This document shows, piece after piece, positions 1 through 46,063 of a stretch of DNA of 46,063 nucleotides. The stretch lies in NCBI RefSeq assembly GCF_018613155.1, contig NZ_JAGGQU010000025.1, positions 1-46,063 of the forward strand, written 5' to 3'. The notes below the pieces were generated by a model. That model did no database searches. It was not told the DNA's origin and saw nothing but the letters and a program-made list of their open reading frames with translations. Made by a program: the position numbers and the translations under genes. Every line of letters begins with the position of its first letter. The first letter of the stretch is position 1. This DNA comes from Bacillus sp. ISL-55. Its GTDB lineage: Bacteria; Bacillota; Bacilli; Bacillales; Cytobacillaceae.

Positions 1-180
1 TGTTTAGTTTTCAAAGAGCAAATTGTGTGCGCCGCTCAGAAGCGACTTTAATAATTTATCACATCACAGCGTTGAATGTCAACAGCTTTTTTGATTTATT
101 TTTTCATATCAAAATGTTGTTAACCTGTTCGCGACTGTTTCTATATACTATCACCGGAAATGCCCAGAGTCAACAAGTTT
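1..180 (-). promoter_or_regulatory. Tandem rRNA operon promoters and boxA leader
   Basis: On the minus strand two sigma-A promoters lie in tandem: -35 TTGACT (168-173) with -10 TAGTAT (145-150) at 17 bp spacing, and -35 TTGACA (77-82) with a -10-like TAAATT (53-58) at about 18 bp. They are followed by a leader ending in the boxA-like TGCTCTTTGAAAACTAAACA (1-20), the typical sequence just before 16S rRNA in Bacillus. The 16S gene itself must lie beyond the left edge. Two tandem promoters are usual for Bacillus rrn operons. Confidence 0.85.
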
Positions 181-230
181 AAACCTAGAAAAAGTTGGAA
201 AAAATCCCTCTGTTCTTTTTCTTCTATATA

Positions 231-266
231 TTAAAACAGCCAGCCTCCATACAGGAGACCGGCTGT
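231..266 (-). terminator. Rho-independent terminator of ptsG
   Basis: The minus strand forms a stem of about 13 bp with two mismatches (arms 236-248 and 254-266), followed by a short U-run. It lies 10 bp past the ptsG stop and separates ptsG from the rrn promoters. Confidence 0.7.
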
Positions 267-275
267 AATAAGTTC

Positions 276-2345
276 TTATTTAGAAATAGTAATGATATTC
301 TCGTCTTTCACATCTACATTGCCCTTTTTATTAATAACAATGCTTTCCCCTTCAGAAAGGTTAGTGAAAACGATCGGAGTGATGATTGATGTCGCATTCT
401 TTTTGATGTAATCAAGGTCAACCTTCAACAGTGGCTGCCCTTTTGTCACTGTATCATTTTCAGAAACAAGTGTTTCGAATCCTTGTCCCTTCAAGTTCAC
501 TGTATCGATACCAACATGGATGAGGATTTCCCGTCCGGAATCTGACAGAATACCGATTGCGTGCTTTGTCGGGAACAGGTTAACGATCTTACCATCTACC
601 GGTGATACAATTGTACCTTCAGAAGGTACGATAGCAAAACCGTCTCCCATCATCTTGCCTGAGAACACTTGGTCAGGGACTTCAGTGATTGGAAGAATTT
701 CACCTTTAATAGGAGAAACGAATACATCTGCATTAGCATCATGGTGCGTCTGCAATGCTTCAGGATTTACTTCTTCTATTTGTTGTTCAACTTCTGTAGC
801 CTGGTTCGTTTCCACTGGACGTGGCCTTTTACCGTTCATGATATCTCTCATCTGACCTTTAATTGTCTCTGAACGAGGTCCAAAAATCGCCTGGATGTTG
901 TTGCCGACTTCGAGCACTCCGGCTGCACCCAGCTTTTTCAAACGATCTTTATCAACGTTATTAATATCATTTACAGATACACGAAGTCGAGTGATACATG
1001 CATCAAGGTGGGAGATGTTTTCTTTTCCGCCCATTGCCTCAAGAACTTCATATGGCAGGTCGCCAGCTTGGCCTTTTGCTCCGCCTTCTTCCTGATCGTC
1101 TTCCGCTTCTTCACGGCCAGGAGTCATCAGGTTAAACTTGCGGATTGCAAAACGGAAACCAAAGTAGTAAATTACTGCGAAAACTAAACCTACAGGAATG
1201 ACAATCCATGCATTTGTCTGTGGGTTGATCAGACCGAACAGGATGTAGTCAATTAGACCACCTGAGAAAGTCATACCGATTTTTACATTTAAAAGGTGCA
1301 TAGTCATGAAAGATAGACCTGCAAAGATTGCGTGTACTCCGAATAGAACTGGAGCTACGAACAAGAATGAGAACTCTAGCGGTTCTGTAATCCCTGTTAA
1401 GAATGAAGTCAGTGCAGCAGATACCATCAAACCGCCGACTACTACCTTTCTTTCTGGACGTGCTTCGTGATAAATTGCCAAAGCTGCTGCAGGGAGACCA
1501 AACATCATGAATGGGAATTTACCAGTCATGAACGTACCCGCAGTCAGGTCTTGCACGTTGTCACCAATCTGAGCCATGAAGATACGCTGGTCACCGCGGA
1601 CAACATCGCCAGCCAATGTAGTGTACTGACCGAACTCATACCAGAATGGTGAATAGAAGATGTGATGCAAGCCGAATGGAATCAATGAACGTTCAACTAC
1701 ACCAAAGATAAATGCTGATAGTGTCAAGTTAGCGTGAACCATGTTTTGAGAGAATGCATTCAGGCCGTTTTGGATCGGCGGCCAGATGACAAGCATTGCC
1801 AGACCAAGCAGGATGGCTGTTCCCGCTGTAATGATCGGAACGAAACGCTTTCCTGCGAAGAAGCCAAGATAAGATGGCAACTCAATTTCAAAGAACTTGT
1901 TGTAAAGCGCAGCGGCAATAATACCTACGATAATACCGCCGAACACACCCGTTTGCAGGGTTGGAATACCAAGAATGTTTTGGTAGTTAAGACCGTTAAC
2001 ATCCTCTGGCGTGATTTGCAAAACTGTACCCATCGTTACATTCATGATTAGGTACCCGATAATTGCTGCTAGACCGGCAACACCTTCACCGCCAGCCAAA
2101 CCAACAGCTACACCGACCGCGAACAAGAGCGGCAGGTTTCCGAAGACAACGTCACCGGCTTTCTGCATGACTGCAGCCACCATATCGACGCCGCTGTTAT
2201 CTAAAAATGGAGCAAGCTCCAGCAAAGCAGGGTTTCTAAGTGCTGCACCTAGAGCAAGCAAGATACCTGCAGCTGGCAAAAGCGCAACTGGAAGCATAAG
2301 CGCTTTACCTACTTTTTGAAGAACACCAAAAGCTTTCTTAAACAT
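276..2345 (-). CDS. ptsG: PTS glucose transporter subunit IICBA
   Basis: This membrane permease imports glucose and phosphorylates it to glucose-6-phosphate with phosphate from HPr. The 689-residue protein has the domain order IIC, IIB, IIA. The IIC part (about 1-410) carries many membrane helices and the GITEPLEF signature near 318-325. IIB follows with its phospho-cysteine C450 in DACITRLR, then a charged linker, then IIA with the phospho-histidine H610 in LIHVGID. The start at 2345 has a strong GGAGG seven bases upstream. The frame is open for 42 more codons, but that stretch is the antiterminated leader. It is the second gene of a glcT-ptsG unit controlled by the RAT/terminator at 2403-2511. 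Length matches B. subtilis PtsG (about 699 aa). An N-acetylglucosamine specificity cannot be excluded from sequence alone, but the GlcT context favours glucose. Confidence 0.93.
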
Positions 2346-2402
2346 AGGAATACCTCCTGAAATTTTTTCTCCTAAAGCGGTTACAAACATCAAAAAAACA
2401 AA

Positions 2403-2511
2403 TAAAAAAGGCATGAGAAAGATGTAGTGAAAGAAGCATACGGATATATTACCCATAAAACTCCATTTCAATTACATTCTTTACTCATGCCTGATCGAAT
2501 CAGTAACACGT
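2403..2511 (-). promoter_or_regulatory. RAT antiterminator and overlapping terminator of ptsG leader
   Basis: The minus-strand leader contains a ribonucleic antiterminator-type sequence around 2480-2511 (ACGTGTTACTGATTCGATCA and onward) close to what I recall of the B. subtilis ptsG RAT. Its 3' part overlaps the 5' arm of a terminator: GGCATGAG (2484-2491) pairs with CTCATGCC (2410-2417), followed by six U (2404-2409). Binding of GlcT to the RAT would prevent the terminator and allow ptsG transcription. The mechanism is known for B. subtilis; here it is inferred from the sequence match and the adjacent glcT. Confidence 0.85.
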
Positions 2512-2524
2512 AAAAAATAATAAC

Positions 2525-3370
2525 TTATTTAACTTTTTTCTGAAGCCTTTGCAAATGCATTGTCAGATAGACGGCTTCAGCATCGCATACTTGTTTTTTC
2601 AAGGTCTGCTGCATCACTTTAATGAGTTTCCACGAAAGATTGTAGCACACTGGGTATTCTTCTTTCAAGAGGTTTGCAAATTTTTCTGGTTCCTCTACTG
2701 TTTCGCCATTATTGACCCTTTCAATCGTGAAACGTATATGGCGTACAAGCCGGGTGTAGTCAATCCCCTCTTTGTCGATTTCGACTTCCAGGTTTTCTTC
2801 AATCATTTGTACCAATTTTGTCACAAGCTGCGAGTGTTTGTTCACTTCAGAAAGGTTGCGATTCATTACCGCACTGTGAATATGAAGGGCGATGAAGCCT
2901 ATTTCACCTTCCGGAAATTCAATTCCTGATTTATCCTTAAGAAGCTGAACAACCTCTTGAGCGATCTGAAACTCAGTCGGGTACAGTGTTTTCGTTTCGA
3001 CTAAAAATGGGTTCTTGAAATCCAGCCCATTTGCAATTCGGTTCGCAGCGAACATCAAGTGATCCGTCAATGCCACATGGATGTGCTCATTCAATTGGCT
3101 AGCTGCTCTCTTTTTAATCAACTCGATAGAAGAAATGATGGCCTCGTGAAGTTCGTTCTCCACGAAAGGCAATAACTTAATGTAATTCGCCCGTTCTTTT
3201 TCATCCTTGAGGACAAACATTTTTTCGGCCTGCCCCTCTTCTATCAAATCTCCCTTTTTCCGGTTGAAGCCTATGCCCTTGCCGATCAGGATGACTTCCC
3301 CGAAAGCAGGGTGGTCAGCTATCATGACATTATTGTTCAACCCTTTTTTCACTGCAATTTGGTCCATCAT
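2525..3370 (-). CDS. glcT: GlcT, BglG-family transcriptional antiterminator
   Basis: This is an RNA-binding antiterminator that opens ptsG transcription when glucose is being imported. Residues 1-60 form the CAT RNA-binding domain (KGLNNNVMIA, GKGIGF). Two PTS regulation domains follow. PRD1 has the expected histidines H104 (TDHLMFA) and H163 (ALHIHSA). PRD2 has H211 (RLVRHIRF) and H272 (LTMHLQRL). These are the residues phosphorylated by PTS proteins in the family. The gene lies directly upstream of ptsG and its RAT. Two adjacent ATG codons (3370 and 3367) follow a GGGGAT-type binding site, so the exact start is uncertain by one codon. Length (281 aa) is normal for the family. Confidence 0.92.
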   Translation of the reverse strand: MMDQIAVKKGLNNNVMIADHPAFGEVILIGKGIGFNRKKGDLIEEGQAEKMFVLKDEKERANYIKLLPFVENELHEAIISSIELIKKRAASQLNEHIHVALTDHLMFAANRIANGLDFKNPFLVETKTLYPTEFQIAQEVVQLLKDKSGIEFPEGEIGFIALHIHSAVMNRNLSEVNKHSQLVTKLVQMIEENLEVEIDKEGIDYTRLVRHIRFTIERVNNGETVEEPEKFANLLKEEYPVCYNLSWKLIKVMQQTLKKQVCDAEAVYLTMHLQRLQKKVK

Positions 3371-3401
3371 GCATCCCCGTTTCAGCTTGATCTATAGAAA
3401 T

Positions 3402-3430
3402 ATCGTATATAAGGGAGATTTATAAGTCAA
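3402..3430 (-). promoter_or_regulatory. Sigma-A promoter of glcT
   Basis: The minus strand has TTGACT (3425-3430), a 17-bp spacer and TACGAT (3402-3407), about 30 bp ahead of the glcT start. It lies between the pbuG terminator and glcT. Confidence 0.6.
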
Positions 3431-3465
3431 ACCGAACTGCTTTCCATCCCTTTCTCAATTTTTTG

Positions 3466-3495
3466 AAAAAAAAGAGCCAGCCGGGAGGGCTGACT
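3466..3495 (-). terminator. Terminator of pbuG
   Basis: A nine-pair stem (GAGTCAGCC with GGCTGGCTC, one G-U pair) is followed by eight U on the minus strand, just downstream of the pbuG stop. Confidence 0.8.
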
Positions 3496-3502
3496 CCATT
3501 TA

Positions 3503-4834
3503 CTATTCTGTTAAAAATACGAAGTAAAGCACGAATATCACAAAGAAGAGATACATGATTGGATGAACTTCTTTTGATTTTCCTTTTACGATCATCGTGA
3601 TTGGGTAAAAGATGAATCCTGCTGCAATCCCAGTTGCGATGCTGGATGATAGCGGCATTGCGATCATTGTAAGGAAGGATGGAACGGCGATTTCAAATCG
3701 GCCCCATTCAATTTTACCAAGAGAAGAAACCATCAGGACTCCAACGATAATCAATGCTGGCGCTGTTACAGCAGAGGTAACGACCGATAACAGCGGGAAA
3801 AAGAACAGTGATAACAGGAAGAATCCTGCTGTAACAAGTGAAGCGAATCCACTTCGGGCTCCTGAAGCAACACCAGCTGATGATTCGATATAGGATGTAG
3901 TTGTTGACGTACCAAATATTGAACCAACTAGTGATGCAATCGAATCAGCAAACAATGCACGGCCGGCGCGCGGAAGCTTGTTTTCCTTCATAAGTCCTGC
4001 CTGGTTGGCAACTGCCACAAGGGTACCTGCATTATCAAAGAAATCAACGAACAGGAATGTCAGGATGATCCCGAGCATGGTTGATGTATAGAAAGATGGA
4101 TCGCCGAATGCTGTAAAAACTGCTCCAAATGTTGGCGCTACGCTTGGTACTGCACCAACTACTTTTTCAGGTGTATCAATGAGATTGAAAATCATTCCGA
4201 CAATGACGGTAACGATAATTCCGAAGAATACTGCACCATGAATGCCTCTTGTCAGCATGATGACTGTAATCAATAAGCCAAAAAGCGCAAGCAAGGTATT
4301 GCCATTAGTCAAATCCCCCAGTCCAACAAGCGTTGCTGGATTATCGACAATGATCCCTGCATTTTTCAAACCGATGAATGTAATGAACAAACCGATACCC
4401 GCTCCGACTGCGTGTTTGAGTTCTACCGGGATGGCATTGATCAATTTTTCACGCCAGCCTGAAATCGTCAGCAGAAGGAAGAACACACTTGAGATGAAGA
4501 CTGCTGCAAGTGCATGCTGCCACGGCGCTCCATGGCTTAGAACAACTGTGTAAGCGAAGAATGCGTTCAAGCCCATTCCCGGCGCAAGAGCGATCGGGTA
4601 CTTACCGATAAGGCCCATGATGATGGAACCAACTGCTGCGGCGAGCGCTGTCGCAACGAAGACAGCACCAGTATCCATCCTCAACGACGCCGGCAGGTCC
4701 TGCACGTCTGCCAATGTAAGGATATTGGGATTCACGATAAGGATGTACGCCATTGCTAGGAATGTGGTCATCCCGCCAATGAATTCGCGGCGATAGTTCG
4801 TGCCAAGCTTCTCAAACTCAAAATACTTCTTCAT
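3503..4834 (-). CDS. pbuG: Guanine/hypoxanthine permease (AzgA/NCS2-type)
   Basis: This multi-spanning membrane protein takes up guanine and hypoxanthine for purine salvage. The 443-residue sequence has the family start (REFIGGMTTFLAMAYI), the conserved ALAPGMGLNAFFAY near 82-95 and FVDFFDNAGTLVAVA in the middle, with about 12-14 hydrophobic segments. Two ATGs are possible; the second (4834) has correct spacing (8 nt) from GGGGG, while the first (4840) nearly touches it. A guanine riboswitch with terminator lies in the leader (4873-5038) and a sigma-A promoter precedes it, so expression should fall when guanine is plentiful. The same neighbour pair (guaA, pbuG) occurs in B. subtilis. Adenine-preferring paralogues exist, but the guanine aptamer supports this assignment. 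Confidence 0.9.
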   Translation of the reverse strand: MKKYFEFEKLGTNYRREFIGGMTTFLAMAYILIVNPNILTLADVQDLPASLRMDTGAVFVATALAAAVGSIIMGLIGKYPIALAPGMGLNAFFAYTVVLSHGAPWQHALAAVFISSVFFLLLTISGWREKLINAIPVELKHAVGAGIGLFITFIGLKNAGIIVDNPATLVGLGDLTNGNTLLALFGLLITVIMLTRGIHGAVFFGIIVTVIVGMIFNLIDTPEKVVGAVPSVAPTFGAVFTAFGDPSFYTSTMLGIILTFLFVDFFDNAGTLVAVANQAGLMKENKLPRAGRALFADSIASLVGSIFGTSTTTSYIESSAGVASGARSGFASLVTAGFFLLSLFFFPLLSVVTSAVTAPALIIVGVLMVSSLGKIEWGRFEIAVPSFLTMIAMPLSSSIATGIAAGFIFYPITMIVKGKSKEVHPIMYLFFVIFVLYFVFLTE

Positions 4835-4872
4835 TTTCATTTCCCCCTGAATAGTATTCAGGAAATAAGGCC

Positions 4873-5038
4873 AAAAAGAAAACGCCTCGGGTTACCGGGC
4901 GTTGACTAAAAAGGTTATATAAGAAAGTCTGGTGGCAATAGATTAATAGATTGCCAGCCATGGATTCTTCACCTCGTAGTCAAGCCATTTACGGTAGCTC
5001 GGTAGAAACTTTTGGGCCATATCCCCAAGATTATACGA
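4873..5038 (-). promoter_or_regulatory. Guanine riboswitch (purine aptamer plus terminator) of pbuG
   Basis: The minus-strand aptamer (4974-5038) shows the purine riboswitch core: TATAATC, loop GGATATGG, GTTTCTACC, CCGTAAA and GACTACG, closed by P1 TCGTA/TACGA. The C in GACTACG (the C74 position) indicates guanine/hypoxanthine rather than adenine. A terminator follows: AACGCC (4898-4903) pairs with GGCGTT (4881-4886), then TTCTTTTT. Between them a further inverted repeat (4933-4954) can compete as antiterminator. Guanine binding is expected to stop pbuG transcription. Confidence 0.93.
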
Positions 5039-5069
5039 CGAATTATGACAAATTATTAAGTTCAGTATC

Positions 5070-5098
5070 ATTCTAACAGGACTTTTGCCCCTAGTCAA
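5070..5098 (-). promoter_or_regulatory. Sigma-A promoter of pbuG
   Basis: The minus strand has TTGACT (5093-5098), a 17-bp spacer and TAGAAT (5070-5075), some 30 bp before the aptamer. The -35 lies beside the guaA terminator. Confidence 0.7.
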
Positions 5099-5130
5099 TA
5101 AAAAAACGAACATTTTTCATGTTCGTTTTT
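5098..5130 (-). terminator. Terminator of guaA
   Basis: A perfect 11-bp stem, AAAACGAACAT with ATGTTCGTTTT and a 5-nt loop, is followed by U residues on the minus strand, 15 bp past the guaA stop. Confidence 0.85.
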
Positions 5131-5144
5131 AAATCGTTCGTATT

Positions 5145-6692
5145 TTACTCCCATTCAATTGTTGCAGGCGGCTTGCTTGTGATGTCATAGACAACTCGGT
5201 TTACATGGTCTACTTCATTGACAATCCTTGTTGAGATGACCTCAAGAACGTCCCACGGAATCCTGGCCCAATCGGATGTCATTCCATCAATTGACGTTAC
5301 CGCACGGATTCCGATTGTGTAATCATAAGTCCTTGCATCACCCATGACACCGACGCTGCGGATATCAGGAAGGACGGTGAAGTACTGCCAGATTTCACGA
5401 TCAAGACCGGCTTTCTTTATTTCATCACGAAGGATTGCATCTGATTCCCGAACAATCTCTAGTTTCTCTTCCGATATCGCACCCAGGACACGGATGCCAA
5501 GTCCTGGGCCCGGGAATGGCTGGCGCCAGACGACTTCATCAGGCATGCCAAGCTCAGTGCCAAGTGCCCGGACTTCATCCTTGAATAATGTATTCAATGG
5601 CTCGATCAACTTAAACTGCATATCCTCAGGCAGCCCGCCGACATTATGGTGGGACTTGATTGTCTGTGCTGTTGCCGTGCCGCTTTCGATAATATCAGTA
5701 TACAATGTTCCCTGTGCCAGGAACTCAATGCCCTCAAGCTTTTCCGCTTCATCATCAAAAACATAAATGAATTCATTTCCGATGATTTTCCGCTTCTGTT
5801 CAGGATCGGATACTCCCTCAAGTTTGCTGAGGAAACGATCCTTCGCGTCAACTTTAATCACATTCATATTGAAACCATCAGCTAGAGTTTTCATGACACC
5901 TTCCGCTTCATCTTTACGTAATAAACCATGATCAACGAAGATGCAAGTCAACTGGTCGCCAATCGCCTTGTGGATTAGCACTGCGACCACCGAGGAGTCT
6001 ACTCCCCCGCTAAGCGCACAAAGGACTTTTTTGTCACCGACTTGCTGACGGATTTTCTCGATTTCGATTTCAATAAAGTTTTCCATCGACCAGTTGCCTT
6101 CGCATTCGCAAACTTTGAAGACGAAGTTTTTCAAAAGGTCATTTCCGTAAATAGAATGGCGTACTTCCGGATGGAATTGAACAGCATATAGTTTGCGGCT
6201 TTCATCACTCATTGCAGCGATTGGACAGGAAGGGTTGATGCCGTCCACGGTGAATCCCGGAGGTGACATCGTTACAAGGTCTCCATGGCTCATCCAGACA
6301 ACCTGCTCACCCGGTGTTCCTTCAAATAAACTGTTCTGGTTATGCAGGGTCAGCAAAGCTTTTCCATATTCACGGTTCTTCGCCTTCTCGACCTTGCCGC
6401 CGAAATGCATTGTCATTAGCTGCATCCCGTAGCAAATCCCTAAAATCGGCAGTCCCAGCTCAAAAATCTCTTCATCGCAGTGGAAGGCTCCCTCATCATA
6501 GACAGAATTCGGGCCGCCAGAAAAGATGATGCCCTTTGGATTCATTTCCTTGATTTCAGCTGCTGTAATCGTGTGTGGATGTAATTCGCTGTACACGCCA
6601 AACTCCCTGATCCGTCTTGTAATCAGCTGGTTATACTGGCTGCCAAAGTCTAATACAATAATCTTTTCCTGGTCTTGCAGCTCGGTTTTCAT
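5145..6692 (-). CDS. guaA: GMP synthase (glutamine-hydrolysing)
   Basis: The enzyme converts XMP to GMP using ATP and glutamine, the last step of de novo guanine nucleotide synthesis. The 515 residues contain an N-terminal class I glutamine amidotransferase with the triad C87 (GICYGMQ), H174 and E176 (QFHPE). The ATP pyrophosphatase domain follows with the P-loop SGGVDSS at 228-234. The C-terminal dimerisation domain ends in the typical [16 protein letters not shown] precedes the ATG by four bases. A purine riboswitch and terminator in the leader (6773-6918) indicate feedback control by guanine. Full length; nothing is missing. Confidence 0.97.
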
Positions 6693-6772
6693 AAATTCAC
6701 CTCATTTTAAAATAGAACGCGGAACTGGAATCGTATGTATTTAATATGCCCATATCTGCGTTTTTGCCCATT

Positions 6773-6918
6773 AAAAAAGCCGGAATTCTGCCCCTCAAAT
6801 AAAAGGAAAGCAGGATCCCGGCACGTTACGAACAAAAAAGAAGCCTGCCTTCATAGTCAAATCATTTCCGGTGATTTGGTAGATACTTTCGAACCATATT
6901 ATCGAGGATATATGAAGG
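6773..6918 (-). promoter_or_regulatory. Diverged guanine-type riboswitch with terminator upstream of guaA
   Basis: The minus strand carries an 8-bp P1 (CCTTCATA/TATGAAGG, 6911-6918 and 6848-6855), a loop with ATATGG, then AGTATCTACC and GACTATG. The C of GACTATG predicts guanine. The core departs from consensus: J1/2 reads TATCC instead of TAATC, and the normally flipped-out third base of J2/3 (position 48) is A rather than U. A strong terminator follows, with arms 6810-6822 and 6779-6791 and six U. The ligand-contacting positions (22, 47, 51, 74 by xpt numbering) look intact. Confidence 0.85.
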
Positions 6919-6942
6919 TTGATTCTATATATAGTTGCAAAC

Positions 6943-6972
6943 ATTGTATCAGTATAATATTTTAGCGGTCAA
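6943..6972 (-). promoter_or_regulatory. Sigma-A promoter of guaA
   Basis: TTGACC (6967-6972), an 18-bp spacer and TACAAT (6943-6948) on the minus strand. The -35 overlaps the stop codon of the upstream transglutaminase gene. Confidence 0.6.
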
Positions 6973-9185
6973 GCACTAACTTTCCGAATCATGAATTCCC
7001 AATACTTTTTCGCATTCTGCCACATTTCTTCATCCATATCGCCGCGGTATAAATACTCTTCATATTTTTCTGTGAGCCAGCGCATCTCGTTTGTCGAGAA
7101 GAATGAGTCCACATAATTGGCATAGTCGCGCAGGGTTTGGCCTTTTTCTCTTTTCAGCCCGTATCTTTCCAGCTGCATCAACAGGGCAAGATAGGCTTTC
7201 TCCATGTACTTATTTTGCTTTTTATACTTATAGAGAAGGATATACAGGACAGGAAGCCACCTTCCTCTCAATCTATACAAGATCGCGCCGAACACAGTCA
7301 ATACGAGTAATGTCAGGAAAATCTTCTGCAGATTATCCTTCAGGAATGCTCCTGTGTTTTTCAGACCTTCAGAAAAAGAAACCTTTGGCTTGTCAACCTG
7401 TGCCTGCTCTTCTGGCAGTTCCGGCTTTTTAGGAGCAGCAGGTGTTGTATCTTCCTCTTCTTCCTGCCCCGTCTGGGTTTGTGAATCGTCTTTATTGTCA
7501 TACTCAAATTGAACGTTGTTTGAAAAACCTTGCGTAGGTTCAAATGGAACCCAGCCGACTCCAGGGAAATATCCCTCTACCCAGGAGTGGGCATTGTTGT
7601 TTGTGACCTCATAAAGACGGCGTCCATTCCCAAGGGTATCGATATATTCACCTTCAGTGTAGCCCTTTACCCAGCGCGCCGGAATCCCAACCGAACGCAT
7701 CATGACAACCATCGAAGTCGAGAAGTTATCACAATAGCCACGCTGAGTTTCGAACAGGAACTGGTCGACATAATCCTGGCCCTCTTCCGGGACAGCAACA
7801 AGTGTTTGATCATATACAAATTCATTTGAGCGGAAGTACTTCTCAATCGCCTGCGCTTTTTCAAGCCAGGTCACTTTGTCTTTCGTTATTTCCTCAGCAA
7901 GCTCTACTACCCGCTCCGGAAGCTCTTCTGGTACCTGTGTATATTTCGAGAGAAAGGAAGACTCTGCTTCCAGCTCGTCAGGTCCGGCCGCCTTAAGTTT
8001 TTCTACACTGTACACCGGGTGGGCAAAGGTAAGCGAGTATGGTCCAATTGAACCCTCTTGTCCATCAGCCATTGATGTGATTTTCTCTGTTGTTGGATCA
8101 AGACTGAATTGGAACGTGGAGTTCCCTGAAGATGCCTCCACTTGTGTCACCCCCAGCGGATAAACAAGGTGCGGATATCCGATCTTCGGAATGACCCTGC
8201 TCGAACGCTGTTCCGTTTTAACTTCCTCTTCAAAAGGCTGCATCGGAATGTTTTGCTCAGGTAAAAATTCTACCGGCATGGCTGTTCCTTTGTCTGCAAT
8301 CCATCCTTTCCCCGTATAAACATCCTTCGTCTCAATCCGCCAATAATGACGGCCATCGGCTTCAGCGGTAAAAACGACCCTGTCGTCTCCGATGAACGGT
8401 CCTCCCAGAGCAGTATCATCCGTTCCGTAGCCGACTTTTTTTACGCCGCCTTTGCCCTCTCCGGAATCCGAATTGTACGAGGTAATGAACGGGACAGGAT
8501 CCGGCCAGATCGGATCAGCCTTTGGAGCTGCATAGCCAATCCCCACACTCAAGATAATCATGGCGACAAGAGGTATCATCCATTTTTTCGCACTTTCGAG
8601 GCTCTTCTTCACTACTTCCTTATCGGCAATCCGGTAATAGGCCAGTATCCCCATCACAGCAAAACCAGCAATGACTGTCCTGACAATCGCCGCGTCCGCT
8701 TCATAAGGACTGAATGTATCGAGCACCGTTATATAAACCAGCGTCATGAAGAAAAACACGAAAATTTGTTTCCTGTTGATCAGCCAATATTGTATCAAGT
8801 ATGCCATCAGCCAAAGCAGGGTAAAGAACAACAATGTCCGAAACACATTCGAAATTTCAGTCCATTCGGCATTTATGACAACCACTGAATTCACAATGAT
8901 TTCATTGATGAGCTGTCCAAACCATTCCAGGCTGAAGAATGTTCCTTCATAATACATAAAGTGAATGGAATAAAGGATGATGATGACTTTTATAAGAGCA
9001 GACGGCAAAATTGGCATATTGAAGTAAGACATCATCAGTGAGACAAACACAAAACCAAGAAAAACACCTAAGTGGCCAGTATCTGTCAACTCTTCCAATG
9101 GCCGCAGCCACTCCCAAAGCAGTAAAAAGCTGAAAATATAAAGTAAAAAGAAAGTGAAGTCTTTTTTGGATTTATCGATCCTCAA
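6969..9185 (-). CDS. yebA: Membrane transglutaminase-like protein (TgpA/YebA family)
   Basis: This is a membrane protein with an extracellular transglutaminase-like domain; the substrate is unknown. About six hydrophobic segments occupy residues 10-220. An external region follows, with the papain-like triad C485 (RGYCDNF), H533 (NNNAHSWVE) and an acidic residue near 549 (PFEPTQG). An acidic, proline-rich linker (570-600) leads to one more membrane helix (622-640) and a cytoplasmic tail. The start is TTG at 9185, with GGAGGTGA seven bases upstream; it overlaps the preceding stop in a TTGA, indicating translational coupling. It is the last gene of a MoxR-DUF58-transglutaminase operon, also found in B. 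subtilis as yeaC-yeaD-yebA. The catalytic residues are present, so it is probably active. Confidence 0.88.
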   Translation of the reverse strand: MRIDKSKKDFTFFLLYIFSFLLLWEWLRPLEELTDTGHLGVFLGFVFVSLMMSYFNMPILPSALIKVIIILYSIHFMYYEGTFFSLEWFGQLINEIIVNSVVVINAEWTEISNVFRTLLFFTLLWLMAYLIQYWLINRKQIFVFFFMTLVYITVLDTFSPYEADAAIVRTVIAGFAVMGILAYYRIADKEVVKKSLESAKKWMIPLVAMIILSVGIGYAAPKADPIWPDPVPFITSYNSDSGEGKGGVKKVGYGTDDTALGGPFIGDDRVVFTAEADGRHYWRIETKDVYTGKGWIADKGTAMPVEFLPEQNIPMQPFEEEVKTEQRSSRVIPKIGYPHLVYPLGVTQVEASSGNSTFQFSLDPTTEKITSMADGQEGSIGPYSLTFAHPVYSVEKLKAAGPDELEAESSFLSKYTQVPEELPERVVELAEEITKDKVTWLEKAQAIEKYFRSNEFVYDQTLVAVPEEGQDYVDQFLFETQRGYCDNFSTSMVVMMRSVGIPARWVKGYTEGEYIDTLGNGRRLYEVTNNNAHSWVEGYFPGVGWVPFEPTQGFSNNVQFEYDNKDDSQTQTGQEEEEDTTPAAPKKPELPEEQAQVDKPKVSFSEGLKNTGAFLKDNLQKIFLTLLVLTVFGAILYRLRGRWLPVLYILLYKYKKQNKYMEKAYLALLMQLERYGLKREKGQTLRDYANYVDSFFSTNEMRWLTEKYEEYLYRGDMDEEMWQNAKKYWEFMIRKVSA

Positions 9186-10399
9186 CCTCTATTCACCTCC
9201 GAGAAGGCTTCCGCGAACTGGCCGTCATGTACCATGACAAGCCGGATTCCCCTGGCATTTGCCGAGGCTCTTAAATTTTTCTCCGTTTTTGTCGGGGATT
9301 CCTGGCCATTTTTAATCAGGAAAATGCTCACCGATGCGTTTCTTTGATTATAGAAGGCAGCTTTTTCAATCAACTCTTTCGTCAATTGGGCGGTTATCAG
9401 CATAATTGAATTGTTCTGCTGCGCTAAAAAGCTCTCTGCCTCAAGAACCCGATCAAACGATACGGGGCTCCCATCCTGAATTTTAGCAAGGTGATGGAGA
9501 AGCTGTTGCTGGTGGGCTTCCCCGCCGCGTGCCGGAAACGCCTTGCGCTCAGCGCTTAATGTCAATAAGCCCACCTGTGCGCCTTTTCGTAAAATTGCCC
9601 TGATCACCGAAGCTGTGAAAGAAACGACGACTTCAAAACGAGATTCAGGGGCACAATCCATTAAAATGACCACATCATGTGACTGCCTTTGTTCGAATTC
9701 CTTCGTCATAATGTCATTCCGCCTTGCAGTCGCCTTCCAGTTGATCCACGAAAAGCGGTCTCCCGGCTGGTACTCCCTAACCCCAATCGCCATTGAGGTA
9801 TCACGCTGGACACGCTCCTTCGAGGCGGTCATCCCCTGGTCAAAATGATGGGCAACCGGCCTATATACCATATCCTGATAAGCAGGATAAACCAGGATCT
9901 TATTTTCAACGGGCAATACCTTTTCTTTTTCAATTAATCCAAGCGGGTCTCCTGTTTTCAACTTGATGCCCATTAAGGTATGCTCACCTCGAGGAAGGTT
10001 TTCAATGGAATAGTCAAAACCGAATACCCTGTTGAATCCAGGAAACATCATCGTTTTCGCCTGTTGCAAATCCCTGTTTCCTGAAAGTGTATCACCGGCC
10101 TCTTCTTCCCCGATCGCATAAAACAGCGGGAATGCCACCTTCCTTTCAAGCACAATGCTAGCCTTGAACTTCTCGCCAGCGTTATATTCCTGTTTCGTAA
10201 ACACCCTTTCCACCTTGATATCCTTGATGGAATAAAGAGCGAGACCTAGGGCGTAGAGAGCAAATGGCAAGAAGCTGTAAAACAGGAACCAGCTGACAAA
10301 ACCTCCCTGGAACATCGCATAGGAAAAGGTGATCAAGATCAATAACAGTAAAACGATGAGCTTCCAAATTTCTTTGAACTTTTGGAAATATTTTTTCAT
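9182..10399 (-). CDS. yeaD: DUF58 domain protein with N-terminal membrane segments
   Basis: Two hydrophobic segments (about 13-32 and 38-57) anchor a cytoplasmic region. The C-terminal half holds the DUF58 signature REYQPGDRFSWINWKATAR and an Asp-rich start of a VWA-like fold (VVILMDCAPES). DUF58 proteins nearly always accompany MoxR ATPases, which are thought to act as chaperones on VWA-type partners. Here MoxR lies one base upstream and the transglutaminase overlaps downstream. The cellular role is not established. Length 405 aa is usual. Confidence 0.87.
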   Translation of the reverse strand: MKKYFQKFKEIWKLIVLLLLILITFSYAMFQGGFVSWFLFYSFLPFALYALGLALYSIKDIKVERVFTKQEYNAGEKFKASIVLERKVAFPLFYAIGEEEAGDTLSGNRDLQQAKTMMFPGFNRVFGFDYSIENLPRGEHTLMGIKLKTGDPLGLIEKEKVLPVENKILVYPAYQDMVYRPVAHHFDQGMTASKERVQRDTSMAIGVREYQPGDRFSWINWKATARRNDIMTKEFEQRQSHDVVILMDCAPESRFEVVVSFTASVIRAILRKGAQVGLLTLSAERKAFPARGGEAHQQQLLHHLAKIQDGSPVSFDRVLEAESFLAQQNNSIMLITAQLTKELIEKAAFYNQRNASVSIFLIKNGQESPTKTEKNLRASANARGIRLVMVHDGQFAEAFSEVNRG

Positions 10400-10400
10400 A

Positions 10401-11354
10401 TTACTTCACGAGCCTCTGGACCGGGACAGGCACTCTCGCCAACACTCTGTTGACGACATCCTCGGTTGTAATCCCCTCGAACCTGGCCTCTGATTTTAAA
10501 ATGATCCTGTGGGCGAAAACAAATGGAGCAAGGTACTGAATATCATCCGGAATGACATAATCCCTTCCATAAATGAACGCATAAGCCTGGGCAGCCTTCA
10601 TCAAAGCGATCGATCCACGAGGGCTGACACCGAGATATACACTCGAATGTCCGCGGGTCCGGTTAGCCAATTCCACAATATATCGCTTCAGTGTATCGTC
10701 TACTACCACTTCTTTGATACTCTGCTGCAGTTCGCGCAGATCTTCAAGTGATACAACAGGCTGTAAGTCTTCTATCGGAAGATTCCGCTGCGCACGGTTC
10801 AAAACTTCCATTTCTTCTTCCGGTGCAGGATATCCCATTTTCATTTTTAACAGGAAACGGTCTAGCTGTGCTTCCGGCAATGGATACGTACCTTCATAAT
10901 CAATCGGATTCTGTGTCGCCATAACGAAAAACGGCTTACCGAGCAAGTGTGTCACACCATCTACCGTCACACTATGCTCTTCCATTCCTTCGAGCAGCGC
11001 AGACTGGGTCTTCGGAGAGGTTCTGTTGATTTCATCTGCAAGAATGATATTGCCCATGATGGGACCCGGCCTGAATTCAAACTCCATTTCCTTTGGATTG
11101 TAGATCGAAACCCCAGTCACATCAGATGGCAACAGATCTGGTGTAAACTGAATCCTCCTGAACTTGGCGCTTACAGACTTCGCCAGTGCCCGAACCATCA
11201 TCGTCTTACCGACTCCTGGCACGTCCTCAAGCAGCACATGGCCGCCGGCAAGCAATGCAATCAAGCTTAGCTCCGCCACATTACGCTTACCCGTCATAAC
11301 CTTATCAATATTTTCCAGAATTCTTTCAACTGTTGGATTCATCTGATTCCGCAC
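10401..11354 (-). CDS. yeaC: MoxR-family AAA+ ATPase
   Basis: This is a AAA+ ATPase of the MoxR/RavA group. It has Walker A GVGKT near 47-51, Walker B IILADEINR near 103-110, sensor ATQNP, the conserved PLPEAQLDRF, and the C-terminal lid domain. It probably remodels the DUF58 partner encoded one base downstream. The start is not fixed: GTG at 11354 lies 8 nt after GGGGG, TTG at 11357 lies 5 nt after it, and an ATG occurs at 11342. I chose the GTG by spacing. It is first in the three-gene operon. Confidence 0.9.
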   Translation of the reverse strand: MRNQMNPTVERILENIDKVMTGKRNVAELSLIALLAGGHVLLEDVPGVGKTMMVRALAKSVSAKFRRIQFTPDLLPSDVTGVSIYNPKEMEFEFRPGPIMGNIILADEINRTSPKTQSALLEGMEEHSVTVDGVTHLLGKPFFVMATQNPIDYEGTYPLPEAQLDRFLLKMKMGYPAPEEEMEVLNRAQRNLPIEDLQPVVSLEDLRELQQSIKEVVVDDTLKRYIVELANRTRGHSSVYLGVSPRGSIALMKAAQAYAFIYGRDYVIPDDIQYLAPFVFAHRIILKSEARFEGITTEDVVNRVLARVPVPVQRLVK

Positions 11355-11628
11355 CAAAATTTCCCCCTTAAAATCTATTTATCTACGTTAACCATTACTT
11401 TTTTTATTCCAATATGTCTATATTCGCTATTTTCTGTAAAAATCCTGTAATACTCAGCATGAAATATCACCACTTAGTGGTAGACGAAAGATTGCGGGGG
11501 AATGTTTCATGATAAGAATAAAAAACACAATCAACTCGAGCTGCTCAAAGCTAACGCTCCTCACAAGTATCAAGGAAGCAAACTCGAATATGAAAACCGG
11601 CTAGGCTCTGGAGCTGGAAATCATGAAA

Positions 11629-11656
11629 TAAAAAAACGGCCTCATCCCAAGAAGCC
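11629..11656 (-). terminator. Terminator of the 124-residue hypothetical gene
   Basis: GGCTTC pairs with GAGGCC (one G-U) and is followed by GTTTTTTT on the minus strand, 27 bp past the stop at 11683. Confidence 0.65.
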
Positions 11657-11682
11657 ACCATCAACTATTATATTAATTCTAT

Positions 11683-12057
11683 TTAACTTGCAGCCTTCGG
11701 AATCGCACCCATGCCCTCAAGGATGATTTTCGCATCATTATTCAAATATGCTTCGATATCATTCCGTAAAAACAGCAGTGAGTGATCCCTGACGATAACC
11801 TTCAAGCCTCTCAAGTCAAATTTTGAGGCATAGCTATTGACTGTATTGATGACCGCCATATCTTTCCTTGTAAGCGGCAGATGCCCAGCTTCCATCCGTT
11901 TCGTCAAAAACTCAAGCAATTCCCTCGCATTTGATACTAAACGGCTGCGATTCTCGTTGATGACTTCGATGTTCTCTTCCATATACATTCTTGCGGCAGC
12001 AAAATCGAGCTCCTCGACACAATTGTTGATCCTGGCAATCAAGTCCAATACATGCAT
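11683..12057 (-). CDS. Hypothetical cytoplasmic protein, 124 aa
   Basis: I do not recognise this protein by family. It is mostly alpha-helical by composition (MHVLDLIARINNCVEELD..., FAAARMYMEEN), has no signal peptide or membrane helix, and ends in a small hydrophobic segment (YLNNDAKIILEGMGAIP). GGAGG lies eight bases before the ATG and a good terminator follows, so it is very likely a real monocistronic gene. No catalytic motif is visible. Confidence 0.7.
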   Translation of the reverse strand: MHVLDLIARINNCVEELDFAAARMYMEENIEVINENRSRLVSNARELLEFLTKRMEAGHLPLTRKDMAVINTVNSYASKFDLRGLKVIVRDHSLLFLRNDIEAYLNNDAKIILEGMGAIPKAAS

Positions 12058-12374
12058 TACCTTCTCCTCCTGGTGTACAAACTCTGCTTATCTTCTATAT
12101 CGGCTTGTAATCCTGCCACTCCATCATTTATGTATAAATTAGGGAATAAGGCATAGGGTTATAGATTGATTGTAGGTAGAACAGGCTATATTAGCAGTTG
12201 GCTGCATAAGGGCACATTCCATGGAGTAATGTACCCTCATACACCATATTCCAGTTACATAAGGGCTCATTTCTTGGTTAATTGAACCCTTATGCATGTT
12301 GTTCGGTACGGGTAGTTCCGTCAATCTTCCATTCATGAGCAGGAGCTGGTTTTCACCAGCTGCCGACTCCTTCT
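12058..12374. other. Intergenic region with two related hairpins
   Basis: No gene is seen in these 317 bases. Two similar inverted-repeat units occur. At 12207-12241 the arms GGGCACATT and AATGTACCC pair with one mismatch. At 12258-12297 the arms CATAAGGG and CCCTTATG pair perfectly. Both units begin with (G/A)CATAAGGGC. Near 12340-12365 a hairpin AGCTGGT/ACCAGCT without a U-run follows the lipase stop. Confidence 0.5.
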
Positions 12375-13841
12375 TTATCTATGAGTCTTACCATTCTCAT
12401 CAACATAGACTGATTCAATGACGGTCCTTTCGAAAGGCTTACCTTTTGCGTCAACTCGAGTTATTTCTGTTGTTAGGTTGTATACACCTGGCTCGGTGAG
12501 GTCACCATCAAGCACCTTGCCTGTTTTCGAGCCTTTCCCTGCTTCTTTTAGCTTCTTTTGGCTATCTCGGTCATATTTAATCCACTTTGTTTTATAGGAA
12601 GCTTTCACATTTTGATTCTTATCCTTTTTCAGTTCAACATCAAGAGGACTGTCGATGCCGACCACTAGCAGGTAAGCCGCCGCTGGTCCTGTTACGTTCC
12701 ACCTTCCAGCTGCTGGTTTTGCGATCTCAAACATATGGACCCAGGCTCCTTTAAAGAAGTCACCCTTATCCTGTTCGATTTTTGCCGCCTTATATTCCTG
12801 TCCATCTGGCCCCTTTAATTTTAGCGACGCCATTTTCTTTTCACTGAGGAATGCCATTTGGAAGCCTTCTGCTCCATCTTCAATCACGAAGCTTTCCTGG
12901 ATTGCTTTTTTAGCTTTACCGCCTTTGACAATCTGATTTGTATCGGGTTCTGCCACGATGCTCTCCGCTGCTGAAAATGAACTTGCAGCTGCTGGCTGTT
13001 CTGACATTGTATATGGCTTGAATACTGAGAAAGTATGCGAGCCCTCGCGAATGGTCGTATGGTTCCAGGCACCTTCCCGGACGATTGTTCCGCCCGGCAA
13101 ACGGGAGCTGTTGACTGTGACAACACCGTCATTGGAGCCATAGCTTCTTAGATACAGTCCGCCCCAATACAATGCACTGCCGAATGAGCCCCATTTATAT
13201 CCGCCAAGTGTATAGTAGCGGTTCTTGGAAGAGTTCGAATGGCTATCTGTCATGCTGCGGAAATACCTCATATTTCCTGTTTGAAGCGAGCGTGTTGCAT
13301 CATTATTGTTTCCAAGCAATGCTGCCAGCCACCAGGCTGAGCTGCTGTGCGCAAGATCCGAAAGTTGTGTGCCATGATGTGGCGATGAAAGAGTAATGAC
13401 ATTTGATACATACTGATGAGCGCCGTAATGGACAAGCGCTGTCTGGGTATCGACTCCGCCTTTGCTGTGCCCGACCACTACCAGTTTCTTGTTACCGAAA
13501 TACTCATAAATTTGTTTTAGTTTTCCAGCCAGCATCGCACCGTTATCCCACATGTCCCTTTCTGGATACAGATCAATGAATGCTGTTTGATAACCATTAG
13601 CCAGCGCGGTTTGATACATATCATTGCCGTCCCACCAAACAGAAGCTGAACTGTTATACCCATGAATGAACACAATCGGTGCTTTGGCCGGATCAATTGT
13701 TGAAGGGTCAGTACCCAGGTACCATGTTCCCGGGACACCCGAAGTACCTCCACCCAAGTCGCCCGCTCTTACTCCAACAGGTACCATCAGCAATAAAACC
13801 ATCAATAATGACATTATTCTCTTACTCCTTCTCAAACCCAT
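12375..13841 (-). CDS. Secreted lipase/esterase with alpha/beta hydrolase fold
   Basis: This is a secreted ester hydrolase. Residues 1-26 form a signal peptide (basic RRSKR, hydrophobic core, VRA cleavage). The alpha/beta hydrolase domain has the oxyanion HGYN at 60-63, the nucleophile elbow GHSKGG with S126, a likely acid in SNDGVV and a histidine in WNHTTIREGSHTF. A C-terminal region of about 200 residues is beta-rich and resembles an appended domain. The start is uncertain: ATG 13841 lies very close to the GGGAGGGG ribosome binding site, a TTG two codons on has better spacing, and a GTG seven codons upstream overlaps the binding site. The natural substrate is unknown. It is monocistronic; no strong U-run terminator follows. 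Confidence 0.85.
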   Translation of the reverse strand: MGLRRSKRIMSLLMVLLLMVPVGVRAGDLGGGTSGVPGTWYLGTDPSTIDPAKAPIVFIHGYNSSASVWWDGNDMYQTALANGYQTAFIDLYPERDMWDNGAMLAGKLKQIYEYFGNKKLVVVGHSKGGVDTQTALVHYGAHQYVSNVITLSSPHHGTQLSDLAHSSSAWWLAALLGNNNDATRSLQTGNMRYFRSMTDSHSNSSKNRYYTLGGYKWGSFGSALYWGGLYLRSYGSNDGVVTVNSSRLPGGTIVREGAWNHTTIREGSHTFSVFKPYTMSEQPAAASSFSAAESIVAEPDTNQIVKGGKAKKAIQESFVIEDGAEGFQMAFLSEKKMASLKLKGPDGQEYKAAKIEQDKGDFFKGAWVHMFEIAKPAAGRWNVTGPAAAYLLVVGIDSPLDVELKKDKNQNVKASYKTKWIKYDRDSQKKLKEAGKGSKTGKVLDGDLTEPGVYNLTTEITRVDAKGKPFERTVIESVYVDENGKTHR

Positions 13842-13949
13842 ACCCCTCCCTTTTTTTCGCACATCGTTAAAAAGTATTATGTTATTGTCCTAATTAGAAG
13901 GGTATTTCGGTTTATTTAGATTGGGAAAATAGTATTATCTGTTTTTCTG

Positions 13950-13988
13950 CATAAGAAGAGCCTGCCAAAAATCTGACAGGCCTCTCCC
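13950..13988 (-). terminator. Probable terminator of the substrate-binding lipoprotein gene
   Basis: AGAGGCCTGTCA pairs with TGGCAGGCTCT (imperfect), directly after the stop at 13991; the U-run is weak (TCTTCTTA). Confidence 0.45.
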
Positions 13989-13990
13989 TA

Positions 13991-14986
13991 TTACTCTCCT
14001 ACAATCTTGGCGTCCTTGAGCAAGTCCTCAGTCAGCGTGATGCCTTCCTCTTTAGCTGCATTCTTATTAACGATTAGTTCCAGGTTTTCAGGAAATCCGA
14101 CAGGTAATTCGCTCGGCTTTTTACCCTTAAGGATCTCTACCGCCATCTTACCAGTCGTGTAGCCCAAGTCGTGATAATCAAATCCATAGGAAGCAAACGT
14201 TCCGCGTTTTACCGAATCCCCATCACCGGAAAAGATTGGGATGTCGTTGTCATTTGCTACCGCGATGACAGATTCAAGAGCAGCGACAACAGTGTTATCC
14301 TTTGGTATATACAGTACGTCAACACGGCCAACCATCGATTCAGCCGCCTGCTTAACTTCTGAGCTTGTTGATATGGTTGTTTCCACCGCTTCTAGCCCTG
14401 CTTCCTTTATCGCTTCCTTTGCATTTTTAACATTTATGACAGAGTTTGGCTCACCATTGTTAAAAATGATTCCGACCTTTTTCGCATCAGGGACGAATTT
14501 TTTGATTGAAGCGATTGTATTCTTGATGGCATCTGGATGAGTATCAGATGTTCCAGTCGCATTTCCGCCGGGCTTTTCAAAACTTTGTACAAGTTCCGCA
14601 GAGACTGGATCGGTAATGGCAGAGAACAGAATTGGTATATCCTTCGTCGCCTGGACTGCCGCCTGCGCACTAGGTGTCGCAATCGCTAAAATAAGGTCAT
14701 TCTTATCCGAAACCAGCTTTTGGGCAATCGAAGCATTGTTATTCATGTCCCCCTGGGCATTCTGGTAATCCAGCTTGAGATTCTTGCCTTCTTCATAGCC
14801 TGCATCCTTAAGGGCAGCAATAAAGCCCTCTCTTGTCGCATCCAGAGATGGGTGCTCAACAATCTGGGTGATTCCGATTTTAACCATCTTTTCTTTCTTG
14901 TCTCCGCTCGCCTGATTACTGCCGCCGCCGCACGCTGCAAGCATGAGCATCGCACCGCTTAATATAACTGCCAGACTCTTCTTCAT
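13991..14986 (-). CDS. ABC transporter substrate-binding lipoprotein (PF04392/TrpX-like)
   Basis: This is an extracytoplasmic solute receptor anchored by lipid. A short signal peptide ends in the lipobox LAAC with C19, followed by a Gly/Ser linker. The mature part has the type-1 periplasmic fold of the ABC_sub_bind family (VKIGITQIVEHPSLDATREGF, FSAITDPV, GTSDTHPD). Relatives bind tryptophan, tyrosine or similar amino acids, but the ligand here is unknown. The start at 14986 has GGGAGG seven bases upstream. No permease or ATPase gene adjoins it, although family members usually sit in a three-gene operon, so it is an orphan in this window. An inverted repeat overlaps its promoter. Confidence 0.88.
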   Translation of the reverse strand: MKKSLAVILSGAMLMLAACGGGSNQASGDKKEKMVKIGITQIVEHPSLDATREGFIAALKDAGYEEGKNLKLDYQNAQGDMNNNASIAQKLVSDKNDLILAIATPSAQAAVQATKDIPILFSAITDPVSAELVQSFEKPGGNATGTSDTHPDAIKNTIASIKKFVPDAKKVGIIFNNGEPNSVINVKNAKEAIKEAGLEAVETTISTSSEVKQAAESMVGRVDVLYIPKDNTVVAALESVIAVANDNDIPIFSGDGDSVKRGTFASYGFDYHDLGYTTGKMAVEILKGKKPSELPVGFPENLELIVNKNAAKEEGITLTEDLLKDAKIVGE

Positions 14987-15097
14987 CCTTTGACCTCCCA
15001 AAATTCACGAAAATTTCTATGCATCGTCTTGGTGAATGAAATAGTCGACTGTCTGTCCTCCTTATGTAATCGTTTTTATATTATTTTTAATATTCTG

Positions 15098-15129
15098 ATA
15101 TTAACACGTACTATTGTTTAGGACAATAG
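15098..15129 (-). promoter_or_regulatory. Promoter with overlapping inverted repeat (possible operator) upstream of the lipoprotein gene
   Basis: TTGTCC (15121-15126), a 17-bp spacer and TAATAT (15098-15103) form a minus-strand promoter. A palindrome CTATTGT-5-ACAATAG (15111-15129) overlaps the -35. Such placement fits a repressor operator; the regulator is unknown. Confidence 0.5.
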
Positions 15130-15177
15130 AAAATTTTTAATTTAAATATTATATATACAATAGTTTTATGTACCTTT

Positions 15178-15214
15178 GAAAAACTGAAAGGACCCTCATC
15201 AGTGAGAGTCCTTC
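15178..15214 (-). terminator. Terminator of the BCCT transporter gene
   Basis: AAGGACTCTC pairs with GAGGGTCCTT across a 6-nt loop, followed by TCAGTTTTTC on the minus strand, about 70 bp after the stop. Confidence 0.55.
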
Positions 15215-15284
15215 CTATGCCAATTAATATGAAAGTTGCTTAAAATATAATTAAACTTTATACATATACAACGCGCCACTGTTT

Positions 15285-16826
15285 TTAAATAGGATTAGGA
15301 TCTGGCTTATCCTCTTTTTTAAGGGTTTTCCCTTTTTCCTTTTTCGGCTTTTTTTCAAGAGCCTCTGTCCTAAAGTCTTTCAATATTGAGAAGGACATAG
15401 CAATCAATACAAAGGTCAATGGAAAGGCACTGACAATGATGGCTGTTTGCAAAGCACTAAGTCCACCAGAGAGCATAAGTACGACAGCAGAGGCTGATAG
15501 AAAAAGCCCCCAGATAATTTTCACGATATTTGGAGGATTCAAGTCTCCTTTCGCTGTTTGCATCCCTAAGACGAATGTAGCTGAGTCAGCCGAAGTAACA
15601 AAGAATGTTGTAATAAGAATTAATGTAATAATGACCAATGCACCGGAGAATGGTAAAAGGTCATATACGTAAAACAGGGCTGTTTCTAAGCTTTGACCGG
15701 ATATGTTGGCACCTTCAAAGTATTCGAAGTAAATAGCCGTTCCTCCAAATACCGCAAACCAGAAGGCACAAACAAGTGTGGGAATGATGAGTACGGCAAT
15801 CATGAACTCCCTCACCGTCCTTCCTTTGGAAACACGGGCAATGAATGTCCCTACAAAGGGTGCCCAGGCAATCCACCATGCCCAGTAAAAGATCGTCCAG
15901 TCTTTTATCCAGCCAGCTTGCTCTTCGTTAAATGGAGTCAATCTTAAACCCATGCTCGGAAGGTTTTGCACATAGCTCCCAAGCGTTGTCGTGAACAGGT
16001 CAAGGACAAAGCCTGTTGGACCTAAGATCAATAACCCAAAAAGCAAAAGGACAGCTAGAATCAAGTTCGCATTGCTTAAATACTTAATTCCCTTTTGCAG
16101 ACCAGTGCTGGCAGATAGGAGAAAGAGAACAGTAACAATAGCTATGATAATAAGCTGAATCGTGAAGTTATTTGGTATTCCCGCAACATAGTTTAGACCT
16201 CCATTTATCTGTGCCGCTCCCAATCCTACAGATGCTGCTACACCAAAAATCGTTGCAAATACAGCGACTACATCTACGGTGGTTCCGATTATTCCTTTTG
16301 AGCGCTCCCCTATCAATGGCATGAGGGTAATACTCATCAGACCAGGTTTCTTTTTCCTGAATTTATAGTATGCCAGGACAAGTGCGATAACAGCGTAAAT
16401 AGCCCAGGCATGAAAACCCCAATGCATGTAAGTGTATCTTAAAGCAATTTTCGCTGCCTCAGGTGTGCCCCCTTCACCAATCGGCGGATTTACAAAATGT
16501 GAAATAGGCTCCGAGACCCCAAAGAAAAGCAACCCGATACCCATGCCAGCACTGAACAACATTGCAAACCATGTTGCACGGCTGAAGTCAGGCTTGTCCT
16601 CATCTGCTCCTAACTTGATTTTTCCATACTTGCTAAAAATCAAAAATAACGCAAACAGGAGGAAGAAAGAAGCTGCTAGTTGATAAAACCATCCAAAAGT
16701 GTCTAAAAAGAATCCCTTGGCCTCATCCATTACTTCACCTAATTGAATTGGAGCTACCACACCCCAAATCACAAATCCACTCGCAATGACGAGAGAAATC
16801 CAGAATACCTTTGATACCTTGTTCAC
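15285..16826 (-). CDS. BCCT-family betaine/choline/carnitine-type transporter (OpuD-like)
   Basis: This is a secondary transporter for compatible solutes such as glycine betaine, driven by sodium. The 513 residues hold 12 hydrophobic segments and the family motifs GMGIGLLFFGVSEPISHF, MHWGFHAWAIYAV and FYWAWWIAWAPFVGTFIAR, rich in the tryptophans that bind the quaternary amine. GTG at 16826 is preceded by GGGGAG at eight bases; an upstream extension of 28 codons is open but lies before this site. Length agrees with B. subtilis OpuD (512 aa). The charged C-terminal tail (KKPKKEKGKTLKKEDKPD) is typical of osmosensing members. The exact solute cannot be read from sequence. Confidence 0.9.
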   Translation of the reverse strand: MNKVSKVFWISLVIASGFVIWGVVAPIQLGEVMDEAKGFFLDTFGWFYQLAASFFLLFALFLIFSKYGKIKLGADEDKPDFSRATWFAMLFSAGMGIGLLFFGVSEPISHFVNPPIGEGGTPEAAKIALRYTYMHWGFHAWAIYAVIALVLAYYKFRKKKPGLMSITLMPLIGERSKGIIGTTVDVVAVFATIFGVAASVGLGAAQINGGLNYVAGIPNNFTIQLIIIAIVTVLFLLSASTGLQKGIKYLSNANLILAVLLLFGLLILGPTGFVLDLFTTTLGSYVQNLPSMGLRLTPFNEEQAGWIKDWTIFYWAWWIAWAPFVGTFIARVSKGRTVREFMIAVLIIPTLVCAFWFAVFGGTAIYFEYFEGANISGQSLETALFYVYDLLPFSGALVIITLILITTFFVTSADSATFVLGMQTAKGDLNPPNIVKIIWGLFLSASAVVLMLSGGLSALQTAIIVSAFPLTFVLIAMSFSILKDFRTEALEKKPKKEKGKTLKKEDKPDPNPI

Positions 16827-16950
16827 TTCAGCCACTCCCCATGATGAATTTCCATACAAGATACGGTTATCTTGCCCGAAATCAAGGCTTGCATTCGCGA
16901 ATATCCCCATATCGGAGGGGCATTATTTTCCCAAAATTCTGTACAAGTGC

Positions 16951-16979
16951 CTATTATTATGTATTTATTAAGTTACCAA
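16951..16979 (-). promoter_or_regulatory. Candidate promoter of the BCCT gene
   Basis: TTGGTA (16974-16979), 17 bp, TAATAG (16951-16956) on the minus strand, leaving a leader of about 115 nt that contains small hairpins (for example AAGATA/TATCTTG near 16860-16876). Confidence 0.4.
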
Positions 16980-17056
16980 TAAAGAGTATGATAGAAAGTA
17001 AAAAGGCTGTTTCGAAGTATACGAAAAGAGTCCTGAACAAAGAAAGAGGTAAGCAA

Positions 17057-17581
17057 ATGAATGCAGCATACTCAACAACCAAAGAAACAACTAAAACAAA
17101 AGTTTTAGTCATCAATGCTCTTTTTATTGCATTGACCGTTGTAGCAACCATGTTCATCAATATCAGGCTCCCGATCATGGGGAATGGAGGCCTGATCCAT
17201 ATGGGCAATATCCCTTTATTTATTGCCGCTTTCGTCTACGGCAGGAAAACAGGTGCAATAGCAGGAGCGTTCGGAATGGGCTTGTTCGACATCATCTCTG
17301 GATGGGCATTGTGGGCGCCTTTCACTTTCGTGATCGTAGGCGCAATGGGCTATGTAGCTGGATTGATGGCTGAAAAAATGCCTGGCAAGAAAGTGTATGT
17401 GTACTCTCTTGCAGTGATCGTTGCCCTTGTCATTAAAATCGTAGGCTACTATTTTACCGAAGTGGTCCTATACGGAAACTGGATTCAGCCATTCGGTTCA
17501 ATTCCAGGAAACGTCATGCAGGTCGTCATTGCCGGTCTGATTGTTATTCCACTTGTGGGACGAATCAAGAAGCTATTATAA
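17057..17581 (+). CDS. ECF transporter S component (ECF-ribofla_trS-type)
   Basis: This is a small membrane protein of 174 residues with five to six hydrophobic segments, acting as the substrate-binding S component of a group II ECF vitamin transporter. Recognisable features are KVLVINALFIALTVVATMF, the NGGLIHMGNIPLFIAA stretch and GMGLFDIISGWALWAPF, all typical of the PF07155 family. The ATPase and T components would be encoded elsewhere and shared. Substrate is unknown (a vitamin or cofactor precursor is likely). ATG 17057 has GAGGT six bases upstream; a longer in-frame opening upstream overlaps the divergent BCCT gene and is ignored. A strong terminator follows. Confidence 0.83.
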   Translation: MNAAYSTTKETTKTKVLVINALFIALTVVATMFINIRLPIMGNGGLIHMGNIPLFIAAFVYGRKTGAIAGAFGMGLFDIISGWALWAPFTFVIVGAMGYVAGLMAEKMPGKKVYVYSLAVIVALVIKIVGYYFTEVVLYGNWIQPFGSIPGNVMQVVIAGLIVIPLVGRIKKLL

Positions 17582-17591
17582 ATACACAACA

Positions 17592-17630
17592 AAAACCCCC
17601 TATGGAGTTTTACTTCAAAGGGGGTTTTAT
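17592..17630 (+). terminator. Terminator of the ECF S component gene
   Basis: AAAACCCCCT pairs with AAGGGGGTTTT around a 14-nt loop, followed by TTTTATT, 10 bp after the stop. Confidence 0.85.
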
Positions 17631-17898
17631 TATATCCATTGATACAGGCCTTTTCTTATTGATATTTTGTCGAACGCGTAATCATAAATTGTAGATATTT
17701 CTCGGGAAATTGTTGAATTTTGAAGGTGGGGTTCTATTTGAATTTTTTCTCCGGAGGCTATTTGAAAGGATTCTCGATTGCGTATCGTCAGGCGATATAC
17801 AATTAATCCGCCTAAAACACGGCACATACACCCTTAGCAGTGCTCATATTCATATCGGCCAGCAAGGGTATATAAGCATACAAGATTTTGCATATACC
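17631..17898. other. Intergenic region without a convincing gene
   Basis: Short openings occur on both strands but none has a ribosome binding site or protein-like composition. A hairpin GCGTATCGTC/GGCGATATAC (about 17779-17801) and the inverted GGTATAT/ATATACC (about 17867-17898) lie here; neither has a U-run. Confidence 0.4.
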
Positions 17899-18603
17899 TT
17901 ATTTCCGGAATATCGCTGTTAGCCATCCCCATTTTCTATTCTTTATTTCCTCTTCAAGACGTTTGTTGAAATCACTCTGGGAGTTCCACTCATTCTTTTG
18001 CTCTTCCCGCATTTTCTGAATCTCTTTTTGCAGGAGCTCGCTTCTCTCTCTTTCCTGCTGCAGCAAGTCTTCGTAATGCTCATTTTGCTGTTCAAGCAAT
18101 CTTTCAATTTTCGCATTGGTTCTTTGTGCTGAATTTCCGATACTGGAACTAATCACATGATGATCCTGCTGAAGCTGGGAAACACTTGTTTTCATATGGG
18201 CCATATCGTTTTTCAGCTGAATATTCATTTCACGCGCAGCTGCCAGTTCATTGACCACAAAAAGCAATACCTCTTTTAATTGGTCTGGGTCCTGCGGTAA
18301 ATTGTTACCATATGTATCGTTGATTGCAATCTCTGTCCTGCCCGATTCATCCAGCCTCTCCTTTTGCTCAGCCACAAGATCTTTAGCTGTATCGTCCAAT
18401 GGCTTGTCCGTATCGCGCAGCGCTATAAGCGCATTAATATCAGATTGGACAAAAATCCTCCGGTCTCCATCCTTCAAAAACTCATAGCCATTACGCTCCA
18501 GTATTTGGCCGTATTTTCGAACTGTAGGGGTTGCAATCCCAACAGCTTCCGCCACTTCTTTTGTTGAGAATGCCTGCTCGTTCGGTTGTATATCGTGTCG
18601 CAT
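17899..18603 (-). CDS. MerR-like HTH, coiled-coil protein with DUF3967-type tail
   Basis: The 234-residue protein starts with a MerR/RacA-like winged helix (FSTKEVAEAVGIATPTVRKYGQILERNGYEFLKDGDRRIFVQ; residues about 13-55). The middle and C-terminal part is a long charged coiled coil (about 100-220: NIQLKNDMAHMK, LLEQQNEHYEDLLQQERERSELLQKEIQKMREEQ). It ends in the basic, tryptophan-rich KWGWLTAIFRK seen in DUF3967 proteins. Relatives in bacilli, on plasmids and chromosomes, are DNA-binding proteins of uncertain role; RacA-like chromosome anchoring is one idea. GGAGGTG lies four bases before ATG 18603; an upstream alternative start lacks this site. Confidence 0.78.
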   Translation of the reverse strand: MRHDIQPNEQAFSTKEVAEAVGIATPTVRKYGQILERNGYEFLKDGDRRIFVQSDINALIALRDTDKPLDDTAKDLVAEQKERLDESGRTEIAINDTYGNNLPQDPDQLKEVLLFVVNELAAAREMNIQLKNDMAHMKTSVSQLQQDHHVISSSIGNSAQRTNAKIERLLEQQNEHYEDLLQQERERSELLQKEIQKMREEQKNEWNSQSDFNKRLEEEIKNRKWGWLTAIFRK

Positions 18604-18689
18604 ATCGCACCTCCAATAATTCAAATATGACGAATTTTATCTAAATTTGCAAGAGTCATACCGCCCAGATTAACATTCAGCCAGAAAAG

Positions 18690-18723
18690 TAAAACCATTC
18701 GTGACGTCTCACGAATGGTTTTA
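18690..18723 (-). terminator. Terminator of ltaS
   Basis: A perfect 14-bp stem (AAAACCATTCGTGA with TCACGAATGGTTTT, 4-nt loop) is followed by ACTTTT on the minus strand. Runs of A on the other side mean it may also work in reverse. Confidence 0.85.
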
Positions 18724-18774
18724 GCTTTTAAGGAGGGTCCATTCCAATTTCCGAATTCCCAAAAAACCCTTGCC

Positions 18775-20724
18775 CTATTCTTCGTTATCTTTATCCTTAA
18801 CTCTTTTATAGTTGTATTTAGAACGATCAACCTCTTTAAAGTCTTTCGGTGCATAAAAGCGCAGCAAATCCCCGTTAACGACTTTATCTGAGTATGCCAG
18901 TTTTTGTTCCGCTGCTTCGTGTAATCTTTTTGCTTCTTCTAACTTGTCTTCTGCCAGTATCTCACCCGTATTTGAATCGTAATATTTGCCATCCGCAGAG
19001 GTGATGGTCGGACTGACAAAATCTCCGTTCCTAAATGGAACTAATTCATCATGCTTTTCGGACAAAATATCGGTACCAAAATGCACATATTCTTTCGTAT
19101 TGATCCCCACTAAATGGAGAAGAGTCGGGAGAAGATCAATTTGACTGGCATATTCATGGTTCTCTCCGCCTTCCATTCCAGGCACACGAATGAATAATGG
19201 AGTGCGCTGCAATCCCGCACTTTCAAACGGTGTGATTTCTTTTCCAATTACATCCTTCATTGCCTCATTGTGATTATTGGAAATACCATAGTGGTCCCCA
19301 TACATTATGATTATGGAATTATCGTATAACCCGGATTCCTTTAAATAGCCAAAGAATTGTTCAAGAGCTTCATCCGCATATCTCGCTGTCTGGAAGTAAT
19401 TATCCACAATTTTGTTTCCAGTCGTGTGCTTTTCAAGGGTTGCTTCTTCTTCCTTTATATTAAACGGAAAATGGTGAGTAACCGTAATGAAATTTGCATA
19501 AAACGGCTGCGGCAATGACTCTAAATAAGGTTTGGATTGTTCAAAGAACGGTTTATCCATCAATCCATAATCCGCTAGATCGTCTGATTTCATATCATAA
19601 TAACTGGAATCATAAAACCTATCATATCCCAGTGATTTATAGATTTCATCCCTGTTCCAAAAGCTGCCCGTATTCCCATGGAACACAGCAGATGTGTATC
19701 CCTGCTTCTGGCTTAGAATTGCAGGAGCAGCCTGATAGGTATTTAAACCTTTCGTTGTAAAAGCTGAACCTTGAGGCAATCCATACAGCGAATTCGCTAC
19801 GAGGAATTCTGCATCAGCCGTTTTGCCTTGAGCGGTTTGATGAAAGAAATTATCAAAGTATAGTGTGTTTTTTTCATTCGTTAAGGAATTCAAGAACGGC
19901 GTGACTTCTTCACCGTGTAATTTATAATCAATCAGGAAATTTTGAATGGATTCCATGTGTACATAGATTATATTCTTCCCTTTACCGGCACCAAAGTATT
20001 TCGGGTTTGGCTCAGCATGATTGGACTTGGTGAAGTTGATGATCTCCGTGGAATCATTACTGTCTGCCAAAGCCCTTTGCGCATGGGCTTTAGTGCTTTG
20101 AACAGCATCATAAATCGTATAGTTATACATTCCTAAATATTTTACAATGTAATTGCGGTCAAATCCTCTTGTCAACAATTGAGGACGATCCATTTCTGCA
20201 ATTGCCAGATTTATACCTGAAATGCTTAAAGCGGCCAGGAGCAGGACAGCTACTTTTCGTGGAGCGATCTTCTTAACTTCTACTCTCTTAATTTTGAATG
20301 TAAGCAATACCAGAATGACAATTACATCTGCAAAGAATAACACATCAGATGGTCTTAAAAGAGTTCCAACACTGCCGCTGACATCCCCAAAGTTTTGGGT
20401 CTGGGTTAAGGTGGGCAAAGTAATGAAATCATTGAAAAAGCGATAATATAAAGCATTCGCAAATAATAGAACTGACATGAATAAATCAATCACAATTAAT
20501 GAGATATACTTTTTGCGCCCCTTGAATAAAAAAGCCAATCCTAAAAATAACAGCGATGAACCAAGTGGATTTAAGAAAAGCAAAATTTGCTGAATGTTAC
20601 TTTCCACTCCCAAATTAAATTGAGTTAATTGAACAAAGTATGTTTTTAGCCAGAGGAAGACGACTGAAATTATGAAAAAGAAAACAAATTTATTAGTTAT
20701 CTTATTATTTATTAGCCTATTCAT
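18775..20724 (-). CDS. ltaS: Lipoteichoic acid synthase
   Basis: This membrane enzyme polymerises glycerol phosphate from phosphatidylglycerol onto a glycolipid anchor to make lipoteichoic acid. Five transmembrane helices (within 1-170) are followed by a signal-peptidase-type site ALA at 218-220 and the extracellular sulfatase-fold domain. Metal and catalytic residues match the family: E258 (HMESIQNF), T302 (QGKTADAEF), and D/H in MYGDHYGISNN. ATG 20724 gives 649 residues, the length of the B. subtilis protein, with AGAAGGGT just upstream; an 11-codon extension is possible but unlikely. Bacilli often have several paralogues (LtaS, YfnI, YqgS, YvgJ), so which one this is remains open. Confidence 0.92.
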   Translation of the reverse strand: MNRLINNKITNKFVFFFIISVVFLWLKTYFVQLTQFNLGVESNIQQILLFLNPLGSSLLFLGLAFLFKGRKKYISLIVIDLFMSVLLFANALYYRFFNDFITLPTLTQTQNFGDVSGSVGTLLRPSDVLFFADVIVILVLLTFKIKRVEVKKIAPRKVAVLLLAALSISGINLAIAEMDRPQLLTRGFDRNYIVKYLGMYNYTIYDAVQSTKAHAQRALADSNDSTEIINFTKSNHAEPNPKYFGAGKGKNIIYVHMESIQNFLIDYKLHGEEVTPFLNSLTNEKNTLYFDNFFHQTAQGKTADAEFLVANSLYGLPQGSAFTTKGLNTYQAAPAILSQKQGYTSAVFHGNTGSFWNRDEIYKSLGYDRFYDSSYYDMKSDDLADYGLMDKPFFEQSKPYLESLPQPFYANFITVTHHFPFNIKEEEATLEKHTTGNKIVDNYFQTARYADEALEQFFGYLKESGLYDNSIIIMYGDHYGISNNHNEAMKDVIGKEITPFESAGLQRTPLFIRVPGMEGGENHEYASQIDLLPTLLHLVGINTKEYVHFGTDILSEKHDELVPFRNGDFVSPTITSADGKYYDSNTGEILAEDKLEEAKRLHEAAEQKLAYSDKVVNGDLLRFYAPKDFKEVDRSKYNYKRVKDKDNEE

Positions 20725-20771
20725 TTCTACCCTTCTTTCTTCTTTAATGACAGCCACGTCATAAATTCAAG

Positions 20772-20800
20772 GTCTTATTAAAAGTGTAACTGATGGTCAA
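20772..20800 (-). promoter_or_regulatory. Candidate sigma-A promoter of ltaS
   Basis: TTGACC (20795-20800), 17 bp, TAAGAC (20772-20777) on the minus strand, about 48 bp before the start codon. Confidence 0.4.
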
Positions 20801-20886
20801 TTAAAGATAAAAAGAGTGTAACACGGATTCAGCCAAAAAAGAACTGATTTGGTAACGGTGCTTGCCCACAAGATAAAACCGAAAAA

Positions 20887-21693
20887 TTATAGAATTCCCT
20901 GTAAATCCTTTAAAAATTGAACTAATGCTTCTCCTGGTTCCTCATTTTGATAAACAATGGGGATGATTCCCCGCTCTTTCAACAGTCTTTCTTTTACAGG
21001 ATTAGGATCAGCTAAAAAAATATATGAGTTGGGGCGCAGAGATTCATATCTCGATTTCTCCCATTGTTTTTGAAGTTTATATAGCATATACCTTATGTTA
21101 ATATCCGACAAACTATATCCAATAAACAAAATGGATTTTCCTAATGAATCTGATCGAAGTTTGATATCTAAAGGTGATTCAAAATCCAGTCTATTAAAAA
21201 AGCTGGATTCGGTTAACACAATCGATGAATCGTGATCAAAATCCCCATGAAACTTGATGATTTGCGGTATATTTTCCTTAATCCTTGCAATGTCCACCAT
21301 GTTGGTAATCTTTATATAATCCTTTTTATAATAATCGTATGCATATTCCAGCCATCTATCAAAGTTGGTCGTGTAGATAATAGGAAAGCCAATTTCTACA
21401 ATGAGTTTATGAATTTCCGATTGCCCAATATCTATATTAGGATTATGCCACTTGCGATCCATCCAACTCCTAAGTTCACCTAAAGATCCCTTTTGATGAA
21501 AGTAATATTCAGCTAAGATCAAAAAATCATTATTTCCCCAGGCGTTAAGAACTTCAGGATCAAATCCGAGCTGGCTGGCCATTTCATCAATCAATTCTCC
21601 ATATGTAGGCAACCCCAAGTTTTTAGAGATTCCGGAACCCACAAAGAGAATGACATTATTTTCTTTTAATAACTGACCTAATTCATTCAGCAT
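20887..21693 (-). CDS. SIR2-like NAD-binding protein (possible defence NADase)
   Basis: The 268-residue protein is a stand-alone SIR2-fold domain. It has the NAD-binding start FVGSGISKNLGLPTYGELI (residues 17-35), TTNFDRWLE with N110 and D112, the catalytic-type histidine H149 in KFHGD, and a late Rossmann strand FIGYSLSDINIR (190-201). This is the SIR2_2-type family, many members of which cut NAD in anti-phage systems; the zinc-binding cysteines of true sirtuin deacetylases are absent. ATG 21693 has AGGGGTG five bases upstream. No HerA, Argonaute or TIR partner is encoded nearby. A MITE-like repeat is inserted about 20 bp before the start codon. Function as defence is inference. Confidence 0.8.
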   Translation of the reverse strand: MLNELGQLLKENNVILFVGSGISKNLGLPTYGELIDEMASQLGFDPEVLNAWGNNDFLILAEYYFHQKGSLGELRSWMDRKWHNPNIDIGQSEIHKLIVEIGFPIIYTTNFDRWLEYAYDYYKKDYIKITNMVDIARIKENIPQIIKFHGDFDHDSSIVLTESSFFNRLDFESPLDIKLRSDSLGKSILFIGYSLSDINIRYMLYKLQKQWEKSRYESLRPNSYIFLADPNPVKERLLKERGIIPIVYQNEEPGEALVQFLKDLQGIL

Positions 21694-21713
21694 CAACGCA
21701 CCCCTTCATCAAA

Positions 21714-21910
21714 CGCTGTTTTCGTAACGCTGTTTTCGTAAAGATTGTTGTTAAAATCCTAAAGCCGATTTTAACGTAATAAAAAGCCATTTTGCATGTC
21801 GGTACTAAGTTTGCATGCTCTTTTCTCATAAAAAGAGTCAACTTTACGAAAAAAATAGGTCTTGGAATCCTATTTTGTATTCAAAAGCAACAAAGTTTGA
21901 GAAAAGAGCC
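21714..21910. mobile_element. MITE-like element, copy 1
   Basis: A 197-bp non-coding element about 80% like copy 2 at 31971-32153. The right end TTGAGAAAAGAGCC is the imperfect inverse of the left end; here the left 14 bp (CGCTGTTTTCGTAA) is tandemly duplicated (21714-21727 and 21728-21741) and its first base is C rather than G. Flanks TCATCAAA (21706-21713) and TTATCAAA (21911-21918) match at 7 of 8 bases, consistent with an 8-bp target duplication. Inside is a stem GTTAAAATC/GATTTTAAC. It carries no gene and would need a transposase in trans. Confidence 0.8.
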
Positions 21911-22025
21911 TTATCAAAAAAATTAAGCTAGTCTAAACTGGCGGCTGGAAATCCGACGAACCTTTATGACAGGATGTTGCTGGATAGTAAAGTAGTATAA
22001 GCAATAACCAGTTGGAAAAGGTACC

Positions 22026-22062
22026 AAAAAACACACCAATGCATTGTTTAGTGTGTTTTTTG
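22026..22062 (-). terminator. Terminator overlapping the helD stop
   Basis: AAAAAACACACTAA pairs with TTGGTGTGTTTTTT (two mismatched pairs) around ACAATGCA; the stop codon TAA lies in the 5' arm. The U-run follows on the minus strand. Confidence 0.8.
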
Positions 22063-24375
22063 CATTGTTCCTTTTACCTCTATGTGAATTGGATCTATCC
22101 GATCTAGCAGGAAAGAAGAAGGAGCGGTTCCGTATAATAGAAGTCTGTGCATCGGTCTTGTCATTCCGACATACAGCAGTTTAATATCAAGTTCTTTCTC
22201 AGAATAAGGTTCTTCAATAGATACCATTAACACTGCGTCAAACTCCAGTCCTTTTGACAGGTATGCAGGTACGATTGCAATTTGTCCTTTGATCATGTCT
22301 TCCTGTTCATTCAGCAGTTGAAATGGCAAATCGCTTTTTTCCATAATCTTTTTGATGTTCTTGCATTCACTTGCAGTTCGGCCAATAATCGCGATGGAAT
22401 TTAGATTTTCTTCATATAAGGCTCGAATATCCTTTTCAATCACGCTTGCCAGCTCTTCCTGGCCCGTATGATCCACCTGATGGAAAACCGGCTTAGGTCC
22501 ACTCCTTACCACCGGTTCTACCTGGGGAAGATCTTCATCCATGATGGCGAGAATATCGTTCGCCAGCTCCATAATTTCAACTGTCGTTCGATAGCTTTTT
22601 TGCAGCGTTAAGTAATTCGCTTCAGGGAAGATTTGCTCCGTCAACGGCTCCCAGCTCCTCGTGCCGCGATAGGCGTGGATTCCCTGGGCCAAATCGCCGA
22701 CAATCGTAAAGAGATTCGTGTCAAACCCTTCTTTAAGAGCTGCAAATTGAAAGTAACTATAATCCTGAGCTTCATCAATAAAAACACTTTTCATCTTATG
22801 TTTCTCATCTATTCCAATCAACTTGGCTTTAAGGTAGAACAATGGAGCCAGGTCTTCAAGTTCATATGCTTTCTTATGAAAAATACTGCTCGAATAATTT
22901 GCGAGCTGTTTGACTTCCTCTGCAGACAGGTCTACTGAATAAGCAGCCAATAATTCCTCGGAAGTCATTAATTCCTTATACAAAGTATAAATATCTTTTT
23001 TCTCAAAGTAATTCATGTACGTTTTGACTGCGGTTTTGATCGAGGATTGGAGCTGTTCGTTCCTTTTCTCCTTTCCGTCCATCAAGGCAACTACTTTCTT
23101 TCTTCTCTTTTCATCATCCTTGATTCCGTATAACGCTTTTTCTAGAGCTTCCTCATATCTTTCTTCAAACCTTGTGAGAATCTCGGTTTTCTTTTTTTTC
23201 ACATGATGGGTCAACAGCTGTTTAATTTTCTCCACCCGGCTATACACCGGCAGATAGCGATATTCCTTTATAAACAGCCTTCTTAGCTTCTGGGACTTCA
23301 TCAATCGATATTTATCAACAAAGAAATCTTCAGTTGGCGCCAACTTCTTTTCTACATCATTTATATAAGCATCCAGGACAGCCTTGAATTCCAGGGATCC
23401 TTTATAGGTTGAAATTTTGCTAAGTCTTTCATCCTTTGTCTTTCCTTCCACCAAGGCAAGCAGCTTCTTCTCAGGCGGAATGACCTTAATCTTCTTGCCA
23501 AGAGCAGCTCGAATGTAATCAATATAGGTTGTCTGGTTGATCTTTCCAACACCCAGTTCAGGAAGTACATCAGATATATAGTCAATGAAAAGCCTGTTTG
23601 GCGCGAGAATCATCAGTTTTTCCGGCCTGAACCGCTCACCAAATGTATAAAGGAAGTACGAGATGCGATGAAGGGCGATGGTTGTTTTACCGCTTCCTGC
23701 TGCTCCCTGGACAATGATCGGGTGCTGAAGGGACGCACGGATGATTTCATTTTGTTCTTTTTGAATCGTCGTGACGATTTCCGTAAGTCTATTATCCGCT
23801 TTTCCTGCCAATGATTTCTGCAGCAAATCATCATGGGTCGTCAAGTCTATATCATGAAAAGCCTTCAGCTTTCCTTCCTCAATCTCATATTGCCGTTTTA
23901 AAGCTAGATAGCCCTCACGCTGCTCCCCATTCACCTCATAACTGACCTCACCCAAACGTCCATCGTAATAAACATTCGCGATCGGCGATCTCCAGTCCAC
24001 AATGATGGGCATCTGGTTTTCCCGGTCATATAAAGAGGTTTTTCCAATATAAAGGATCTCCTCTGCTTTATCTTCCTGCTTTTTAAAATTGATTCTCGAG
24101 AAATAAGGTTTGTTCAAAATGCTTTCTAATCGCTCAAGCTCATTTCCAGCGAGCTCCAGGAACTTGGCATTCGTTAATATATTGATATAACTCAAACTGC
24201 TGTCGAGATAATCCAGGTCAACAAATGCCTGTTTTATATTTTCGGTAAAAGACTGCTTATTTTCTCTCGATGCCTCGAGTATTGTTTTTATATATAATTT
24301 CGTAAACTCCAGCCGTTCAACCTCTTTCTGATAATCAGCATGATCCAGAATTGAGGTTTTATTTTTTTCAGTCAT
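22048..24375 (-). CDS. helD: RNA polymerase recycling motor HelD (UvrD/Rep-like superfamily 1 ATPase)
   Basis: HelD releases RNA polymerase from stalled or terminated complexes in Gram-positives. The 775-residue length matches B. subtilis HelD (774). An N-terminal helical arm that enters the polymerase secondary channel spans about 1-110, followed by VDWRSPIANVYYD near 127-138. Walker A GAAGSGKTT is at 224-232, and the helicase motif FIDEAQDYSYFQ follows later, then GDLAQGIHAYRGTRSW and the C-terminal KSYRTT and YLSKGLEFDAVL, LYVGMTRP motifs. The binding site GGAGG lies about 12 bases before ATG, slightly far. It is preceded by no co-directional partner and followed by a terminator at its own stop. 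Confidence 0.93.
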   Translation of the reverse strand: MTEKNKTSILDHADYQKEVERLEFTKLYIKTILEASRENKQSFTENIKQAFVDLDYLDSSLSYINILTNAKFLELAGNELERLESILNKPYFSRINFKKQEDKAEEILYIGKTSLYDRENQMPIIVDWRSPIANVYYDGRLGEVSYEVNGEQREGYLALKRQYEIEEGKLKAFHDIDLTTHDDLLQKSLAGKADNRLTEIVTTIQKEQNEIIRASLQHPIIVQGAAGSGKTTIALHRISYFLYTFGERFRPEKLMILAPNRLFIDYISDVLPELGVGKINQTTYIDYIRAALGKKIKVIPPEKKLLALVEGKTKDERLSKISTYKGSLEFKAVLDAYINDVEKKLAPTEDFFVDKYRLMKSQKLRRLFIKEYRYLPVYSRVEKIKQLLTHHVKKKKTEILTRFEERYEEALEKALYGIKDDEKRRKKVVALMDGKEKRNEQLQSSIKTAVKTYMNYFEKKDIYTLYKELMTSEELLAAYSVDLSAEEVKQLANYSSSIFHKKAYELEDLAPLFYLKAKLIGIDEKHKMKSVFIDEAQDYSYFQFAALKEGFDTNLFTIVGDLAQGIHAYRGTRSWEPLTEQIFPEANYLTLQKSYRTTVEIMELANDILAIMDEDLPQVEPVVRSGPKPVFHQVDHTGQEELASVIEKDIRALYEENLNSIAIIGRTASECKNIKKIMEKSDLPFQLLNEQEDMIKGQIAIVPAYLSKGLEFDAVLMVSIEEPYSEKELDIKLLYVGMTRPMHRLLLYGTAPSSFLLDRIDPIHIEVKGTMQKTH

Positions 24376-24511
24376 CTGTGTTTATTACCTCCATTCAAAG
24401 TTATTTTATTGGTGATGTTTTTGATTTTATTCTGGGAGAAATAGAAGAAATTCGTGGGAAAAGGGGTAAAAACAACTCGACTATAACATAGACAGAATTG
24501 GCTGGCAAATT

Positions 24512-24537
24512 AAAAAAGAACGCTCAAAGCGTCCTTT
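24512..24537 (-). terminator. Terminator of the SulP-USP operon
   Basis: AAGGACGCT pairs with AGCGTTCTT (one G-U) around TTG, followed by six U on the minus strand, directly after the USP stop. Confidence 0.8.
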
Positions 24538-24540
24538 CTC

Positions 24541-24963
24541 TTATTTTACGATCATAACCGGACAATTAGCCCTTTTAGCTACTTTATGGCTTACGCTGCC
24601 CAACATCAATTCTTGCAGTCCATTCAATCCTCTGCTGCCGATGACAACCAAATCAAACTTATTTTTGTTTGTGTAGTCCACCACCGCAGGACCAGGTTCA
24701 CCATGAAGTATTTTTATTTCAAAATTCACTCCTGAAGTCCTTGCTTTCTGCTCAATCTCTTTTAATCGCTCTTTTCGTTTGTCATTGATATCAGCGGAGT
24801 TCCAATTGCTAAGGACATCCGACTTTGAACTGTCGCCATCTACTGAATAAACGATTTCGATTTTCGCATCATCTCCCTGGCACTTTGCGATCATGATGGC
24901 ATGATCAGCCGCACGCTTTGAGTGTTCTGAACCGTCAGCAGCTAGAAGGATTTTTTGATACAT
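24541..24963 (-). CDS. Universal stress protein (UspA family)
   Basis: This is a 140-residue cytoplasmic protein of the ATP-binding Usp type. It begins with KILLAADGSEHSKRA and ends with the nucleotide motif GSRGLNGLQELMLGSVSHKV followed by CPVMIVK. ATG 24963 has GAGGTGATAGGA upstream; a GTG three codons earlier falls inside this binding site. It sits 16 bases after a SulP transporter gene on the same strand, and SulP-Usp pairs are common, suggesting control or co-expression of anion uptake. Its exact role is unknown. Confidence 0.9.
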   Translation of the reverse strand: MYQKILLAADGSEHSKRAADHAIMIAKCQGDDAKIEIVYSVDGDSSKSDVLSNWNSADINDKRKERLKEIEQKARTSGVNFEIKILHGEPGPAVVDYTNKNKFDLVVIGSRGLNGLQELMLGSVSHKVAKRANCPVMIVK

Positions 24964-24979
24964 TCCTATCACCTCTTTA

Positions 24980-26428
24980 TTAATGTGAACCCAGTTTATT
25001 GGCCAGCTTCTCAGCCAATTCTGAGCTTTCCTGATTCATTCCGGTTACAAGGATCCTCTTGCCATTTTCCTCAAACTTGTAAACGATTTTATCGATTGCT
25101 GCTACTGCAGAATCGTCCCATAGATGCGATTTGCTTAAGTTCACTTCTACAAATTCTACATCCTCTTTATAGTCAAATTTCTTAATTAGTTCCGTTACTG
25201 AGGCAAAGAAAAGTTCTCCGCGCACTTTATAAATACGCGTGTTTTTATCAAGTGAGCTTTTCACTTCAACTTGAGAAATCTTTGATACAAAGAAAATTGC
25301 GCTTAATAGGATTCCGGTGAAAACACCAATAGCTAAATTATGGGTGAAAACAACAGTCAATACAGTTACAACCATAACAATTGCATCGGTTTTTGGCAAT
25401 AGATGGAGAGTTTTTACCGAATTCCAGTCAAATGTGCTGATGGAAACCATAATCATGACTCCTGCCAGTGCAGCCATTGGAATTTGGGCCACAATATCGC
25501 CTAGCAGAACAATCAAGAGCATCAATACAACTCCTGATACCAAAGACGATAGTCGTTTACGCCCGCCTGATTTTATATTTATGACAGATTGGCCAATCAT
25601 AGCACACCCAGCCATCCCGCCAAAAAACCCAGTTACGATGTTTGCGATCCCTTGTCCCCTGCTTTCAGTATCTTTATCGCTTTCCGAATCAGTCATATCG
25701 TCAACAATTGTCGCGGTCAATAGTGATTCTAAAAGGCCTACTAAAGCTAATGCCAATGAATAAGGCAGGATGATAAATATAGTTTCTAGTGATAAAGGGA
25801 TTTCAGGGATCAAAAAGATGGGAAGTGTCCTGCTAAGTGTTCCCATATCTCCAACCGATCGAACATCGATTCCAATAATGATGACAATAGCTGTTACAAT
25901 CACAATAGCGACCAGCGTAGAGGGAATCGCTTTCGTTATGTAAGGCAATAGATAGATAATCAATAACGTCAATCCCGCTAACATGTACACCATTACTGGT
26001 GCATCTACAAAGTTATCCAGCTGGGACATGAAAATTAAAATTGCTAGTGCATTAACGAAGCCCACCATGACAGAGCGAGGAATGAATTTCATATACCTTG
26101 AAAGTTTAAATACTCCAAACAAAATTTGCAGAACACCCGTTAAAATCGTCGCGGCCAAAAGATATTGAAGACCGTGCTCGGCTACAAGATCTATGAATAA
26201 CAAGGCCATTGCTCCAGTTGCACCTGAAATCATCCCCGGCCTGCCACCTACAAACGCAATCAATACAGCGATGGTAAAGGAAGCATACAGTCCAACCATC
26301 GGATCAACACCCGCAATGATGGAGAAAGCAATTGCTTCAGGTATCAAGGCAATCGCGACAACGATTCCTGAAAGGATATCTCCTTTAACATTTCCAAACC
26401 AAGACTGCATGTAGCTTTGATTTTCCAT
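24980..26428 (-). CDS. SulP-family anion transporter with STAS domain (copy 1)
   Basis: This is a membrane transporter for an inorganic anion (sulfate or bicarbonate in known relatives). The 482 residues show the SulP start [21 protein letters not shown], the GLYASF and [17 protein letters not shown] motifs, about 12-14 membrane segments and a C-terminal STAS domain (about 390-482: [23 protein letters not shown]). The start at 26428 has GGAGG at the right distance; a 35-codon extension upstream is probably noncoding. It is co-transcribed with the universal stress protein. A close paralogue follows at 26688-28154 on the same strand, upstream in transcription. Substrate cannot be decided. Confidence 0.9.
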
Positions 26429-26548
26429 ATCGGCTCCTCCTTCTGTTTTATTATTTTGTCTATTAAACCAAAAACCATGAGGGTAAGGTAAAACATATTT
26501 TATTGCATTAACCCATTCACTCAAAATGGACAAATTAAACCCAAAATA

Positions 26549-26601
26549 AGAAAAGCGTAAGCGCCTTGGTCAGCCCGGACAAGCACTGGAGCTGGACACT
26601 T
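26549..26601. repeat. Dispersed structured repeat, internally deleted copy
   Basis: Reads AGAAAAGCGTAAGCGCC, then TTGGTCAGCC, GACAAGCACTGGAG and CTGGACA. It matches the first 45 and last 10 bases of the full copy at 33165-33291 with the interior missing; the join falls at the short repeat TGGAG present at both ends of the missing part. Confidence 0.7.
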
Positions 26602-26640
26602 ATCTAATTGTAAAAAATTTTATACTTTTTCTTATAAAAT

Positions 26641-26680
26641 AAAAAACCCAAGTTTGTCATTTAGACAATCTTGGGTTTTG
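26641..26680 (-). terminator. Terminator of SulP copy 2
   Basis: AAAACCCAAG with TTGTC pairs with GACAA and CTTGGGTTTT (one mismatch inside), followed by TTTTTTATTTT on the minus strand. Confidence 0.8.
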
Positions 26681-26687
26681 CTTTATT

Positions 26688-28154
26688 TTAGTGGCCGGAA
26701 AGTTTTGCTCCCGGTTTTCTGTGAACTGCCATTTTTTCAACTAGGTTCATACTTGCTTCATTTAAGCCAACCAGGCGAACGACCACGCCTGTAGCCCGTA
26801 ACTTTAAGACAATCTTATCAATGGCCGCTACTGCTGAATCATCCCAAACATGAGCTTGGGTGAAATCAATTTCAACTTCTTTTACATCTTCAGTGAAATC
26901 GATGGCATCGATCAGCTCATCGACAGAAGCGAAGAAAACCTGCCCTTTGACTGTATAGATTTTCTTGTCGCCTTTCACCAAAGACTCCACATGGACTCTT
27001 GATATCTTTGCTACAAAGAAAATCGCACTAAGGATAATCCCTGCAAATACCCCTTTTGAAAGGTCATGAGTTGCAACAACAGTAACAACCGTTACAACCA
27101 TTACAATTGAATCAGTAACCGGAGCTTTTGTGACACCTTTGATCGAACCCCAATCAAATGTACCGATCGCGACCATGAACATGACACCCACTAAAGCTGC
27201 CATTGGGATTTGAACAACGATTTTGCCTAGAACAATGATTAAGAACAATAAGACAACACCAGCAACTAAAGACGATAATCTTCCTTTACCGCCGGACTTG
27301 ACATTGATAACCGATTGACCAATCATCGCACAACCAGCCATGCCTCCAAAGAATCCAGTGATGATGTTGGCAATACCCTGGCCGCGGCTTTCCTTGTTCT
27401 TATCACTTGCTGTATCAGTCATATCATCAACAATTGATGCTGTAAGCAGAGACTCTAGCAATCCAACAATTGAAAGGCCTAAAGCATACGGAAAAATAAT
27501 GCTCAATGTTTCCATATTAAAAGGAACACTCGGCATGAAGAAGCTTGGCAATGCAGCAGTTAACTCGCCCATGTCTCCAACCGTTTTAACATCGCTCTTC
27601 GTAAAAATAGCAATTACCGTTATAACAATAATAGCAATCAGCGGAGATGGAACAGCCTTGGTCAATCTGGGTAAAAGATAAATAATTGCCAATGTACCTG
27701 CTACCAGGGCATACATTTGCCATCCCGCACCCGTAAACTGCTCTAATTGAGCCATAAAAATAAGGATCGCCAATGCGTTTACGAAGCCAATCATAACCGA
27801 CCGCGGGATAAACTTCATAAACCTCGCCAATTTAAAAACACCAAAGAGAATTTGGATGATTCCTGTCAAAATGGTGGCAGCAAACAAATACTGTAACCCA
27901 TGGTCAGCTACTAAAGTGACCATCAATAACGCCATTGCTCCCGTCGCACCAGATATCATACCAGGTCTGCCACCAATGAAGGCAATCACTACTGCAATGC
28001 TGAAAGAAGCATACAATCCCACCATCGGGTCAACTCCAGCTATTATGGAAAATGCAATCGCTTCGGGAATCAAGGCGAGAGCAACTACTATGCCCGCAAG
28101 GACCTCTCCCTTTATATTTCCCAACCATTGCTCTTTAATTGTATTAATACCCAA
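26688..28154 (-). CDS. SulP-family anion transporter with STAS domain (copy 2)
   Basis: A close paralogue of the transporter at 24980-26428, aligned over its full length with long identical stretches ([52 protein letters not shown]). It has the same membrane core and C-terminal STAS domain ([27 protein letters not shown]). TTG at 28154 is seven bases after AAAGGAG; an ATG at 28172 lies upstream of that site with no binding site of its own, so the TTG start (488 aa) is preferred. It has its own terminator, so it is not clearly co-transcribed with copy 1. Tandem duplication is the simplest origin. Substrate is unknown. Confidence 0.9.
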
Positions 28155-28186
28155 ATAAACACTCCTTTTCATTTTGTTTTTTTAGT

Positions 28187-28209
28187 GACTTTGATCTCTC
28201 ATCAAAGTC
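28187..28209. promoter_or_regulatory. Inverted repeat upstream of SulP copy 2
   Basis: GACTTTGAT-CTCTC-ATCAAAGTC is a perfect 9-bp inverted repeat about 33 bp ahead of the SulP start. It has no U-run toward the gene, so an operator or leader hairpin is more likely than a terminator. Confidence 0.45.
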
Positions 28210-28468
28210 TGGGCCGTTGAAAACAAGGCAATAATAACACATCTGCAAAAAGTGGCAACCCCACATGTAAGCGGTTGACTAATTCGTTTTCTCTTAAATC
28301 CTTCTATTTACTACGTTTTTACTATGAAGACAGTGAAATATTTCTTTTTTTATTCACCTGTTTTAACAAGCAGGGCTCTGACTACAAATCAATTGAATAC
28401 TTTGTTATACTTGGAGTGTCCGTCGGAATTTCAAAATGAGCAAGGGAGGAAAGAAGGAGAGATTAGAT
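28210..28468. other. Divergent intergenic region
   Basis: Between SulP copy 2 and the methyltransferase. A TTGACT occurs at about 28277-28282 and TATACT at about 28405-28410, but no clear promoter pair is seen. No gene is supported. Confidence 0.35.
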
Positions 28469-29080
28469 TTGTTAGAATATACTGGGGAGAGAGTCATCCC
28501 CGACCTAATGAAACCAGCCAATGCTTTATTACTTGAACACTTGGCACGTTATCAATTCAGTTCTTACCATATACGCGGGAGGGTCCTGGATATAGCTTGC
28601 GGTTCCGGCTATGGTTCGCAGATGCTCGCCAAGCTTTGCAAAAAACGAATCAATGAATTTATCGCAGTTGATTTTGATCCCGAAACAATTGAATATGCTC
28701 ACAAACGGTATAACCATCCTCTGGTTGAATATCGCTGTGAAGATGCAACAGATCCCCTGCTTCCCCAAAAATTAGGCATGTTTGATGCCATCATTTCCTT
28801 TGAAACACTAGAACATCTAGAAGATGAAGAGCAATTTCTTGCCAATCTTTATAATATGTTAAAACCTGGTGGGACATTGGTCCTGTCAACACCATTCGGA
28901 AAAGGAAGAGGAAAACCATGCGGTTCGCCATTCCACGTTCATCAGTTGACCATTGACGAGTTTAATGGGCTATTTCCGGAGTACAAAGAAGTAAAGATGT
29001 ACTACCAAAAAGGAGTATTAATCGAGCCTCCATATCCAGGTGTAAAACATCCGCTAGGAATAACAGTTTGTACTAAGTAG
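28469..29080 (+). CDS. Class I SAM-dependent methyltransferase, possibly truncated by a nonsense codon
   Basis: This is a Rossmann-fold methyltransferase with motif I VLDIACGSGYGSQML, an acidic end of beta-2 (FIAVDFDPETI), a motif IV-like FDAIISFETLEHL and post-motif MLKPGGTLVLSTPFG. The substrate is unknown. TTG 28469 (LEYTGERVIP start, typical of relatives) is nine bases after AAGGAG; ATG 28436 in the same frame is an alternative. The reading frame ends in TAG at 29078-29080, but stays open for another 74 codons to TAA at 29303-29305 with protein-like composition. The original protein may therefore have been about 278 residues. The catalytic domain before the stop is intact. Confidence 0.78.
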   Translation: MLEYTGERVIPDLMKPANALLLEHLARYQFSSYHIRGRVLDIACGSGYGSQMLAKLCKKRINEFIAVDFDPETIEYAHKRYNHPLVEYRCEDATDPLLPQKLGMFDAIISFETLEHLEDEEQFLANLYNMLKPGGTLVLSTPFGKGRGKPCGSPFHVHQLTIDEFNGLFPEYKEVKMYYQKGVLIEPPYPGVKHPLGITVCTK

Positions 29081-29305
29081 AAATTATCGAAAAAGAAGTA
29101 CTCATTTTATCTACACCTTGCAGTAATACAAAATGAAGTCCCGTTGGAGCATAAGATCTATCCGCTTCATTTCGCCAAACATACACAGCAAACCTGGCTG
29201 GTGAAGATCAGTAATATGGACGAAGCAAACCAAAACAACATTATCTCTTGCTTATTTGATAAATTATTTGCCGACGAACAAATACGCAAAATGTTTATTC
29301 AGTAA
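29081..29305 (+). pseudogene. In-frame continuation after the methyltransferase stop
   Basis: Seventy-four sense codons follow the TAG in the same frame, including NEVPLEHKIYPLHFAKH and QQTWLVKISNMDEAN, then CLFDKLFADEQIRKMF, ending in TAA. There is no ATG or ribosome binding site near the beginning of the stretch, so it does not look like a separate gene. It may be the C-terminal domain of the methyltransferase cut off by a point mutation, or a remnant of a downstream gene. Confidence 0.5.
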
Positions 29306-29363
29306 TCAATTCTAAGGAATTGGACTTCCGAATAGAAAATTAGTTTTAAGGAAGGAGGAGTTT

Positions 29364-29498
29364 ATGGCTATCAAACTCATTTGTGAAGAATGTAATGGCG
29401 ATGGAAAGATTCCTTTGATCAAGTTTCTTGGACTAAAGAAGAGATGCAAGATATGCTGTGGAGAGGGTAAGAAAATCCAACGTATTATTAGATACTGA
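29364..29498 (+). CDS. Zinc-knuckle microprotein 1 (44 aa, DnaJ-type CxxCxGxG)
   Basis: This tiny protein starts MAIKLICEECNGDGK and contains two CxxC pairs, C7/C10 (CEECNGDG) and C28/C31 (CKICCGEG), spaced like half of the DnaJ zinc-finger domain. It should bind one zinc. A strong GGAGGAG lies five bases before the ATG, so translation is likely. The next small gene follows 43 bases later. Single-module proteins of this kind occur in bacilli (YuiA-like, from memory), but their role is unknown. Confidence 0.75.
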   Translation: MAIKLICEECNGDGKIPLIKFLGLKKRCKICCGEGKKIQRIIRY

Positions 29499-29541
29499 CT
29501 CTGTACCTGCATATCATTATCTACTTAAAGGGGTTGTGCTT

Positions 29542-29709
29542 TTGATTAAAGCTGACGAAACAATTTTTTACAATAATGCACCTTATAAGGTTTTATATGT
29601 CTATCCCACAGGTTACTGCGAGATCAAAAGAACGGACTCCGCCATCGTAGAATTTATTCATAGAAAAGATCTTAAAGCATGTCCTTTAATTCTCGAGTCA
29701 CAGGATTAA
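29542..29709 (+). CDS. Small hypothetical protein, 55 aa
   Basis: The frame is open from 29458, but the only ribosome binding site is AAAGGGG, eight bases before TTG 29542. The product starts IKADETIFYNNAPYKVLYVY and looks like a small beta-rich domain; no cysteines, no membrane segment. It lies between the two zinc-knuckle genes and ends 17 bases before the second, suggesting one transcript. I do not recognise it. Confidence 0.6.
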   Translation: MIKADETIFYNNAPYKVLYVYPTGYCEIKRTDSAIVEFIHRKDLKACPLILESQD

Positions 29710-29726
29710 CAAGGAGGTGATTCCTA

Positions 29727-29852
29727 ATGAATAAAGAATGCCCAAGTTGTTCCGGAAAAGGGTATCTTTTGGTTAAATTCCCAAATATCAAAGAAGCTTG
29801 CTTCCATTGCCAGGGAAACGGATTCATAAAGTCCGCTACTAGTAGTAAATAA
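29727..29852 (+). CDS. Zinc-knuckle microprotein 2 (41 aa, DnaJ-type CxxCxGxG)
   Basis: The 41-residue product has C5/C8 (CPSCSGKG) and C25/C28 (CFHCQGNG), again one DnaJ-like zinc module. Its ribosome binding site AAGGAGGTGATTCC is almost the exact complement of the 16S 3' end, so translation should be strong. It resembles microprotein 1 in design but the linker sequence differs, so the pair may be an old duplication. Function unknown. Confidence 0.77.
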   Translation: MNKECPSCSGKGYLLVKFPNIKEACFHCQGNGFIKSATSSK

Positions 29853-29919
29853 CATCTTTTTATATTCTAAACTTAGCACCACAGATAAACTTTTAGCATT
29901 TTCTGTTAGGAGTGACATT

Positions 29920-30090
29920 TTGAAAGAACAGTTAATTAGAGGAGTCAGTATGCATACCGCCGGGGATTCCTTACTTTTTTACATTCACTTTGACCACAAG
30001 ACTATAGAGGTTACTGAAAAGGAATTCGAAAAGGCAATGGCTGATTTGAAATCGGGCAAAGAGCCTCTTACACTCATTAACCATGACTGA
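29920..30090 (+). CDS. Small hypothetical protein, 56 aa
   Basis: TTG 29920 follows AGGAGTG at good spacing. The product (MKEQLIRGVSMHTAGDSLLF, FEKAMADLKSGKEPLTLI) seems a small folded domain with beta strands then a helix; it has no cysteine and no membrane segment. It is the last of four tiny co-directional genes. I do not recognise the family. Confidence 0.6.
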   Translation: MKEQLIRGVSMHTAGDSLLFYIHFDHKTIEVTEKEFEKAMADLKSGKEPLTLINHD

Positions 30091-30697
30091 TGCGCCGCTG
30101 ATGTATTACTTGAGTAAATTACCTTTCTCTAAAACAAAAGAAATCGTATTTCAACTAACACTAGCTTTATCTTCAAAGTACTTAAAAGAAGTAATATTTT
30201 CATTTGATAAAGTGAAGATATTACTTTCAACTAGTACTTTAACTCCCTTGGTTATAAAAATGTACGGGATCCAGTCAACCAGCAGGTTAATTTACATTTG
30301 TCCTAGGACAAATATTATTAAGAAATGGTAGCACTGCCCCAGAACCTCAGATTCGAATCCTTATGTCCCTCCCTGTCCAAATATCTTACACGTTGCATGT
30401 AAAAAGTTCGGTATATCAAGGTTTTACAAAATTTGGGCTGTAACATTTATACCTTTTTTTACTTGATTGCGTTAGCAAAATGTTAGCATTTCAAACTGAT
30501 AGTCTGTAATAGCTTATAACATACTCCATCATTCTTTTTCATGCCTTGGTCCATTAAATAAATTGGATATTGCTAGGCTTATTATTTTTCAGAAAAGTAT
30601 TTAGCAAAAAGAGCCAAATTGAACAGTTGGTTGTCAGTCTTTTTTATATCGAGAAACATATACTCAGTAAGAATGACTTTAAACTAGGAGGATATAA
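30091..30697. other. 607-bp intergenic region, possible scar
   Basis: An opening of 82 codons (30083-30331) overlaps the preceding stop but has no ribosome binding site, so I do not call a gene. A perfect 18-bp palindrome ATTTGTCCTAGGACAAAT lies at 30296-30313. At about 30348-30372 AGATTCGAATCC and GTCCCTCC resemble the T-arm and 3' end of a tRNA gene without the rest. GTTAGCAAAATGTTAGCA repeats occur at 30471-30488. These could be the remains of an integrated element; this is weak. Confidence 0.35.
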
Positions 30698-30907
30698 ATG
30701 ACAAACAACGACCTGTTAAGCTTCTATGATCCCTATGTTTATCAGACATTAGCAACCATTGTTGGTAATATGGTTACTGTTCAAACCATAAGAGGCAGCG
30801 TTCGTGGCACTTTGAAAAATGTATTGCCAGATCACATTGTAGTCGAATCTAACGGAACTCCCTTTTTTATTCGTACCCAGCAAATCATTTGGGTTTTTCC
30901 TGGTTAA
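30698..30907 (+). CDS. YuzF-like / DUF2642 protein
   Basis: This 69-residue protein has a small Sm-like beta fold: VGNMVTVQTIRGSVRGTLKNVLPDHIVVES followed by PFFIRTQQIIWVFP. Such proteins are common in spore-formers and some relate to spore coat components. AGGAGG lies six bases before the ATG. It is 24 bases upstream of the manganese catalase gene on the same strand and so probably shares its transcript. Precise function is unknown. Confidence 0.78.
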   Translation: MTNNDLLSFYDPYVYQTLATIVGNMVTVQTIRGSVRGTLKNVLPDHIVVESNGTPFFIRTQQIIWVFPG

Positions 30908-30931
30908 CAAAAATGAAGTGGAGGGGAGATA

Positions 30932-31822
30932 ATGTTTAAAAGAATTAATAAATTGGCTATTGAACTTCCTACACCTGCACACGGCGATATGAATGCTGCA
31001 GCAGCAGTACAAGAGCTCCTGGGTGGCAAGTTTGGGGAGATGTCTACCTTAAATAACTATATGTTTCAGTCTTTTAACTTCCGAAATAAAAAAAAGCTAA
31101 AGCCATTCTATGAGTTAGTGGCGAGCATTACAGCAGAAGAATTTGGTCATGTAGAACTTGTTTCTAATACGATTAATCTGTTATCTGTGGGTAATACTTT
31201 TCCAGGGAATCCGGATATCACTCCACTTCAGAATGGGCTGGATGCGAGAAACACCCACCATTTTATTTCTACAGCTCAAACGTCTATTCCAGGTGATTCA
31301 ATGGGAAGACCTTGGACTGGTGATAATGTTTTTAATAGCGGTAATCTGGTTTTGGATTTAACACATAACTTTTTCCTCGAGATTGGTGCACGTACACATA
31401 AAATGAGAGTTTATGAGATGACTGATAATCCAGTTGCCAGAACCATGATTGGGTATTTGCTTGTTCGTGGAGGAACACATGTACTCGCCTATGCGAAAGC
31501 AATCGAAATTGCTACAGGGGTAGACTTGACGAAAATGCTTCCAGTTCCAAATCTTGATAACTCAAAATTTGATTATGCAAGACCATTCATAGAACAAGGC
31601 TTAAGCAATGTGCTATATACATGGAGCGAAACAGAATACAGGGATATCGGAATGATTTGGAAAGGAACAAATCCGGAAAATGGGCAACCGCTCGAAGTGA
31701 AAATTGGCACTCCTGAAGGCGGTCCAATCCCTGACTTAGAGGAACTGCCTGAAGAATTTGCCCCTGGGATCACTAGGGACGATTATGAATTAATCAAAAA
31801 ACGTTTAATGGCCAAATTATAA
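30932..31822 (+). CDS. Manganese catalase
   Basis: The enzyme removes hydrogen peroxide with a dimanganese centre. All five expected ligands are visible: E36 (KFGEMSTL), E70 and H73 (AEEFGHVE), E150 (NFFLEIGAR) and H183 (GGTHVLAY), spaced as in the Lactobacillus enzyme. The 296 residues include the family C-terminal tail (EYRDIGMIWKGTNPENGQPLEV). GGAGGGGA lies before the ATG. Relatives in bacilli include YdbD, YjqC and the coat protein CotJC. The YuzF-like upstream gene hints at sporulation-linked expression; this is inference. Confidence 0.93.
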   Translation: MFKRINKLAIELPTPAHGDMNAAAAVQELLGGKFGEMSTLNNYMFQSFNFRNKKKLKPFYELVASITAEEFGHVELVSNTINLLSVGNTFPGNPDITPLQNGLDARNTHHFISTAQTSIPGDSMGRPWTGDNVFNSGNLVLDLTHNFFLEIGARTHKMRVYEMTDNPVARTMIGYLLVRGGTHVLAYAKAIEIATGVDLTKMLPVPNLDNSKFDYARPFIEQGLSNVLYTWSETEYRDIGMIWKGTNPENGQPLEVKIGTPEGGPIPDLEELPEEFAPGITRDDYELIKKRLMAKL

Positions 31823-31845
31823 TGGATTCTTTACGGGAAAAATAC

Positions 31846-31887
31846 AAGACCAGATTCTGCTATTGGAGAATCTGGTCTTTCCTTTTT
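31846..31887 (+). terminator. Terminator of the manganese catalase gene
   Basis: A perfect 13-bp stem AAGACCAGATTCT/AGAATCTGGTCTT with an 8-nt loop, followed by TCCTTTTT. Confidence 0.88.
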
Positions 31888-31970
31888 GTTTAGCGTTTCA
31901 GAGTTGGATCATTTCCTTAGCGCTACCTGATGACCAAATGACGAAAATGTCTAGCGCCATCAAATTAAAA

Positions 31971-32153
31971 GGCTGTTTTCGTAACAATTGTTGTTAAAAT
32001 CCTAAAGCCGATTTTAACGTAATATAAGGCCATTTTGCAGTTCGGAATAAAGTTTGCATGCTCTTTTCTCATAAAAGAGTCAACTTTACCAAGAAAACTA
32101 ATCATAAAATCCTATTTTGTAGTCAAATAGCAACAAAGTTTGAGAAAAGAGCC
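31971..32153. mobile_element. MITE-like element, copy 2
   Basis: A 183-bp non-coding element beginning GGCTGTTTTCGTAA and ending TTGAGAAAAGAGCC; the ends are inverted repeats matching at 12 of 14 bases. It is flanked by a perfect 8-bp direct repeat AATTAAAA (31963-31970 and 32154-32161), the mark of transposition. It shares most of its sequence with copy 1. The ends GGCTCTTTT and the AT-rich 8-bp target resemble what I know of ISL3-family elements, which could supply the transposase in trans; no transposase is in this window. Confidence 0.88.
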
Positions 32154-32180
32154 AATTAAAAAGAAGCTCCCAAAAGTTTT

Positions 32181-32228
32181 AAAAAAGCCATTCTCCATGA
32201 TCCTTTATTCCATAGAGAAGGCTTTTTT
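32181..32228. terminator. Bidirectional terminator
   Basis: AAAAAAGCC with TTCTC pairs with GAGAA and GGCTTTTTT around a loop of about 20 nt. It has U-runs in both directions and lies about 150 bp downstream of the fluC pair, which it may serve. Confidence 0.65.
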
Positions 32229-32381
32229 CACATAATGAGTTCTAAGGAATAGGAGCTATTTTGGACACGCTTTTACTCTAATTGCTTTGAACATTAAAAG
32301 GGGGAATAAATAAGGTATTCAAATAATGGCCACAGTTACTAAAGTTAGTGTACGTTTGAATAATGAAGACGGATCAAGCCT

Positions 32382-32750
32382 TCATCCTATAACCAATCCC
32401 AGTTCTATTCCAAGAAAAGCCAAAAAGATTCCGCCTCCATAGCTAAGCAAATTATATAGAATGAATTCTTTTTTTCTTTTGTCGATGCGGAGCTGTATCC
32501 CCTCCAATTTAAATGTAGAAAAAGTGGTGAAAGCCCCCATATATCCAGTACCGAGTAGCATAAAGAGATTTCCTTCAATCCCTAGACCTACAAGAAGCCC
32601 AAGAAGAAGAGACCCCACCAAGTTAATGACAAGGGTTGCAACAGGAACTCTCGATTCTATTCTTTTATTAATGATCTGACTGACCCCAAAACGGGACATC
32701 GCCCCGAAGAACCCGCCTATCCCCACCAAAAGAATATGTAAAGTACTCAT
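32382..32750 (-). CDS. crcB: Fluoride channel subunit CrcB/FluC (second gene)
   Basis: This is a small membrane protein of 122 residues that exports fluoride. It has four hydrophobic segments and the family motifs GGFFGAMSRFGVSQ, NLVGSLLLGLLVG and GTGYMGAFTTFSTF. The ATG at 32750 overlaps the stop of the upstream partner in ATGA, indicating translational coupling. Many Firmicutes encode two Fluc proteins that form a heterodimer or one of opposite topology. A 78-codon upstream extension in the same frame runs inside the partner gene and is not real. No fluoride riboswitch is visible upstream of the pair. Confidence 0.9.
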   Translation of the reverse strand: MSTLHILLVGIGGFFGAMSRFGVSQIINKRIESRVPVATLVINLVGSLLLGLLVGLGIEGNLFMLLGTGYMGAFTTFSTFKLEGIQLRIDKRKKEFILYNLLSYGGGIFLAFLGIELGLVIG

Positions 32751-33124
32751 CCAACCTCTTCTCCTTTCCTGATTTGAAATCCTAATCGGCTCATCCCTAA
32801 ACCACCGGATATACTGGCTCCGATATACAAAATAGCCAGAGCCATCTTTCCGTGAAGAAGGAGCGTAACGGTTTCCACACTTAAAGTTGAAAAAGTGGTA
32901 AATGCTCCTACAAACCCTGTTCCTATTGCAGTTTTTATATGGGCTGGCAAGGAAAAACGTACTAACAGCCCCGTTGTCAGCCAAGCCAGGAGAAAACTAC
33001 CTAGCAAATTAACCGTCAGTGTAGCAAATGGAAAAACCGCACTTTCATGAAAAAGCCAAACACCAATAATATAGCGCAAAGAGGCTCCTAAAAATCCTGC
33101 TGCTCCCACAAGTAAATAAACCAT
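32747..33124 (-). CDS. crcB: Fluoride channel subunit CrcB/FluC (first gene)
   Basis: The first of two FluC genes, 125 residues, four membrane segments, with GAAGFLGASLRYIIG, TLTVNLLGSFLLAWL and GTGFVGAFTTFSTL. The second ATG (33124) is used: GGAGGG lies six bases before it, while the first ATG (33130) abuts that site. It overlaps the downstream fluC by four bases. The sodium- and fluoride-binding features of the family (central break and Phe box FTTFST) are conserved in both proteins. Confidence 0.9.
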   Translation of the reverse strand: MVYLLVGAAGFLGASLRYIIGVWLFHESAVFPFATLTVNLLGSFLLAWLTTGLLVRFSLPAHIKTAIGTGFVGAFTTFSTLSVETVTLLLHGKMALAILYIGASISGGLGMSRLGFQIRKGEEVG

Positions 33125-33164
33125 CTCCATCCCTCCATTTCACATAGTTTCCCCAAAAATTTAG

Positions 33165-33291
33165 AAAAGCGCAAGCGCCTTGATCAGCCCCGACAAGCGC
33201 TGGAGGGCCTGACAGTGAAGTCGTTCTTTGACTTCATTGGCAGGACCGAAGCGACTCGAGGGGCTAGGCGATGGAGCTGGACCATTCTCGA
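33165..33291. repeat. Dispersed structured repeat, full copy
   Basis: About 127 bp starting AAAGCGCAAGCGCCTTGATC and ending GGCGATGGAGCTGGACC. The arms AGCCCC/GGGGCT enclose an inner stem CCTGACAGTGAAGTC/GACTTCATTGGCAGG, so the whole unit can fold into a long branched hairpin. The same sequence type is scattered between genes in many Bacillaceae from my general knowledge. A short deleted copy is at 26549-26601. Confidence 0.75.
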
Positions 33292-33318
33292 AGTAAAATT
33301 TATACTTTCTTATCTATT

Positions 33319-33358
33319 AAAAAGACTCCTGCCAGTTCATACATAACTGACAGGAGTC
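33319..33358 (-). terminator. Terminator of the phosphatase-like gene
   Basis: GACTCCTGTCAGTT pairs with AACTGGCAGGAGTC (one G-U) and is followed by TTTTTAA on the minus strand. Confidence 0.8.
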
Positions 33359-33465
33359 ATTAGCCTTGAGGCAGTTAAAGGTGAACTCCATCACCTATTA
33401 AGATTAGGTCTCTCTAAAAACTATAATACATTTAAATAAGAAGGAAAAAAACTTTTTTTCTTGCT

Positions 33466-33903
33466 TTACCCAAGCCCGAGATGCCTCTCATACTCGGTAA
33501 GCACTTCCATGTAATTCGGAGTAGGCTGTATATCCGGCTTTTTTTTCCTCACTGCATAAAGCGCCTGATTACGGTTTAATTGAAAACGCTGCATATAGTA
33601 GGCCGCGATGACAAAGCCTAACCGCTGGTAACCAAAAGTATCATGAATAAGAATCCGATGCCTATTAACAACTAAATCGTTTATTTGACCCATCAGCCTT
33701 TCAATCCAATCGATGCTCGGAGCAACCTTGATCGTTAAAGGCGCCCAGATCATCATCCGCTGTGAAAAATCAAAAGGTGGTCGGTCAGGCTTCGTCCGCA
33801 GGTTTACAATTGAAGTAATATGATGATAGACAAAAGGCCAATCGCGAGAGGAAATCCTCCCTCCCACATACATCCTTCCTGGAATCATCTCTGTAAAGCT
33901 CAA
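33466..33903 (-). CDS. Dual-specificity-phosphatase-like protein lacking the catalytic cysteine
   Basis: The 145-residue protein aligns with the dual-specificity tyrosine phosphatase fold: ITSIVNLRTKPDRPPFD, a hydrophobic strand ILIH, the P-loop region, then GFVIAAYYMQRFQLNRNQALYAVRKKKPDIQPTP and ...YMEVLTEYERHLG. In the P-loop the usual HCxxGxxRS is HDTFGYQRL: the nucleophilic Cys is replaced by Asp, while Gly and Arg are kept. It cannot work by the standard cysteine mechanism and may be a pseudophosphatase that binds a phospho-ligand. TTG 33903 follows AGGGGGAG at good spacing; the ATG 39 bases upstream has no binding site. A strong terminator follows. Confidence 0.72.
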   Translation of the reverse strand: MSFTEMIPGRMYVGGRISSRDWPFVYHHITSIVNLRTKPDRPPFDFSQRMMIWAPLTIKVAPSIDWIERLMGQINDLVVNRHRILIHDTFGYQRLGFVIAAYYMQRFQLNRNQALYAVRKKKPDIQPTPNYMEVLTEYERHLGLG

Positions 33904-34018
33904 TATGACTCCCCCTCGCTTTCCCTCATTACTATATGCCATTTAGATTGCAGGGTTCATTTCACATACATAATTTAACAGACAATTGTGATACTAAAGA
34001 ATAAAAGGGGGAATTTAT

Positions 34019-34324
34019 GTGAAGATTACTGTTGGAAAATCCGCCATTGTTTTAGGTGTAGCTGCAGGATTAATGGGTCAAGTAAACTTTATTGAAGCAG
34101 CTCCTATTGAGTCTAAATTAATAGTTCAGAATCAGATTTCAGAGGATCAAGCGAAGGAAATTGCCCTTAAACAGGTAAAAGGGACTGTCACAAAAGTGGA
34201 GCTCGAAACCGAAAATGGTGTACTTGTTTATGAAGTGGATATCAAAGCACCGGATCAACTTTATGAAGTAACCATAGATGCAAAGAGTGGAAAAGTAATA
34301 AAGGTTGAAAAAGAGAATGATTAG
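34019..34324 (+). CDS. Secreted PepSY-domain protein
   Basis: A 101-residue protein with a signal peptide (KSAIVLGVAAGLMGQVNFIEAAP, cleavage near residue 27) and one PepSY domain: ISEDQAKEIALKQVKGTVTKVELETENGVLVYEVDI and YEVTIDAKSGKVIKVEKE. PepSY domains are thought to inhibit or chaperone peptidases or bind envelope partners. GTG 34019 has AGGGGGA six bases upstream. It is followed by a terminator, so it is monocistronic. Confidence 0.85.
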   Translation: MKITVGKSAIVLGVAAGLMGQVNFIEAAPIESKLIVQNQISEDQAKEIALKQVKGTVTKVELETENGVLVYEVDIKAPDQLYEVTIDAKSGKVIKVEKEND

Positions 34325-34364
34325 TCTTTTAAAACCAAGAATTTCTGTTCAGTTTTAGGAAATG

Positions 34365-34388
34365 CCTGTCAATTTGACAGGTGTTTTT
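34365..34388 (+). terminator. Terminator of the PepSY gene
   Basis: CCTGTCA-ATT-TGACAGG, followed by TGTTTTTAT. Confidence 0.8.
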
Positions 34389-34424
34389 ATCTTATACCGT
34401 TAAATAATCTTTGGAGTGGGTCCG

Positions 34425-34802
34425 ATGTATAAAAAATTGGTTTTTTTCATGCTCTTTGCCTTATTAAGCTATAGTTATTCAGTGTATGCTTCACATACAG
34501 ATACCAAGTATAAATGGAATGTTGGAGTAGATGTTCCTATTCGCTATACGTCAGCCTTTTCAACAGGAAAACATGGCGTTGTTATTGAAGGATTTCAAGG
34601 AAATGTAAAAAGAAATGGATCCATCCGCTATGAAATTGTTACAAGAGGATTTTGGAATGATGAATCCTTTGACAAAGCGGATGTGAAAAACGAAGGGAAC
34701 TTTAAAATTAAACTAATGGCTCCTCCTGGAGACAATTATGTGATTAAAATCTATGGATTTGGAAGTATGGCAAATGGAAAGTTTGAAGTAATTCCCTACT
34801 AA
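34425..34802 (+). CDS. Hypothetical secreted protein, 125 aa
   Basis: The N-terminus is a signal peptide (KKLVFFMLFALLSYSYSVYA, cleavage before SHTD). The mature part is about 105 residues, beta-rich and without cysteines (NVGVDVPIRYTSAF, GSIRYEIVTRGFW, YVIKIYGFGSMANGKFEV), and resembles a small extracellular beta-sandwich. I do not recognise a family. ATG 34425 has GGAG eight bases upstream; a GTG three codons earlier is too close to it. Confidence 0.7.
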   Translation: MYKKLVFFMLFALLSYSYSVYASHTDTKYKWNVGVDVPIRYTSAFSTGKHGVVIEGFQGNVKRNGSIRYEIVTRGFWNDESFDKADVKNEGNFKIKLMAPPGDNYVIKIYGFGSMANGKFEVIPY

Positions 34803-34899
34803 TTGGAAGACTACTTATGTAAATACTCATCAGAAATCAACGATTGCTGAATAAATCAGGGATAGTAAAAAGTATCCCCCCATTCCTTCATAAATAATG

Positions 34900-34945
34900 A
34901 AGAAAGGCCTCCCAACAGTTTAGTAAACTGATGAAAGACCTTCTC
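34900..34945 (-). terminator. Possible terminator of groESL
   Basis: CAGTTT-ACT-AAACTG with outer pairs AAGGTC/GGCCTT and a short U-rich tail on the minus strand, about 120 bp beyond the groEL stop. A perfect palindrome AAGGTTTTAAAACCTT near 35046-35061 beside the stop is another candidate. Confidence 0.45.
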
Positions 34946-35064
34946 CTTTAGTCAACTTTTTTTGTCAAAGGTTGCCGTTTTTTTTTGTAAAACGGGACAA
35001 GTCCGAGGACAAGAAAAGCATATATTCTTTTTGACATTGGTATAACAAGGTTTTAAAACCTTAA

Positions 35065-36708
<1,644 letters not shown>

Positions 36709-36750
36709 TCAGAATTTTAATTTATAGCGTTCTGTCTATAATCGCAGTGA

Positions 36751-37035
36751 TTATTCCACTACTGCTAGAATGTCGTTTTCACGTAAGATCAGGTACTCAG
36801 TTCCCTGGTACTTCACTTCTGTGCCTGCGTATTTTGAGAAGATAATGCGGTTTCCGACTTCAACTTCAAGAGCAACACGCTCACCGTTTTCAAGAACACG
36901 GCCAGTTCCAACAGCTACGACTTTACCTTCTTGAGGTTTTTCTTTCGCTGTGTCGGGTAATACGATACCGCTTGCAGTTTTTTCTTCTGACTCAACAAGC
37001 TCGATAATAATGCGATCTCCTAGTGGCTTGATCAA
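36751..37035 (-). CDS. groES: Co-chaperonin GroES (Hsp10), TTG start
   Basis: GroES caps the GroEL ring. With TTG 37035 as start, the protein is 94 residues, the usual length, reading [11 protein letters not shown] at the N-terminus, the mobile loop [12 protein letters not shown] and the end [19 protein letters not shown] lies nine bases upstream. A longer opening beginning six codons earlier starts inside the ribosome binding site and should not be annotated. First gene of the CIRCE-controlled operon. Confidence 0.97.
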
Positions 37036-37075
37036 GTGAAACAACCTCCTCAAATTATATGTAGATTATTTTTTA

Positions 37076-37102
37076 TTAGCACTCGCCTCAATAGAGTGCT
37101 AA
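37076..37102. promoter_or_regulatory. CIRCE operator of groESL
   Basis: TTAGCACTC-N9-GAGTGCTAA, a perfect match to the HrcA operator. It lies between the -10 and the groES start, at the expected transcription start. Confidence 0.98.
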
Positions 37103-37112
37103 CACAATTTAT

Positions 37113-37141
37113 ATAATAATGAATCTGTATTTTTTTTGCAA
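37113..37141 (-). promoter_or_regulatory. Sigma-A promoter of groESL
   Basis: TTGCAA (37136-37141), 17 bp, TATTAT (37113-37118) on the minus strand, directly upstream of CIRCE. Confidence 0.85.
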
Positions 37142-37220
37142 GTGTGAAGCTGAAATTTTTCATGAAATTTTATAATGATCCAGCTGCTGTCGAATGCTGG
37201 AGAAATCTCATGCTGACAGC

Positions 37221-37748
37221 TCATTTACTGATATTGTAAAGGACATGCTTCTTAAGCGGACTGCCCTGATCCACTCTCGGGTGATGAAATCTTTTAACAG
37301 GTGTCATACCGATTTTTCTCATGACATTAACAGAGGGTTTATTGATTTCAGCTGTAAAACTGACGACCTCGCTAAAGCCGTGCTCATTGAACCCATATTC
37401 CAGACAGGCCATGGCACCTTCTGTTGCATAACCTTGTCCCCAAGCATCTTTCTTCAGCCTCCAGCCAATTTCGATACAAGGGGTGAAATCTGCTTCAAAT
37501 GTTGCCCTGTGAAACCCGATGAACCCGATGAACTCTTTCGTTCTCTTCTCTTCAACGGCATATAACCCAAAGCCGTATTCCTTGAACTCGGCAAGAATCG
37601 CCTGATAAAACGCCTCAGTTTCTGCGCAAGTTAAGACATCAGGAAAATAATTCATCACATCCTGGTCTGCATTCATTAGGCAAAACGGCTTTAAATCTGC
37701 GGCAGACCAGTCTCGCAAAAGCAGTCGTGACGTTTCCAAATAAATCAT
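37221..37748 (-). CDS. GNAT-family acetyltransferase (RimJ/RimL type)
   Basis: A 175-residue N-acetyltransferase. It has the RimJ/L-like opening ETSRLLLRDWSAADLKPF, the substrate strand FIGFIGFH, the acetyl-CoA motif A region WRLKKDAWGQGYATEGAMACLEYGF, and the C-terminal ...NKPSVNVMRKIGMTP. The target (protein N-terminus, small molecule or antibiotic) cannot be told. GGAGGT lies four to five bases before the ATG. It sits alone between groES and the divergent ydiL and is absent from this place in B. subtilis as far as I recall. Confidence 0.88.
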   Translation of the reverse strand: MIYLETSRLLLRDWSAADLKPFCLMNADQDVMNYFPDVLTCAETEAFYQAILAEFKEYGFGLYAVEEKRTKEFIGFIGFHRATFEADFTPCIEIGWRLKKDAWGQGYATEGAMACLEYGFNEHGFSEVVSFTAEINKPSVNVMRKIGMTPVKRFHHPRVDQGSPLKKHVLYNISK

Positions 37749-37852
37749 TTAGACCTCCAATACTTTTCAAATTGAATGGCACCTTAACAAGTATGCAATA
37801 TTAGGGAAATAATAAATCCGAACGAGCAACTTTTTTTCCCTGGCCCTACAAT

Positions 37853-37882
37853 TTGAACTTTCAAATCATTTATTAGTAGAAT
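37853..37882 (+). promoter_or_regulatory. Candidate promoter of ydiL-ydiK
   Basis: TTGAAC (37853-37858), 18 bp, TAGAAT (37877-37882). The leader to the start codon would be about 105 nt. Confidence 0.4.
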
Positions 37883-37996
37883 ATAGAGAGTGTATCTATA
37901 AAGCAAAGCTGTCCACGTATTTTATTTTACAGGCCAGCATATTATTACGTAAAATTTCAGAACATACATTACTGCGTTATTAAGGAGTTTTTTCGA

Positions 37997-38728
37997 TTGA
38001 AAAAGGAATACTGGTACGTCATTATCGCCTATATCGCCATGCAGCTTTCGAGCCTGATCGGCATCCCGATCGTTGCCTTTATCGGCGCTGCAATGGGAAA
38101 AAGCCTGAAGGAAATGGAGACACTTTCGATTCCATTCTGGCTCGTGATCAGCTTTTCACTCACACTTGTGATAGTGCTGCTGCTTCTCAGGAAAGAACGC
38201 AGGACAGAGACTGATCTGCGGGATGCTTCATCCCCGGCAAGCTCAGCCGCCTGGGCCTTTGCAGGTGTATTCCTTGCTCTGTTCGCACAATCAATCGCGG
38301 CTAGCATCGAAAACATGATTGGCATTGAAATGGGCTCGGAGAATACACAGGAAATCATCAAGCTGATTGAAATGTTTCCAGTTGTCATTTTGGTCAGTTC
38401 GATCATCGGCCCTATTTTAGAAGAAATCGTCTTCCGGAAAATCATTTTCGGCAGCCTGCACAAGAAAATGAATTTCTTCTTTTCAGCACTGATCAGCTCA
38501 GTCATTTTTGCACTTGCACATATGGAGCCGGAACACGTGATCCTATACTCAGCGATGGGCTTCACCTTTGCCTTCCTTTATGTAAAAACAAAGCGGATCA
38601 TTGTGCCAATCATTGCCCACGTTACAATGAATACAATGGTTGTCCTGCTTCAATCCGTATTTAGGGAAGACATTGAGAGAATGATAAAAGAAGCAGAGAA
38701 AATTCAAAGCTTTATTGGGGGACTTTAA
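37997..38728 (+). CDS. ydiL: CPBP-family intramembrane metalloprotease (YdiL-like)
   Basis: A membrane protein of 243 residues in the CAAX protease/bacteriocin-processing (Abi) family. About eight hydrophobic segments and the three active-site motifs are seen: EEIVFRK (the EExxxR motif), FALAHME and HVTMNT (HxxxN). Members of this family act as intramembrane proteases in prenyl-protein processing, sporulation or bacteriocin immunity; the substrate here is unknown. TTG start at 37997 with AAGGAG ten bases upstream. ydiK follows three bases after the stop. Position beside groES agrees with B. subtilis ydiL. Confidence 0.87.
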   Translation: MKKEYWYVIIAYIAMQLSSLIGIPIVAFIGAAMGKSLKEMETLSIPFWLVISFSLTLVIVLLLLRKERRTETDLRDASSPASSAAWAFAGVFLALFAQSIAASIENMIGIEMGSENTQEIIKLIEMFPVVILVSSIIGPILEEIVFRKIIFGSLHKKMNFFFSALISSVIFALAHMEPEHVILYSAMGFTFAFLYVKTKRIIVPIIAHVTMNTMVVLLQSVFREDIERMIKEAEKIQSFIGGL

Positions 38729-38731
38729 GTT

Positions 38732-38932
38732 ATGAAGCAATCGCCTTTATTTTCAGGCATTGTCTATATCTTGTTAGGCAGCTTATTCACCTATTTCGCC
38801 ATCCAGAATGTGAACGAGACAGGCTGGGGATTTTTCAGCTATTTGCTTGTAGCTCTCGCCACGTTCGACTTCGGGTCCGGCATCAGAATGATCATGTTCC
38901 ACTTCAAATTGAAAAATATACAGAAAAAATAG
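38732..38932 (+). CDS. ydiK: YdiK-like small membrane protein (DUF4305)
   Basis: A 66-residue protein with two membrane helices (LFSGIVYILLGSLFTYFAI and WGFFSYLLVALATFDFGSGI) and a basic C-terminus. It is translated three bases after ydiL, whose 3' end supplies GGGGGA as binding site. Its partner in B. subtilis has the same neighbour. Function unknown. Confidence 0.83.
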   Translation: MKQSPLFSGIVYILLGSLFTYFAIQNVNETGWGFFSYLLVALATFDFGSGIRMIMFHFKLKNIQKK

Positions 38933-38956
38933 CTCCTTCACAGCAAGGAGCTATTT
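38927..38956. terminator. Bidirectional terminator between ydiK and rex
   Basis: A perfect 12-bp stem AAATAGCTCCTT/AAGGAGCTATTT with a 6-nt loop and U-runs on both strands, serving the convergent ydiK and rex. Confidence 0.9.
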
Positions 38957-38957
38957 T

Positions 38958-39623
38958 TTATTCGATTGATTCAGTTGTTTCAGTATCTGTTGGATAATGC
39001 TTTAAGAAATAAATCAATGACTGCAGCTCAACTGCCAAATCAATGTGATGGATCCTGATGGACGACGGCACATTCAGCCTCGCCGGCGTAAAATTCAGGA
39101 TTCCCTTAATATTCGCCTGAACCAGTCGGTCTGTGATCGGCTGGGCCACAACAGCAGGTACCGTCAGGATTGCAACCTGAACTCCTTCTTCGACAACGAT
39201 TCTATCAAGATCATCCATATGGTAGATCGGCACATCGCCAATTTTTGAACCTACCTTACCTGAGTCAACGTCAAAGGCAATCTCAATTCTTGTATTGTTG
39301 TTTTTAGAGAAATTATAATTCATTAATGCTGTTCCAAGATTACCAACACCAATCAGCGCGACCTTCGTCAACTCATCCTGGTCCAATGTCTTACGGAAAA
39401 ATGTCAGCAGATAATTTACATTGTAGCCGTACCCCTTTTTCCCCAAGGCTCCAAAGTAAGAAAAATCTCTTCGAATTGTCGCTGAATCAACTTTTACCGC
39501 TTCACTTAACTCCGCAGATGACACCCTTTGCTTCCCTGAAGAATGCAAGTTCAATAAGAACCGGTAATACAGCGGCAAACGTTTTGCGGTTGCCTGCGGA
39601 ATCTTCATAGCATCATTCGTCAT
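38958..39623 (-). CDS. rex: Redox-sensing transcriptional repressor Rex
   Basis: Rex represses fermentation and respiration genes and releases DNA when NADH rises. The 221 residues contain an N-terminal winged helix ([27 protein letters not shown] in part, residues 30-58) and a Rossmann domain with GVGNLG at 92-97. The C-terminal swap helix ([14 protein letters not shown]) is present. GGAGG lies seven bases before the ATG. It follows moaC by 28 bases on the same strand, as ydiG-ydiH in B. subtilis. No convincing Rex operator is seen upstream of the pair. Confidence 0.96.
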
Positions 39624-39651
39624 TCTCCATCCTCCACCCTGTCCGTTATTT

Positions 39652-40146
39652 CTATCTCAACTTTTCTTCTCTCTTAAAATCGCCGTTCTTTCCGCCTGTT
39701 TTTTCGACAAGATACGTCTTGCCGATCACCATGCCCTTATCAACGGCCTTGCACATATCATAAACAGTCAGCGCACATGCTGAAGCTGCTGTTAACGCTT
39801 CCATTTCTACACCTGTATTTCCTTTTGTTTTTACAGCTGCAGCGATATTTAATATGTAGTCATTACCATTTTGCTCCCAATCGAACGAAAGGTCAATGCC
39901 TGTTAATGGAATGGGGTGGCACATCGGGATGATTTCAGATGTCTTTTTAGCCGCCATGATACCTGCTACCTGTGCGACTGCCAGTACATCCCCCTTTTTC
40001 ATCTTATTTTCAGTGATTCTGCTATATATATCTTCGTTCACGGTTATGCTTGAATGGGCGACTGCCGTACGGACCGTCTCCGGCTTTTCGCTGACATCGA
40101 CCATCTTCGCTCTGCCCTCTTCATTAAAATGCGTAAATTCTGCCAT
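39652..40146 (-). CDS. moaC: Cyclic pyranopterin monophosphate synthase MoaC
   Basis: MoaC makes cyclic pyranopterin monophosphate, the first stable precursor of molybdenum cofactor, together with MoaA. The 164 residues start [19 protein letters not shown] and hold the [12 protein letters not shown] motif and [36 protein letters not shown] 40146 has AAAGGAG at seven bases; 40 open codons upstream are not translated. Upstream of rex in one transcript. Confidence 0.96.
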
Positions 40147-40324
40147 GTTAAAGCTCCTTTCTACCAAATAATACACTATTTTATAAAACTTGTGTGTGAA
40201 CTTTGTTTCAATGTTCATACTACATAGGGAACTTTTACACCTTACCAGCAATAGCAGTTCGCACATATTGCCGTGCCTATATTATTGAGTTACACTATCT
40301 CTAAGGCAATAGAGGTGAAAAATA

Positions 40325-42253
40325 ATGATTTTATTACAGGTTAATCAGCTATCAAAATATTTTGCAGCTGATCTTATTTTATCGAATATAAAGTTTGAAA
40401 TACAGACCAATGACCGAGTAGCGCTTGTAGGCCGTAACGGGGCAGGAAAATCAACCCTGCTGAAAATCATCGCAGGGTACGAATCCCATGACGGTGGTGA
40501 GATCAGCCGCCCTAAGGGAACGACAATTGGCTATCTTGCGCAAAATACCGGGCTTGAATCCGAGAAAAGCATCTGGGATGAAATGCTAGGAGTTTTTGAC
40601 CATCTGCACAGCATGGAAAAAGACTTGCGCCGGCTGGAAGAAAAAATGTCGGATCCTGTCATTCTGTCAAATGAGACTGAATACGAAAGAGTCATGAAAG
40701 AGTATGACCTTCTGCAGGTTCAGTTCAAGGAAAAAGGCGGCTACCAATATGAAGCCGATATCCGTTCCGTCCTGCACGGCCTGAACTTCCATTCTTTTGA
40801 TTATTCCACAAAAATATCCACTTTAAGCGGGGGACAGAAAACTAGACTCGCATTGGCGAAGCTATTATTGACTCGCCCGGATATTTTAATTCTCGATGAA
40901 CCGACGAACCACCTTGACATCGATACGCTATCCTGGCTTGAACAGTATTTACAGGGTTATGACGGCGCCATCCTGATTGTTTCACACGATCGTTACTTCC
41001 TGGATAAGGTCGTGAACCAGGTATACGAAATCTCCCGCCATCAGCTGACAAAGTTCCCTGGCAATTACAGCTCATATTTAGAGCAGAAAGCCGCGAATTA
41101 CGAACGTGATCTGAAACTGTTTGAGAAGCAGCAGGATGAGATCAACAAGCTGCAGGATTTTATCCAGCGGAACCTGGCCAGGGCATCAACAACCAAACGT
41201 GCCCAGAGCCGCCGGAAGCAGCTTGAAAAAATAGACCGGTTGGACAGGCCTATGGGTGATGAAAAATCCGCAACGTTCAGCTTCCAGATTGAACGCCAGA
41301 GCGGAAATGATGTCCTCAAGGTGCATGCGCTTGCTGTCGGTTATCAGAATGAGGCCGTATCTGAAAATATCACGTTCAACCTTTCTCGTGGTGACAGTAC
41401 AGCACTCGTTGGGCCAAACGGTGTCGGAAAATCGACTTTATTAAAAACAATCGTTGAAAAACTGCCTTCTATAACCGGAAATATTCAATACGGTTCAAAT
41501 GTTTCAATCGGCTATTATGATCAGGAACAGGCAGAGCTCAGCTCGAATAAAAAAGTATTGAACGAACTCTGGGATGAATACCCTCTTAAATCGGAAAAGG
41601 ATATCCGCACCGTGCTTGGGAATTTCTTATTTTCAGGTGACGATGTCCTAAAGATCGTTTCCACCCTGAGCGGCGGTGAAAAAGCGCGTCTGGCACTGGC
41701 CAAACTTATGCTGCAAAACTCTAACTTCTTAATTTTGGACGAGCCGACTAACCATCTCGACCTGGATAGCAAGGAAGTACTCGAGAATGCCCTGATTGAT
41801 TATCCAGGCACCATACTGTTCGTTTCACACGACCGTTATTTTATCAACAGGATTGCCACTAAGGTCCTTGAGCTAGATCGTAATGGCTCAACTGAATACC
41901 TTGGCGAATACGATTATTACGTCGAGAAAAAGCTTGAGCATGAAGAGCTGAAGGCACTGGCCGAGCAGGCCGCCAAAGCTTCAGGAAGTGCTGTGGACAA
42001 CTCAAAGCAGGACAAGACCTCCTACCAGCAGGACAAAGAAGCGAAAAAACTCGAACGCCAGCGGAAACGCCGCATGGAAGAAGTGGAAGCGAGGATTGAA
42101 CAGCTGGAGTTAGAAGTAGCTGAATACGAAGAAATCCTTTGTGATCCCGAAGTCTTCCAGGATCATGAAAAAGCAGGAGAAATCAATAGTAAAATTGAAG
42201 CCGCCAAAGAGACACTCGATGAACTGATGGAAGAGTGGACAGAGCTGGCTTAG
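40325..42253 (+). CDS. ydiF: ABC-F family ATPase (YdiF-like)
   Basis: A soluble twin ABC ATPase that acts on the ribosome. The first domain has GRNGAGKST at 36-44, LSGGQKTRLALAKLL and LDEPTNHLDI; the second has GPNGVGKST, LSGGEKARLALAKLM and LDEPTNHLDL. The interdomain arm (about 235-310, rich in Lys/Arg and Gln) enters the ribosomal E site in relatives, and a charged coiled coil (about 550-640) ends the protein. No membrane part. GAGGTG is seven bases before the ATG. Housekeeping (translation rescue) rather than antibiotic resistance is the likely role; its position between tsaD and moaC is conserved. Confidence 0.94.
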   Translation: MILLQVNQLSKYFAADLILSNIKFEIQTNDRVALVGRNGAGKSTLLKIIAGYESHDGGEISRPKGTTIGYLAQNTGLESEKSIWDEMLGVFDHLHSMEKDLRRLEEKMSDPVILSNETEYERVMKEYDLLQVQFKEKGGYQYEADIRSVLHGLNFHSFDYSTKISTLSGGQKTRLALAKLLLTRPDILILDEPTNHLDIDTLSWLEQYLQGYDGAILIVSHDRYFLDKVVNQVYEISRHQLTKFPGNYSSYLEQKAANYERDLKLFEKQQDEINKLQDFIQRNLARASTTKRAQSRRKQLEKIDRLDRPMGDEKSATFSFQIERQSGNDVLKVHALAVGYQNEAVSENITFNLSRGDSTALVGPNGVGKSTLLKTIVEKLPSITGNIQYGSNVSIGYYDQEQAELSSNKKVLNELWDEYPLKSEKDIRTVLGNFLFSGDDVLKIVSTLSGGEKARLALAKLMLQNSNFLILDEPTNHLDLDSKEVLENALIDYPGTILFVSHDRYFINRIATKVLELDRNGSTEYLGEYDYYVEKKLEHEELKALAEQAAKASGSAVDNSKQDKTSYQQDKEAKKLERQRKRRMEEVEARIEQLELEVAEYEEILCDPEVFQDHEKAGEINSKIEAAKETLDELMEEWTELA

Positions 42254-42260
42254 TGAGTGG

Positions 42261-42292
42261 AAAACCGGACATGAAGTTGTCCGGTTTTTTAT
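42261..42292 (+). terminator. Terminator of ydiF
   Basis: A perfect 10-bp stem AAACCGGACA/TGTCCGGTTT, 6-nt loop, followed by TTTATTTTT. Confidence 0.9.
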
Positions 42293-42380
42293 TTTTATAT
42301 ATGCTACATAAACTCTTTAAAAACGCCAATGCTGATTTTCAAAAATATAATTGGTAAAAAACGAGTGGAATTTCCATTTC

Positions 42381-42520
42381 GCTATAAAAATGTGATTTTC
42401 GCTATATAATTGTTGTTTTCGCTATAAAACTTGGATTTTCGCTATATAATTTAGTTTTTCGCTATATAATTTAGTTTTTCGCTATAAAACTTGGATTTTT
42501 GCTATAAAAAAGTGATCTAA
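42381..42520. repeat. Seven-unit 20-bp AT-rich tandem array
   Basis: Seven consecutive units of exactly 20 bp with consensus GCTATAWAANTTNGNTTTTC, from 42381 on (the last unit decays in its second half). Units 4 and 5 are identical, and units 3 and 6 nearly so. No gene spans it. Two alternating variants (GCTATAAAAC and GCTATATAAT) are seen. Confidence 0.9.
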
Positions 42521-42609
42521 CCCGGAGAGTGTTGTCTAATAAACGATCTTTCCCCTGTAAAAGGGGGAAAACCCTTCATTTTAGGAAAAAAATCTTTTAA
42601 AGTATGCGA

Positions 42610-42652
42610 ATAATCCACAAAAAAAGTCCCGAGTTGAAAACCGGGACTTTTT
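42610..42652. terminator. Terminator of the tsa operon (bidirectional form)
   Basis: AAAGTCCCG pairs with CGGGACTTT around a 10-nt loop; minus-strand U-run of seven follows. It lies about 155 bp beyond the tsaD stop, past the DnaA-box cluster. Confidence 0.75.
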
Positions 42653-42832
42653 GTTCACATAGTTATTCACATAGTAAAGACTGATTTATGGCTTATCCAG
42701 AGACTTTTCCACATTATCCACAAAAACAGCTTATTTTATCCACATTGTACACAGTTTTGTTCCCAAAACCTCAACATATCCACAGAAGAGTCTGACAACA
42801 AATTTTTTACGTCCGACTTTCGTTGTGGATAG
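42611..42832. promoter_or_regulatory. DnaA-box cluster downstream of tsaD
   Basis: On the plus strand there are three exact TTATNCACA boxes (TTATTCACA 42663-42671, TTATCCACA 42714-42722 and 42736-42744) and several one-mismatch boxes (42611, 42693, 42705, 42776). On the minus strand CTATCCACA lies at 42824-42832, and an exact TTATCCACA lies at 42984-42992 inside tsaD. Some boxes are directly abutted (42705/42714, 42736/42745). B. subtilis has DnaA-box clusters outside oriC that titrate DnaA. Confidence 0.8.
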
Positions 42833-43838
42833 TTATCTCCAGACCAGGATTTCCATTCAAGGTTAAATCGGCCCGTTGGCCTTTTTCATATAGTACACTG
42901 CCTGCAGCAGCAATCATGGCAGCATTGTCAGTGCACAAAGACAACGGAGGAATGACAATTTCCACATCTGAATCTGCAAATTCTGTGGATAATTTCTCCC
43001 TCAATCCTTTATTCGCAGCAACTCCTCCAGCAAGCAGTACTTGTTTTACACCGTATTCCTTCACAGCTCTTTGAGTTTTTGTGACAAGTACATCAATAAC
43101 ACTCTCCTGGAAGCTGGCTGCAAGCTCTTCAGGTACGATTTCCTCTCCGCGCTGCTGGGCGTTATGCACAACGTTGATCACAGCCGACTTCAACCCACTG
43201 AAGCTGAAATCATAGGAGCCTTCCTCAAGCCAAGCACGTGGCAGGTTGATTGTTGCCTTTCCTTCATGAGCCAGCCTGTCGATATGCGGTCCACCCGGAT
43301 ATGGAAGGTGCAACGTCCTCGCTACCTTGTCATAGGCTTCACCTGCTGCGTCATCCCTTGTCTCACCAATCACCTCGAAATGACCGTGTTCCTTCATATA
43401 TACGAGTTCAGTATGCCCGCCGGATACGACAAGTGAAAGCAGCGGAAATTTCATCTCCGTTACAAGTCGGTTCGCATAGATATGCCCGGCAATATGATGG
43501 ACACCTATAAGTGGGATATCATTCGCAAACGCCAATGCTTTGGCTGCGTTAACGCCAATCAATAATGCTCCAACCAGGCCTGGTCCTTCCGTTACCGCTA
43601 TGGCATCAATATCCTTAATATCCACATTTGCCTGGGCTAATGCTTCATCCAACACAAGAGTGATCTGTTCAACATGATGCCTTGACGCAATCTCAGGAAC
43701 AACTCCTCCGAAACGCTTATGGCTCTCAATCTGAGAGGCGACTACATTCGCTAGGATTTCCCGTCCATTTTTTACAATCGCTATAGCCGTCTCATCACAG
43801 CTTGTCTCTATTCCCATTATTAATTGATCTTTTGTCAT
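42807..43838 (-). CDS. tsaD: tRNA t6A37 threonylcarbamoyltransferase TsaD
   Basis: TsaD transfers the threonylcarbamoyl group to A37 of tRNAs that read ANN codons, acting with TsaB and TsaE. The 343-residue protein has [10 protein letters not shown] near 9-18, [14 protein letters not shown] at 42-55, metal-binding H115 and H119 (VHHIAGH), and the VSGGHTELV phosphate loop. The ATG at 43838 overlaps the rimI stop as ATGA with GGGTGA upstream; a GTG five codons earlier is unlikely. Last gene of tsaE-tsaB-rimI-tsaD. Confidence 0.97.
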
Positions 43839-44287
43839 TTTAAATTCACCCACATTACTAAAGCGTCTTCCATATTGTCTGTATAATATTGTTTCCTAAT
43901 AGCTCCTTCTTCGAAGCCAAACTTGCGGTAAAGTTTTTGGGCCCTTTCATTACTGACTCTGACTTCGAGCGTCACCCTTAATGCACCCATTTCGCGAGCC
44001 AGCTCCATTACCTTGCCCATAAGCGCCTCACCCAGCTTCATTCCTCTGTATTCAGGAAGCAAGGCAATATTTGTGATATGCGCTTCATCAATGATGATCC
44101 ACACTCCACAGTAACCAACGACCTTTTGATCCACTTCCACAATTAGATACTGAGCAAACTGATTCTTCGTCAATTCATTGAAAAAAGCTTCCCTGCTCCA
44201 TGGAATGGTAAAGGAATTAACCTCAACCTCCATCACTTGATCGAGATCATCAACCGTCATATTCCGGAACGTTATCGTTTTATTCAT
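43835..44287 (-). CDS. rimI: Ribosomal protein S18-alanine N-acetyltransferase RimI
   Basis: A 150-residue GNAT enzyme that acetylates the N-terminal alanine of ribosomal protein S18. It has the acetyl-CoA loop [11 protein letters not shown] around 80-90 and a C-terminal [19 protein letters not shown], then [16 protein letters not shown], typical of RimI. It lies between tsaB and tsaD (overlap of four bases with tsaD), the usual arrangement in Firmicutes. Confidence 0.94.
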
Positions 44288-44300
44288 TTTCTCTTCCCAC

Positions 44301-45002
44301 TTATTTTTTAGTCTCTTGCGCTTTTAGCCAATTGGCCTCTGCTTCTGCCAGGCGGATATAGTTTGGAACGAATGTATGAAGGTCAACAGCCTCTTTATCC
44401 AGCCCCAATAACGCAAGCTCTGCAGGTCTGGGATTCAGTTCAGTGACAGCTGCAAAAACAGCCTTGTCACCAAGCTCTTCCTTAATGACATCTTCATGGA
44501 GTTTCAAATCATTGCTCGTGAACAGAATCCTGCTGCCCATTTCATTCAGAGTTTTTACCCAGTCGGCTGACAATACAAGCTGATCCTTTTTTACAATTTG
44601 CATCTTTTGATTCTCGAACTTATACAAACCTGTATAAATCTGTCCTCTCCTCGCATCAAAGAAAGGTGAAACATATCCGTCGAAATAGCGGCCTGACGAT
44701 GCTGCAGCAACCTCAAGGCTCGATACGCCTGACAAAGGGATTTTCAATGTCCAGGCCATTGTTTTCGCGATCGTCACTCCGATCCGGACACCAGTATATG
44801 ATCCAGGCCCTTCAGCCACGACAATCTTCGATAAATCACCTGGTTTTATATTGCACTCTTCCATCAATGTCTGGATCGCAGGCATGACGCGAACCGAATG
44901 ATTCTTTTTTATATTGGATATATACTCGCCCAAAACTGTCTCACCATCAAGAAGACCAATACCTAAAACATAGTTGGACGTATCAATCGATAATACCTTC
45001 AT
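44301..45002 (-). CDS. tsaB: tRNA t6A biosynthesis protein TsaB
   Basis: TsaB is an inactive TsaD paralogue that dimerises with TsaD in t6A synthesis. The 233 residues start MKVLSIDTSNYVLGIGLLD, and contain VAEGPGSYTGVRIGVTIAKTMAW (residues about 62-84) and FDARRGQIYTGLY. Its ATG directly follows the tsaE stop with no gap, so the two are coupled. Full length. Confidence 0.95.
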   Translation of the reverse strand: MKVLSIDTSNYVLGIGLLDGETVLGEYISNIKKNHSVRVMPAIQTLMEECNIKPGDLSKIVVAEGPGSYTGVRIGVTIAKTMAWTLKIPLSGVSSLEVAAASSGRYFDGYVSPFFDARRGQIYTGLYKFENQKMQIVKKDQLVLSADWVKTLNEMGSRILFTSNDLKLHEDVIKEELGDKAVFAAVTELNPRPAELALLGLDKEAVDLHTFVPNYIRLAEAEANWLKAQETKK

Positions 45003-45455
45003 TTAAAAAATCTCCTTACACAGTTCTTCATAACGATTGCCCTTTGGCTCAGCAACGATCCTTCTAGCACCATTATCATCTAGATATAATTGAAGGAGCA
45101 AAAGCTCTTTAGGCAATTGGGCTTTAATTAAGTGCGCCCATTCAACAACCGTCACACCAGTACCTTCAAAGTATTCTTCAAAACCAAGATCTTCAAACGC
45201 ATCTTCAACACGATAGACATCCATATGATATAACGGAAGACGTCCCTGGTACTCCTTTATAATTGTAAAAGTTGGACTGTTTACATTTCTGGTGATTCCC
45301 AATCCTTCTGCAAGGCCTTTTGTAAAAGTCGTCTTTCCTGCACCTAAATCCCCTTCAAGGGCAATTACATCTCCCGCTTGAAGAAGATTCCCCAGCCTCT
45401 TCGCAAAATTCTTTGTCTCTTCCGGCTGCCTTGATATGAATTGATAACTCGCCAT
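45003..45455 (-). CDS. tsaE: tRNA t6A biosynthesis ATPase TsaE
   Basis: TsaE is the ATPase that drives the TsaB-TsaD complex. The 150 residues show Walker A GDLGAGKT at 35-42, SPTF at 60-63, HMDVYR at 77-82 and VEWA at 104-107. ATG 45455 has AGGTGG six bases upstream; a GTG six codons before it has none. First gene of tsaE-tsaB-rimI-tsaD; thiL, its usual upstream neighbour in B. subtilis, is replaced here by the tRNA/rrn unit. Confidence 0.96.
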
Positions 45456-45495
45456 ATATTTCCACCTAACCAACAGTCGATTTTATAATACAAAA

Positions 45496-45519
45496 ATCCT
45501 TAGGATGTCTCCTAAGGAT
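45496..45519 (-). terminator. Hairpin between tRNA-Asp and tsaE
   Basis: CCTTAGGA pairs with TCCTAAGG around GACA and is followed by ATTTTTG on the minus strand. It is a second barrier between the rrn transcript and tsaE. Confidence 0.6.
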
Positions 45520-45596
45520 GAGGATACTATATGTAGTTTACACGATTTAAGCAGGACGGGCAAAAAAAGCAGCCAATTTTCGTTGTTTTTAAGCAA

Positions 45597-45621
45597 TAAA
45601 AAAAACGAAACCGTGTTTCGT
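45597..45621 (-). terminator. Terminator of the rrn-tRNA transcript
   Basis: ACGAAAC-ACG-GTTTCGT followed by TTTTTTTATT on the minus strand, 27 bp after tRNA-Asp. Confidence 0.85.
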
Positions 45622-45647
45622 CCTGATAATCTATCAATTTATGAAAA

Positions 45648-45723
45648 TGGCGGTCCCGACCGGGATCGAACCGGCGATCTCCTGCGTGACAGGCAGGCAT
45701 GTTAACCGCTACACCACGGGACC
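45648..45723 (-). tRNA. tRNA-Asp (GTC)
   Basis: A 76-nt cloverleaf on the minus strand: acceptor GGTCCCG pairs with CGGGACC, anticodon loop CTGTCAC with GTC, T-loop GGTTCGATCC, and an encoded 3' CCA (45648-45650). Part of the rrn-linked tRNA pair. Confidence 0.96.
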
Positions 45724-45747
45724 AATATGTATAAAAAAGATGGATTA

Positions 45748-45821
<74 letters not shown>

Positions 45822-45861
45822 TCGATAATAATAAAAACTAATCCATTAAGTTTTTCAAACA

Positions 45862-45977
<116 letters not shown>

Positions 45978-46063
45978 CTATTTTTTAAAGACAATAATTA
46001 TTGTATCATCTTTAAATTAATTTTGCAAGAGAAAAATTTCATTCCCTCAAAACTAGATAATGT

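Follow-up and report, generated by a model that had tools for sequence, protein, structure and literature searches.

What is the 183-bp sequence that lies between a manganese catalase gene and a crcB-like ORF in Bacillus sp. ISL-55, and which transposase put it there? In the window, by which we mean the whole stretch of DNA analysed (46,063 nucleotides), this sequence starts with GGCTGTTTTCGTAA, ends with TTGAGAAAAGAGCC, and has AATTAAAA on either side. It starts 149 bp downstream of the catalase gene, and 229 bp separate its end from the crcB-like ORF, which is convergent. An earlier note on this DNA had described a gene-less, MITE-like element at these positions with a perfect AT-rich 8-bp target duplication, and in this it was right: coordinates and sequence are as it gave them, AATTAAAA is exact on both sides, and in the window's ORF list no ORF of at least 90 aa overlaps the element, which is thus both short and without a transposase gene, as a MITE is expected to be. 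Its count of inverted matches between the 14-base ends needs a small correction, from 12 to 11 of 14, the mismatches being at positions 5, 11 and 12. The parts of the element are collected in Table 1, together with complete insertion sequences from other genomes that have similar ends.

Table 1. The element at 31971, its parts and second copy in the window, and complete IS1595-family elements found elsewhere
Feature	Location	Strand	Length	Description
MITE	31971..32153	+	183 bp	without gene
Target duplication AATTAAAA, left copy	31963..31970	none
Target duplication AATTAAAA, right copy	32154..32161	none
Left terminal repeat	31971..31995	+	~25 bp	family form GGCTGTTTTCGTAAAGATTGTTGTT; common to ends of IS1595 subgroup
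Right terminal repeat	32129..32153	-	~25 bp	family form GGCTCTTTTCTCAAACTTTGTTGCT (read inwards); common to ends of IS1595 subgroup
Internal palindrome GTTAAAATC-8-GATTTTAAC	31993..32018	none	26 bp	just inside left end
Conserved middle motif GTTTGCATGCTCTTTTCTC	32052..32070	+		contains 11-base copy of right tip
Second copy of MITE	21728..21910	+		14-bp duplication of left tip directly before
Complete IS1595-family element	G034, taken as Bacillus mediterraneensis		1481 bp	8/8 duplication TTCATTTA
Complete IS1595-family element	Niallia plasmid		1765 bp	8/8 duplication TTTTTAAA
Complete IS1595-family element	G041		1612 bp	7/8 duplication

The element is far from alone in its own genome, a draft of 4.52 Mb in 69 contigs. 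BLAST against this draft gave at least 43 matches, made up of at least 41 near-full-length places and 2 fragments, a lower bound that rests on the scoring of 40 out of 94 first-look candidates; the further copies that the earlier note had proposed to look for are thus plentiful. In the 41 near-full-length places the flanking duplication is 8/8 in 18, 7/8 in 13 and 6/8 or less in 10, while random pairs of positions with the same spacing at the same loci agree in 8/8 at a frequency of 0.0004 and in at least 7/8 at 0.0016. The terminal inverted repeats (11/14 at the tips) go with a target duplication of constant length, as in a MITE. Beyond the proposed ends the flanks of the copies differ, except in tandem pairs, and the common flanking sequence that had been named as evidence against a mobile element was not seen. 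Two tandem pairs have one 8-bp duplication between their members: L006 1312-1682 on contig C38, 97.8% identical, and L092 911-1271 on contig C5, only 73% identical. The flanks of the second copy in the window match in 7/8 if the outer tip is taken.

Pairing of both end motifs brought out additional, more diverged copies in the own genome. From these pairs a set of 50 copies was taken by end similarity and a flanking match of at least 5/8, so that end conservation and duplication rate in this set are partly built in by selection; it also holds a few doubtful members (L106, L102 and L110, 46-70% to the consensus). Exact duplications flank 27 of these 50 copies, selected as they were for a flanking match of at least 5/8, and among these 27 the duplicated target starts with T in 22 copies and has A as its seventh base in 25 and as its eighth in 26. 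According to a crude ORF caller, the neighbouring genes of the 50 copies are co-directional in 35 cases, convergent in 9 and divergent in 4, with 2 unassigned.

Relatives show what such a site looks like when unoccupied. At the 31971 locus itself, five congeners match the left side only, ending at window positions 31891-31898, and three other congeners match the right flank only, from 32409 on. At a sister copy, L013 on contig C66, itself flanked by a 7/8 duplication, nine of ten aligned relatives have both flanks, no element, and a single AT-rich run at the insertion point; in the tenth, G004, the right flank was not found. This is the empty site that the earlier note had asked for, and with the 41 occupied places it gives the picture of a MITE that has entered many unrelated sites. 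Among the 20 congeners searched, 16 have strong matches to the element (E below 1e-30), G010 and G014 have weak matches only, and G002 and G008 have none; over all genomes searched, 33 of 61 have a match at E 0.001. Searches of plasmids and phages returned no whole-element match. In two loci from other families of the order (L052 and L054, ~1300-1550), MITE-like ends seem to enclose a different, GC-rich repeat.

The same ends were found on larger elements that encode a transposase. Plasmid searches with short end queries gave mostly weak matches, and one of the six places opened led to a Niallia plasmid on which an annotated IS1595-family transposase begins ~80 bp inside a MITE-like end. The transposases of the three complete elements in Table 1 have an N-terminal zinc-binding domain, and their scores against NF033547 are 204-220 bits (cut-off 75). 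Among PF12762 loci, G038 has a weaker, 2174-bp end pair with a 6/8 duplication. In an unselected PF12762 sample of 29 loci, compared with the two MITE ends, the Niallia end and another variant, just 3 loci had end pairs with at most 5 mismatches per end, among them one whose duplication is 6/8, and two further loci had 7-8 mismatches per end with 8/8 duplications; the MITE ends thus belong to one subgroup of the IS1595 family, a family whose members are usually flanked by 8-bp duplications according to an excerpt of PMC8101967.

A genome scan with the three transposases confirmed 111 stretches, from which 80 loci were kept. With the two MITE ends as sole reference and a threshold of 7 mismatches in 25, both ends were found in 57 of these 80 loci, which had been gathered by similarity to transposases already known to have MITE-like ends; 41 of the 57 have an exact 8-bp duplication. 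One shuffle per locus over all 80 loci yielded 5 single-end matches in total. No end pair was found in the remaining 23 loci, and the 57 include a few spurious-looking pairs (L184, L185 and L191, where the flanks match in 2 or 3 of 8). In L165, from B. mediterraneensis, the ends differ from those of the MITE by 2 and 3 mismatches. Elements of this kind span ~1.2-3.3 kb, which leaves room for passengers (L117 5123-5647 and several other loci), and the Niallia element holds an annotated DinB-family gene.

The MITE accordingly has its ends in common with autonomous, 8-bp-duplicating IS1595 elements; within its own genus, PF12762 searches of the own genome and 20 congeners found no intact partner. 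PF12762 has no match in the 69 contigs of the own draft. It has matches in 5 of the 20 congeners, among which G019 has long open copies without MITE ends and G018 has a decayed IS1595 relative that retains one MITE-like end. A scan for autonomous copies with both end patterns found no end pair of more than 400 bp with a flanking match of at least 6/8 in 62 own-genome loci; it included 20 stretches that surround right ends not belonging to a BLAST copy, and some of the pattern matches, several left ends among them, lay outside the 62 loci. The absence of PF12762 is the stronger of these two points against an autonomous copy in the own draft genome. With neither an IS1595 nor an ISL3 transposase detectable in this draft, the MITE family looks stranded there.

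Taken together, comparison of sequences makes it very probable that the element belongs to a multi-copy MITE family which a DDE transposase of the IS1595 family mobilises in trans. Its many copies stand at unrelated sites and are flanked by 8-bp duplications, a sister copy has an empty counterpart, and there are IS1595 elements with matching ends and duplication length; from these we infer that an IS1595 transposase is the likely enzyme. Such a transposase would bind the ~25-bp ends and make a staggered cut in an AT-rich target with a preference for TxxxxxAA, where the element would be inserted, and repair of the gaps would then leave the 8-bp duplication. For this abundant repeat of a Bacillus-like genus, the likely transposase would thereby change from ISL3 to IS1595, which bears on annotation and on the choice of a partner for assays.

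Inside its ends the MITE has little in common with these insertion sequences. Homology hardly extends beyond 23-41 bp at the ends: BLAST of the MITE consensus against 87 IS1595 loci gave 198 matches, nearly all of them there. Across the 50 copies, element positions 21-50 and 91-100 show little variation, like the right end, and positions 51-60 and 101-140 are more variable. The palindrome GTTAAAATC-8-GATTTTAAC occupies element positions 23-48. It occurs at 49 sites in the own genome (a genome-wide count, within MITEs or not), at no site in four congeners in which MITEs are few or absent, and in none of 110 IS1595 loci searched. MITE copies of four genera have kept it, that of ISL-55 and three others (G022, G024 and G029), by counts that required 7 of 9 pairs and hence favoured intact stems. 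In G024 the ninth pair is T-A instead of C-G in all 8 counted copies, which may be a single compensatory event. Among the copies, the loop is shortened in L248 and expanded in L267. In the predicted fold, CTCTTTT of the middle motif pairs with AAAAGAG at 32073-32079.

Because these regions were first picked after seeing the data, we redefined interior columns as conserved (32) or variable (99) by means of 16 copies taken from other genomes. Of the substitutions common to at least 5 own-genome copies, 2 then fall in conserved columns and 46 in variable ones, as against 29 and 83 of the private ones (Fisher p 0.0009, kinship between copies being ignored); if shared is taken to mean at least 2 copies, the contrast has p 0.006, again with kinship ignored. 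Private substitutions are spread evenly over both kinds of column (binomial p 0.74). We read this as the pattern to be expected if the elements are constrained in their ability to move and drift once they have inserted. A tentative extension, to which we give somewhat less than an even chance, is that the MITE is a long-lived lineage in its own right and not a fresh deletion of a local IS, that constraint acts on it at the level of mobility, that the palindrome, which like the middle motif is missing from the IS1595 loci searched but kept in copies of four genera, is an acquired mobility determinant, and that the family passes from genus to genus without its parent. In that case the palindrome would be a candidate transposition enhancer or host-factor site. 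If it is a mobility determinant, this family would lend itself to the study of how a non-autonomous element evolves features absent from its parent and spreads between genera.

Conserved interior structure could also be kept for the benefit of the host, with the repeat retained for RNA processing, transcript stability or termination and not as the relic of a transposon, an explanation that we consider improbable. The internal hairpins are indeed conserved, and the element folds with an energy below that of shuffled sequences (z -2.44 and -2.31, equalled by 4 and 5 of 200 shuffles). By the same crude ORF caller, the 50 copies all fall outside long ORFs, several of them only a few bases away from one, and in the Bacillus cereus group bcr repeats are often transcribed as part of UTRs according to an excerpt of PMC3446304. 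However, the even spread of private substitutions is what drift after insertion would leave, no Rfam family matches the MITE at its gathering threshold, and nine relatives live without sister copy L013.

Transposition, our preferred explanation, could in turn have been driven by a different family of enzymes. The earlier note had named an ISL3-type transposase and proposed a search for an ISL3 element with the same ends, and ISL3-family elements do make the same 8-bp duplication; of four such elements of relatives with a proposed terminal repeat, two start with GGCTCT and have 7/8 or 8/8 duplications. However, all four repeats, which were sought in 11 of 20 fetched loci, part from the MITE after the first bases, and the ISL3 domain PF01610 has no match in the own genome. 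Over the 37 genomes searched (own and 36 relatives), PF01610 has matches in 11, three of them congeners, with 35 matches listed. At the threshold that finds the MITE ends in most of the IS1595 loci (7 mismatches in 25), not one of the 20 fetched ISL3 loci of relatives has even a single end, several of these loci being cut by contig ends or overlapping one another. A laxer, 18-base scan gave scattered single matches at 5 mismatches and no pair. We therefore reject an ISL3-derived MITE for want of common ends in these 20 loci, and mobilisation by an ISL3-family transposase is very unlikely. As for an inverted repeat and a direct repeat brought together by chance, short repeats are common in AT-rich sequence, but a genome that holds 41 or more near-full-length copies rules this out, and the null of 0.0004 for exact 8-bp agreement also speaks against it.

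The exact duplication at 31971 had been taken to mean that the insertion was probably recent. Among the 50 copies compared, the one at 31971 has its closest relative at 93.4% identity, and copies only 82-85% identical to it have also kept exact duplications, so the inference of a recent insertion is unsupported. The sole pair above 97% identity among the 50 is a tandem pair.

An IS1595-family MITE is already on record, and the family of Bacillus sp. ISL-55 is a further member of that kind. An excerpt of PMC3852290 lists it for Haloquadratum walsbyi (putative IS ISHwa6) with 165 bp, 7 copies, IR 25 and DR 8; by description it resembles the Bacillus MITE in family, size, end length and duplication length, and it differs in its archaeal host and lower copy number. 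The Bacillales IS1595 insertion sequences, such as those of B. mediterraneensis (1481 bp) and Niallia (1765 bp), agree with the MITE in their ~25-bp ends and 8-bp AT-rich duplications but encode a transposase, share almost nothing with its interior, and lack the palindrome. The bcr1 repeats of the B. cereus group are likewise short, intergenic and present in tens of copies, and are MITE-similar by description in excerpts of PMC3446304 and PMC6542083; the likeness is one of description only, and the latter excerpt links their mobility to a TTTAT motif. Literature searches with the strings GGCTGTTTTCGTAAA, GGCTGTTTTCG, GGCTCTTTTCGTAAA and GGCTCTTTTCTCAAA returned no paper on bacterial repeats, judged by titles, and no description of the ISL-55 family was found in the literature searched, a scope outside which most subscription papers lie.

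Several other features of the window deserve mention. A fluoride riboswitch at 33344-33404 on the minus strand lies upstream of two crcB-like ORFs, and purine riboswitches are found at 4957-5058 and 6834-6935. At 20887-24375, on the minus strand, an ORF with a SIR2_2 domain adjoins a UvrD-like helicase ORF, with the second copy of the MITE between them; the two ORFs are possibly a defence pair.
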